44,026 nucleotides of DNA from Chloroflexota bacterium. Lineage in GTDB: Bacteria > Chloroflexota > UBA5177. Position 1 is the stretch's first letter. Each line of letters begins with the position of its first letter. The notes under the pieces were generated by a model. It saw only the letters and a program-made list of their open reading frames with translations, was not told the origin of the DNA and searched no databases. Of this stretch, positions 1 through 44,026 are shown piece after piece. The stretch lies in the NCBI GenBank assembly GCA_003244175.1, contig QHBP01000410.1:1-44026 (forward strand), written 5' to 3'. Both the position numbers and the translations under genes were made by a program.

Positions 1-127
1 CGAGACGGAGCGTTGGCAACTGCCGCTTCGAAGCCGCCTGCGCTCCCTGGTGCTTCGCGGCGACAGCCGGGAATCCGACGCAAAGTGCGACCGCGAGAAT
101 AGAACGGAGCGCCTGCACGTGCGGCAA
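1..127 (-). CDS. N-terminus of an exported protein, cut by window edge
   Basis: Only the first 42 codons are inside the window. Reading starts at TTG (125-127), five bases after a good Shine-Dalgarno GGGAGG; a GTG three codons later is a weaker alternative. The peptide begins MPHVQALRSILAVALCVG and continues with an alanine-rich stretch ending near AVAA, which is a standard Sec signal peptide with a likely cleavage site around residue 24. The mature part is too short to recognise. It lies downstream of the DUF4389 gene on the same strand with a 137-bp gap that contains a possible promoter (TTGCAC, 18 bp, TGTACC), so it is probably transcribed on its own. Function unknown. Confidence 0.55.
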   Translation of the reverse strand, partial: MPHVQALRSILAVALCVGFPAVAAKHQGAQAASKRQLPTLRL

Positions 128-264
128 ACTTCGCCTCCCTCTCGAGGTACAACGCTTGTGAGAGACGCCGTGCAACGTTCACTTAGGCGCCGTGTGAGAG
201 GCCTTTCTGCTTGGGCGCTGGCGGTGGCGGGGGGCGCATCGTGCCGGATTATCTCAGTCGCCGC

Positions 265-900
265 TCATGGGGCCAGTCGAAACGGGGGATACTGATCGGT
301 AACCAGCAGGAAGGCGTATCCGGCTACCCGGTTCTGCCAACGGATAACGCCCTCCAGGAAGGTGAACATCCCCTGTGGGTACCGGCCGGTAAACAGGATG
401 GCGAACCACGCGACGATGACCACCACCACCGCCCCAATGCTCAGAAAGAACAGGACAATGTAGTGGGGAATGGCCAGGAACCACTTCACGAGGGGCAGCC
501 ACCGGTTTAGATCGCGATGCACGTCCGGGTAGGGAAGATCAAGGTGCACTGCCTGTTGTTCGTCGGTCGAGGGATACCGGTCGTCCATCAGGGCCAGGTA
601 GACTCCCACCCGGTTGCTGAAGCGGAGAAGCTCCAGACTCCAATCGAACCACCAGCGAGGGTACTTCTGACGAAATACGATCATCAGCAGCGGAGCGAAG
701 AACAGCAAACCACCAGCCCCTGCCGCGGCTCCCTTCGTCGTCCCTCCCGATGACCACTGCCACGCTCCTCCCTCTACGCTCCCCAGCAGGATGAACATGG
801 GGATCGCGACGAACAACCGGAAGGCGGTGGTCAGTCGGTCTAGCGGCCGATCCGGATACTCCACCCTCAGCTTTATAGGGTACGTTGCCTCGTCGATCAT
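265..900 (-). CDS. DUF4389 family integral membrane protein
   Basis: A 211-residue membrane protein recognised as DUF4389 from its N-terminal pattern (YPIKLRVEYPDRPLDRL), the conserved YPRWWFDW segment near residue 100, and the paired aromatic/arginine motifs around FSNRVGVYLALM and WQNRVAGYAFLL. I see about four hydrophobic segments: near residues 28-42, 78-95, 135-165 and 190-202. The ATG start is fixed by a near-perfect GGAGGAACGA just upstream. The family has no assigned biochemical role and is common in Actinobacteria and Chloroflexota. Upstream there are only gene scraps, so it stands alone as an intact gene. Confidence 0.85.
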   Translation of the reverse strand: MIDEATYPIKLRVEYPDRPLDRLTTAFRLFVAIPMFILLGSVEGGAWQWSSGGTTKGAAAGAGGLLFFAPLLMIVFRQKYPRWWFDWSLELLRFSNRVGVYLALMDDRYPSTDEQQAVHLDLPYPDVHRDLNRWLPLVKWFLAIPHYIVLFFLSIGAVVVVIVAWFAILFTGRYPQGMFTFLEGVIRWQNRVAGYAFLLVTDQYPPFRLAP

Positions 901-930
901 TCGTTCCTCCTTAGTGCGGGTATCGGGCCC

Positions 931-1005
931 TCATACGGTGATGACGACCTTGCCTCGGGCGTGTCCTGCTTCGAGATAGCGGATCGCCTGATTTACATTC
1001 ACCCG
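931..1005 (-). pseudogene. C-terminal remnant of a zinc-type alcohol dehydrogenase / quinone oxidoreductase
   Basis: The reverse strand reads NVNQAIRYLEAGHARGKVVI followed by TV and a stop. This is the standard C-terminal end of MDR-superfamily NAD(P)H:quinone oxidoreductases (A..YLe.GHarGKvVI.v). Immediately upstream the frame stays open, but the residues no longer resemble the family and no start or nucleotide-binding domain is present. It is therefore a decayed tail of a gene whose body has been deleted. Confidence 0.7.
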
Positions 1006-1105
1006 TAGCATGCGCCACGTCGGCCGACTGCGCATCGAGCAAGTGACGTGCGTTTGGGAGGGCAAATGCCAAGCCCTCCGTCGTGTCATATGTCGGTAGC
1101 TTCAA

Positions 1106-1204
1106 TTACGGGGCAGTCTTCCACGCCGAGACAAGGCCCTCTCGCACGGCATACAGGGCGGCCTGTGTACGGGAGGTGAGTCCCAGCTTGTGCAGGATGT
1201 CATA
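1106..1204 (-). pseudogene. C-terminal remnant of a LuxR-type response regulator
   Basis: The last residues of this frame, ILHKLGLTSRTQAALYAVRE followed by GLVSAWKTAP and a stop, are the distal half of a LuxR/NarL helix-turn-helix domain (normally ..NILhKLgltsRtqAAlyAvreGLv). The recognition helix start and the receiver domain are missing; upstream residues show no family resemblance. It is a fragment left by deletion, in the same 0.8-kb eroded zone as the oxidoreductase tail. Confidence 0.7.
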
Positions 1205-1671
1205 TGACGTACTCGGGCACATCTGGAGCAGCCCGAACAGCGTCGGCGTTCGAGAACGGTCCGGGAGGGTGTGCCGCACTGACAAGAACCGCTGACCGGT
1301 TCCGCAGGTCACCCACGCGTAAGCCCTCACGCCGCCCGGGGGTGGCGATATTCCTGCCGTCGTCATGGGACGATGACTGAGGACATTCTGACGTTTTCCG
1401 ATTGGTTGGCCTGGGCTGGCTCCGGCCACCTCGCCCGAAAGCGAGGAACGGCTCTCGACACGGAATCCCTGCTAGAATTCAGCGACTTACATAACGGAAG
1501 TCGTAGTCGCAGTCTCCCTTTTGGCCACCTGAGCCGCGATCAGCGACCGGTGAACCCGATCCGTTCTGGATCGGCCTTCTCATGTTCTGGAGACCAGGCG
1601 TTGCATGGAGCCATAGCCTATGCACCCTTCAGAACAAGCTTCGACGTGGACTGATCTGAAGGGAGAGCGCC
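1205..1671. other. Stretch with no recognisable gene
   Basis: About 470 bp in which both strands have only low-complexity or unlike-protein reading frames. I see no conserved motif, RNA gene or clear promoter. It lies between the LuxR remnant and the frameshifted membrane protein and is best read as decayed sequence. Confidence 0.5.
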
Positions 1672-1734
1672 ATGCAGACCGTTTCTGATGACAAGACGCC
1701 CACCGAGCTCTCGGACCTGAAGGGGAGAGCATAG
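1672..1734 (+). CDS. 20-codon leader ORF upstream of the DUF4386-like gene
   Basis: A short ATG frame preceded by AAGGGAGAG encodes MQTVSDDKTPTELSDLKGRA and ends in TAG. The downstream gene begins within or directly after the stop (TAGTGATGG: GTG at 1734, ATG at 1737), an arrangement suited to translational coupling. The peptide has no recognised family. It may be the surviving N-terminus of a deleted gene rather than a designed leader. Confidence 0.35.
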   Translation: MQTVSDDKTPTELSDLKGRA

Positions 1735-1736
1735 TG

Positions 1737-2448
1737 ATGGAGACGCGCCACTTTGGCATCTGGGAGCGATACGCCTGGGTGGCGGGCATCCTGTTTGTCA
1801 TCGCGCTGGTCGCCGAGGTCGTGGTCGCGATCGGCATCCCAGCGAGCCAGGTGGATTCGGCGGCGAAGATCGCACAGGCGCTCCACACCCACCAACACCG
1901 GCTGGGGGCAATCGCGTCCCTGTCTGTTGTCTATGCCCCCATGTTTCTCATCTACCTGAGCGGGCTCTACACGCTGCTGCATATGGACACTGCCCGGGCC
2001 AGAGCCCTTGGCTCGTTGGTGCTGCTTGGCGGAACGCTGCTCGTGACCCTGCATGCCGTCAGCGACATTGGTATCACCGGCTTGGTCGGAGCAAAGCTCG
2101 TGGGGGCGTTCGGGCCTCATCACGATCCGAGCGTGGTCTACACGCTGTATCTGCTGACCTTTGCTCTGGACAGCGTGGGGGACATCTTCGGCCAGTCTCT
2201 TTGCTGTTGCCACGGGCCTGCTCGTGATCGGGAGCGGGGTCCTGCCGCGCTGGCTCGACTGGATGGCGATGCTCGCCGGCATCCTGTTGTTCCTTCAGGG
2301 CTTTTCCCTCGGCGGCGTTATCGCCACGTTCGGGGTGCTCGTCGATAGCATTGGGTTCGTACTCCTCCTGGTCTTCGTCCTGGTCAGCAGCGTCATGATG
2401 CTGATACGCGGGAATGGCGTCTCCGCCCCGCCAGTTGACAGTCCTTGA
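1737..2448 (+). pseudogene. DUF4386-like multi-pass membrane protein, frameshifted
   Basis: The first frame (from ATG 1737, or GTG 1734) encodes a hydrophobic protein starting METRHFGIWERYAWVAGILF with about four membrane segments, up to SVGDIF near 2189. The next frame then continues seamlessly with ASLFAVATGLLVIGSGVLPR and two or three more membrane segments, ending at 2448. The break is explained by one extra G in TTCGGCC at 2190-2191. The combined product would be about 236 residues and resembles DUF4386 membrane proteins of unknown function. Either the gene is recently dead or the base is a sequencing error; the good conservation on both sides means the event is young or artefactual. Confidence 0.65.
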
Positions 2449-2639
2449 GCCGTGTAGAGACAGGTGGAGGGGGTACGGGTTACGTTCTCGAGGAATGTGA
2501 CACGAGTCATCCCGCATGCCGGATGGAGGGAGACGAGCCGCTGGGTGGCCACCGGCCTCATGCCGGGCTGCCCCGGCATCGAGGCGGCAATCGCACCTGG
2601 AGTGGTCTCGTCGGCTGTGCGCATCACCGAAATCAAGTG

Positions 2640-3018
2640 TCGGGCCTTGATGCTCCCACTTCTGGGTCGGTGACGGTCAACGGGTGCCCATACGGCCAGC
2701 ACCGCCGACCCCTGCGCGAGGTCGGCGCTCTACTCGACACCAAAGCCATCCACGGCGGGCGGAGCGCCTATAACCATCTGCTCTGTCTGGCCCAGGCGAG
2801 CGGGCTTCCCCGCCGCCGGGTCGACGAGGTCCTGGAACGGGTCGGCATGAGCAGCGTGGCCCGCAAGCGGGCCGGGGGTTTTTCCCTCGGGACGGGCCGG
2901 CGGCTCGGGATCGCCGGTCACCGAGCAGGGCAGCGGCGGTGCTGCTATTCGACGAGCCGGTCAACGGTCTCGACCCTGAAGGCATCGTGTGGATAAAATT
3001 GATGCGGTCTGGAAACAC
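2640..3018 (+). pseudogene. ABC transporter ATP-binding protein, degraded
   Basis: One frame reads GLDAPTSGSVTVNG then REVGALLDTKAIHGGRSAYN and a signature-like region AGGFSLGTGRRLGIAG, typical of bacitracin/antibiotic-export-type ATPases. After about 2925 the frame changes and the Walker B/D-loop part LLFDEPVNGLDPEGIVW appears in another frame. The Walker A segment and everything upstream of GLD is missing. The remnant stops at 3018, exactly where the inverted-repeat element begins. So it lost its 5' end, took a frameshift, and was truncated at the 3' end. Confidence 0.75.
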
Positions 3019-3148
3019 GTAGCTTTGGCCTTTAGACCAAGCTTCTTGCTCGCTTGAGAGATGCTGGGGCCTTGGCATGATCCTCACGTTACCCCTCGAC
3101 GTGCGCAAGTCGTGCAACCGCGAAACTTGGCCTAAGGGCCAAAGCTAC
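3019..3148. mobile_element. 130-bp element with 23-bp terminal inverted repeats (MITE/REP-like)
   Basis: The left end (3019-3041) begins GTAGCTTTGGCC and the right end (3126-3148) is its inverse, ending GGCCAAAGCTAC; the 23-bp arms differ only in the central bases. Each arm is itself an imperfect hairpin (CTTTGGCC...CCAAG). There is no ORF inside and I see no clear target-site duplication. It abuts the point where the ABC ATPase remnant stops and sits about 50 bp past the secG stop. A transcribed double hairpin acting as a terminator for reverse-strand secG is an alternative reading. Confidence 0.55.
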
Positions 3149-3194
3149 CGCAAGCGGCGGGAGTGAGATCGCTGTGCCACGCGTCGCACCTGGA

Positions 3195-3416
3195 CTACCC
3201 GGCCACGTGCGCCAGCGCCAGGGAGATCACCAGGAACGCGAGTCCGATGCCGATCGTGACGTTGAACAGGATTCTCTCGGCGCCTCGCCTGGTATGGAAG
3301 ACGCTTCCCTCCTGCCCAAACACGCTGCCCAGACTGGTGCCGCGAGACTGCATTAAGATGAGAACGATCAAGCTAACCGCGAGCAGAAGCTCGACAAAGC
3401 GAAGCGAATCTTTCAC
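3195..3416 (-). CDS. secG: Preprotein translocase subunit SecG
   Basis: A 73-residue protein with the SecG plan: N-terminal membrane helix (LLLAVSLIVLILMQ), the cytoplasmic loop GTSLGSVFGQEGSVFHTRRG with the family's G-S-FG pattern, and a second helix (FNVTIGIGLAFLVISLALA). SecG is the auxiliary membrane subunit of the SecYEG channel. The GTG start at 3416 is chosen because AGGGAGAA lies six bases upstream and the family's length is about 70-80; the open frame extends further but with unrelated residues. It is monocistronic, with a probable promoter at 3454-3459. Confidence 0.9.
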   Translation of the reverse strand: MKDSLRFVELLLAVSLIVLILMQSRGTSLGSVFGQEGSVFHTRRGAERILFNVTIGIGLAFLVISLALAHVAG

Positions 3417-3453
3417 TGACTTCTCCCTGGAACGTCGTGCATGGATCGTCGGG

Positions 3454-3459
3454 AGTATA
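3454..3459 (-). promoter_or_regulatory. Probable -10 box of secG
   Basis: TATACT on the reverse strand about 38 bases upstream of the GTG start. A weak -35-like TTACGG lies 19 bases further up. The predicted leader carries the AGGGAGAA ribosome site. Confidence 0.4.
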
Positions 3460-3558
3460 CCATGGGCCGGGCGTATAGCCGTAACCCGCCCGAGTGGCGG
3501 ACCTCCAACGGTGGACAGACGGATGGTGGATTTCGCAGGAAAACGGAGGTGAGGGTGC

Positions 3559-4269
3559 GTGTCTGACGGGACGAATACCGCGGAAACGGGTACCTCGAGC
3601 AGCTCAGGCATCCAACGCCTCGTGTTCCTGCTGGATGTGGACAATACCCTTCTGAATAACGACCGGCTAAAACAGGACGTGGCGCAGCACCTTCAGGAGC
3701 TGCTGGGCGCGGATCGTTCCACGCGTTTCTGGCAGCTGTACGAGGAAGTCAGGACCGAGCGGGAGTTTGTCGACTATCCCCTCACGATCGAGCGGCTCGA
3801 TCAGGAGTATGCGAGAGAGGGTCTCCGAGAAACGCTACGGTCGTACCTCTTCAATCTTCCCTTCGCGGGCTACCTGTATCCCGGCGCCCTCGAGGCGATT
3901 CGGTATCTCAAGAGCTTCGGACTTGTGGCTATCCTGTCGGACGGCGATCCAGTTTTCCAGCCGCTGAAGATCCGAAAGTGCGGATTGGAGTCGGCAGTGG
4001 ACGGCCACGTGATGATCTTCGTCCATAAAGAGCACGAGCTTCCATCGGTCTTCACTCGCTATCCCGCGGACCACTACGTGGTGGTCGACGACAAGCCGCG
4101 CATCCTCTCGGCTTTGGAGCGCTTCTGCCCAACAGAGTTCACCACCGTGCTCGTGATGCAGGGCAAGTATGCGACGCCCGACGACTATTCACCGCGGCCC
4201 GACGATATCGTGCCGAGCATTGCCGATGTGTGCGGCCTGAGCCTGGATCAGCTGACCGGTGTGGCGTGA
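3559..4269 (+). CDS. HAD superfamily hydrolase
   Basis: A 236-residue haloacid-dehalogenase-fold hydrolase. Motif I is LLDVDNTLL near residue 28, with the two catalytic aspartates; motif II is the ILSDGD serine near residue 132; the motif III lysine lies around KIRK/HKEH; motif IV is VVVDDKPR near residue 175 with the metal-binding aspartates. A helical cap occupies residues 35-100. The GTG start has GGAGGT eight bases upstream. The substrate cannot be told from sequence; small phosphomonoesters are usual. The 3' end overlaps the convergent FHA gene by 22 bp, so there is no room for an intergenic terminator. Confidence 0.85.
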   Translation: MSDGTNTAETGTSSSSGIQRLVFLLDVDNTLLNNDRLKQDVAQHLQELLGADRSTRFWQLYEEVRTEREFVDYPLTIERLDQEYAREGLRETLRSYLFNLPFAGYLYPGALEAIRYLKSFGLVAILSDGDPVFQPLKIRKCGLESAVDGHVMIFVHKEHELPSVFTRYPADHYVVVDDKPRILSALERFCPTEFTTVLVMQGKYATPDDYSPRPDDIVPSIADVCGLSLDQLTGVA

Positions 4270-5363
4270 GCAGATTCTGAGCCTCGCGCCAGCTCCAAGA
4301 CGCGCTCGAGCACGCCTCTCTGTCGCGCGGCGTCATCAAGCGCCTCTCTGATCGCCGTCGCCCGCTGCGCGACATTCAAGAGCACCTCGACGTCGCGAGG
4401 ATTGGCAATCAGGGAATCAAGCAAGTCGTTCAGCGGCGAGGTTTCATCGCTGGAACCGGAGGATGCGAGCCCTGATTCAAGAGCTTGCAGGATGTTTCGA
4501 CGGAGGTTGCGTCCGTCTTCGGCCTCTCGCCGCACTTCTTCGAAGTTCGAGCGCTCCCTCTCCGTGTTCTCCAGACGCTGGAACAGATCCCGCATCACGT
4601 CTCGCAACGTCTCCACCAGGGCCACCGCCTCCTCGGCCCTCGTTTCCGCAGCGTTGGAACCCGGCTGCGCCTGCTGGTCTTCAGGCGCGGTTGATGTTGG
4701 TCGGACATTCGGCTGCGCGGCTGTATCCGCCTCTTGACGGGGTGCGGTGTCGATACTGCTGCCGTCATCGAAAGGAATGTCGGTATCGGGCGTACGTCTG
4801 GACGCGGAGTCGACTACAACCGGAACATCTGCGTGAACCGAGGTCCCATCGAGAAGCTGCGGCTCCGCATGGCCTTCCGACGTGTGCCCTCGGCTGGGTT
4901 CGCTAGTGGACAACATGGCGCCGGCCAGTATCTCCACTGGTGGCGGCGCCTCTTGCTCGAAACGGAAGTCCACCGAGCCGATCGTCAGCACATCCCCCGC
5001 CCTCAAGAGGACAGCCTCGGAGATGCGGCGTCCGTTGACAAGCGTCCCGTTCGTGCTCCCCAGGTCCTCAACGACATAGCCGTCGCGAAGGCGGCTCAGG
5101 CGTGCGTGTTCGCGTGATACAGACTTGTCGTCCACCGGCAGATCGCAGGTGTCCAAGCGGCCGATTACCGCCCTGTTGCCGAGCGTGAACGCCTCCCGCG
5201 TTGCGCTGTCGAGGCGCACGAGCTTGCTCGGGAGGATGGCGCTATTCGATGTCGAGGTCGAAGCGTTGTCCGTCGAAGACGGAGCGGTTGACAGTGGCTC
5301 GCCGCATGCCTCACAGAATGCGTCTCCGGCTCTATTTTCCGCTCCGCAATTGGAACAGATCAA
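4248..5363 (-). CDS. Zinc-ribbon and FHA-domain protein
   Basis: A 371-residue cytoplasmic protein. Residues 3-20 form a zinc ribbon with two CxxC pairs (CSNC, CEAC). Residues about 48-137 are an FHA domain with the hallmark GR (69), SREH (83-86) and STNGTLVNG (103-111) phosphothreonine-binding motifs. Residues 140-230 are a low-complexity, proline/threonine-rich linker, followed by a probable coiled coil (about 240-290) and a helical tail. It begins at TTG one base after the stop of the preceding gene, with GTGAGG nine bases upstream, so it is the last gene of the secA operon. FHA domains read Ser/Thr-kinase signals; no kinase gene of that class is nearby. It overlaps the HAD gene tail-to-tail. 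Confidence 0.85.
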   Translation of the reverse strand: MICSNCGAENRAGDAFCEACGEPLSTAPSSTDNASTSTSNSAILPSKLVRLDSATREAFTLGNRAVIGRLDTCDLPVDDKSVSREHARLSRLRDGYVVEDLGSTNGTLVNGRRISEAVLLRAGDVLTIGSVDFRFEQEAPPPVEILAGAMLSTSEPSRGHTSEGHAEPQLLDGTSVHADVPVVVDSASRRTPDTDIPFDDGSSIDTAPRQEADTAAQPNVRPTSTAPEDQQAQPGSNAAETRAEEAVALVETLRDVMRDLFQRLENTERERSNFEEVRREAEDGRNLRRNILQALESGLASSGSSDETSPLNDLLDSLIANPRDVEVLLNVAQRATAIREALDDAARQRGVLERVLELARGSESAHATPVS

Positions 5364-5364
5364 T

Positions 5365-5613
5365 TCACAGCCTCACGAACCACAACAACGCCACGGCCGC
5401 GGATATGCCGGCAATATCGGGTAGGAGACGAAGGTCTCCCATGCGTGTGACATTCCAGGCGAGCGATTCGGCGGCAACCTCGCCCGCAAGAAGCCCGGAG
5501 AACGTGAGTGTCCAGTACACAAGTACACGCCATCCGAATCGCCGCGTCACGATCTGGTACAGGAGAGCCGCCGCGAGGGATAGTGTCGCCGCGAACACGA
5601 GCCAGGGCGGCAC
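5365..5613 (-). CDS. Small membrane protein of unknown function
   Basis: About 82 residues with three hydrophobic stretches: PPWLVFAATLSLAAALLY, WRVLVYWTLTFSGLLAG and DIAGISAAVALLWFV. The likely start is GTG at 5613, just after the ctpA stop; a TTG at 5619 overlapping that stop as TTGA is an equally good alternative, and GAGG lies upstream of both. A much longer in-frame extension into ctpA exists but has no membrane or family character. It lies between ctpA and the FHA gene in the operon. I do not recognise a family. Confidence 0.6.
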   Translation of the reverse strand: MPPWLVFAATLSLAAALLYQIVTRRFGWRVLVYWTLTFSGLLAGEVAAESLAWNVTRMGDLRLLPDIAGISAAVALLWFVRL

Positions 5614-5615
5614 GC

Positions 5616-6809
5616 TCAACGTGCCTCGACACGCGCTAGATACCCTTCGGCGGCCCGAAGCTGCAGGTCGGATATCCCGCCCGACGTATCCGACGGCGCG
5701 ATCACGACGTCCGGTTTGAGTCCAACCTGCTGGATTGATCGCTTCTTCGGTGTGAGCCACAGTCTGTCCGTCAGACGGATGCTCGAACCGTCGGCTAACG
5801 CATAGACGCTCTGCATCGACCCCTTGCCGTACGTTCGGGTGCCGAACAGCCTCGCGCCCGCATCATCGCGCAGGGCCCCAGCGGTGATCTCCGCCGCACT
5901 TGCCGTCCCGCCGTCTACGAGGATGGCCAGCGGCACGTGCGTGACATACGGCATCCTGATTACCGGCAGCGGGCTGAGGCGCTTGTCCGTGCCCTGTTCG
6001 TAGGCCACAATGCCACGATTGACAAACTGGCTGACGACGCGCTGAGCGGCGTCCACGTACCCACCCGGGTTCTCACGCAGATCGATGACGATCCCGCGGA
6101 CGTGTGCCTGACGCAGCATCGCCAAAGCGTCTCTGACCTGGTTACTCGTGCTGTCTCCGTAGCTGTAGATCTGTAGGTAACCCACATGGTGAGGCTTGAC
6201 CTGTCCATATGCGGTAATCGGAGGGATTTGCGCGCGCTTTACGGCAACGCCGAGCGATGCGCCGTGAGAGCGAACAACAGTCAGCCGGACCACCGTGCCC
6301 GGCCGTCCGTGGATCTTGGCAACAGCCGTCGATTCACTCATCTGGCTCACCGGCAGCCCATCGATCTTGGTGACGACATCACCGGCGCGGATACCGGCCC
6401 GGGCGGCAGGGCCTTTGGGGAGCGGGGCGACGATTTCGAGCAAGTGGTGGCCGCTGGTCTTGACGATCGCCCCGATACCACTGAACTGCACCCCATTCAA
6501 TTCCTGACTCGCCACCTGATTGTCGCTTGGAGAGAAGAACAGCGTGTGTGGATCGCCCGTGGCCGCGAGCATTCCATCGATCGCCGCATACACCAGGTGC
6601 CGCTTGTCGAAGGGCCGGTAATACGAACGCTGAGTCACAAGATGGTAAGCGGTGAGGAAGTCCTTCAGGTTCTTGTCGCTCGTCTCCGCGCCCGCGTTGG
6701 CGTGAGCGCTGCCGAAAAACGTGCCGGCGGTGAATCCAATGACGAAGACGGCGGACAGCGCCACGCCCAGGAAAAAGCTGAGGGACAGGGTTCCCGACTT
6801 CAAGGTCAC
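5616..6809 (-). CDS. ctpA: S41 C-terminal processing peptidase with PDZ domain
   Basis: A 397-residue CtpA-type serine protease. An N-terminal signal/anchor helix (residues 8-33) places it outside the membrane. A PDZ domain follows at about 108-180, with the carboxylate-binding GIGA loop and the core AGIRAGDVVTKIDG. The S41 catalytic domain has the nucleophile Ser304 in DGGTASAAEI and the general-base Lys329 in RTYGKGSMQ. These enzymes trim C-termini of envelope proteins. The GTG start overlaps the prfB stop as GTGA, so translation is coupled. Confidence 0.9.
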   Translation of the reverse strand: MTLKSGTLSLSFFLGVALSAVFVIGFTAGTFFGSAHANAGAETSDKNLKDFLTAYHLVTQRSYYRPFDKRHLVYAAIDGMLAATGDPHTLFFSPSDNQVASQELNGVQFSGIGAIVKTSGHHLLEIVAPLPKGPAARAGIRAGDVVTKIDGLPVSQMSESTAVAKIHGRPGTVVRLTVVRSHGASLGVAVKRAQIPPITAYGQVKPHHVGYLQIYSYGDSTSNQVRDALAMLRQAHVRGIVIDLRENPGGYVDAAQRVVSQFVNRGIVAYEQGTDKRLSPLPVIRMPYVTHVPLAILVDGGTASAAEITAGALRDDAGARLFGTRTYGKGSMQSVYALADGSSIRLTDRLWLTPKKRSIQQVGLKPDVVIAPSDTSGGISDLQLRAAEGYLARVEAR

Positions 6810-7940
6810 GCGCTTGCCACCCCCGTGTCGTCGTCTTCGTCCACGTATCGGTCGGCTTGCCAGCGGAGATAGCTTTCTATGAAGGCGTCCAAGTCGCCAT
6901 CCAGAACCGCGCCGGTGTTGCTTGTCTCGAACCGAGTACGCTCATCTTTCACCATCTTATACGGGTGCAGCACATAGGACCGGATTTGATTGCCCCAGCC
7001 CGCCGCAACATGCTCGCCTTTGAGTCGCGCTTGCTCCGCCTCGCGCTCCTGCAGGCGACGCTCCGCAAGCCGCGCGGTGAGGATGCGCATCGCCACCTCT
7101 CGATTCTGCAGCTGGGACCGCTCGTTCTGACATGTCACAACAATTCCCGTCGGTAGATGCGTCAGACGAACCGCCGAGTCCGTCTTGTTGACGTGCTGTC
7201 CTCCGGCCCCGGAAGAGCGATATGTGTCGATGCGGAGATCGTCCGGGCTGATCTTGACAACCTCTTCGGCATCGTCGAGCTCCGGAAGTACTTCCACGAG
7301 GGCAAAGCTCGTGTGCCGGCGGTGAGCCGCGTCGTAGGGCGACTGACGCACGAGGCGATGGACACCGCGCTCTCCCTGAAGCCGGCCGTACACGTACGTT
7401 CCCCGCATCTCGATGGTCGCGCTCTTGATGCCTGCCTCCTCGCCTTCGGAGCGGTCGAGCACGATCACCTCGTAGCGCCGCTGCTCCGCCCACCGTATAT
7501 ACATCCGCAGCAGCATCTCTGCCCAGTCCTGCGACTCCGTCCCTCCCGCACCCGCGTGGACGGCCAGGATGGCCCCGTTCTCCGCATATTCCTCACCCAG
7601 CAGAGTTTCGAACTCGAGCTCATCGACCCTCGGCGAGATACGCGCGACCCACTCCTCGAGCTCGCGCTCCATCTCCGTGTCCGGCGTCTCGGAAACAAGC
7701 GCAAACATACCCTGCAGGCTGGATACGTCCTCCGCCAGGGAGCGCCATCCATCGACCCGCGCTTTGAGAGAAGACAGCCGATGCATGAGTTTGCCCGCGC
7801 CTCGTGGGTCATCCCAAAAGTTGGGCTTGGCTGTTTCCTCTTCCAGAGAGGCTATTTCGCGCTCTGCTCCGGCGATGTCAAAGATGCACCTTTAGGGCAT
7901 CTAATTTGCGTGCCAGCTCGGCCACGCGATCACTATCCAT
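6806..7940 (-). CDS. prfB: Peptide chain release factor 2, with programmed +1 frameshift
   Basis: RF2 ends translation at UGA and UAA codons. The gene is in two frames: ATG 7940 reads MDSDRVAELARKLDALKVHL up to CTT TGA (7883-7878); a +1 shift then reads GAC and continues for 357 codons, giving about 377 residues. Upstream AAGGTG, three bases before CTT, is the stimulatory Shine-Dalgarno-like element, spaced as in E. coli. The catalytic GGQ is at 246-248. The stop-recognition tripeptide, normally SPF, reads SPY at 200-202. It lies four bases after secA and overlaps ctpA by 4 bp. An internal ATG at 7786 would give an N-truncated protein and should not be used. Confidence 0.93.
7874..7890 (-). 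promoter_or_regulatory. RF2 autoregulatory frameshift site
   Basis: On the reverse strand the order is AAGGTG, CAT, then CTT TGA C. When RF2 is scarce, the ribosome pauses at UGA and slips forward from CUU to UUU, so RF2 controls its own synthesis. The UGA context (followed by C) is the poor-termination form found in this mechanism. All elements are directly visible. Confidence 0.9.
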
Positions 7941-7944
7941 ATCC

Positions 7945-10572
7945 CTATGTCCGTCCGTGGCAGTACTTGAACTTCTTGTCACTGCCGCAAAAGCACGGAT
8001 CGTTGCGGCCGATTTTTCCTGTTCCCACTCTGGCCGGTTCCTTGGACCTCTTCGCATGTCCGGATGCGGTCCGCGCGGTTTCCTCCGCTTGCTGCCCGTT
8101 CGCAACGCCGTTGCCTGCCACGTCGTTCGGTACCATCGTCTCTTCCTGCAGGATAAGAGCCGCAGTGGGTTGGAACAGGACGTGGAACATCTGATAGACG
8201 ACGTTCTTGCGGAACATGACCTGAAACTGCTGAAACATGTCGTAGCCCTGGCGCTTATAGGCAACCAGGGGGTCTTGCTGACCGAATGCCTGAAGCATCG
8301 CTGCCTCACGCAGCTCATCCATAGCATCGACGTGGTGGATCCAGAGCCCGCTGAGGCTGACCAGAAGTACCCGGCGCTCCCAGGCGCGTACCGCCTCATC
8401 CCCAAGCGCGCCCTCCCGCTCGGCATATAGCTGTTCGGCCGCGTCGACCAGTGCATCGGTTAATTCATCCTGCGACAGCGACTGCATATAGTCCGGGGTG
8501 AGATTTGCCGGCAGGCGCATCATCGTGCTCACCGCGTTGTAGAGGCCCACGGTGTCCCACTCATCCGCGTGCGTCCCCGGACAGTGGTTGTCGACGAGGT
8601 CCGCTATCTCCTCCTCGACCAGGCGCATGACAATGTCGCGGACGTCCTCGCCCCGCAGGATTCTGTTACGGTCCTCGTACACGATCTCGCGCTGCTTCGC
8701 GAGCACGTCGTCGTATTCGACGAGATGCTTGCGGAAGTCGAAGTTCATGCCCTCGACCTTGGTCTGTGCCTGCTCGATTGTCCTGGTCACCAACCGATGT
8801 TCCAGGGGCTCGTCCCCGTCCATCCCAAATCGTTCAAGGATTGTCTTGACGCGTGGCCCAACGAAGCGGCTCATCAGCTCATCCTCGAGCGAGAGGTAAA
8901 AGCGCGAGTATCCAGGATCGCCCTGGCGGCCCGCGCGTCCACGAAGCTGATTGTCGATACGGCGCGACTCGTGACGTTCCGTGCCGATCACGGCCAGACC
9001 TCCGCTATCCAGCACACCCTGACCAAGCAAGATGTCGACGCCACGGCCGGCCATATTGGTCGCGACGGTCACCGCCCCAGGCTGGCCTGCCTGGGAGATG
9101 ATGGTGGCTTCTTTTTCGTGTTGCTTGGCATTCAGGACTTTGTGCGGAATACCTTCCCGATCGAGCAACCGGGACAACTCCTCGTTTTTCTCGATTGAGG
9201 TGGTGCCGATCAGAACCGGCTGGCCGCGCTCGTGTCTCTCCTTGACCTCCGCGATCACCGCTTTGACCTTGCCGCGCTCGTCCCGATAGATGAGGTCGGG
9301 GTAGTCCTCGCGTACCATCGGCCGGTGCGTGGGAATCACGACCACATCGAGCCGGTAGATCTTGTGAAATTCTTCTGCCTCCGTCTCGGCGGTACCCGTC
9401 ATGCCGGCGAGCTTCTCGTACATGCGGAAGTAGTTCTGCAGAGTAACGGTCGCGTGTGTCACGTTCTCGCGCTGAATCTGGACGCCTTCCTTGGCTTCGA
9501 CGGCCTGATGGAGCCCATCACTCCAGCGGCGTCCCGCCATCATACGGCCCGTAAATTCGTCGACGATGACGACCTCGCCCTCCTGAACCACATAGTCCTT
9601 ATCTCGCTGATACAGCACCTGAGCTCGGACCGCCTGCTCCATGTAATTGACAAGCTGGAAGTTCTGCTCGTCATACAGGTTCTTGACTCCGGAGAGACGT
9701 TCCATCTTCGCGATGCCGTCGTCGGTGAGAGATACCGTTCGGGCTTTGGCGTCGATGGTGTAGTCGATCTCGGCATCGAGACGTGGCGCCAGCTGCGCGA
9801 AGCGCCGGTACATCTCCGAGGATTCCTCGGCCTCGCCGCTAATGATCAGCGGAGTCCGCGCTTCGTCGATCAGGATATTGTCCACCTCGTCCACGATCGC
9901 GAAGAAGTGCCCTCGCTGAACCGTGTCTTCCAGGTCGAGAGCCAAATTGTCTCGCAGGTAGTCAAAGCCGAATTCGCTATTGGTGCCGTACGTGACGTCG
10001 CACAGATATGCTTCCCGGCGGCTGACGGGGCGAAGATGCCGCAAGCGCTCGTCGCCGGCTCGCTCCTCCATATAGTCTCGATCAAACCGCAGCGAAATAT
10101 CGTTGGCGATGGCGGAGGACGTCATTCCGAGCGCATCGAAAATGCTGCCCATCCAGCCGCAGTCACGCCGAGCCAGATAATCGTTGACAGTGACGAGATG
10201 GCATCCATTGCCGGCGAGTGCGTTCAGATAAAGCGCGGTCGTGGCGACCAGGGTCTTCCCCTCGCCCGTCTTCATCTCGGCGATCTTCCCCTGATGAAGA
10301 ACCATTCCGCCCATCAGCTGTACATCGAAGTGTCGCTGTCCAAGAGTTCGCTTGGCGGCCTCGCGTACCCCGGCGAATGCTTCGACGAGAAGGTCGTCTA
10401 GGTCTTCCCCGTCGGCTAACCTTTGCCTGAAGGACACGGTCTTGGCCGCCAAATCACTATCGTCCAGGCGCTCGTACTCGGGTTCGAGGTCGGTGATCTC
10501 GTCGGCGACCGCCCGCAGCCTCTTAAGCACGCGCTGGTTCGGGTCAGTTGCGAACTTCGACAGAATAGACAT
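7945..10572 (-). CDS. secA: Preprotein translocase ATPase SecA
   Basis: An 875-residue motor of the Sec export pathway. Visible features are Walker A (MKTGEGKTLVAT), the DEAD-like Walker B region (VDEVDNILIDEARTPLI), the preprotein cross-linking segment, helicase motif VI (QLRGRAGRQGDPG), the helical scaffold, and a C-terminal SEC-C zinc motif with CFC and CH. The start is ATG 10572 (MSILSKFATDPNQ) with GGAG about ten bases upstream; a longer frame back to 10605 has no ribosome site. It heads the operon secA-prfB-ctpA-membrane protein-FHA. Confidence 0.95.
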   Translation of the reverse strand: MSILSKFATDPNQRVLKRLRAVADEITDLEPEYERLDDSDLAAKTVSFRQRLADGEDLDDLLVEAFAGVREAAKRTLGQRHFDVQLMGGMVLHQGKIAEMKTGEGKTLVATTALYLNALAGNGCHLVTVNDYLARRDCGWMGSIFDALGMTSSAIANDISLRFDRDYMEERAGDERLRHLRPVSRREAYLCDVTYGTNSEFGFDYLRDNLALDLEDTVQRGHFFAIVDEVDNILIDEARTPLIISGEAEESSEMYRRFAQLAPRLDAEIDYTIDAKARTVSLTDDGIAKMERLSGVKNLYDEQNFQLVNYMEQAVRAQVLYQRDKDYVVQEGEVVIVDEFTGRMMAGRRWSDGLHQAVEAKEGVQIQRENVTHATVTLQNYFRMYEKLAGMTGTAETEAEEFHKIYRLDVVVIPTHRPMVREDYPDLIYRDERGKVKAVIAEVKERHERGQPVLIGTTSIEKNEELSRLLDREGIPHKVLNAKQHEKEATIISQAGQPGAVTVATNMAGRGVDILLGQGVLDSGGLAVIGTERHESRRIDNQLRGRAGRQGDPGYSRFYLSLEDELMSRFVGPRVKTILERFGMDGDEPLEHRLVTRTIEQAQTKVEGMNFDFRKHLVEYDDVLAKQREIVYEDRNRILRGEDVRDIVMRLVEEEIADLVDNHCPGTHADEWDTVGLYNAVSTMMRLPANLTPDYMQSLSQDELTDALVDAAEQLYAEREGALGDEAVRAWERRVLLVSLSGLWIHHVDAMDELREAAMLQAFGQQDPLVAYKRQGYDMFQQFQVMFRKNVVYQMFHVLFQPTAALILQEETMVPNDVAGNGVANGQQAEETARTASGHAKRSKEPARVGTGKIGRNDPCFCGSDKKFKYCHGRT

Positions 10573-10687
10573 GCCTGACAGTCTCCAGAAACTACATGTC
10601 GCCACCCTTCAAAACGCAAAGAGAAGGGCGGCGACTTCCCTCCAAACTGTACCACAGTACGTGCAAGTCGACAACGCCCGAGCCGCC

Positions 10688-10693
10688 TAAAAT
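10688..10693 (+). promoter_or_regulatory. -10 box of miaA, leaderless arrangement
   Basis: TAAAAT ends six bases before the miaA ATG, so transcription would begin at or next to the A of ATG. No Shine-Dalgarno sequence precedes the start. No strong -35 is visible. Confidence 0.4.
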
Positions 10694-10699
10694 GGCGTT

Positions 10700-11638
10700 A
10701 TGCCGACCCTTTCTGACGCACCGGCGCCGACGTGCGCGGTGGCAATTGTCGGTCCGACGGCGGTAGGCAAGAGCCGCCTCGCGCTCGACCTGGCAGCTAT
10801 GTTCGAGGTCGACATAATCAGTGCCGATTCCCGCCAGGTGTATCGCTACATGGACATCGGGACAGACAAGCCGACGGCAAGCGATCGCGCGCGCGTGCCG
10901 CATTACATGCTCGATCTTGTGGCCCCCGACGACACCTATTCGGTCCGGCGTTATCAGCTGGAAGCGAGGAGGGTGTTGCGGAGGAGCGTGTTCCGTAAAC
11001 GCGTTTCTCTCGTCGTGGGAGGGACGGGATTCTACGTGCAGGCGTTGCTGGACGACGTGGCGCTGCCGGCCGTCGCGCCGAACCGTGAGCTGCGTGAGCG
11101 TCTGACGCTGGAGGCGGAAAAGTGTGGTGCGGCCGCTCTGCATGAGCGCCTCCGGACGTTGGACCCCCGCTCCGCGCATCGTGTCCACACGAACAACATT
11201 CCTCGTATCATCCGAGCTCTCGAGGTCATAGATGCGTTGGGCGCTCCCGTGCCCGAGCTGGAGATTCGTTCGGCGGTCCCGGCTCTCTATCTGGGCGTGC
11301 ACATGAATCGGTCGAGCCTGTATGAGATTGCCGATCGACGCGTGAAAGAACAATTCGACGGTGGCCTGGTGGAAGAAACGGAGTACTTACTACGTATGGG
11401 ATACGACGCCTCGCTGCCGTCCCTTGATGGTTTTGGCTACCGAGAGGCGGCTGGCTACCTGAGCGGGAAGCTCAGCATGGCCGGCGCCGTGGCGCAGTAT
11501 CAGGCGGCCACGCACCGATACATCCGACGTCAAATGACGTGGTTCGGCCGGGACAAGCGCGTGCGATGGATCGAGAGCGGACCTGATGCGCCGTCCACGG
11601 CCGCGGCCCTGATTCGCGACTGGCTTGCTACCGCTTGA
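10700..11638 (+). CDS. miaA: tRNA dimethylallyltransferase
   Basis: A 312-residue enzyme that puts a dimethylallyl group from DMAPP on A37 of tRNAs reading UNN codons. The P-loop is IVGPTAVGKSRLAL near residue 15; ISADSRQVYRYMDIGT (about 40-55) is the family signature containing the catalytic aspartate; the C-terminal half has DGFGYREAAGYLSG and the tRNA-binding TRRYIRRQ-like segment THRYIRRQMTWF. Length is normal. The start is ATG without a ribosome site but with a -10 box directly upstream, suggesting leaderless translation. The 3' end overlaps the convergent Agl23-like gene by 11 bp. Confidence 0.95.
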   Translation: MPTLSDAPAPTCAVAIVGPTAVGKSRLALDLAAMFEVDIISADSRQVYRYMDIGTDKPTASDRARVPHYMLDLVAPDDTYSVRRYQLEARRVLRRSVFRKRVSLVVGGTGFYVQALLDDVALPAVAPNRELRERLTLEAEKCGAAALHERLRTLDPRSAHRVHTNNIPRIIRALEVIDALGAPVPELEIRSAVPALYLGVHMNRSSLYEIADRRVKEQFDGGLVEETEYLLRMGYDASLPSLDGFGYREAAGYLSGKLSMAGAVAQYQAATHRYIRRQMTWFGRDKRVRWIESGPDAPSTAAALIRDWLATA

Positions 11639-14390
11639 TGGGGCTCGCGCCTATCTCTCGCCGGGACGTGTTGGCCGGCCCCACGATGACGTGCGGCCGG
11701 CTGAGAGCAAAGAGCGACACGCGATTTTGCGTAGGATCGCTGACGGCAATGTGTCCGGTTCCGGGGACGGCGACACCGACGGGAAGCGAAAGCTGGAACG
11801 ACCGCAGAGCGCCCAATGCTCTGCCGTCGAATGTGAACGCCAGAACCTCCGCATGGCCGGGGTCCGAGGCGAACACGTCTCGGGTCACCGGATCCACGGC
11901 GAGATACGGTTCGTCGTACGATCCGGGAACCCAACTGGGGACGGCCCACGAGCGCAGGTGCGCGCCGTCGGGTGAAAACACCTGGATACGCCGATTCCAG
12001 AAATCCGCAACCACGACGCTCCCGTCTGGAGCGATGGCTACGGAGGACGGTTCCTGGAATTGTCCTGGACCTATCCCAGCAGTGCCCCAGGAGGAGACAT
12101 AGCGCCCTTTGGTCGTGAACACCTGAATGCGCTTGTTTCCGGTGTCCGCGACATAGACGCGTCCATCTGAGGAGACGGCGAGCGACCGGGGCCCATAGAA
12201 CTGACCCAAACCGGAGCCTATCTGGCCGCCTCCCCACTGACGAAGCAGACGGCCGTTGGGACTGAAAACATCGATGCGCTGGTGCCAGGTGTCCGCCACA
12301 TAGACGTTGCCATCGGCTCCCGTGGCCACGCCCTGGGGAGAGTCGCGCGTGGCGAACTGGCCCGGGCCATCTCCAGGACCCCCGATGATACCGAGCAGGC
12401 GTCCGGCGGACGAATAGCGCACCACACGGTGGTTCAATGTATCGGCGACGTAGAGCTCGCCATGAGCTCCCGCGGCGATGCCGCGCGGACCGCTGAGGGC
12501 CCCCGACGTACCCGCGAGATTGCCAACTGACCGCAAATATCTGCTCGACAAGGCGGCGACTGGGGCGACCACGGGGGGTCCGGACGAGGCAGACGGACTT
12601 TTAAATTCCTTCGCTCCGGGCACCAGGTCGCGCCGCACCAGTACATAGAGCCACCGCGCCCCACGGTCCCCAAATGGCTTTCGATATAGAAGCCAATTCC
12701 AGACGTGCTGCCAGTCCGACGGCGACCCTACGCCCGAAATCGGCCCGACGGTTCCCGTAAAGGGCGCACCCATGTGCAAGGGGAACCACTGCATGTAATC
12801 CTGCGGGAACCACCAGTTCCATCGATACTTTTGCACCACGTACTGGCTGTTCAACGTCGAGCTGTACTGGTTGTACTCGGGCTCCAGCATGAGCAAGACG
12901 GCACACTGCCGGCCCCCACATATAGGGCCCGTGAAGCTCGTCGTCTCCGTCACATTCGTGAAGTGCCGCATGTACCAGGTGAACGGCCAGCCGCCAACGT
13001 CGGAAGTATCCAGCCCGACCGGGAGACTCAGTCCACCAGTCAGACGCCGCGACAGTGTCTCGATTTCGTTGACGGCGTTTGGCACGTCTTGCGACGTCTG
13101 GACATAAATCAACATCTCCGTCGGATTAGCGCCGTCGACATAGTTCAAGAGAAAAGTGGAATGCGTCTCCAGGGCGCCCAAGAGCAGAGCCACCACGCCG
13201 ACCCCTATGGCAACCGGTCTGATTGCTTCACGCAAAATGCGCCCGAGGAAGAGTCCCGCCAGGAGAATGAGGGGCAGGGCGATGTGGATCACCAGCCACG
13301 GCATCTTTTCACCCGCCCACGAGTAGAGTCCAAACGCCATGACGGACCACCAGGCGAGGAATGTGGTCACGAGCGACCGACGCACGCTGGCGTACACGAT
13401 CCCCGCGACGCCGAACAGCAGGGCAAGCTGCTCGTAGAGCGGCAGCAGCAGGAGATAGTAGAAGGTCGGCTCATTGCCACGCTGCACGGAGTGCTGCGCC
13501 TTCCAGTAAATGAGGCCTCCTATGATGTCCTTGCGCGCGGGGTTGAGGCCATTGAGGGACCACGCCTGGCCGGGCAGCCAGAATGAGTGTTTGGTGTCCC
13601 AGATTCCATACGGATTGGTGAAGAACGTCGAGTAGCAGACCACGGTGATGACAATGAAGATAGAAAGAGCCGTGAGCCAGGTATCCGGCGACGTGCCCTT
13701 AATTGCGGCGAGAACCGGTCCCGGAGTGCGTGACAGGTACTCGCGCAGCGCCGCGAAGATGACGAACGTTCCGAAGATGAAGAAAGTCAGATAGGCGGCT
13801 TCCATGGACGCCATAGCCAACGCCGACGCAGCCGCGAGAACGTAGAGGAGGTACGGCCTGGGGGCCTCTATGTAACGGACGAGGGCAATGAACATGATGA
13901 GCGAGAAGCAGGCGAGATAGATATCGTCCCGGATGAAACGCGAGAAGTAGACAAATGCCGGGGAGATAGCGAGCATGGCCGACGCCAGAAGCGCGCCGTT
14001 CCGGGTGATGTAGCGGCGGAGAAAATAGGGGAGACCTATCAAAATGGTGCCGAGTAGGACGGCGAACAGCCTGGCCGCCATTTCGTTGTCCCCGAACAGC
14101 AGGTAGAAGAGCGGCACGACCTCGAACTGCAGTGGGCCATGCATGAGAGGATCGTAGGCGTATCCCTGGCCGATAAACAGCTTCCAGGCAAAGTACGCGT
14201 GCAAGCTCTCGTCATGGTGCATCGCGCGCAAGCCGAGGTCGTACACCCGCAGCAGGAAGCCGGCGAGGATCAGAGCCGTGTATGCCCACGCTTCCCAATG
14301 AACAGCCAGACGCGCAACGCGTTCTCGTGAGGGCAACAGCGGGCGGTCGAGCCAGGTTGTCCTACCACTGGGAATGGATATGTCTGCCAT
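11628..14390 (-). CDS. Agl23/TIGR03663-family GT-C-like membrane protein fused to NHL repeats
   Basis: A 920-residue protein. Residues about 30-420 form a multi-pass GT-C-type membrane domain like that of dolichyl-phosphate-mannose glycosyltransferases; the first outer loop has the acidic HHDESLHAYFAWKL motif, followed by a long DP..HGPLQFE loop. After a soluble linker, residues about 620-910 carry six NHL-type repeats (for example GPRGIAAGAHGELYVADTLN, RSLAVSSDGRVYVADTGNKR), which should form an extracytoplasmic beta-propeller. NCBI calls the family flippase-activity-associated Agl23; the biochemical role is not established. It lies 15 bp downstream of a second family member, suggesting a pair working together in surface glycan assembly. 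Confidence 0.85.
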   Translation of the reverse strand: MADISIPSGRTTWLDRPLLPSRERVARLAVHWEAWAYTALILAGFLLRVYDLGLRAMHHDESLHAYFAWKLFIGQGYAYDPLMHGPLQFEVVPLFYLLFGDNEMAARLFAVLLGTILIGLPYFLRRYITRNGALLASAMLAISPAFVYFSRFIRDDIYLACFSLIMFIALVRYIEAPRPYLLYVLAAASALAMASMEAAYLTFFIFGTFVIFAALREYLSRTPGPVLAAIKGTSPDTWLTALSIFIVITVVCYSTFFTNPYGIWDTKHSFWLPGQAWSLNGLNPARKDIIGGLIYWKAQHSVQRGNEPTFYYLLLLPLYEQLALLFGVAGIVYASVRRSLVTTFLAWWSVMAFGLYSWAGEKMPWLVIHIALPLILLAGLFLGRILREAIRPVAIGVGVVALLLGALETHSTFLLNYVDGANPTEMLIYVQTSQDVPNAVNEIETLSRRLTGGLSLPVGLDTSDVGGWPFTWYMRHFTNVTETTSFTGPICGGRQCAVLLMLEPEYNQYSSTLNSQYVVQKYRWNWWFPQDYMQWFPLHMGAPFTGTVGPISGVGSPSDWQHVWNWLLYRKPFGDRGARWLYVLVRRDLVPGAKEFKSPSASSGPPVVAPVAALSSRYLRSVGNLAGTSGALSGPRGIAAGAHGELYVADTLNHRVVRYSSAGRLLGIIGGPGDGPGQFATRDSPQGVATGADGNVYVADTWHQRIDVFSPNGRLLRQWGGGQIGSGLGQFYGPRSLAVSSDGRVYVADTGNKRIQVFTTKGRYVSSWGTAGIGPGQFQEPSSVAIAPDGSVVVADFWNRRIQVFSPDGAHLRSWAVPSWVPGSYDEPYLAVDPVTRDVFASDPGHAEVLAFTFDGRALGALRSFQLSLPVGVAVPGTGHIAVSDPTQNRVSLFALSRPHVIVGPANTSRREIGASPIKR

Positions 14391-14405
14391 GTTCTCTTTT
14401 CTGCT

Positions 14406-16556
14406 CTAGTACGGGCTCGCCAGCCCTCTTTTCACGTAATAGTAGAACCGAACCATGCCCTTGGGCCCAAACGCCTTGCGGGTTGCCTCCCATCGCGACA
14501 CATCAGCCCAGCTCGCCGGGTCAATCACCCTGCGCGCGAACGCGGACCACGTCCACGTCTTGTAGTTCTCCGGGAACCACCAACGCAGTGTATACAGATG
14601 GCTCGTGTAGCTTCGAGCGAGATACGGTGCGACCTGGTCCCGGTGCGTCTCGTCGATGATCTGTACCGGATTGGAGATGTACGGTTTCTGTGTCAGCTGT
14701 TGCGGGGACGGATACGCCACGTTCGACATGTCGCGGAGGTACCACGCAAATGGCCAGGTGTCGTCGGCGTCGATGGTGACATGGAGGTCTGGACCGTTGG
14801 TGACCTTATTTGACAGCGCCGCGATATTGCTCGCGACGTGCGGAGTGTCAGGAGAACTCTGTACATAGACCATCATCTCGACCGGGTCGGCCGCATTCAC
14901 AAAGTTGACCTCGAAGGTGTTGTGGATTTGAATCAGTAAGAGGACCGCCAGAGCAACCAGAGCGGAATAACGCACCCGCGGCGATGCGCGAAGGATGCCG
15001 GCGACGAAAGCGGCGCCGAGGAGCAGCAAGGGCATCAGCGGATGAATCATGAGCCACGAGAACTTCTCGCCTGCCCAGGAGTAAACGCCAAACATGAGGA
15101 CGGCCCAGTACACGAGAAAGGAGGTAAACATGCTGGGGCGCCGGACGGAGGCAACGATGCCGGCGATGCCGAAGAACACGGCGATCTGTTCGTATAGTCC
15201 GTCGAGCAGACCGTAATAGAACCACGGCTGTCCGCCGCGGGCCACCTTGTGCTGACTGAGCCAGTAAAAAAGGCCCCCAACGATGTCCTTGCGACAGGGG
15301 TTGAGGAAGAACGAATTGCCCGGGCAGGCGGATGTCGAATGGAAGAACGGCTGTGTCGAGTCCCAGATGCCGCGCAGGTTACTCCCAAACGTCGAAAAAG
15401 TGAGGACGAGGATTGCAAGCACGATGACGCCCGCGTTGATCCATTCAGCTCGATTGACGCCGCGAATGGCGTCCAGGAACGGCGTTTCGCCCCTTGAAGC
15501 CGTCTCAATCGACGACTGTCGAAGTACCAAAAGCACGATAGCAATTGCGGCGACGAGCGGTACCGGCAGATACCAACCAGTCGCGACAGTGATCGCGAAC
15601 GCCACGAGCAGCCAAAGTCCGCCGGCGGCAAGGATTCTACCGTGAATCACCCCGTCCGGTCCCGACGCCCTTACGAAGTTCATGAGAAGGGAGGAGGGAG
15701 ACCGGGTGGCAAGCGCCTCACCGGCCAACACTAGGGCGAGATAGGTTCCGAACACAAACAGCGTGATATAGGTATTTTCCATGGCGGACAGGGACAACGA
15801 ACCCACGGCGGCTGCCAGATAGACATAGCGGATCCTGCGAGTGCGAACGAAGGAGAAGATGGAAATCGCGAGTAGGACCGCGAAAAGGCTCGTGAAGATG
15901 TCATCGCGCTCGAGGCGGGACACGTAGACAAAGGCAGGCGAAATGCAGACGAAAAAGGCTGCGATGAGTGCGGCCGTTCTCCCCAGGTATGGGCGAAGAA
16001 GATACAGCAGGCCGATCATGGCCGTCCCGAACAGAACGGCCATCAGACGAGCTGTGGTGTTGGACACGCCGAACAGGAAGAAGAAGACGCTCGTTACCAG
16101 AAACTGAAGCGGACCATGGTAGACGGGGTCGTACTGGTATCCCGTGCCGTTGTACAGATTCCAGGCAAGCCACGCGTGAACTGATTCGTCACCGTGCATC
16201 GCCCTGGAGCCAATGTCCCAGAAGCGCAAGATGAACGCGACGCCCGTGAGGGCTACGTACAGGCCTTGCTCCACGGAGATGGTGGGAAACAGCGCCAACG
16301 TGGACGCGGAGCCGGAGCGGGGCGTCTGCGGGATTTGCCGTGGCGGAGGTGGGGGCCGCTCGCGAGTCGGACGAACCGGATGGGACGGCTCCAGTTCTCC
16401 GGCGTTACGTTCCCGGAACTTCGGCTTCCTCCGGGTTGGTGCTCCGCCAGGTGCCAGGCCGGCGACCGGCTCCAGCTTTCCCTTGTACCGTCCCAACACC
16501 GTGTCGAGGTCAAACCATCGTCGCACTATATGTTCCAGCCCTTGTTTTGAGCGCAT
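14406..16556 (-). CDS. Agl23/TIGR03663-family GT-C-like membrane protein
   Basis: A protein of about 716 residues, paralogous to the downstream gene. A basic and proline-rich cytoplasmic N-terminus (PPPPP near residue 70) precedes about a dozen membrane helices. The loop motif is MHGDESVHAWLAWNLYNG, followed by YDPVYHGPLQF, as in the partner. A soluble C-terminal domain (about 520-716) lacks NHL repeats. The start ATG 16556 (MRSKQGLEHIVRR) is preferred to the longer frame, which overlaps the upstream coding region; it has no ribosome site, and a TACAAT lies one base upstream, so GTG 16526 could be the true start. Probably co-transcribed with the substrate-binding protein gene 25 bp upstream. 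Confidence 0.8.
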   Translation of the reverse strand: MRSKQGLEHIVRRWFDLDTVLGRYKGKLEPVAGLAPGGAPTRRKPKFRERNAGELEPSHPVRPTRERPPPPPRQIPQTPRSGSASTLALFPTISVEQGLYVALTGVAFILRFWDIGSRAMHGDESVHAWLAWNLYNGTGYQYDPVYHGPLQFLVTSVFFFLFGVSNTTARLMAVLFGTAMIGLLYLLRPYLGRTAALIAAFFVCISPAFVYVSRLERDDIFTSLFAVLLAISIFSFVRTRRIRYVYLAAAVGSLSLSAMENTYITLFVFGTYLALVLAGEALATRSPSSLLMNFVRASGPDGVIHGRILAAGGLWLLVAFAITVATGWYLPVPLVAAIAIVLLVLRQSSIETASRGETPFLDAIRGVNRAEWINAGVIVLAILVLTFSTFGSNLRGIWDSTQPFFHSTSACPGNSFFLNPCRKDIVGGLFYWLSQHKVARGGQPWFYYGLLDGLYEQIAVFFGIAGIVASVRRPSMFTSFLVYWAVLMFGVYSWAGEKFSWLMIHPLMPLLLLGAAFVAGILRASPRVRYSALVALAVLLLIQIHNTFEVNFVNAADPVEMMVYVQSSPDTPHVASNIAALSNKVTNGPDLHVTIDADDTWPFAWYLRDMSNVAYPSPQQLTQKPYISNPVQIIDETHRDQVAPYLARSYTSHLYTLRWWFPENYKTWTWSAFARRVIDPASWADVSRWEATRKAFGPKGMVRFYYYVKRGLASPY

Positions 16557-16581
16557 GATTGTACCGGAAGCGCGGACGCTC

Positions 16582-18228
16582 TCACTTAGCGCGTCGGTGT
16601 GCGGCCGGCACTTGGACATGCACGTCCGCCCAGCTTCCGGACTTGGGAATGAGGCCATACCCGGTCAGCGCGAGGTTCGTGACGGTCGGTCGGATGAAGA
16701 CGAGGCGGTGAGGGACGTACAGCGGGATCCAGGCGGCATCCTCCAGGAGGAGCCTCTGTGCTTCGGCGTACAGATGGGTGCGCCGTGTCTGGTCCCAGGT
16801 GACGTCCGCGGTCATCACAATCCTGTCGAATCGGGGGTTGTGATACTGAACGTTGTTATTGAGCGCGTCCGACTCCCACTGGAGAGCCACCCAATCGTGT
16901 TGGTCTGGGTAGTCTGCCGACCAGCCCGAGAGGTAGAGCGGCAAGGAGTTGGACTGGACATCAGCGACGAGGGTGTTAGGGGTCAACGCCTGCGTCGTCA
17001 CGCTCAGCTTCAAGTACTTGTGCCATGAGCGCACGATAGCGTTAGCAAGCTTGGCGTTTGAGGGATCGTCGATGTAGTAGAGAGTGAGCTGCGGAAGCTT
17101 TTTCTTGACGTATGGGGACGAGTCCCACAGCTTCTCGGCCCTCTTCGGGTCGAAATGTATGAATCCGTTCTCGGAAGATCCTTTGACCTGCTCAGGTGAG
17201 GTGAGACCGTCCCAGGCTGTCACTGAGCTCCCCTTTGTCGCGGCCACAATCCTCTTGCGATCGATCGATAGATCCAGCGCCTGTCGAACTTTCCTGCTGT
17301 CGAAGGGTTTGGCACCAACCTTCATGTACAGCCCGTCTCCGGCCAGCATGTTTGTCTGGGCGATGAAACTCTGATGGGTTAGTGTCCGATCTCCCGCCGG
17401 AAGGGCGACGACGTCCAGATTTTGAGACACGTATTGATACAGCCCTTTGTCCGGAAGCGGGGCTAACGAGATGACGATCTGTTTGAGTGCGGGGTGGCTC
17501 AATCGGTAATACTTATTTGGAACAAGGATCATCTTGCTCCCCGTCACCCACGACTTCAACCGGTATGGGCCGCTCGAGACCGGGTTCGAGTACCACGCCG
17601 AGCTCTCTATCCCGCCGAGCTTCGAGAGGACCCTGGAATCGAGGGCGAACGCCGTTGGATACGTCAGCTCCATCAAGAAATAAGGCACGGCCCAGCGCGC
17701 GGTGATGCGCAGCGTGTGGTTGTCGACCACGCGTATGCCCGATACTTTCTTCGTCTTGCCGGAAAGCATTGCGGGCGCGCCCCGGATGTCGAGTAAATAA
17801 GTGGGCGCCGCGCTCGACTTGACGGCTGGATTCAGGCTGCGGCTCATGGCATACGCGAAATCGCGCGCGGTGAGGGGGTGGCCATTGCTGAATCGAAGGT
17901 TTTTGCGCAATGAGAAGGTATAGGTTTTGTGGTCGCGCGATACGGTCCACTTGTAAGCGGCCGCTGGAACCACCCGATAGCTCGCGTCCAGGCGGACCAG
18001 GCCGACATAGAGGAGATTGGCAAGCTGCACATTCTCGTCGTCGGTGACGAGCGCCGGGTCAACTTTCGGCAGAGTGTCGAGCATGGCGAGGCGCAACACC
18101 CCCGCGCGCCCGCCGGCGGATGGCGACTTGTGTACGGCCGCATGTGCGCCGGTGCGTGCGAACGCGACGGCGAAAGCGGAGACTAACAGGAGTGCGGCAC
18201 TCAAGAGGCGCCGAATATGGTGCAGCAT
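16582..18228 (-). CDS. ABC-type substrate-binding protein, family 5 (peptide/oligopeptide type)
   Basis: A 548-residue exported protein. A Sec signal peptide (residues 1-30, cleavage near AHA-AV) lacks a lipobox cysteine, unusual for a Gram-positive-like envelope where these proteins are normally lipoproteins. The mature part follows the SBP_bac_5 plan: GVLRLAMLDTLPKVDPAL, the core FSLRKNLRFSNGHPLTARDF, SIDRKRIV-type central segment and a C-terminal VHVQV end. ATG has AGGA upstream. There is no permease or ATPase gene nearby; it sits between the anti-sigma factor (47-bp gap) and the two Agl23-like genes. Its ligand cannot be predicted; it may sense or deliver rather than feed a transporter here. 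Confidence 0.85.
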   Translation of the reverse strand: MLHHIRRLLSAALLLVSAFAVAFARTGAHAAVHKSPSAGGRAGVLRLAMLDTLPKVDPALVTDDENVQLANLLYVGLVRLDASYRVVPAAAYKWTVSRDHKTYTFSLRKNLRFSNGHPLTARDFAYAMSRSLNPAVKSSAAPTYLLDIRGAPAMLSGKTKKVSGIRVVDNHTLRITARWAVPYFLMELTYPTAFALDSRVLSKLGGIESSAWYSNPVSSGPYRLKSWVTGSKMILVPNKYYRLSHPALKQIVISLAPLPDKGLYQYVSQNLDVVALPAGDRTLTHQSFIAQTNMLAGDGLYMKVGAKPFDSRKVRQALDLSIDRKRIVAATKGSSVTAWDGLTSPEQVKGSSENGFIHFDPKRAEKLWDSSPYVKKKLPQLTLYYIDDPSNAKLANAIVRSWHKYLKLSVTTQALTPNTLVADVQSNSLPLYLSGWSADYPDQHDWVALQWESDALNNNVQYHNPRFDRIVMTADVTWDQTRRTHLYAEAQRLLLEDAAWIPLYVPHRLVFIRPTVTNLALTGYGLIPKSGSWADVHVQVPAAHRRAK

Positions 18229-18275
18229 CGATCCTCGCGTCGGCCGCCAACGCGCCTTTTCCGTTTGCAGCGACG

Positions 18276-18773
18276 CTACTCGACCGAGAGTAGTGCCTGG
18301 TGGCGTCCCGCGGCGTTATCTTGCGGAGCAATCCGCACACCAAGGATAGCCGACTCAATCCTGTCGCGCTGCAGCTGCGCCGCTTGTTGTCGTATAGCAG
18401 GCGAAAGCGCGGAGGAAGGCAATCCATTGGCGTGCGAGCCGGCATGAGACATGACGCTCAGATTGACGCTCAAAGCGACAATGACCGCTGCCAGTCCGCT
18501 TCCGAGAGCTGCCGGGGAAATCCGGTGCACCAGCCGGGTCGCACGCGTTCTCCGGCGTTGAAGTGCACGCAGGATGCGCATGTCGGTCGAGGCGGGCATC
18601 GCCCGGTCTACGCTTCCCCAGGAGGTCAAGACTCGATCGACGCGTCGCAGGCCGGCGAGCTCGGTCCGACAAGTAGAGCACGACTGAAGGTGGCGCTCAA
18701 CACTGTGTCTCTCCGGTAGCATAAGATCAGCGTCGATGTATCGAGACAGGGTTTCACTTGAGTAGTGACTCAT
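18276..18773 (-). CDS. Zinc-binding anti-sigma factor
   Basis: A 165-residue membrane-anchored anti-sigma factor. The N-terminus holds the ZAS-type zinc motif (HLQSCSTC near residues 28-35, with an upstream His) that clamps the sigma factor. A single hydrophobic segment (about 87-110, GSGLAAVIVALSVNLSVM) follows, then a short extracytoplasmic tail. Its ATG overlaps the sigma-factor stop as ATGA, the usual coupling for an ECF sigma and its inhibitor. The trigger is unknown; the exported tail or the neighbouring substrate-binding protein are candidates. Confidence 0.85.
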   Translation of the reverse strand: MSHYSSETLSRYIDADLMLPERHSVERHLQSCSTCRTELAGLRRVDRVLTSWGSVDRAMPASTDMRILRALQRRRTRATRLVHRISPAALGSGLAAVIVALSVNLSVMSHAGSHANGLPSSALSPAIRQQAAQLQRDRIESAILGVRIAPQDNAAGRHQALLSVE

Positions 18774-19327
18774 GATTCGACCATTCGTCCGTCAGCCGCG
18801 TAGGCGGTCTTGAACATTTGCCGCGCCCGGGAGAGACGCATCCGGATCGCTTCCGGGGAAACGCCCAGGATCGAGGCCGTCTCTTCCGAGGAAAAGCCTT
18901 CCACGAGCCGCAGAACCAGCGTGATCGCATATTCCGGTTTCATCGCCTTCAGCGCTGTCTGAACTGCCTCTTTCTCCGGCAGCCTATCTTCCTCGCCGCG
19001 ACAGGCGAGAGCCGCTTCCTCTCGCGGTGTATCTCCCCACGGTAGCCACGAAATTACCTTTTTTCTTCGAAGGTAGTCGCGAAACCTATTGGACGCGATC
19101 CGGTACAGCCACGGGGAAATGTTGGAGTCCGGGCGCAATTTGGGGAGCGATTCATAGGCGCTCAAAAACGTGTCGTGGGTCAGGTCGTCCGCCAGCTCAC
19201 GACTGCCACTGAGGCGGTAGAGATAGTTGTAGATCTGCATGCGATGACGCTCGTAGATGACGGTGAACGCCACCTCTTCTTGCCTGCGCAGCTGTTCTAT
19301 GAATGCGGCTTCCAAAGCTATTGCCAC
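18770..19327 (-). CDS. ECF RNA polymerase sigma factor
   Basis: A 185-residue sigma-70-family ECF factor. Region 2 (about 15-85) shows the typical YNYLYRLSGSRELADDLTHD and SPWLYRIASNRFRDYLRRKK sequences; region 4 (about 120-175) shows the helix-turn-helix FSSEETASILGVSPEAIRMR. The start is GTG 19327 with GGGAGG about eleven bases upstream. It is directly followed by its anti-sigma gene and then by a substrate-binding protein and two Agl23-like genes, which are plausible members of its regulon. Confidence 0.92.
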   Translation of the reverse strand: MAIALEAAFIEQLRRQEEVAFTVIYERHRMQIYNYLYRLSGSRELADDLTHDTFLSAYESLPKLRPDSNISPWLYRIASNRFRDYLRRKKVISWLPWGDTPREEAALACRGEEDRLPEKEAVQTALKAMKPEYAITLVLRLVEGFSSEETASILGVSPEAIRMRLSRARQMFKTAYAADGRMVES

Positions 19328-19456
19328 TGGGCGGGGAGCCTCCCTGCTTCTACTTACAACGTTCGGCAGGACGCTCTCGCAACAGTCCCGGCTCCTCCTA
19401 TACCCACCTGCCCCATTTTCCTACGCAGGCGCCTCAATTACAAAGATGAATTTCGG

Positions 19457-19473
19457 ATTAATCGGCGATTAAT
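19457..19473. promoter_or_regulatory. Perfect 17-bp palindrome upstream of the sigma gene
   Basis: ATTAATCGGCGATTAAT is a perfect inverted repeat with 8-bp arms around one base. It lies 130 bp upstream of the ECF sigma start in an AT-rich pocket, next to a second palindrome CCACATGTGG (19475-19484). The spacing and symmetry are those of a repressor operator; the regulator is unknown. Confidence 0.4.
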
Positions 19474-19537
19474 GCCACATGTGGGAATTAAGCGAATTAT
19501 GGGCCAAAAAACCCCTGTGGAGGCTACAAGAGTCGAG

Positions 19538-19566
19538 TTGACATATTGGCCGGCTTTCGTTTTAAT
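19538..19566 (+). promoter_or_regulatory. Strong sigma-70 promoter
   Basis: TTGACA (19538-19543), a 17-bp spacer, then TTTAAT (19561-19566); the -35 is an exact consensus match. It drives the plus strand towards the PRC-barrel-like gene. It is the clearest two-box promoter in the window. Confidence 0.65.
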
Positions 19567-19642
19567 ACAACGAAGTCCGTGTAGGAGTCCTGAGATAGTA
19601 GGGGAGCGGCGGCCGCTACGCCTCGCGCCAATCAAGTTTGGC

Positions 19643-19864
19643 ATGCACGTGTACGACGCGCACGAGCAGCTGCTGGGAACTGTCGTGCTGGCGCGGAAGG
19701 ATCACTTCGTCATGCGGCAGGAGCTGGGGATCAACCAGCTTGTCGCGGTACCGGTCATCGCTGTGGGCGGCGTCGTCGGCGGCATCGTTTTTCTGTGCCT
19801 GACGCCGGGCGAGATCGAGATTTTCTGCAAGTCGTTGGAGCGCAAAGAGCGCGGAGCATCGTAA
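19643..19864 (+). CDS. Small PRC-barrel (DUF2171-like) protein
   Basis: About 73 residues reading MHVYDAHEQLLGTVV, then QLVAVPVIAVGGVVGGIVFL and a final LTPGEIEIF. The G-M-x-VY-D..G.LGTV start, the VPV.A....G..VfL.LT..E ending and the length fit a single PRC-barrel/DUF2171 domain. The ATG start is poor: no ribosome site, and family-like residues (IKFG) continue just upstream, so a non-standard start around 19625 is possible. A strong promoter lies 80 bp upstream. Function of such proteins is unclear; some are linked to stress response. Confidence 0.5.
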   Translation: MHVYDAHEQLLGTVVLARKDHFVMRQELGINQLVAVPVIAVGGVVGGIVFLCLTPGEIEIFCKSLERKERGAS

Positions 19865-19956
19865 TTCAGCTTGTTGCCTCGCTTGGTGCCCCCGCAAAAG
19901 CTCGCCGAGCAGAGCTAGCTGCTTCGGGGAGACGCGCTTTTCGCCACCGCGGAGGC

Positions 19957-21018
19957 CTAAATCGTGTCGAGCACGTACTGGATACGCTCGCGCAGCTCCG
20001 CCGGTTCGCAGCGGTGAGGTATGGCGATCCAGCGGACACAATGCCGCTTGCACCGCAGCCATCTCTCCAGGACGCCGGCTGCGTCCACGTCGCTCTGCTG
20101 TCGCTGAAGAGCATCAATGAGAGGCTCGTGAGCCCTGACCCACGGGACCACATCCTCGGTTCCGGATCCAATGGCGGTACGGATGGACATGACGCTGCCA
20201 TGCGCGACCAAGAGTAGTCTCCGGCCCTCGTGGGTTCCGCTCGTCTCGGCGATGAGCACACACCGACATTGGACGGCCGCCTCCAGAATCATTTGTCTTG
20301 ACAGGAGCTGGTTCAGCGCATCCAACCTGACCTGGATGTCGGCTGCTCTCTCGAACATCAATGCCTCGCTCAATCGGTCCCGTTTCGACTCCAGCCACGC
20401 GACGACGAGATCGCCGCGGCCATCGAGCAGATCGTACAGCCGGCCGATGGCTTCCCAATGCTGTTGCCGATGAACCTCGTCCAAGACCGGCGCCGCACAG
20501 GTGTGCATCTGGTAATACAAGCAGGGTTTGCAGCGAGGTTTCACCCTGGTGCACTTGCGAAGCGGAAGGGCGGCGTGCAAAAAGCTCATCGTCTCGCGAA
20601 GCACGGCAACCGTCCGGAACGGACCGAAGTAAAGGCAACCGTCCTCATCAACGTGCGTCGTGGCCTGCATGAAGGGGTCGTTTTGCGACGTGTCAAACTT
20701 CAAATAGTGGGCGGTCCGCGCGGTCAGTAACGCGCGGTTCAGCTCCGGCCTCACTTGCTTGATCAGCGCTGATTCCCGGAACAGAGCCTGCAATTCGGTG
20801 GATGCCAGTTCATGGTCGATCGACCGTGCTCGCTTGACGAGAGCGCGCGCCCTGGAGTCGTGCTGGGCCCTGGAAAAGTAGGAGGTCACGCGCGCACGCA
20901 GGTTGACGGCCTTGCCGATGTACAGGGTTCGTCCACGACCGTCTCGCCAGAAGTACACGCCCGGTGCCTCGGGGAGAGATCGCGCCTGTTCGCGGAGAAA
21001 AGACAGGTGGTCAGGCAT
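19957..21018 (-). CDS. UvrC/Cho-like GIY-YIG nuclease
   Basis: A 353-residue protein equivalent to the N-terminal half of UvrC. The GIY-YIG nuclease domain lies at about 15-95 (APGVYFWRDGRGRTLYIGKA, Arg41, catalytic Glu75 in STELQALFRESALIK). A cysteine cluster follows at 156, 163, 166 and 174 (PCLYYQMHTC), then a UVR-like helical pair (about 200-240). The RNase-H-like and HhH domains of UvrC are absent, so it would make only the 3' incision, as proposed for Cho. Compared with UvrC the last iron-sulfur cysteine (CSAPC) is valine (CAAPV). The ATG has no clear ribosome site; a TATAGT lies upstream around 21077. Confidence 0.8.
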   Translation of the reverse strand: MPDHLSFLREQARSLPEAPGVYFWRDGRGRTLYIGKAVNLRARVTSYFSRAQHDSRARALVKRARSIDHELASTELQALFRESALIKQVRPELNRALLTARTAHYLKFDTSQNDPFMQATTHVDEDGCLYFGPFRTVAVLRETMSFLHAALPLRKCTRVKPRCKPCLYYQMHTCAAPVLDEVHRQQHWEAIGRLYDLLDGRGDLVVAWLESKRDRLSEALMFERAADIQVRLDALNQLLSRQMILEAAVQCRCVLIAETSGTHEGRRLLLVAHGSVMSIRTAIGSGTEDVVPWVRAHEPLIDALQRQQSDVDAAGVLERWLRCKRHCVRWIAIPHRCEPAELRERIQYVLDTI

Positions 21019-21136
21019 AAGGGGGAGTGTGGGGAACTCCGCCGAGATTCCCGGCGGATTCGCCGGTAATCGTTACTATAGCACCGCTTCACGTCTTTGC
21101 CTCGGAGCGTGCCGGTAGACTGGAACGCGTAAAACA

Positions 21137-21895
21137 ATGGAACGACCCTCACTCAATCCAGCATCGTTCGGCTACCAGGGGCTAGGACAAGCGTGGGACC
21201 CGCACCGGCCGGATATCACGCGGTTGCTTCGAGACTCTGAGCACGCCACCATCGAGCCCATTTACTTCGGCAGTAACCACTGCTTTCTCGTCACCTTGGA
21301 GGCGGGGGAGGTTGGCCGCAGCCTGACGGTCTACAAGCCCGGGCGAGGGGAGTATCCGCTGTACGATTTTCCAACGGGAACGCTCTATCGACGGGAAGCC
21401 GGCAGCTGGTTGGTCGACCGCATGCTGGGATGGAGCCTGGTCCCACCGACGGTGATCAGCCACGGGAGATTTGGCCCGGGATCTGTTCAGCTCTTTATCG
21501 AGTCGTACTCGAGGGGAGATGTCGACATCCTCGAGCTGCAGAGACTGGCTCTCCTCGACCTCGTTCTCAACAATGCGGATCGAAAGTCCGACCATTGCTT
21601 GTTGGGAGATGGAGGCAAATTGTGGGCAATCGACCATGGGCTGACCTTCCATGTGCACCCTAAGTTGCGTACCGTGTTATGGCACTTCGCTGGGGAGCGG
21701 ATCCCTCCAGAATGTCTTGCGGACGTGCAGCGATTGTTGGGATGCCTTGAGACCCTCGAGGCCGAGGAGTCTTCGGAGCTCCGCGAGCTGCTGAGCTTCG
21801 AGGAGTGGCGGGCGTTGATCAGACGGACGGCTCGGCTTGCGGAGATGGAATACTTTCCCGATCCTCGTCACAAGTCGGTGCCGTACCGCTGGTAA
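21137..21895 (+). CDS. SCO1664-family protein (PI3/4-kinase-like fold)
   Basis: A 252-residue cytoplasmic protein of the SCO1664 family, related to phosphatidylinositol-3/4-kinase and HipA-type kinases. It has an N-terminal substrate/ATP region with SNHCFLVTLE and the lysine-bearing TVYKPGRGEYPLYDFP (near 70-85). The catalytic loop is LNNADRKSDHCLL (about 140-152), and the DFG equivalent is WAIDHGLTFH (about 161-170). In Actinobacteria this family lies beside DUF3090, exactly as here, with 20 bp between the two. The substrate is unknown. No ribosome site is evident before ATG. Confidence 0.85.
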   Translation: MERPSLNPASFGYQGLGQAWDPHRPDITRLLRDSEHATIEPIYFGSNHCFLVTLEAGEVGRSLTVYKPGRGEYPLYDFPTGTLYRREAGSWLVDRMLGWSLVPPTVISHGRFGPGSVQLFIESYSRGDVDILELQRLALLDLVLNNADRKSDHCLLGDGGKLWAIDHGLTFHVHPKLRTVLWHFAGERIPPECLADVQRLLGCLETLEAEESSELRELLSFEEWRALIRRTARLAEMEYFPDPRHKSVPYRW

Positions 21896-21904
21896 CAGTC
21901 CTCG

Positions 21905-21910
21905 TATAAT
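21905..21910 (+). promoter_or_regulatory. -10 box of the DUF3090 gene, leaderless arrangement
   Basis: TATAAT, an exact consensus, ends five bases before the GTG start, in the 20-bp gap after the SCO1664-family gene. This allows separate transcription of the DUF3090 gene with a leaderless message. No -35 is visible. Confidence 0.45.
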
Positions 21911-21915
21911 CGAAC

Positions 21916-22425
21916 GTGGAAAACAAGCGCCTGGATCTGGGAGTCGTCCCAAATATTCACGCCGAATCGTTTGGTGAACCAGGCCAGCGCACGTTTCGGT
22001 TGCACGCCGACGCCGGAGCAGGAACCGTGAGTTTGTGGCTGGAAAAGCAACAGATAGTGGCGCTCCTGACAGCCACTCAGGAACTGCTGGAGCGGGTGCC
22101 CAGCAATGCTGGACACGGACCTCGTGCGTCGTGCGACTCTGCTTTTTCTGGCGATCTGGACGTACGAGTGGGCACCCTGGCTGTCGGCTACGATTCCGGC
22201 GTCTCTGGGTTCACCCTCGAGGCAGCGGAGTTTGAGACGGCTCTCGATCTCACGCACATCCGGCTCGTTGCCGCGCGTTCGCAGATGGAGTCGATGCGAG
22301 ACGAGCTGGGCGAGATCGTCGGACGGAGCCGGCCGCGCTGTCCTATGTGTGGCCGGCCGCTAACCGGCGACTCGCATTTCTGTCCGCAATCAAACGGCCA
22401 CGCGCATTTGTCTGTCGAAAGCTGA
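21916..22425 (+). CDS. DUF3090 family protein with C-terminal zinc ribbon
   Basis: A 169-residue protein matching DUF3090 (TIGR03847): the N-terminal FGEPGQRTFRLHA motif, the helix LEKQQIVALLTATQELL, the central strands VGTLAVGYDS, and the C-terminal metal motif CPMCGRPLTGDSHFCPQSNG ending in His. It is the standard partner of SCO1664-family kinases, so substrate or regulator of that kinase is a fair guess, not a known fact. The start is GTG directly after a TATAAT box. Confidence 0.88.
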   Translation: MENKRLDLGVVPNIHAESFGEPGQRTFRLHADAGAGTVSLWLEKQQIVALLTATQELLERVPSNAGHGPRASCDSAFSGDLDVRVGTLAVGYDSGVSGFTLEAAEFETALDLTHIRLVAARSQMESMRDELGEIVGRSRPRCPMCGRPLTGDSHFCPQSNGHAHLSVES

Positions 22426-22508
22426 CGTTCGGGATCTGAATCACGATCTGTGGGTCCCACGACGAAGACTCAAGAAGGACCTAGCAACGACCTAGCAAGG
22501 AGGGTAGC

Positions 22509-22715
22509 GTGACCTGGGAAATTCGGGTGTGGCACGAGGTCGAGGGCGAGCGGAGCCGAATCAGCATAGAGGCGGGCATCAACGTACCCGACAACGTTAT
22601 CTCCGATGTGGCCGGATCCTATTGGTTCGAGGAAGTGCAGGGCGAAGCTGATTGGACCGACGGCGAACCATTTGACGGAGGAGACGGCGCACCGAACCAG
22701 CGCCTCCAGGGCTGA
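22509..22715 (+). CDS. Hypothetical acidic small protein
   Basis: A 68-residue protein starting at GTG with an excellent AAGGAGGG eight bases upstream, which argues that it is real. It is acidic (many Asp/Glu) with a beta-like N-terminal half (WEIRVWHEVEGERSRISIE) and no membrane segment or cysteine. Two copies of GACCTAGCAA sit just before the ribosome site (22479-22500). I do not recognise a family. Confidence 0.5.
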   Translation: MTWEIRVWHEVEGERSRISIEAGINVPDNVISDVAGSYWFEEVQGEADWTDGEPFDGGDGAPNQRLQG

Positions 22716-22770
22716 AAGCTCCGGCCTCGGGTGCTGAGCTCGAGCAACAGAAGCGGCCTGAACCTTCGGC

Positions 22771-23037
22771 ATGTCCTTCCCTCGCCCTATCGTGGGTAAT
22801 CCGAGGGCGGTTCACGTCAAGGCGCGCGCTGTGCTGCGCGCTCTTGGCCACAACGCCGCCGACGTGACGAGAGAGTACAAAGATTGGCACATCGAGATAC
22901 GCAGCGGGGCGGCGTACGTGACCGTGTGGTCATCAGCCGGGATGGTCTTCATGTCCCTGTCAAGTGTCCCCGTGTTTTACCGTCCGGGGCCGTGGGAGCA
23001 ATACCTCGACTTGCTCTTTCAACGAGGCCAGAGGTAA
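22771..23037 (+). CDS. Hypothetical small protein
   Basis: An 88-residue soluble protein from ATG 22771, with no clear ribosome site. It has alternating hydrophobic strands (WHIEIRSGAAYVTVWSSAGM) after a basic helical N-terminus (ARAVLRALGHNAADV). No family recognised. The composition is unlike the shadow frames around it, which supports a real gene. It is convergent with the lipoprotein gene, with a GC-rich hairpin between. Confidence 0.45.
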   Translation: MSFPRPIVGNPRAVHVKARAVLRALGHNAADVTREYKDWHIEIRSGAAYVTVWSSAGMVFMSLSSVPVFYRPGPWEQYLDLLFQRGQR

Positions 23038-23079
23038 CGCGCGAGCAGGCGAGCCACTCGGGCAACAGATTCCCACGGA

Positions 23080-23112
23080 GGGCCGGCCCCTGGGCCGGCC
23101 CCAGGGCCGGCA
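23080..23112. terminator. GC-rich hairpin between convergent genes
   Basis: An inverted repeat built from GCCGGCCCCTGGG and its near-inverse, centred on CCGG, lies between the plus-strand hypothetical gene (ends 23037) and the minus-strand lipoprotein gene (ends 23135). There is no T-tract, so it may be a bidirectional stem only, or a REP-like repeat. Confidence 0.4.
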
Positions 23113-23134
23113 CCCGAGCGTTGTACTCCGCGCG

Positions 23135-23563
23135 CTACCTGGTGGCTCGATGGGCTTGATGGATCCAATAATTGGCCTGCGCAATCTCCGCGGATGCCCG
23201 CACCATGAGAGGATAGTCGAGACGACGTTCGCCGGCCGCGCAGTGCGAGAAGCCGGCCTCGGCGTAATGTGCCGCCTTCTCCAGAGCCCGGATTTCCGCG
23301 TCGCGTCTGGACGCGGAGGCAAAGGCGTGCGCGGTGCCGTCGACTCTCAAGCGGCGAGCGCCCACACTACACGCCGCCGCGATGGCGCTTAGACTGCCCC
23401 CCGGGTCGGCGTTGAAGTGCTGAATCGCGGTCTGAAGCGTGTTCACATGCGATCGCAGACTGTCCACTGAGCTGCCGGACCCACACCCCGAGAACAGCAA
23501 TCCCGCGGCAGCGACGCATATATACATGCCGAAGCCGAGGTGTGAACGGTAAACACGTGTCAT
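23135..23563 (-). CDS. Putative lipoprotein of unknown function
   Basis: A 142-residue protein with a lipoprotein signal: basic start, hydrophobic MYICVAAAGLLFSGC with the lipobox cysteine near residue 27, then GSGSS. The mature part is helical, with repeated alanine/histidine-rich heptad-like segments. Met13 is an alternative start that leaves a shorter but complete signal. Its ATG overlaps the ispE stop as ATGA, so it is coupled to ispE without an obvious functional link. Confidence 0.7.
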   Translation of the reverse strand: MTRVYRSHLGFGMYICVAAAGLLFSGCGSGSSVDSLRSHVNTLQTAIQHFNADPGGSLSAIAAACSVGARRLRVDGTAHAFASASRRDAEIRALEKAAHYAEAGFSHCAAGERRLDYPLMVRASAEIAQANYWIHQAHRATR

Positions 23564-24402
23564 TCAGCGTTCTCCGGGAGAGAATGCGCGGTGCAGGCCC
23601 AGTAGCCCTGCTTTTGCATCACCCACGCGGCTCGCTGCGCTTCGTCGACGCTGGACATGAGGCTGAACACCGTGGGCCCGCTTCCCGATACTCGGGTTGC
23701 GGAGCTCGTGACCCGTCGTATCGCGTCATAGCATGTTCTCGCCTCGGGATAGAGTCGAAACAAAGCGGGCTCCAGCCCGTTGATCCCGAGCCCGCCGCCG
23801 CCTCCGGCGTCCAGCCGAGCCGCGACGCGCCTGGTTGCGCGGCCGTCGGTCCATTCCCCATCGCGAACGGCGCCATAGACCGTGGCGGTCGAGACGTGAA
23901 GATGCGGCCCAGCGAGCACGTACCATTGCTCGTGGTATCCGGGTATGACACGGACGCGCTCTCCGCGCCCTTGCACCAACGCCGTCCCCCCTCGCAGGAA
24001 AAATGGCACGTCTGACCCCAGGTCGTGTGCGAGGCGACGTTGATCCGTTTCCGACCGAGGAAGCTGCCACAACCGGGGCAACGCGCGTAAGGTGGCCGCG
24101 GCGTCGCTACTCCCACCGCCAAGTCCGGCGGCAATCGGGATCTCTTTCCGCAGCACAATCCGGCAGCCGCGGGTGCCCGCGTCCTTGGTCTGAAGCGCCC
24201 GGGCGGCGCGCAGCACGAGGTTGTCCGAGCACTCGAGGGCTGGCTCCGAGCATTGGAGCTCAAGCCTGTCCGACGGTCTGATATCGAGGGTGTCGACGAT
24301 GGATATCGTCTGCATGATCGACACGATCTCGTGGAAGCCGTCCGCCCGCTTGCCGAGCACTTCAAGGGACAGGTTGACCTTAGCCGGCGCGAGGACGAGC
24401 AT
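23560..24402 (-). CDS. ispE: 4-diphosphocytidyl-2-C-methyl-D-erythritol kinase
   Basis: A 280-residue GHMP-family kinase of the MEP isoprenoid pathway. The N-terminal APAKVNLSLEVLGKRADGFH motif carries the conserved Lys and the substrate Asp/His; the ATP-binding glycine loop is IPIAAGLGGGSSDAAATLRA; the C-terminal motif is SATRVSGSGPTVFSL. ATG 24402 is chosen because the family starts with AxAKxNL directly after Met; the upstream extension is shadow of coaX. It overlaps coaX by 23 bp, so the order coaX-ispE-lipoprotein is one transcription unit. Confidence 0.93.
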   Translation of the reverse strand: MLVLAPAKVNLSLEVLGKRADGFHEIVSIMQTISIVDTLDIRPSDRLELQCSEPALECSDNLVLRAARALQTKDAGTRGCRIVLRKEIPIAAGLGGGSSDAAATLRALPRLWQLPRSETDQRRLAHDLGSDVPFFLRGGTALVQGRGERVRVIPGYHEQWYVLAGPHLHVSTATVYGAVRDGEWTDGRATRRVAARLDAGGGGGLGINGLEPALFRLYPEARTCYDAIRRVTSSATRVSGSGPTVFSLMSSVDEAQRAAWVMQKQGYWACTAHSLPENAE

Positions 24403-25171
24403 TCGCCGCTTGGTTCCGTTGATAGATGGCTTGCAGGCCAAACAGGGTGAGATTGGGATCCATGTCTTGGACCCTGCGGGTATAGGGGGTGACGTATCCC
24501 GCCAGCCCTCCTGTCGCGACGACGGGAGCATCGATCTTAAGTTCACGTCGAAAGCCGTCAATCAGTGCGTCCACGAGCCCCGCGTAGCCGTAGAGAAGAC
24601 CAGATTGCAGACACTTCACGGTGTCGGTGCCGATGTAGAACGGCGGGGTCTCCAGAGGAACGCGTGGTAGCTGTGCCGTCTGCTGAAAAAGTGCCGCGGC
24701 CGCAATGCCGAGTCCGGGAGCGATGGCGCCGCCTACGAACGCTCCATCCACGGAGACGGCATCGACCGTCGTTGCCGTTCCAAGATCCACAATGATCGAC
24801 GGGCATCCGATCTTGATGGTGGCGGCAACAGCGTTTGTGATCCGATCCGCGCCGAGCAGATGTGGCGACGAATAGCGCAGCTCGATGCCGAGCTCGATGT
24901 TGTGAGAGACCACGAGAGGGCTCAACCCCCAGCGCGTGGCGGCAGCCTGAACAAGTGAGTGCTCTGCCGCCGGCACAACGCTGCTCACAATCATGCCGTC
25001 GAGGTCGTCCGTCCTCATTCCACCGCCGGTGAGAAGAGAGTCCAGCAAGAGAGCGTACTCGTCCGGCATGCGGAGGGGATGTGTTGTCACCCTCCATGGG
25101 GTGCGCAACCCCATGTCCGAAAAAATCGCGAAAACCGTGTTTGTGTTGCCGATGTTGACCGCGAGCCGCAT
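24380..25171 (-). CDS. coaX: Type III pantothenate kinase
   Basis: A 263-residue CoaX, catalysing the first step of CoA synthesis. The acetate-kinase fold shows the phosphate loop MRLAVNIGNTNTVFAIF, the pantothenate-site GADRITNAVAA (about 105), IVDLGTATTVDAVSVDGAFV (about 125) and the C-terminal VATGGLAGYV. ATG 25171 is used because this motif is always at the very N-terminus; a GTG nine codons earlier only adds unlike residues. It is divergent from the small membrane protein gene, with an inverted repeat between. Confidence 0.93.
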   Translation of the reverse strand: MRLAVNIGNTNTVFAIFSDMGLRTPWRVTTHPLRMPDEYALLLDSLLTGGGMRTDDLDGMIVSSVVPAAEHSLVQAAATRWGLSPLVVSHNIELGIELRYSSPHLLGADRITNAVAATIKIGCPSIIVDLGTATTVDAVSVDGAFVGGAIAPGLGIAAAALFQQTAQLPRVPLETPPFYIGTDTVKCLQSGLLYGYAGLVDALIDGFRRELKIDAPVVATGGLAGYVTPYTRRVQDMDPNLTLFGLQAIYQRNQAANARPRAG

Positions 25172-25185
25172 GCGACCTCGGGCAG

Positions 25186-25216
25186 CCGGTGATACCATTG
25201 TCTAGGCTATCACCGG
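25186..25216. promoter_or_regulatory. Inverted repeat between divergent coaX and thyX-side genes
   Basis: CCGGTGATA (25186-25194) and TATCACCGG (25208-25216) are perfect 9-bp inverted half-sites, 22 bp centre to centre, or about two helical turns. They fill the 54-bp divergent intergenic region, so a dimeric regulator bound here could control both directions. Confidence 0.4.
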
Positions 25217-25225
25217 GAGTAAGGG

Positions 25226-25462
25226 TTGTTTGTCGTCGGGCTGTTCTTAGGACCGATTCTGGCGCTGGCCGGAGCCTGGGCGACGACCATGGCCGGAGTC
25301 TCCACGCGTCTCGTTCGTCCTGCCATCGCTCTCGTCTTCATCCTGCTGCTGTTTGTCCCCGCCGCATCGCTCGAGCTTCGCATCGGCATGGTCATGGGCG
25401 GCTTTCTTGGTGTCCTCCTCTCCGCAACGCCACTGACTGTGGAGCGTGTTGAGGAAAAATAA
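25226..25462 (+). CDS. Small two-helix membrane protein
   Basis: A 78-residue protein from TTG 25226, with GGAG and AAGGG upstream. Two or three hydrophobic helices (FVVGLFLGPILALAGAWAT, AIALVFILLLFVPAASL, IGMVMGGFLGVLLSATPL) and a charged C-terminus ERVEEK. No family recognised. It is 48 bp upstream of thyX on the same strand and probably shares its transcript. Confidence 0.6.
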   Translation: MFVVGLFLGPILALAGAWATTMAGVSTRLVRPAIALVFILLLFVPAASLELRIGMVMGGFLGVLLSATPLTVERVEEK

Positions 25463-25510
25463 CGGCGAGGTCGGGGCCCGTTGTGTTGTCTTGCGGGCGA
25501 GAGGAGGGCC

Positions 25511-26296
25511 ATGAAGATCGTCACGCGTCCACGCGTTTATCTCGTCGGCCGCACCCAAGTCGACCAGGAGGTCGTCCGGCAGTTCCTGGACGAGGAGGCC
25601 ACGACGTGGCAGACGGACGGCGAGACGGGAAGCGAGCTCCTGTGTGAGCTGGCCGGCCGCGTATGTTATCTATCCTTCGGGGACAAACAGGGACGTCGCT
25701 CCAACCATGACTACTTGACGAACATCATCGCCATGGAGCACGGAAGCGTACTGGAACATGCAGCCTGGAGCTTTATTGTGACGGGAGTCTCGAGGTCGTT
25801 CAGTCACGAGCTCATTCGCCACCGCGCCGGATGGGCCTATTCGCAGCTCTCCCAACGCTACGTGGACGAATCCGATGCAGCGTATGTTGAGCCCGATATC
25901 ATCGCCGCAAATCCGGAATTGCACGACATCTGGCTGCAGGCCGTCGAGATGTCCCACGGCGCTTACGTGCGTCTCGCCCAGGGACTGTCGGAGGCCATCA
26001 AGCAGCAATATCCTGCGCTTCCAATTCGTGACAAGCGGAAGAAGGCGCGCGAGGCCGCGAGGAGCGTGCTGCCAAACGCTACCGAGACGAAGATTTTCAT
26101 GACGGCCAACGCCCGCGCCCTTCGTCACTTCGTCGAATATCGCGGCGCGCCGGATGCGGAACCCGAGATTCGCAGAGTTGCCCTGGCGGTGCTCCAGATT
26201 ATGCGCGTCGAGGCGCCGGCCCTCTTCGGCGACTACGATGTCGAGTTTTTGAGCGATGGGAGCGGGGCGGCTGCGACCCCGCACAAGAAGATCTAG
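25511..26296 (+). CDS. thyX: Flavin-dependent thymidylate synthase
   Basis: A 261-residue ThyX, making dTMP with FAD/NADPH and methylene-tetrahydrofolate. Key parts: HGSVLEHAAWSFIVTGVSRS (about 77-97), the signature RHRAGWAYSQLSQRYVDES (about 102), and the dUMP-binding NARALRHFVEYRGAPDAEPE. The signature serine is eight residues after RHR rather than seven, the RHRx8S form. ATG 25511 has GAGGAGGG upstream; a longer GTG-type start at 25481 would place the ribosome site inside the gene. It converges on thiL with only 8 bp between. Confidence 0.95.
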   Translation: MKIVTRPRVYLVGRTQVDQEVVRQFLDEEATTWQTDGETGSELLCELAGRVCYLSFGDKQGRRSNHDYLTNIIAMEHGSVLEHAAWSFIVTGVSRSFSHELIRHRAGWAYSQLSQRYVDESDAAYVEPDIIAANPELHDIWLQAVEMSHGAYVRLAQGLSEAIKQQYPALPIRDKRKKAREAARSVLPNATETKIFMTANARALRHFVEYRGAPDAEPEIRRVALAVLQIMRVEAPALFGDYDVEFLSDGSGAAATPHKKI

Positions 26297-26304
26297 GAGA
26301 CTGC

Positions 26305-27276
26305 CTAGAAGTGCTTCCAGCCGTCATCCGGAAGTGGATCAACCCTGCCGTTCACACGCTCGATCATCACCCCGTACTCGCGGGGCATCACCGTTCCCAC
26401 GACGGTCAGGGGCAGTGGCTCTACTAAAGTCCGTGCTCGTCCCACCTGGGACGGGTCGAGAGCGATCAACAACTCGTAATCCTCCCCACCGTGTAACGCA
26501 AGCTCGGCCGGCTCGCGGCCGAGTGTTTCCGACGCGCCTCTGGCGAGAGGATCTACCGGTACATGGCGCTCCAGAATGTGAAGGCCCACCTCGCTGGCTG
26601 CGCACAACCGGTGCGCGTCTCCCGCCAGTCCGTCGCTGATGTCCATCATGGCTCGCGCTAGGTGTGATGCCGCCAGAACCTGCCCGGCCTTCAGACGTGC
26701 CAGCGGTCCGAGGCGGTCGCGCTCAGCTTCCGCAGACATCCCTGTTTCCGTGAGGAGTCGTACCGCGGCAGCCAGGCCCAAACGTCCTGTCACCGCCAGA
26801 ATGTCTCCGGGACGAGCGCCCCGGCGGAGGACCACGTCGGTCTTCCGTACCGTCCCCAAGAGGGCTAGGTCGAGGCTGAGGGGGCCGGGTGTGCGGGTAA
26901 CGTTTCCTCCGACGACTCCGACGCCTAGAGGCTCTGCCGCACCACAGAGCCCGTCGTACAAGCTGGTCACGAGTGGAAGGCCGATATCCAGGGGTAGCGC
27001 CAGCGACACGAGAGCAAAAGTCGGCGCGCCGCCCATCGCTGCAATATCGCTCACACTAACGGCAAGAAGGCGCTGACCGAGATCCTCGGGTGGTATGTGT
27101 GACAGCCGGAAATGAACCCCATCGACGAGCATGTCAACTGTTGCCAGCATGTATGAATCACCCGGAATGTCCAGCACCGCCGCATCATCGCCAATACCCA
27201 CGACCGAGGCGCCGGCAGGGCACAGGCGTCGGAGCTGTTCGATGAGCCCGAACTCGCCGACGTGCGAGATGGACAT
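26305..27276 (-). CDS. thiL: Thiamine-monophosphate kinase
   Basis: A 323-residue ATP-dependent kinase making thiamine diphosphate from the monophosphate. The AIRS-like fold shows VGIGDDAAVLDIPGDSYML (about 30), the metal-binding VDMLVDGVHFRL, SVSDIAAMGGAP (about 75), GGNVTRTPGPLSLDLALLG and the C-terminal ALHGGEDYELLIAL (about 265). ATG 27276 gives MSISHVGEFGLIEQL, the normal N-terminus; an upstream frame to 27369 is unlike the family. No strong ribosome site. No thi-box riboswitch is visible upstream. Confidence 0.93.
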   Translation of the reverse strand: MSISHVGEFGLIEQLRRLCPAGASVVGIGDDAAVLDIPGDSYMLATVDMLVDGVHFRLSHIPPEDLGQRLLAVSVSDIAAMGGAPTFALVSLALPLDIGLPLVTSLYDGLCGAAEPLGVGVVGGNVTRTPGPLSLDLALLGTVRKTDVVLRRGARPGDILAVTGRLGLAAAVRLLTETGMSAEAERDRLGPLARLKAGQVLAASHLARAMMDISDGLAGDAHRLCAASEVGLHILERHVPVDPLARGASETLGREPAELALHGGEDYELLIALDPSQVGRARTLVEPLPLTVVGTVMPREYGVMIERVNGRVDPLPDDGWKHF

Positions 27277-27403
27277 ATCTGCGTTCACAGGAAGAGGTGT
27301 CCTTCCATCGCTGTGGCAATGCCCTCCTGCGTCCGTCCCGCCGACGGGCGTTGCGCGGAGAGTGTCCACTCTTTCAGCGCGAGTCTATCAAGTGTGGGTA
27401 AGC

Positions 27404-27421
27404 CGGCTGGGGAACGGCTGG
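27404..27421 (+). promoter_or_regulatory. Direct repeat with 11-bp period (OmpR/PhoB-type binding site)
   Basis: CGGCTGG occurs at 27404 and again at 27415, 11 bp apart, in the divergent region between thiL and the winged-helix regulator. Tandem sites at this period are how OmpR/PhoB-type domains bind DNA, so autoregulation is plausible. A perfect palindrome CGGCGAATTCGCCG lies at 27430-27443. Confidence 0.4.
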
Positions 27422-27514
27422 AACATCCGCGGCGAATTCGCCGTCGTGCCGATAACGTGTGCCGCATGACACGGCCCAAGCTAGGGGGCCCAAACCCGGT
27501 GGTACGATACAAGT

Positions 27515-27850
27515 GTGGGCAGGAGTATGACGAAGGTTGATGGGCTTGCTCTAACCCTGCATCCCAAGGAGTTCGATCTCTTGCACTACTTGCTTCGGCA
27601 CCGCGGCGTGGCTCTCCGACGCGAGCGCTTGCTCGCGGACGTCTGGGGGCACGAGTTCGTCGGACCGCGCACGGTGGATGTCCACGTGCGGCGTCTCAGG
27701 GCAAAGATGGAACAAGGCGGAGTCTACGATGTCATACGCACCATTCACGGGGTCGGATACACCGTCGGCTCGGCTGCCGGGCCGCAGTGTACTACGGCGT
27801 TCGGCAACCTGGCGGCGGTAGGCGAAGACAAGTCGGTGGCATTGGTGTAG
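27515..27850 (+). CDS. OmpR-type winged-helix DNA-binding protein without receiver domain
   Basis: A 111-residue protein that is only the effector half of an OmpR/PhoB response regulator: VDGLALTLHPKEFDLLHYLL, RERLLADVWGHEF, the recognition helix RTVDVHVRRLRAKM and the wing VIRTIHGVGYTVG. A stop codon lies in frame about 13 codons upstream of GTG 27515, and no receiver-like sequence (phospho-Asp, Lys) appears in the 145 bp before it, so the receiver is gone. GTG has TACGAT ending six bases upstream (leaderless); ATG 27527 is an alternative. The tail after YTVG is a non-family extension. It sits 47 bp ahead of a histidine kinase, clearly its former pair. Confidence 0.75.
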   Translation: MGRSMTKVDGLALTLHPKEFDLLHYLLRHRGVALRRERLLADVWGHEFVGPRTVDVHVRRLRAKMEQGGVYDVIRTIHGVGYTVGSAAGPQCTTAFGNLAAVGEDKSVALV

Positions 27851-27897
27851 CACCAGGTCATGCCACTGAGACCGGGCGGCACTCGCCGATAGTGCCA

Positions 27898-28950
27898 ATG
27901 TCGCCCTCGGACAAGTCCGCTGCTCTTCCCTACCAGGATCTCTTTCGGCAGTTTGCCGACAAGACGGAGCAGGGAATCCTGGTCGTAGGTTCGCGGCGAA
28001 TTGTCCTTGCCTGCAATCCGGCCGCCAAAAGCCTGCTGAGCCCTGAAGAAGATGTCCCCTCCTCTCTTAATCGCGTTGTGCGCGACATCGACGTGGCCTT
28101 CGCGGTCGGTGATGCGTTTCACGATCGCAGGGTCGTTCAGTATGAGAGCTATGCTCCCCACCCCGACCGTCTGCTCCGGTACACCATGATTCCCGTTATC
28201 GCGGCGACGGGAGAGCCGTCTTACGTGGTGGTCACGATTGATGACGTGACGCGCCTCCGACACCTGGAAACGGTCAGACGTGACTTTGTAGCCAACGTCT
28301 CGCACGAGCTGAGAACGCCCATAACGTCGATTAACTTGCTGGTGGAGACGCTGCAGACCGGGGCGATGCGGGATGCGGGAGTGGCATCGCATTTTCTGCA
28401 ACGCATCGAGGTCGAAACACTTTCCATGATGCGTCTGGTCGAGGTGCTGCTCGAGCTTTCACGGCTGGAAAGCGGCCGCCTGGCGCTTCAGCTGGATGCG
28501 ACCGACGTAGGCGAGGTCTTTGGCGCGGTATCCAATCGATTGGACCCCGCGGCGAAAGACAAAGGACTTCACGTTCGCCTGGTCATTGACCCCGGCCTTC
28601 CACCGGTTCAGGCCGACAGCGAACGTCTGGAGCAGGTCTTGATGAATCTGGTACACAACGCCATCAAGTTCACGCCCGAAGGGGGAGAGGTCACTCTTCG
28701 CGCCGCGCGCCAGGGTAGAAGTGTGGTCCTCGAGATCGTCGATACCGGCGTGGGTATGGATCCCCATGAAGCGGCTCGGATCTTCGAGCGCTTCTACAAA
28801 GTCGATAAGGGACGCAATAGAGCGGAAGGAACGGGTCTTGGCCTGGCTGTGGCCCGCCATTTGGTCGAGCTCCACGGCAGCCGCCTCACTGTCGTCAGCG
28901 AGCCAGGCCGGGGCGCGCGGTTCTCGTTTGCGCTCCCGCTGATGCAGTAG
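27898..28950 (+). CDS. PhoR-like sensor histidine kinase without membrane segments
   Basis: A 350-residue kinase. Residues 10-120 are a PAS-like sensor domain (EQGILVVGSRRIVLACNPAA); the H-box is VANVSHELRTPITSINLL with His136. The ATPase domain shows the N-box NLVHNAIKFTPEGG, the G1 box DTGVGM, the F-box RIFERFYKVD and the G2 box GTGLGLAVARHLVELHGS. No transmembrane helix is present, so it senses an internal signal. ATG 27898 or GTG 27892 start; neither has a good ribosome site, suggesting coupling to the regulator gene. Its neighbouring regulator has no phosphoacceptor domain, so the phosphate must go elsewhere. Confidence 0.88.
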   Translation: MSPSDKSAALPYQDLFRQFADKTEQGILVVGSRRIVLACNPAAKSLLSPEEDVPSSLNRVVRDIDVAFAVGDAFHDRRVVQYESYAPHPDRLLRYTMIPVIAATGEPSYVVVTIDDVTRLRHLETVRRDFVANVSHELRTPITSINLLVETLQTGAMRDAGVASHFLQRIEVETLSMMRLVEVLLELSRLESGRLALQLDATDVGEVFGAVSNRLDPAAKDKGLHVRLVIDPGLPPVQADSERLEQVLMNLVHNAIKFTPEGGEVTLRAARQGRSVVLEIVDTGVGMDPHEAARIFERFYKVDKGRNRAEGTGLGLAVARHLVELHGSRLTVVSEPGRGARFSFALPLMQ

Positions 28951-29028
28951 TTTCGAGGCGTACGCCGACTGAAGCCGTGAGAGCCACGACGTGCGGAGGA
29001 TGCGTGATCCCCAGTGCGAGTCGACGCC

Positions 29029-30327
29029 CTATGGGTAGATCGATCTGGCGTTGGAGGCGTCGGAGACCGTCTTCACGGCGAGGATATAGGCCGCCAGGCG
29101 CATGTTGACGTCGTGCGACTCTTTGGCCGCGAGCACCCGCCGAAAGCTGTCCCGCATGATATCTGCGAGCCGTTGATCGATCTCCTTCTCGCTCCAGAAG
29201 AAGTTCTGAAGGTCCTGCACCCATTCGAAGTACGACACAGTCACGCCGCCGGCATTTGCGAGGACGTCGGGGAGGAGAAATATGCCGTTATCATTCAGAA
29301 TTTCGTCGGCTTCCGGGTCTACGGGCCCATTGGCCGCCTCGGTGATTACGCGAGCTCGCACCTGGCCGGCATTGGTCTCGGTAATCTGGTTCTCGAGGGC
29401 GGCGGGAATCAGCACGGTGACCGGCAGCGTCAGCAGCTCCGCATTTGTGACATATTCCGCATTGCGGAAGCCCTGAAGTGATCCATGCTCCTCCACATAG
29501 CGCAGGACATCCGGAATGTTGAGCCCCGCAGGATTGTAAATGCCACCCGTGACATCGCTGACCGCCACGACCTTCACGCCCTCCTTGGCCAGCAATCGAG
29601 CAGAGTGGCTGCCGACGTTACCGAACCCCTGGATAGCTACTGTCGCCTTCTGATAGTCAAGATCGAGGTGTTTGAGCGCCTCAATGGTGATGATCATGAC
29701 GCCTCGGCCGGTGGCCTCATTACGGCCCTCCGAGCCGCCAATGCTCAGCGGCTTTCCCGTTACCACCGCGGGAACGGAATAGCCCTTGTGCATGCTGTAC
29801 GTGTCCATGATCCACGCCATGGTTTGTGCATTGGTTCCCACGTCGGGAGCCGGAATATCTCTCTCGGGGCCGATGAAGACCGAGATCTCGGTGGCGAAGC
29901 GCCGCGTCAAATTCTCCAGCTCGTGCTGGCTGAGACGCCGTGGGTCTACGACGACCCCGCCCTTTGCGCCGCCGTACGGCAATTTGAAGATGGCGCACTT
30001 CCACGTCATCCACATCGACAGCGCCTTCACCTCGGAGAGGGTGACGCCGGGGTGATAGCGGATTCCACCCTTCGTGGGTCCACGATGAAGGTTGTGCTGC
30101 GCCCGGTACCCCTTGAACATCTCGATGGATCCGTCGTCCATGTGGACCGGGAAGTTCACCTCGAGGACTCGCTGCACTTCCCTCAATATGGACCGGACGC
30201 CGGGATCGAGGTTGAGAAACTCGGCGGCAATATCGAATTGGCGTTGCGCCGTGACGAACGGATCGGGCCCCGCATCCATCACCGGAGACGGTCTGCCCTG
30301 CTGTGTAACGACCACGCCCTTCACCAA
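29029..30327 (-). CDS. gdhA: Glutamate dehydrogenase (Glu/Leu/Phe/Val family)
   Basis: A 432-residue NAD(P)-dependent glutamate dehydrogenase linking glutamate and 2-oxoglutarate. The substrate domain has GYRAQHNLHRGPTKGGIRYH, MTWKCAIFKLPYGGAKGGV (catalytic Lys) and DIPAPDVGTNAQTMAWIMD. The nucleotide domain has TGRGVMI and VAIQGFGNVGSHSA. The start is TTG 30327 or GTG 30324 just after AAAGGA; both are close to that site, so an internal GTG about 12 codons on is also possible. Convergent with the histidine kinase, divergent from nothing: the upstream gene runs the same way. Confidence 0.93.
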   Translation of the reverse strand: MVKGVVVTQQGRPSPVMDAGPDPFVTAQRQFDIAAEFLNLDPGVRSILREVQRVLEVNFPVHMDDGSIEMFKGYRAQHNLHRGPTKGGIRYHPGVTLSEVKALSMWMTWKCAIFKLPYGGAKGGVVVDPRRLSQHELENLTRRFATEISVFIGPERDIPAPDVGTNAQTMAWIMDTYSMHKGYSVPAVVTGKPLSIGGSEGRNEATGRGVMIITIEALKHLDLDYQKATVAIQGFGNVGSHSARLLAKEGVKVVAVSDVTGGIYNPAGLNIPDVLRYVEEHGSLQGFRNAEYVTNAELLTLPVTVLIPAALENQITETNAGQVRARVITEAANGPVDPEADEILNDNGIFLLPDVLANAGGVTVSYFEWVQDLQNFFWSEKEIDQRLADIMRDSFRRVLAAKESHDVNMRLAAYILAVKTVSDASNARSIYP

Positions 30328-30407
30328 TCCTTTCTTTCCGCACCGACCTTATGCCCGCCGGCTAACGCGGCAAATTGTGTGCCAAAAGCCCCTTGACGCT
30401 TAATGAC

Positions 30408-30423
30408 GCTAACGTACGTTAGC
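30408..30423. promoter_or_regulatory. Perfect 16-bp palindrome upstream of gdhA
   Basis: GCTAACGTACGTTAGC is perfectly symmetric and overlaps the stop codon of the upstream hypothetical gene. It lies about 80 bp before the gdhA start, next to a direct repeat GACGCT/GACGCT. It could be an operator for gdhA or a transcript stem. Confidence 0.35.
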
Positions 30424-31182
30424 CATCACTATATGATAGCCTCCCCCTGTGTACGCCGGCCCGCTGAGAGGCAAAACCGCCGTTTGCCCCGGAGAGAGAT
30501 CCGAGAATGAGGCCGACGCTTTCTGGCCGCCGGCATACACCACCTCCGCGACACCCCCAAAGGACTTCGCACTTCGGTTGATGACCGATATGCTTCCGGC
30601 GCTTCCCGGGCCGGCCCCAAACGTCGCGTTGTAGCCGACGACCAGCCAGCTCGCGGGAACGCCGCTCAGGTCCGGAATCCCGCTTCTCGTCTGGCTGGGC
30701 GCGACAGTGGTCGGTTGTGTCAGCGGGATCGATGTTGCTCCGCCGAGTGCGGTGCTTCCGCCATTGCCAGTGCCTGGGGCCGTGACCGGGGGCAGGACCT
30801 GGGGTACAGCCGTCGGGCTCTGCGCCGCCGCCGTCCGCTCTGCCCGGGACACAATGGTGGAGGCTTGCTTGTTTGCGTGTTGCGTCGCAAGGCCTACGAT
30901 TTGATGTCCGGCCTGCAGGGCGGTCTTGACGATGGCCGTTGCCTGTACCTGCGCCCTCGCAATGTCTTGCAACGCCGGTGACACGTCCGTCACGTGTCCC
31001 GCTTTCCTATGCCCGGTAGTGCTGCCACTTGACACCTTGTTGGCGACAAACGCGCCTGCGCTGACCACGCCGACAATTGCAAAAAGGAGAATGGCGGCAG
31101 CCCCGACATAAATCAAACCATCCGACGCTCTACGTCCGCGCGATTGGCTGACGCGCCGTACCACTGTCCTGCCCAAAGACAC
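30409..31182 (-). CDS. Membrane-anchored protein of unknown function
   Basis: A 257-residue protein. A basic N-terminus (RRVSQSRGRRASDG) precedes one membrane helix (about 23-46, LIYVGAAAILLFAIVGVVSA). A helical alanine-rich part (65-115), a proline/threonine/glycine-rich linker (120-165) and a C-terminal beta-rich domain of about 80 residues (SWLVVGYNATFGAGPGSAGS to the end) follow outside. GTG 31182 sits directly on the ribosome site, so TTG 31176, five bases after GGAGG, is probably the true start. It follows the PBP gene on the same strand. No family recognised. Confidence 0.7.
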   Translation of the reverse strand: MSLGRTVVRRVSQSRGRRASDGLIYVGAAAILLFAIVGVVSAGAFVANKVSSGSTTGHRKAGHVTDVSPALQDIARAQVQATAIVKTALQAGHQIVGLATQHANKQASTIVSRAERTAAAQSPTAVPQVLPPVTAPGTGNGGSTALGGATSIPLTQPTTVAPSQTRSGIPDLSGVPASWLVVGYNATFGAGPGSAGSISVINRSAKSFGGVAEVVYAGGQKASASFSDLSPGQTAVLPLSGPAYTGGGYHIVMANVR

Positions 31183-31231
31183 CTCCGTCGTTATCTGCGC
31201 GCATTATAGCCAACGCCTCCCTGCGTCGGGG

Positions 31232-32665
31232 TTAGCGTACGCGGAATCCGCGCTCTTGTAAAGCAGTCACCACCATTTGTCGAGCAAGCGGAGCTGCATA
31301 TTTGAACCCCTCACCGGCGAATTCGTGCAGGACGGCGACGGCGATGACCGGGTGCTGCGCCGGAGCGAAACTGATGAACCACGCATGGGGCAGGGACGCC
31401 CCGCTTGCTGCCGTACCCGTTTTACCCGCCACTCGCACTCCCGCGATCTGAGCGCGGTAACCGGATCCGTGATTGACCACGAATTCCATGGCAGTCGTCA
31501 CGGATGCCGCGGTAGAGGCGCTCATGACCCGGCCCAAAGAGTGCGGCGCGAAGGCGTGAAGAACGTGTCCCCCGGCATCCAGGAGCCTGTCCACCAAGTG
31601 CGGCGCCATCAGCACGCCTCTGTTTGCCACCGCGGAAGTGACGAGGGCCATCTGGAGCGGCGTGACCCGATCGACTTCCGCTCCGAAACTGCTTTGTGCG
31701 AGTTGCGCCGGTGACGGATGAGGATTCCCAGCCGCGATATGACTCCTTGTCACGGGCAGGTCGAACGGGATCTGTTTCCCGATGTAGAAGCGGTGCGCGT
31801 AACGTAATAGAGTTGGTGCGCCCAGTGTGAGGCCGATGTGTGCGAATGTGAAATTGTCGCTGAAGGCGAGCGCCTGGGACAGCGTGAGCTGCGTGAGATC
31901 GGCGCGAGTGACATTGGACGGATAGTCCAGGTTGTTGAAGTACGGGCTGGGGCCAAAGGCATCCGCCCCGGCGAAGACCGAGCTCAAGCGAAACGTGCCG
32001 GTATCGAGGGCCGCGGTCAAAGTGACGATCTTGAATGCCGAACCCGGGGGAAGCGCAAGTCCCACGGCGCGGTTCAACAGTGGGTTGGATTGATCGCGGC
32101 GGCACCTTTCAGGGGAGGCCGCTGACGCAAGTTCAGTCGGAGAGCAGTACGGGTTGGACACCATGGCCAGCACGCCTCCGGTCGACGGATCGATGGCCAC
32201 GATTGCACCGCGCGCGGACCCGAGGGCCTTCTCGGCAACTCGCTGTAGACGCGAGTCGATAGTCAGCTTCACGGATCCGCCTCGAGGCGCCTGGCCCCGC
32301 AGCCGAAGGAAGAACGTGCGCCAATCCTGCCGTGCCCGCCGAGCGGTGAGGAGGGCCTGGAAGCGCCTCTCCAGGCCGTGCCACGCACCTTGCGGGTCTC
32401 TATAGCCGGTGAGCAAGCTCAAGCTGGGCAGTGTGGAAACTTGACGCGGCTCTCGTCCTCGTGTCGAGGTGTAGACGAGGAGCTTGCCGGCGCGATCGAT
32501 GAACGACCCGCGGTAGTATCCCGATCGCTCGCGAGCCTGCGCGCGCATGGAAGCGTCGTCGGCCACTATGAGGGCTATCGTGGCGGCCAGGACACACAGC
32601 AGTGAGATGAGCGCCTGGAGTACTGCGCGTACCTCGGGCACTTCGATCAAGCGATCACTCTGCAA
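31232..32665 (-). CDS. Penicillin-binding transpeptidase (class B type)
   Basis: A 477-residue PBP cross-linking peptidoglycan. An N-terminal anchor helix (13-36) is followed by a short pedestal and the transpeptidase domain with all three motifs: SxxK at Ser209-Lys212 (PPGSAFKIV), SDN at 269-271, and KTG at 415-417 (VAGKTGTAA). The small pedestal and PbpA-like spacing suggest the PbpA/FtsI group, but no divisome genes are near. TTG start with AAGGA five bases upstream; this ribosome site and start lie within the last codons of the broken metallo-hydrolase gene (11-bp overlap). Confidence 0.9.
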   Translation of the reverse strand: MQSDRLIEVPEVRAVLQALISLLCVLAATIALIVADDASMRAQARERSGYYRGSFIDRAGKLLVYTSTRGREPRQVSTLPSLSLLTGYRDPQGAWHGLERRFQALLTARRARQDWRTFFLRLRGQAPRGGSVKLTIDSRLQRVAEKALGSARGAIVAIDPSTGGVLAMVSNPYCSPTELASAASPERCRRDQSNPLLNRAVGLALPPGSAFKIVTLTAALDTGTFRLSSVFAGADAFGPSPYFNNLDYPSNVTRADLTQLTLSQALAFSDNFTFAHIGLTLGAPTLLRYAHRFYIGKQIPFDLPVTRSHIAAGNPHPSPAQLAQSSFGAEVDRVTPLQMALVTSAVANRGVLMAPHLVDRLLDAGGHVLHAFAPHSLGRVMSASTAASVTTAMEFVVNHGSGYRAQIAGVRVAGKTGTAASGASLPHAWFISFAPAQHPVIAVAVLHEFAGEGFKYAAPLARQMVVTALQERGFRVR

Positions 32666-33071
32666 GATAGTCCTTCATGTTTCCCTCTGGGGGCGCGACC
32701 AAGCTTGATCCCTCCCCCAAGACGAGATCCCCCGTGAAGGCGACACGCTCTTCGCGTAGCCAGTACACGAGATGGTCCGGAGTGTGTCCCGTCAATTCTC
32801 GTAACATCTCGGCTGCTCCCATGTGATCGTGCTGAGCGTGTGTGAGTGCGATGCAGCTGAGGACAAGATTGTGGCGCTGGATCCACGCGGCGAACGCCCG
32901 CTGATAGATGGGAATGTCGGGACCCGGATCGACGATGCAGGCAGCCGGGGAGCCCACAAGGTAGGCGTTGCTTCTGTCCGGCGTCATCGGTCCAGGATTG
33001 GGGGCTGTGAACATATATGAGGGAGGCGAGGCCAAGATCAATCGAGGCGTGAGGATGCCCTGAGGATTCAT
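32655..33071 (-). pseudogene. Metallo-beta-lactamase-fold hydrolase, internally deleted and truncated
   Basis: The N-terminus is LACTB2-like (APNPGPMTPDRSNAYLVG, then CIVDPGPDIP), but three lesions are visible. The HxHxDH metal motif reads HAQHDH, with Gln for the second His. Between AEMLRELTG and GHTPDHLVYWL about 45 residues usually present are missing. The product stops after GNMKDYLAE, lacking the last quarter with the final metal His. The frame is otherwise clean (VAFTGDLVLGEGSSLVAPPE). Start ATG 33071 or 33098, no ribosome site. It is either a pseudogene or a protein without hydrolase activity. Its 3' end supplies the ribosome site of the PBP gene. Confidence 0.7.
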
Positions 33072-33114
33072 ATCAGGGCCCATGGTACCCGGAGGCATCG
33101 GAGGGAGGTGATGT

Positions 33115-33165
33115 ATGGCCTGTCATCGCAGCAAAATGTCTACTATCGATCAAGCAAGCACGTAA
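33115..33165 (+). CDS. 16-codon upstream ORF before glyS
   Basis: ATG 33115 has the best ribosome site of the area (GGGAGG, six bases upstream) and encodes MACHRSKMSTIDQAST, then TAA; glyS starts ten bases later in the same frame. The peptide has no glycine codons, so classical attenuation by glycyl-tRNA is unlikely. It could be a leader that delivers ribosomes to glyS, whose own ribosome site (AAGGCGG) is weaker. Confidence 0.35.
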   Translation: MACHRSKMSTIDQAST

Positions 33166-33174
33166 GGCGGCGAA

Positions 33175-34506
33175 ATGGCAGGTGAGGAACGGGCCGTGTC
33201 CATGGACCAGGTCGTCTCTCTCGCGAAGCGGCGCGGCTTTGTCTATGGGAGCAACGAGATCTACGGCGGCCTGAGCGGCTTCTGGGACTACGGTCCGCTC
33301 GGGGTCGAGCTGAAACAAAATATCAAGCGCGCCTGGTGGCGCGCGATGGTGCAGATGCGAGACAACGTCGTCGGTCTCGACTCCTCGATCATCGCGCCGC
33401 CCGCCGTCTTCGCCGCGTCGGGCCACCTGCAGAACTTCAACGACCCACTCGTCGAGTGCGAAAAGTGCAAGCGGAGGTTTCGTGACGACGACGTCGAATC
33501 CGACGTCTGCCCTAGCTGCGGCGGTCACCTGTCGCCGCCACGTCAGTTCAACACCATGTTTCAAACGCACGTCGGGCCGGTGGCCGATGATGCGAGCGTC
33601 GCCTATCTGCGGCCGGAGACGGCGCAAGGCACGTTCGTCAACTATCGCAACGTGTTGCAAACGACGCCTCACAAGGTGCCGTTTGGTATAGCTCAGATTG
33701 GGAAGTCGTTCCGCAACGAGATCACGACCGGCAACTTCATCTTCCGCTGCCGTGAATTCGAGCAAATGGAGCTGGAATTCTTCGTCAAACCCGGGACCGA
33801 CGATGAATGGTTTGACTACTGGCGTAAGGAGCGGTTCCGCTGGTGGACGCAGGATATGGGTATCCGCGCGGAAAACGTCCGTATCCGGGACCATGAGAAG
33901 TCCGAGCTTTCTCACTACTCGAAGCAGACGTCGGACATCGAGTACGCCTATCCTTTTGGCACAAAAGAGCTGGAGGGGATCGCGGATCGAACGGATTTCG
34001 ACTTGAAGGCGCACATCGCGGGCTCGGGGGCCGACCTCGACTACTTCGATGAGGAATCGCGGGAGCGTTTCGTTCCCTACGTGATCGAACCCGCCGCGGG
34101 ATTGGAGCGCAGCTTCCTCGTGGTGCTGCTGGATGCATACGCTGAGGAACAGACAGGCACCAAGCCCGGAGATCGGCGCACCGTCTTGAAGCTCGGGCCC
34201 CGCCTGGCTCCGTACAAAGTTGCCGTGTTCCCCCTCATGGCCAACAGACCGGCGCTCGTGGAGAAGGCGCGGTCCGTCTACGATGCGCTGCGTCCGTATT
34301 TCACCGTTGCCTGGGACGATATTGGAAACGTTGGCAAGCGGTACCGCCGTCAGGATGAGATCGGCACCCCCTGGGCCATCACCGTGGACTTCGAGACGCT
34401 CGAGAACAACACAGTGACCGTGCGCGATCGAGACTCCATGGAGCAGGACCGGCATGACGTCGATTCCCTGCTCCATCTTTTCCTGGAACGTCTCGGCCCA
34501 CTGTAA
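33175..34506 (+). CDS. glyS: Glycyl-tRNA synthetase, homodimeric type
   Basis: A 443-residue class II synthetase of the single-chain alpha2 type (as in Thermus and most Gram-positives), not the alpha/beta bacterial type. It shows RGFVYGSNEIYGGLSGFWDY, a zinc-like CEKCKRRF/CPSCGGH insertion (about 84-115), motif 2 around SFRNEITTGNFIFRCREFEQ and the motif 3 region EPAAGLERSFLVVLLDA; the anticodon-binding domain is the last 110 residues. Length is normal. Preceded by a short upstream ORF. Confidence 0.95.
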   Translation: MAGEERAVSMDQVVSLAKRRGFVYGSNEIYGGLSGFWDYGPLGVELKQNIKRAWWRAMVQMRDNVVGLDSSIIAPPAVFAASGHLQNFNDPLVECEKCKRRFRDDDVESDVCPSCGGHLSPPRQFNTMFQTHVGPVADDASVAYLRPETAQGTFVNYRNVLQTTPHKVPFGIAQIGKSFRNEITTGNFIFRCREFEQMELEFFVKPGTDDEWFDYWRKERFRWWTQDMGIRAENVRIRDHEKSELSHYSKQTSDIEYAYPFGTKELEGIADRTDFDLKAHIAGSGADLDYFDEESRERFVPYVIEPAAGLERSFLVVLLDAYAEEQTGTKPGDRRTVLKLGPRLAPYKVAVFPLMANRPALVEKARSVYDALRPYFTVAWDDIGNVGKRYRRQDEIGTPWAITVDFETLENNTVTVRDRDSMEQDRHDVDSLLHLFLERLGPL

Positions 34507-34530
34507 GCCACACCCTCAAAAGTCCGGGGG

Positions 34531-34605
34531 TATAATTGGTCGACTTTGCGACCTGATATATGGCCATGTTTATAGAGCCATAACGCAAAGAACGTAAAGC
34601 GTTAT
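34531..34605 (+). promoter_or_regulatory. ppdK promoter and structured 5' leader
   Basis: TATAAT at 34531-34536 (no clear -35) begins a leader of about 85 bases. It holds two stems: TATGGC (34559-34564) with GCCATA (34577-34582), and ATAACGC (34580-34586) with GCGTTAT (34599-34605). The stems share three bases, so they cannot both form completely. The ribosome site GAGAGGG follows. Confidence 0.45.
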
Positions 34606-34628
34606 CCGGGCATAGAGAGGGTACGACT

Positions 34629-37478
34629 ATGGCACAGACGTTGGCAGACCAGCAAACGGTTGATCGAACGGCGCACAAGTGGGTATATCTGTTCGACGAG
34701 GGAAACGCTAGCATGCGAGAGCTCTTGGGCGGCAAGGGCGCGGGAGTCGCCGAGATGACGCGTGCCGGACTACCCGTGCCTCCCGGTTTCACCATCACCA
34801 CCGAGGCGTGCAACGCATACCTGGCGGCGGGAGGCTCCTTCCCGCCGGGACTCTGGGACCAGGCGCGAGAGTCGCTTCGGACCATCGAGCGGAAGACTGG
34901 AAAGAAGTTTGGTGACGCCGCCAATCCTCTCCTCGTGTCCGTGCGATCGGGCGCCAAGTTCTCTATGCCCGGTATGATGGACACCGTATTGAACCTGGGA
35001 TTGAACGATCAGACCGCGCGCGGTCTCGCCGACCTGACGCAGAACCGGCGGTTCGCCTGTGACGCCTATCGACGCTTTATTCCGATGTACGGCAAGATCG
35101 TGCTTGGCATCTCGGGGGATCGTTTCGAGCACCGCCTGGACGCGACCAAGCGCGAATTGGGAGTGACCTCGGACGCCGATCTCTCCGTGGACGCCCTCCG
35201 GCGTCTGGTCGCCGACTTCAAAGACATTATTCGTGGCGAAGCTGGGCGGGATTTCCCCAGCGACCCCTATGAGCAGCTCCAGGGCGCCATTCAGGCGGTT
35301 TTTCGCAGCTGGAACGGCGATCGAGCGCGAGCCTACCGGCGCTCCGAGGGCATAGCGGACGACCTCGGCACCGCCGTGAACGTCCAGGCCATGGTGTTCG
35401 GCAATATGGGGGACGACTCCGGAACGGGTGTGGCATTCACGAGGGACCCGTCGACCGGAGAGGCACGACTTTACGGCGAGTATCTTCTGAACGCACAGGG
35501 AGAGGACGTCGTCGCCGGCATCCGGACTCCTCAGCCTATAAGCACACTCGACACGGAGATGCCGCGGGCGTATGAGCAATTCCAGGAGATCGCTTCGCGC
35601 ATGGAGCGGCACTACCGCGATATGCAAGACCTGGAATTCACCATCGAACGCGGCCGTCTGTACATGCTGCAGACGCGCAACGGCAAGAGGACGGCGGCAG
35701 CCGCCGTCAAGGTGGCCGTCGACATGGTCCAAGAGGGTCTGATCTCTAAGGAGGAGGCCCTGCTGCGGGTGGACCCTCGACACGTGGTCCAGCTTCTGTT
35801 GCCACGATTTGTGGAAGACGCACGACACCGGGCGGTTGATGACGGCCGGCTCTTAGCGAAAGGTTTGAACGCCTCTCCGGGCGCGGCGGTGGGCAAGGCC
35901 GTCTTTGATGCTGACCGGGCAGCCGAACGCGGCAGCGCGGGAGAAGCCGTCATCCTGGTGCGGCCGGAAACCTCTCCGGACGATGTGCATGGGATGATTG
36001 CGGCAAAGGGCATTCTAACCGCCCGTGGCGGCGCGACCAGCCATGCCGCGGTTGTCGCCCGAGGTATGGGAAAGCCGTGCGTCGCCGGCGTCGACGCACT
36101 CAGGATCGACCTAGGAGCGCGCACGATGTCCGCCGCCGGGAAGACGGTGTCCGAGGGCGACGAGATCAGTATCGACGGCGCGACCGGCGAGGTCTTTCTG
36201 GGCGCCATCGACGCAATTGCGCCCAAGTTCAACGAGGAGCGCGAGCTAGCCCAGATTCTGGAGTGGGCGGACGGCATCCGGCGCTTGCAGGTGTGGGCAA
36301 ACGGCGACTATCCACGCGACGCCGAGCGCGCGCGTGAATACGGCGCCCAGGGTATCGGCCTATGCCGCACCGAACACATGTTCTTCGAGGAAGAGCGCCT
36401 TCCGATTGTGCAGCAGATGATCCTGTCCGCCGACGACGCGTCGGAGCTCGACGTCGAGCTGCAGACCCTGGAAGAGGAAGCGGCGGCCAATGCCTCAGAC
36501 ACCCGGCTGCAAGAGCGCTTGAAACGGGTGCGCGAGCGTCGAGACTCGTCCGACGCGGTGAGGCGGTATCACGACGCGTTGGGTAAGCTCTTGCCCATTC
36601 AGAAGGAGGACTTCAAGGGGGTCCTGGCAGCCATGCAGGGTCTCCCCGTTGTCATCCGGCTGATCGACCCGCCCCTGCACGAGTTCCTCCCCTCATTCGA
36701 GGAGCTGATCGTGCACGTCACGACCCTGCGCATTCAGGGTGGAGATCAGGCCGAGCTCAAAAAGCAGGAAGAGCTGTTAGCGGCAGTCAACCGCATGCGC
36801 GAGCAGAACCCGATGCTGGGTCTGCGCGGAATCCGTCTCGGAATTCTCTACCCGGCCATCATCGATATGCAGGTGCGCGCGATCATGATGGCCGCGGTGG
36901 AGCTGACGCAAGACGGCGTCGACGTCCGGCCCGAGATCATGGTGCCGCTCGTCGGTCATGCGAACGAGATGACGGTGGCCCGCGACCGCATTGAGCGCGC
37001 GGCACTCGAGGTTCTCTCCGAGTCGAGTGTCGAGATTCATTACAAAATCGGCACAATGATCGAGATTCCACGCGCCGCGCTCACGGCCGGCGAGATCGCT
37101 CGCGACGCCGAGTTCTTCAGCTTCGGCACCAACGACCTGACCCAGACGACGTACGGTTACTCCCGCGACGACGCGGAGGGCAGATTCCTGCTCAGATATG
37201 TCGAGCGGGGCATTCTGCCCACGAACCCCTTCCAGGAGCTGGATCGGGATGGAGTCGGCAAGCTCATGCGCATGGCGGTCGAGGCCGGACGGGAGACGCG
37301 ACCCGACCTGGAGATCGGCATCTGCGGCGAGCACGGGGGCGATCCAAGCTCCGTCGAGTTCTGCAACCAGATCGGTTTGAACTATGTAAGCTGCTCGCCT
37401 TTCCGGGTACCCGTTGCTCGACTGGCGGCGGCGCAAGCCGTCATCACCGAGGGGGCGGAGAAGTCAGACACGAGATAG
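34629..37478 (+). CDS. ppdK: Pyruvate, phosphate dikinase
   Basis: A 949-residue enzyme interconverting pyruvate+ATP+Pi and PEP+AMP+PPi. The nucleotide-binding domain starts with GGKGAGVAEMTRAGLPVPPG. The swivelling phosphohistidine domain has His472 in ARGGATSHAAVVARGMGKPC. The PEP/pyruvate TIM barrel shows LCRTEHMFF, SFGTNDLTQTTYGYSRDD and the catalytic Cys899 in CGEHGGDPSSVEFC. It is somewhat longer than the common 870-900 residues, with a charged helical insertion near 615-640. All catalytic motifs are intact. It has its own TATAAT box and a structured leader. Confidence 0.96.
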   Translation: MAQTLADQQTVDRTAHKWVYLFDEGNASMRELLGGKGAGVAEMTRAGLPVPPGFTITTEACNAYLAAGGSFPPGLWDQARESLRTIERKTGKKFGDAANPLLVSVRSGAKFSMPGMMDTVLNLGLNDQTARGLADLTQNRRFACDAYRRFIPMYGKIVLGISGDRFEHRLDATKRELGVTSDADLSVDALRRLVADFKDIIRGEAGRDFPSDPYEQLQGAIQAVFRSWNGDRARAYRRSEGIADDLGTAVNVQAMVFGNMGDDSGTGVAFTRDPSTGEARLYGEYLLNAQGEDVVAGIRTPQPISTLDTEMPRAYEQFQEIASRMERHYRDMQDLEFTIERGRLYMLQTRNGKRTAAAAVKVAVDMVQEGLISKEEALLRVDPRHVVQLLLPRFVEDARHRAVDDGRLLAKGLNASPGAAVGKAVFDADRAAERGSAGEAVILVRPETSPDDVHGMIAAKGILTARGGATSHAAVVARGMGKPCVAGVDALRIDLGARTMSAAGKTVSEGDEISIDGATGEVFLGAIDAIAPKFNEERELAQILEWADGIRRLQVWANGDYPRDAERAREYGAQGIGLCRTEHMFFEEERLPIVQQMILSADDASELDVELQTLEEEAAANASDTRLQERLKRVRERRDSSDAVRRYHDALGKLLPIQKEDFKGVLAAMQGLPVVIRLIDPPLHEFLPSFEELIVHVTTLRIQGGDQAELKKQEELLAAVNRMREQNPMLGLRGIRLGILYPAIIDMQVRAIMMAAVELTQDGVDVRPEIMVPLVGHANEMTVARDRIERAALEVLSESSVEIHYKIGTMIEIPRAALTAGEIARDAEFFSFGTNDLTQTTYGYSRDDAEGRFLLRYVERGILPTNPFQELDRDGVGKLMRMAVEAGRETRPDLEIGICGEHGGDPSSVEFCNQIGLNYVSCSPFRVPVARLAAAQAVITEGAEKSDTR

Positions 37479-37512
37479 GAAACTGTCGGATACGACTCTC
37501 ACACGGCGGTTT

Positions 37513-37707
37513 CTATAACCTTGCAATGCGGTCCACCGACGACTCTGTCTCGATAGACAGGCAGCCCTCGATCGCTTCCTGGACGTTCTGCATGAGCTCC
37601 TCATAGCTGTCGCCCTGCGTCATGCAGCCGGGAAGTGCCGGCACCTCTGCCCAGAATCCACCTCCCTCACTATCCGGGACTGTATGGATTATCGCCTTGA
37701 TTCTCAC
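37513..37707 (-). CDS. Orphan HicB-family antitoxin-like protein
   Basis: A 64-residue protein with the HicB partial-RNase-H fold: KAIIHTVPDSEGGGFWAEVP, ALPGCMTQGDSYEELMQNVQ and EAIEGCLSIE. The C-terminal DNA-binding domain of long HicB forms is absent, as in the short subclass. GTG start with GAGAGGTGAG upstream. No HicA-like frame is present in the 93 bp before it or the 34 bp after it, so it is an orphan. Confidence 0.8.
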   Translation of the reverse strand: MRIKAIIHTVPDSEGGGFWAEVPALPGCMTQGDSYEELMQNVQEAIEGCLSIETESSVDRIARL

Positions 37708-37800
37708 TGCCGTTACTCACCTCTCGAGTCACTCTTGCCGCCGTCTTCGCCAGGGAGTCGATAAGTCATTGGTATTCGGTGAGACGGCGTTACTCCTGGA

Positions 37801-38502
37801 TCAGGCTCGCTCTCCCCAGTGAAGGGCAACCGTGCCGAAGTTCATCAGCCGGTACTTGACCTGCCGTAGGCCCGCGTTCTGCATCATGCGGCCGAGATGC
37901 TGCGCATCGGGGAAGTCTTTCACCGACTCCGGTAGGTACGAATAGGCCTCTCGCGCGCGGGCTATGAGCTGCCCCATTCGTGGCACAATCTCGTCCATGT
38001 ATTTTCTGGCCAGCTCACTAGACGGCGGAGTGAGCTCGAGGATGACCACACGTCTGCCGAGTCGTGTGACCCGTGCCATTTCCGCAAGCGCTCGCGTCCG
38101 GTCCTCGACGTTGCGCAGGCCGAACCCACAGGTGACGCCGCAGAAGGACCGATCGGCGAATGGGAGATTCAACGCGTCGGCCGCCTCGAACGACACGGGA
38201 ATGCGGCGGATCGATGCCTTGCGGCGTGCGAGGGATAACATCGGCTCCGCGAAGTCGATGCCAACCACGTGCCCGCGCGGCTGGACATGTTTGATGAGCT
38301 CGAAGGCAAGGTCTCCGGTTCCCGTTGCGACATCCAGCGCTGTGTCCCCCGGGTGGAGCTGGGCCGCCTCGGCCGCCTGGCGGCGCCACCGTTGATCCTG
38401 CCCGAAGGTCATGACGCGATTCATCAGATCGTAGTGATCCGCGATGGCCCCGAACATCTTCACCACGTAGTCCGCTCGCTGGTCTTTCAAGGGTTGCGAC
38501 AT
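37801..38502 (-). CDS. menG: Demethylmenaquinone methyltransferase (UbiE/MenG)
   Basis: A 233-residue SAM-dependent methyltransferase for the last step of menaquinone (or ubiquinone) synthesis. It shows MFGAIADHYDLMNRVMTFGQ, the SAM loop LDVATGTGDLAFEL (about 57-70), the signature VVGIDFAEPMLSLARRK, and the family motif VTCGFGLRNVEDRTRALAEM (about 118-137), plus YSYLPESVKDFP near the end. Given the likely organism, the quinone is probably menaquinone. It follows the large membrane protein gene by 8 bp. Confidence 0.93.
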   Translation of the reverse strand: MSQPLKDQRADYVVKMFGAIADHYDLMNRVMTFGQDQRWRRQAAEAAQLHPGDTALDVATGTGDLAFELIKHVQPRGHVVGIDFAEPMLSLARRKASIRRIPVSFEAADALNLPFADRSFCGVTCGFGLRNVEDRTRALAEMARVTRLGRRVVILELTPPSSELARKYMDEIVPRMGQLIARAREAYSYLPESVKDFPDAQHLGRMMQNAGLRQVKYRLMNFGTVALHWGERA

Positions 38503-38510
38503 GCCGGCTC

Positions 38511-41060
38511 CTAGGAGATGCGCGTCAGGGTGGTGCCGTTCAGACGATAGTACCCGCGTCCCGGGAAGAAGCGCGACAGGATCCGATTGGACACTCCCAT
38601 GTCATGCGCGAAGACGATGTCGCCCTTGAGGCGCGGATCGTTGGCGAAGAAGACGTTACCGTAGCTAGCCCAGAATCCAGGCGGGTTGGTTACGACGAAG
38701 ACCACCGCGTGATGCAGGTGCGCGCGCCGGACAGTGGTCAGCTCGGCGTTGCTGGAGTAGTTGTACTTGTCGTACAGAGTCAGCTGCGCGGGCATGTAGA
38801 AGCGGCCGTTGTAAATGAAAAGGGCGGCGATCAGCATCGCCGGAAAGAATGCCGCGACGCTGGCGTCGGAGGCCAGGTGGAATCGCGTCCACACGCGAAG
38901 TGGGAGCCGAAACAGCTCGACGACACCGCGGGCGCTGAGGAGCAAAATCGAGGGCAGCGCCTCATAGTAGAAGCGAGGACCGTACATCAGGCAGCCGCAC
39001 CAGTAGAGCATGTGTATGCCGACGATGCCGGCGAATGAGGCAAGCAGCAGGAAGTCCCAGCGCCGTGCCGCGCCGAGCACGAAGGGGAGAGCCATAAAGG
39101 CGAGGGCGACGCCATACGGCCATCCGTACAGATGAACCGAGAGCATCGACAAATTCTGGTAGCCGTTCCAGAGGCCGTCGGCAGCTGTAAACGGTCCCGA
39201 AGGGGAGGCATCGGGGCCAAAGCCCAGGGTGTAGTGGGAAGACCAGGCGGCATAGGTACTCTCGAGAGGTCCGCCCATCTGAACCCACTGGTACAGGAGC
39301 AAGAAGACAGCCGGGACACAGAATGCACCGATGGCGGGGAGATAGGCCTTCCATCCGCGCCGGCTGAAGAAAAGGGCGTACAGGGCAAGCGGTCCGAGTA
39401 GGCCGGCGGCGGTGATCTGGCGCGTCAGGAACAGCATCCCGGCGCAGAATCCCATAACCAGGACCCATTGCCTTTTGCCGGTGTCTTGAACCGACCCTGG
39501 AGCTACAGTCCCCCGTGTCTCGCCTCTCCCGGCCCGTCCGTCGCGTGGATTCTCCGCCGATGCCGTAGGGACAGACCTCCGTGTCTGTCCTCCCCCGGCT
39601 CTTCCGACGCCTGTGTTCTCCGCCAGCGCAAAGGACAGGAAACATCCTGCTCCAAAGAAGAGACCCGTGGCGTGAGCCATGAAACTCGAGCCGAGGAAGA
39701 GCCAGAATGGAGAAGACAGTCCGAGCAAAGCCGCGATGATGCCAACCGCGCTGCCGTACACTCGCTTTCCCAGGAGGTATACGAACCACAGGGTGACCGA
39801 GGCCAGGATGGGCTCTACGAGCCAGGGAGCGCCGAGCAACACCCCCAGGGTGAGCATCAGGGGATGGCCGGGCGGGTACTGCGAGAACCACTTGGCGCCG
39901 TAGAACGGCATGTACTCCTCGAGAAAGAAAGGCTGGACCGAAGATGCCGGGGCGGGCGCATTGAGATGTCCACCGGCAAAGATCTTTGCCTGAAAGAGAT
40001 AGGCGACCGAATCCTGAACGTGAGGCATACGGTCCAGCAGGAAGGTCGAGACGGCCCCCGTCGCCGCAAGGGCGCAGGCAATGAGGCACAGACCGAAGAT
40101 GATCGCGAAGCGAGGACGTTCGACAAATCGTCTCACGCTCTCGAGGTCGTCAGTCGACGTGTTCTTGAAGCCCGTGAATAGCCCCAGCAGGACCGGGTAC
40201 AACCCAAGGCTGAGAAGCAGAAAGAGCGCCGCGAATGGATAGGCCACAAGAAGCGAGCGCGTCGCTCTTTGGAGATTGGCGATGAGGTTCATGTCTCGCA
40301 GCTCCGTTGCGCCGACCGCGGGCCCGAGAGACCCGGTGTCCCACCGAACAAATAGAGAGTCGGGCTGGTCAAATCGCACCTGCAGGGCGTAGCCGCGCCC
40401 CGCTGGCCCGACCCCGAACATTATGTTCTGCGAACCCTCGGGTCGGGAGAGACGGACCGTGATCGTATAAGGCGGAACGAACGCTGGTTTGGCGAGGGCG
40501 AAGGCTCCTTCGCCGCCGCTTATTTGTCCGTTCCCGTCGCCGGACCAGCTTTGCGGCGGGGACTGGAGGGGCAGAGCGGAGGTGGCGTTAAGGCGAGAAG
40601 ACCCGGAAGGCGAGCTCACGGCGAGATCGGACCAGGCAGGTGTTGGAGCGGACAGACGCAACGCACGTGCCAGGCGGGCGAGCGGAGTGGTCACGTCGTT
40701 TTGGACGGCTTCGCCCGTCGCCTGGAATCGGTAGCTCCCATAGGCCGCCTGCTGTAGACCGACCTGACCGGCTGTCACCGGCTGCAGCATGCTGATCGTG
40801 TCGCCGTCGATTTTGGCCACCGCGCCGGCTCGCGTCACATGGATGAGGACCAGGTGGGACTCATCCCATGACCAGAAGTAGAGCAGCGTAAGGGCCACGT
40901 TGAGCGCAAGAGCGGCCGCCCATACCGGCCGGCGCCGTAGCGCGGCCACGTCCACCAACAGGACGACCGTAGCCACGCCCGCAATTATTGCGGCGACGGG
41001 GGAGTACTGTTGCCGGGCAACGACAAAGATGAGTGAGGCCGCGAGCGCGGCACCCGCCAA
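38511..41060 (-). CDS. Large GT-C-like multi-pass membrane protein
   Basis: An 849-residue protein. Four N-terminal hydrophobic stretches in the first 80 residues precede a soluble beta-rich domain (about 85-270), then about ten to twelve membrane helices with loops such as RMPHVQDSVAYLFQAKIFAG and FFLEEYMPFYGAKWFSQYPP, typical of GT-C (family 39-like) glycosyltransferases with an acidic first loop, and a soluble C-terminal tail. No named family is certain. Between two helices, near residues 480-525, it carries a 66-bp in-frame tandem repeat. TTG 41060 is the first possible start and has no ribosome site, so the true start is uncertain. The order ilvE-this-menG is compact. Confidence 0.7.
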   Translation of the reverse strand: MAGAALAASLIFVVARQQYSPVAAIIAGVATVVLLVDVAALRRRPVWAAALALNVALTLLYFWSWDESHLVLIHVTRAGAVAKIDGDTISMLQPVTAGQVGLQQAAYGSYRFQATGEAVQNDVTTPLARLARALRLSAPTPAWSDLAVSSPSGSSRLNATSALPLQSPPQSWSGDGNGQISGGEGAFALAKPAFVPPYTITVRLSRPEGSQNIMFGVGPAGRGYALQVRFDQPDSLFVRWDTGSLGPAVGATELRDMNLIANLQRATRSLLVAYPFAALFLLLSLGLYPVLLGLFTGFKNTSTDDLESVRRFVERPRFAIIFGLCLIACALAATGAVSTFLLDRMPHVQDSVAYLFQAKIFAGGHLNAPAPASSVQPFFLEEYMPFYGAKWFSQYPPGHPLMLTLGVLLGAPWLVEPILASVTLWFVYLLGKRVYGSAVGIIAALLGLSSPFWLFLGSSFMAHATGLFFGAGCFLSFALAENTGVGRAGGGQTRRSVPTASAENPRDGRAGRGETRGTVAPGSVQDTGKRQWVLVMGFCAGMLFLTRQITAAGLLGPLALYALFFSRRGWKAYLPAIGAFCVPAVFLLLYQWVQMGGPLESTYAAWSSHYTLGFGPDASPSGPFTAADGLWNGYQNLSMLSVHLYGWPYGVALAFMALPFVLGAARRWDFLLLASFAGIVGIHMLYWCGCLMYGPRFYYEALPSILLLSARGVVELFRLPLRVWTRFHLASDASVAAFFPAMLIAALFIYNGRFYMPAQLTLYDKYNYSSNAELTTVRRAHLHHAVVFVVTNPPGFWASYGNVFFANDPRLKGDIVFAHDMGVSNRILSRFFPGRGYYRLNGTTLTRIS
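39491..39620. repeat. 66-bp tandem repeat with palindrome inside a coding region
   Basis: Two copies, 39491-39554 and 39557-39620, offset by 66 bp (22 codons), align over their whole length at roughly 70% identity by eye, both ending TTCTC. The second copy holds the palindrome GGACAGAC / GTCTGTCC (39569-39576, 39583-39590). In the protein it gives two Arg/Gly-rich units starting AENTGVGRAGGG and AENPRDGRAGRG. It resembles REP-like palindromic repeats and keeps the frame. Confidence 0.6.
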
Positions 41061-41092
41061 TGCGGCTCTGGGGCGAGTGCGACGTCGTGGTG

Positions 41093-42061
41093 CTATCGCG
41101 CCGAGACTCGAGCCATCCCGGACATGGCGGTGATGTTCGCCCGTGTCAGCCAGTCCATGTACCTCGGGATCCGACCTCTAACTGCATCGAGGTAGAGCGT
41201 CTGTATCTTACCCGTGACCGGCCCAACGTCCCCCTTGCCTATCGCTCGGTGGTCGATGCTCGTCACGGGCGCTACTTGAGCTCCCGTCCCCGTCAAAAAT
41301 ACTTCGTCAGCATAATACAGCTCGGTGCGGGCCACGGGTCGCGCCATGGTGTCTAGACCGAGCTCGTCTCGGGCTACGGAAATGATGCAGTCCCGGGTGA
41401 TCCCCTCGAGAATGCCATCGGCGACCGACGGCGTGATGAGCGCTCCGTCGCGGACGATGAATATGTTTTCCGTGCTCCCCTCCACAACGAAGCCCTGGCT
41501 GTTGAGGCAGATGCCCTCATCAAAGCCGTTCATCAAGGCCTCGTTCTTGACGAGAGCCGAGTTGACATAATTTCCTGTCACCTTGGCGCGGCCGGGAATG
41601 GCGTTGTCGTCCGTGCGTTTCCAGGAGCTGACGCAGAGCGACAGACCGCGGTCGATGTCGATGTAGTTGCCGAACGGCGTGCAGAAGATGGTCAAGTCAT
41701 CCTTGACGCCCTTCATGGAAACGCCGATCTGTTCCGATGACTTATAGGCCAGAGGACGGATGTAGACATCCTCACGAAAGTCGTGCATCGACATGAGTTT
41801 GAGCGTCAGCTCGACCAGCTCGTCCGCATCGAAGGGAACCTCGATGCACACCATCCTGGTGTTCTTCAAGAATCGGACGTAGTGCTCCCGCAGTCGCAGG
41901 ATGTAGACGCACCGGTCTTGCTCGTTCCAGTATCCGCGAATGCCCTCAAAGACACCGGTGCCATAGTTGAAGGCGTGGGTCATGACGCTGACCTTCGCGT
42001 GTTCTAGGGGGACGAAGCTTCCCTGGAAGAAAGCGTACTTCTGCGCTCCTGTTTGGGTCAC
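41093..42061 (-). CDS. ilvE: Branched-chain amino acid aminotransferase
   Basis: A 322-residue fold-type IV PLP aminotransferase for Val, Leu and Ile. Motifs: HAFNYGTGVFEGIRGYW (near 29), RPLAYKSSEQIGV, the PLP lysine in GRAKVTGNYVNSALVK (about 155), EGICLNSQGFVVEGSTENIF and the phosphate-binding EVFLTGTGAQVAPV. The start is GTG 42061 with AGGAG seven bases upstream. A TATAAT box lies at 42118-42123. No attenuation leader rich in branched-chain codons is seen. Confidence 0.94.
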   Translation of the reverse strand: MTQTGAQKYAFFQGSFVPLEHAKVSVMTHAFNYGTGVFEGIRGYWNEQDRCVYILRLREHYVRFLKNTRMVCIEVPFDADELVELTLKLMSMHDFREDVYIRPLAYKSSEQIGVSMKGVKDDLTIFCTPFGNYIDIDRGLSLCVSSWKRTDDNAIPGRAKVTGNYVNSALVKNEALMNGFDEGICLNSQGFVVEGSTENIFIVRDGALITPSVADGILEGITRDCIISVARDELGLDTMARPVARTELYYADEVFLTGTGAQVAPVTSIDHRAIGKGDVGPVTGKIQTLYLDAVRGRIPRYMDWLTRANITAMSGMARVSAR

Positions 42062-42117
42062 GTTTGACTCCTGATCCCTTACGCAACATGATGACAGCAG
42101 AACTGCCGGCCCGGACC

Positions 42118-42123
42118 ATTATA
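42118..42123 (-). promoter_or_regulatory. -10 box of ilvE
   Basis: Reverse-strand TATAAT about 57 bases before the GTG start, giving a leader of about 50 bases with a good ribosome site. No convincing -35. Confidence 0.45.
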
Positions 42124-42277
42124 GGACCGTGTGGACCCTCGCGGAGCGCGTTCGTACGGCTCTCATGAGGAGCGGATTGACTTCGAGGGGTCGAGGCTCG
42201 ACCCGGCGGCATCCTCTTCTCCGTGGAGACCCGGACGAGTTGCCTGCCTTGTCTGTGTCAGGGCACCGCTGTTGAGA

Positions 42278-42292
42278 TGCTACTATGTAGCA
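42278..42292 (+). promoter_or_regulatory. vapB operator overlapping its -10 box
   Basis: TGCTACTATGTAGCA is a perfect inverted repeat with 6-bp arms. It contains the -10 TACTAT (42281-42286) and ends one base before the antitoxin ATG. A toxin-antitoxin complex bound here would block the promoter. The message would be leaderless. Confidence 0.6.
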
Positions 42293-42293
42293 C

Positions 42294-42560
42294 ATGGAAC
42301 GAATTGGAATCCGCGAACTCCGACAACACGCCAGTCGATATCTCGCGCGGGTCGCAGCCGGCGAAGTTGTCGAAGTGACCGACCGCGGCCGCGCGGTCGC
42401 TCGGCTCGTGCCGGTCGGGAGTGACCCGTGGCAGGACTTACTCATCGCTGGTCGAGTCTCTCAACTCGACGAGGAGACCGATCTGCTCGACGAGAACCCC
42501 GTGGACTACGGTATCGACGCCTCCGCCGCGTTGGCGGCGGCACGCGAGGACGAGCGCTGA
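42294..42560 (+). CDS. vapB: Phd/YefM-type antitoxin of a VapBC module
   Basis: An 88-residue antitoxin: the N-terminal Phd/YefM DNA-binding half MERIGIRELRQHASRYLARV, then EVVEVTDRGRAVARLVPVG, and a flexible C-terminal toxin-binding tail ending AALAAAREDER. ATG sits directly beside its own operator/-10. Its stop overlaps the toxin start region as CTGA. It should neutralise the VapC product next door and repress the promoter. Confidence 0.85.
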   Translation: MERIGIRELRQHASRYLARVAAGEVVEVTDRGRAVARLVPVGSDPWQDLLIAGRVSQLDEETDLLDENPVDYGIDASAALAAAREDER

Positions 42561-42955
42561 GGCTTTACCTGGACAGCTCAGCGGTGGTAAAGCTCGTCCA
42601 ACACGAGACGGAGTCCGACGGGTTGCGCCGCTACCTGCATCGGCACCGAGGCGACGTGCGCGTGAGCAGCGCGCTGGCTCGCACCGAGGTGGTCCGGGCG
42701 GTTGCAGCCGGCGGTCCTCCAGCCATCGCTCATGCTCGTCGGGTCCTGGGCCGGATCCACCAAGTGGATGTCAGCGGCGCGTTGCTCGACGATGCAGCTG
42801 TGCTAGCCGTGGGTGCCGTTCTGCGAAGCCTTGATGCTGTACATCTCGCGACGGCAAGGACCCTTGGCGCCGACCTTCGGGCGGTCGTGACCTACGACGC
42901 GCGCATGTCCACAGCGGCTATCGCCCTCGGCATGACAGTGGAAGGGCCGGTATAG
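42557..42955 (+). CDS. vapC: PIN-domain VapC toxin with CTG start
   Basis: A 132-residue PIN endoribonuclease. The acidic residues are all present: LYLDSSAVVKL (Asp6), RTEVVRAV, SLDAVHLATAR and VTYDARM. The frame has no ATG, GTG or TTG near the family N-terminus; CTG 42557 overlaps the antitoxin stop as CTGA, exactly where ATGA or GTGA is normal. The next upstream ATG (42428) would give a 43-residue non-family extension. CTG is inefficient, so the toxin is either weakly made by coupling or silenced. Confidence 0.75.
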   Translation: MRLYLDSSAVVKLVQHETESDGLRRYLHRHRGDVRVSSALARTEVVRAVAAGGPPAIAHARRVLGRIHQVDVSGALLDDAAVLAVGAVLRSLDAVHLATARTLGADLRAVVTYDARMSTAAIALGMTVEGPV

Positions 42956-43009
42956 ACGGGCCGGCCACCTCCGACCGCGTCGTTTACATCTTCGAGCAGC
43001 GATCGGCTA

Positions 43010-43402
43010 TCACTGCCGGACGACAAACCCTCGCTCGCCAGCAGCCGCGGCGAGGCGGTCATCAAAGGTGGCGACCGCGCCCTGCGCCTGTTCGGCTGCG
43101 AGCAGCACGCAACAGTCGGGTAGCTTTAGACCGGTCCTGGCGCGCAACACCGCCAGTCGGATGGGCGCGCCCTCGCCCAGGCCTACGCCGGTCACTCGGA
43201 GCTGATGCAGTGCCGCGATGGCCTTATCGAAGCGACCGGCGCGAGCCGGACCGACCAGCACCTCGGCGAGGGACAGTGGGCTCGCCGCCAAAGGCTCCTC
43301 GGCGGCGCTGAGCAGCAAAGCGCGGGCACGGTCGTGATGAGCATCCGCTCCGTCCAGGTGGGCGATGAGCACACACGCATCGAGGACGATCGCGCCGGCC
43401 AG
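43010..43402 (-). CDS. PIN-domain VapC toxin with damaged start
   Basis: A PIN-domain ribonuclease of about 127 residues. The N-terminal IVLDACVLIAHLDG carries the first catalytic Asp, and SLAEVLVGPA, KLPDCCVLLAAE and ATFDDRLA supply the others. The only conventional start in frame (GTG 43372) lies after that Asp and would remove it. The codon at 43393, where GTG is expected, is GCG; further upstream only CTG 43402 remains. So the family-length protein needs an unusual start. It overlaps the antitoxin frame by about 200 bp for the reason given there. Confidence 0.65.
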   Translation of the reverse strand: MAGAIVLDACVLIAHLDGADAHHDRARALLLSAAEEPLAASPLSLAEVLVGPARAGRFDKAIAALHQLRVTGVGLGEGAPIRLAVLRARTGLKLPDCCVLLAAEQAQGAVATFDDRLAAAAGERGFVVRQ

Positions 43403-43635
43403 TCTTCACGCAGCTCGGCCAGGTAGTTCTGACCGTACACCCCGGTGAGCTCCCCGCTCGTACGAGCAATCGCCTCCCGCCGGGCGGCCACTCCGCGTTC
43501 CTGCTGCCCGAGAACTGCTCGGTGCCCCTCTTCGAGTAGCCGCAACAGAAGCTTGTTGCGATTACCGCTCTCTGCTGGCCAACGCTTGGCGGCATCATCG
43601 AGTGCGCGCGAAACCTGCTCGGTTTCAGTGATCAT
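43192..43635 (-). CDS. VapB-like antitoxin, read-through version
   Basis: The first 81 residues (MITETEQVSRALDDAAKRWP through NYLAELREDWPA) are a normal-length VapB-type antitoxin, helical with the usual acidic/aromatic tail. Codon 82 is CGA where a TGA is expected; the frame then runs 66 more residues, antisense in character to the PIN domain frame. The extension is therefore a product of a lost stop. No ribosome site precedes ATG 43635; a 45-bp palindrome does. Confidence 0.65.
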   Translation of the reverse strand: MITETEQVSRALDDAAKRWPAESGNRNKLLLRLLEEGHRAVLGQQERGVAARREAIARTSGELTGVYGQNYLAELREDWPARSSSMRVCSSPTWTERMLITTVPALCCSAPPRSLWRRAHCPSPRCWSVRLAPVASIRPSRHCISSE

Positions 43636-43638
43636 GTG

Positions 43639-43683
43639 ACGTGGACGGGTTAGTGGGCATCATGCCCACTAACCCGTCCACGT
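43639..43683. promoter_or_regulatory. 45-bp near-perfect palindrome ahead of the antitoxin
   Basis: Arms of 22 bp (43639-43660 and 43662-43683) match without a mismatch around a single base at 43661; each arm contains GGACGGGTTAGTGGGCAT or its inverse. It ends three bases before the antitoxin ATG. It could be an autoregulatory operator, a cruciform, or an RNA stem next to the start codon. A reverse-strand TATATC lies upstream near 43690. Confidence 0.6.
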
Positions 43684-43895
43684 GATATATCGGTGTTACA
43701 CTTCACCGTCCTTTGCCTGTAGGCCCGAGCATCTCGGCTCAACGTAGACGACCAGCGGGCCGGCTCGCCTCCTGATCGGTAAGGCCCCCGCGATGTATGT
43801 GGTCTCCGGCACGGCTCGGCTCAGATTCCGTGGGGACCGGTCCTCGACATCCGTTTTAATTTAGGTACGGCAGGACCAGTGCGGAAAGTGCCACG
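43684..43895. other. Intergenic stretch between the antitoxin and tRNA-Ala
   Basis: About 210 bp with no ORF or RNA family that I recognise. It holds small palindromes (CGGTG...CACCG at 43691-43708; GGACCGGTCC near 43836) and a T/A-rich run near 43853. In particular there is no 23S rRNA 5' end. Confidence 0.5.
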
Positions 43896-43968
43896 TGGAG
43901 ATGCGGGGATTCGAACCCCGTGCCTCCTGCGTGCAAAGCAGGCGCTCTACCAACTGAGCTACATCCCC
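43896..43968 (-). tRNA. tRNA-Ala (anticodon TGC)
   Basis: A 73-nt cloverleaf on the reverse strand: acceptor GGGGATG pairing with CATCTCC, D-arm GCTCAGTTGGTAGAGC, anticodon arm CCTGCTTTGCACGCAGG with TGC, T-arm CGGGGTTCGAATCCCCG, discriminator A. CCA is not encoded. Confidence 0.95.
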
Positions 43969-43976
43969 GGATGTGG

Positions 43977-44026
43977 TGGGGCATCCTGGACTCGAACCAG
44001 GGGCCTCAGTCTTATCAGGACTGCGC
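43977..44026 (-). tRNA. tRNA-Ile (anticodon GAT), 3' part, cut by window edge
   Basis: The reverse strand shows the anticodon arm CAGTCCTGATAAGACTG with GAT, the variable region, the T-arm CCTGGTTCGAGTCCAGG, and the acceptor strand ATGCCCC with discriminator A. The D-arm and 5' acceptor lie beyond the window. It precedes tRNA-Ala by 8 bp on the same strand. Confidence 0.9.

Follow-up and report, generated by a model that had tools for sequence, protein, structure and literature searches.

A toxin-antitoxin gene pair lies near one end of the window analysed here, a stretch of 44,026 nt, and the site where its two genes should meet has lost both the end of the first gene and the beginning of the second. 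Is this a dead module, a module working by other means, or an error in the assembled sequence? We read it, with a probability of about 0.6, as a recently inactivated chromosomal toxin-antitoxin module of the VapBC type (with a PIN toxin), probably silent and carrying three lesions.

The stop/start junction

The minus-strand junction is GGCGCGATC. What was a 4-nt stop/start overlap (43390..43393, minus strand) reads GCGA here as against NTGA in relatives; GCG occupies 43393-43391 and CGA 43392-43390, leaving neither a toxin start nor an antitoxin stop. The antitoxin-frame ORF (43635-43192, minus strand) is 147 aa long; a hypothetical TGA at 43392-43390 would end it after 81 aa, counted from ATG 43635, and with a hypothetical NTG at 43393 the toxin would be 127 aa long, in a frame that is open down to a stop codon at 43012-43010 (minus strand). 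The junction coordinates and residue counts (81, 127 and 66) of the initial annotation, made from this sequence by itself, are correct on recount. Ahead of the invariant Asp, the toxin frame contains no ATG, GTG or TTG. Near the toxin N-terminus the sole remaining standard start is the next downstream GTG (43370..43372, minus strand), which lies past that Asp; by the alignment and the predicted secondary structure, starting there would lose strand 1 along with it.

A genome-wide search yielded 63 relatives, most of which align up to or across the junction. The count at the junction rests on the 57 with an alignable junction, plus two (L128 and L129) found later in the same phylum as the window; L127 repeats L005. 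All 57 have an antitoxin stop TGA and a toxin start NTG at exactly this site, the start being GTG in 48, ATG in six and TTG in three, and the two members of the window's own phylum agree, with an NTG start fused to the antitoxin TGA. The window is the sole exception, unique against 59 relatives. These are not all independent (L004/L006 and L022/L026, for example, are close), yet they are spread over many genera. In three annotated plasmid pairs the genes overlap by exactly 4 nt, and the one that was read out has GTGATC. In three relatives (L018, L019 and L055) an in-frame TGA immediately precedes the GTG, which must therefore be the true start there. With NTG plus TGA in all relatives and GCGA in the window only, the GTGA ancestor that had been proposed from the window sequence is well supported, and so is the proposal that a one-base difference accounts for the joint loss of toxin start and antitoxin stop. 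The opposite pattern, in which relatives all carry C at the position of base 43392 below a conserved CTG start, did not appear: no relative has C, and the upstream CTG occurs in 41 of 57. The genus comprises one species and the family five, and the best match within the family is at 53%. A search for viral copies found none.

One of the late additions, L129 (G390:C201), is peculiar in its own right: it keeps the GTGA junction, has a TGCGCT-like -10 sequence, and its otherwise invariant ATFD motif reads ATLN. It seems to be decaying via another route.

The read-through extension of the antitoxin over the toxin gene (43192..43392, minus strand; 66 codons plus stop) is a chance open frame. In relatives this frame runs for anything from 0 to 127 codons before a stop, with 7 as the commonest value, and this arbitrary length led us to reject both a conserved antitoxin-toxin fusion and a selected extension. 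A gene caller would report a hypothetical protein of 147 aa at the locus and overlook both genes.

The toxin gene

The VapC-type PIN toxin coding region (43013..43393, minus strand; 127 codons, stop codon at 43012-43010) has an intact body and lacks a standard start before the invariant Asp. It matches PF01850 (E 5.9e-14; 53.2 bits, cut-off 23.6) and falls below the cut-offs of the curated VapC models NF047959 (22.9 bits, cut-off 80) and TIGR00028 (16.7 bits, cut-off 73.6); the toxin is thus related to these VapC subfamilies and lies outside them. Searching PDB sequences with phmmer returned mainly spurious repeat-protein matches, so fold comparison was used instead. An AlphaFold2 model of the toxin has a pLDDT of 96, and its best matches among solved structures include K. 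pneumoniae VapC (7by2), M. tuberculosis VapBC (5x3t) and VapC20 (5wzf), with TM-scores by query length of 0.75-0.78 at only 20-23% identity, from which the target RNA cannot be inferred.

The acidic quartet (D5, E44, D93 and D111, numbered from the lost start) is invariant in 57 relatives and kept in the window. Of the 47 columns conserved at 80% or more, 46 are kept in the window and the start codon is the one exception; the view that the toxin is otherwise intact, catalytic Asp included, is borne out. A relative-rate test with four outgroups gave 5-8 changes unique to the window and 7-11 unique to L005, and by this comparison the window's toxin branch is not accelerated. dN/dS to L005 is about 0.23/1.41, or ~0.17, with dS near saturation. 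With no change at some 70 nonsynonymous sites, the time of neutral evolution is at most roughly 0.04 substitutions per site. Had constraint ended long ago, conserved codons should differ, and none do, which leaves three possibilities: a very recent lesion, a lesion that is not real, or a gene still in use.

If the lesion is not real, the consensus or the assembly is wrong: the organism itself would lack the C at 43392, and perhaps also an extra A in the antitoxin (described below), and its toxin gene would be normal. An error would suit a MAG-like, fragmentary assembly (82% complete, 5.65% contamination, 440 contigs), a C unique against the 59 relatives, and a toxin body without any sign of relaxation. 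Against it, secA, pyruvate phosphate dikinase and other large genes in the window read as long uninterrupted frames, and overlaps of this kind are intact elsewhere in the genome: the NTGA overlap is unbroken in 13 more PIN toxin genes of the assembly, or 14 with the neighbouring module. Two further lesions within the same module also weigh against an error, which we consider unlikely.

Alternative start codons

That the gene is still in use would imply a low-output module, in which the toxin is made from CTG 43402 or another non-standard codon and the antitoxin from ATG 43635 with a 66-residue tail. The upstream CTG (43400..43402, minus strand) lies in the toxin frame, adds the residues LAG and is a possible weak fallback start; the frame from it is open, its product is predicted to fold well, and the gene body is under constraint. 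Two other PIN toxins of the genome also have CTG as their only near start, each within a CTGA overlap. However, CTG 43402 has no coupling stop codon and hence no terminating ribosome to couple to, and CUG initiates at 0.86% of the AUG level as compared with 58.4% for GUG (PMC11497404). The codon is moreover a by-product of the antitoxin Asp-Trp codons (GAC TGG), and three relatives have an in-frame stop between the CTG position and the GTG; CTG 43402 was on these grounds rejected as the family's real start. We regard a low-output module as improbable, somewhat more so than an error in the assembly.

The two CTG-only toxins are of separate interest. In one (L105, G000:C161), CTG is the only possible start. 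The other belongs to a second PIN toxin-antitoxin pair of the window (L117; 42294-42955, plus strand), with a Phd-type antitoxin (PF02604), arranged tail to tail with the first pair at a distance of 54 nt; its only nearby toxin start is CTG 42557, and its nearest relative, L069, has GTGA. It was considered as another broken start and set aside, since L105 likewise has only CTG, and this neighbouring module may thus be functional. Judging from these two loci, the lineage may use CTG starts for such PIN toxins.

The antitoxin start

The ancestral portion of the antitoxin frame that follows ATG 43635 (43393..43635, minus strand) has 81 codons, which had been taken as a normal length. This does not hold: antitoxins of relatives mostly have 84-90 aa and begin MPT.RPRH, and on this alignment ATG 43635 is an internal Met, a secondary start that costs eight conserved residues. 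The ancestral N-terminus, MPTTRPRH in relatives, corresponds to 43636..43660 (minus strand), where one extra A at about 43650-43651 shifts the frame. The window still encodes the residues TRPRH; ATG CCC ACT is thrown out of frame, and with it Met1 and Thr3, which are present in 55 of 55 relatives.

No Pfam or NCBIfam family scored above cut-off for the antitoxins of the window or its relatives. The antitoxin family (MPT.RPRH..TET...; L004-L067 and L141-L143) is widespread, mostly in Actinomycetota-type genomes, with a conserved operator. Its start codon lies 5-7 nt past TACACT, giving a leaderless-looking mRNA.

The promoter and operator

Upstream of the antitoxin, relatives have a conserved GTGTnnCAC half-site separated by ~10 nt from GTGnTACACT, with the start codon a few bases later. 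Of 53 relatives, 48 have the -10 sequence TACACT and 41 the first half-site. In the window the first half-site survives (GTGTAACACC, 43692..43701, minus strand, identified by comparison with relatives) and TACACT is missing. Where relatives have the second half-site and the -10 box, it has a perfect inverted repeat (43639..43683) with 22-bp arms at 43639-43660 and 43662-43683 around a 1-nt centre. The upstream arm matches the first antitoxin codons in reverse complement, and past the palindrome the sequence resumes with the operator half-site in the expected order. The conserved half-sites and TACACT of the relatives are what an autoregulated promoter would show; in the window the second half-site and the -10 have been replaced. 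A scan of 43550-43880 found no sigma-70-like promoter, from which consensus the host's promoters may differ.

A sequencing or assembly fault finds further difficulty here, in that such a palindrome is hard to create by base-calling and the half-site continues in its proper place beyond. For a low-output module as well, the -10 is gone, and the palindrome would form a strong RNA hairpin (-51.9 kcal/mol, z -7.4) that ends 4 nt before ATG 43635. Two other roles for the palindrome were considered. A terminator was rejected, a terminator scan having found none, and a repeated or mobile element was rejected on its single occurrence, as no other copy with 0-2 mismatches was found in the whole genome.

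The palindrome most likely arose by replication template switching. In E. coli it is established that template switching at quasi-palindromes yields perfect inverted repeats (PMC7202029), and the window shows the corresponding pattern: the repeat is more perfect than that of relatives, in which the longest arm in 53 sequences is 3-7 bp, and its sequence is copied from the opposite arm. Several relatives, e.g. L007, have GGGCATGCCC around the start codon, which could have provided a natural seed for the switch. The E. coli reporters resemble our case in that imperfect inverted repeats are perfected by reverse copying of nearby sequence; they differ in that the window concerns the promoter of a toxin-antitoxin operon and is approached from comparison only. 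The locus would be a plausible natural case of a template-switch mutation erasing a toxin-antitoxin promoter.

Order of events

Under the reading that we prefer, inactivation by three lesions, the ancestor would have been a normal operon. A palindromic operator would have covered its TACACT -10, with the start codon a few bases further on and an antitoxin beginning MPTTRPRH, and its GTGA overlap would have coupled toxin translation to antitoxin termination. With the T of GTGA now C, ribosomes would neither terminate nor restart at the toxin, and would read 66 codons out of the toxin frame. The extra base would shift the antitoxin's normal start out of frame, and an inverted copy of the opening antitoxin codons would have taken the place of the second operator half and -10 box. 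The operon should then be transcribed weakly or not at all and yield practically no active toxin; we infer this loss of expression from the damage to the sequence. Counting against this reading, three lesions without other decay in either gene body imply a tight time window. The fragmentary state of the assembly also weighs against it, as does the seeming use of CTG as a toxin start at two other loci of the genome, by which a little toxin could be made.

As to order, the extra A is found in both palindrome arms, so the frameshift probably occurred before the palindrome or along with it. Loss of the antitoxin start would be harmful with an active toxin, so the junction change may have come first, an argument that would not hold if the shorter antitoxin can still neutralise. 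On these grounds an early junction change is plausible. We give very little credence to the further idea that, by coming first, it produced a 'dimmed' module, with tailed antitoxin and traces of CTG-derived toxin, held in an off state reversible by one base with the toxin coding sequence intact.

The initial annotation had seen in the junction a single-step disarming of the toxin. That one base removes both signals from a clear ancestor stands, and the extra base in both arms is compatible with an early junction change. The promoter-operator region and the antitoxin 5' end are damaged too, however, and either of these other lesions could silence the module. Nor is a special step needed: any change of the T in GTGA and two of the three G changes remove both signals, and since 5 of 12 single changes do so in any NTGA overlap, losing the two together is inherent in the arrangement and nothing out of the ordinary. 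The 4-nt overlap that balances toxin and antitoxin is a single point of failure too. No evidence was found that the change was selected, and the transition alone, acting as one adaptive step, seems to us quite improbable as the cause, if a little less so than the reversible off state. The locus is a tidy case of the death of a toxin-antitoxin module, a clean snapshot of a pair dying, and not a new mechanism.

Relation to known systems and genome context

The module resembles type II VapBC systems in its antitoxin-toxin order, its PIN toxin with four acidic residues, the ancestral 4-nt overlap, and the operator palindrome over the promoter of relatives. It differs in that its promoter and antitoxin start are broken and its antitoxin family is represented by no model in Pfam or NCBIfam; as to coupling with an upstream antitoxin, that gene is present, and the overlap is destroyed in the window and intact in all relatives. 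On M. avium plasmid p1-JPH1, the pair JPH1_RS26585/RS26590 has a homologous antitoxin and VapC, the operator, the MPTTRPRH start and a GTGATC junction; unlike the window's pair it is plasmid-borne, with junction and promoter intact. A precedent for loss by a single nucleotide change is M. tuberculosis VapBC25, judged non-functional from such a change in the antitoxin (PMC4680722); that change makes a premature stop in the antitoxin, whereas in the window a stop and the toxin start were lost together.

The genome (G000) is rich in toxin-antitoxin genes for a 3.7-Mb assembly: it has 29 PIN-domain matches, many of them where an antitoxin and a toxin gene overlap. Positions 1734-2996 (plus strand), at the contig's opposite end, hold frameshifted-looking remnants, including a sub-threshold match to an ABC-transporter ATPase (19.9 bits, cut-off 25).
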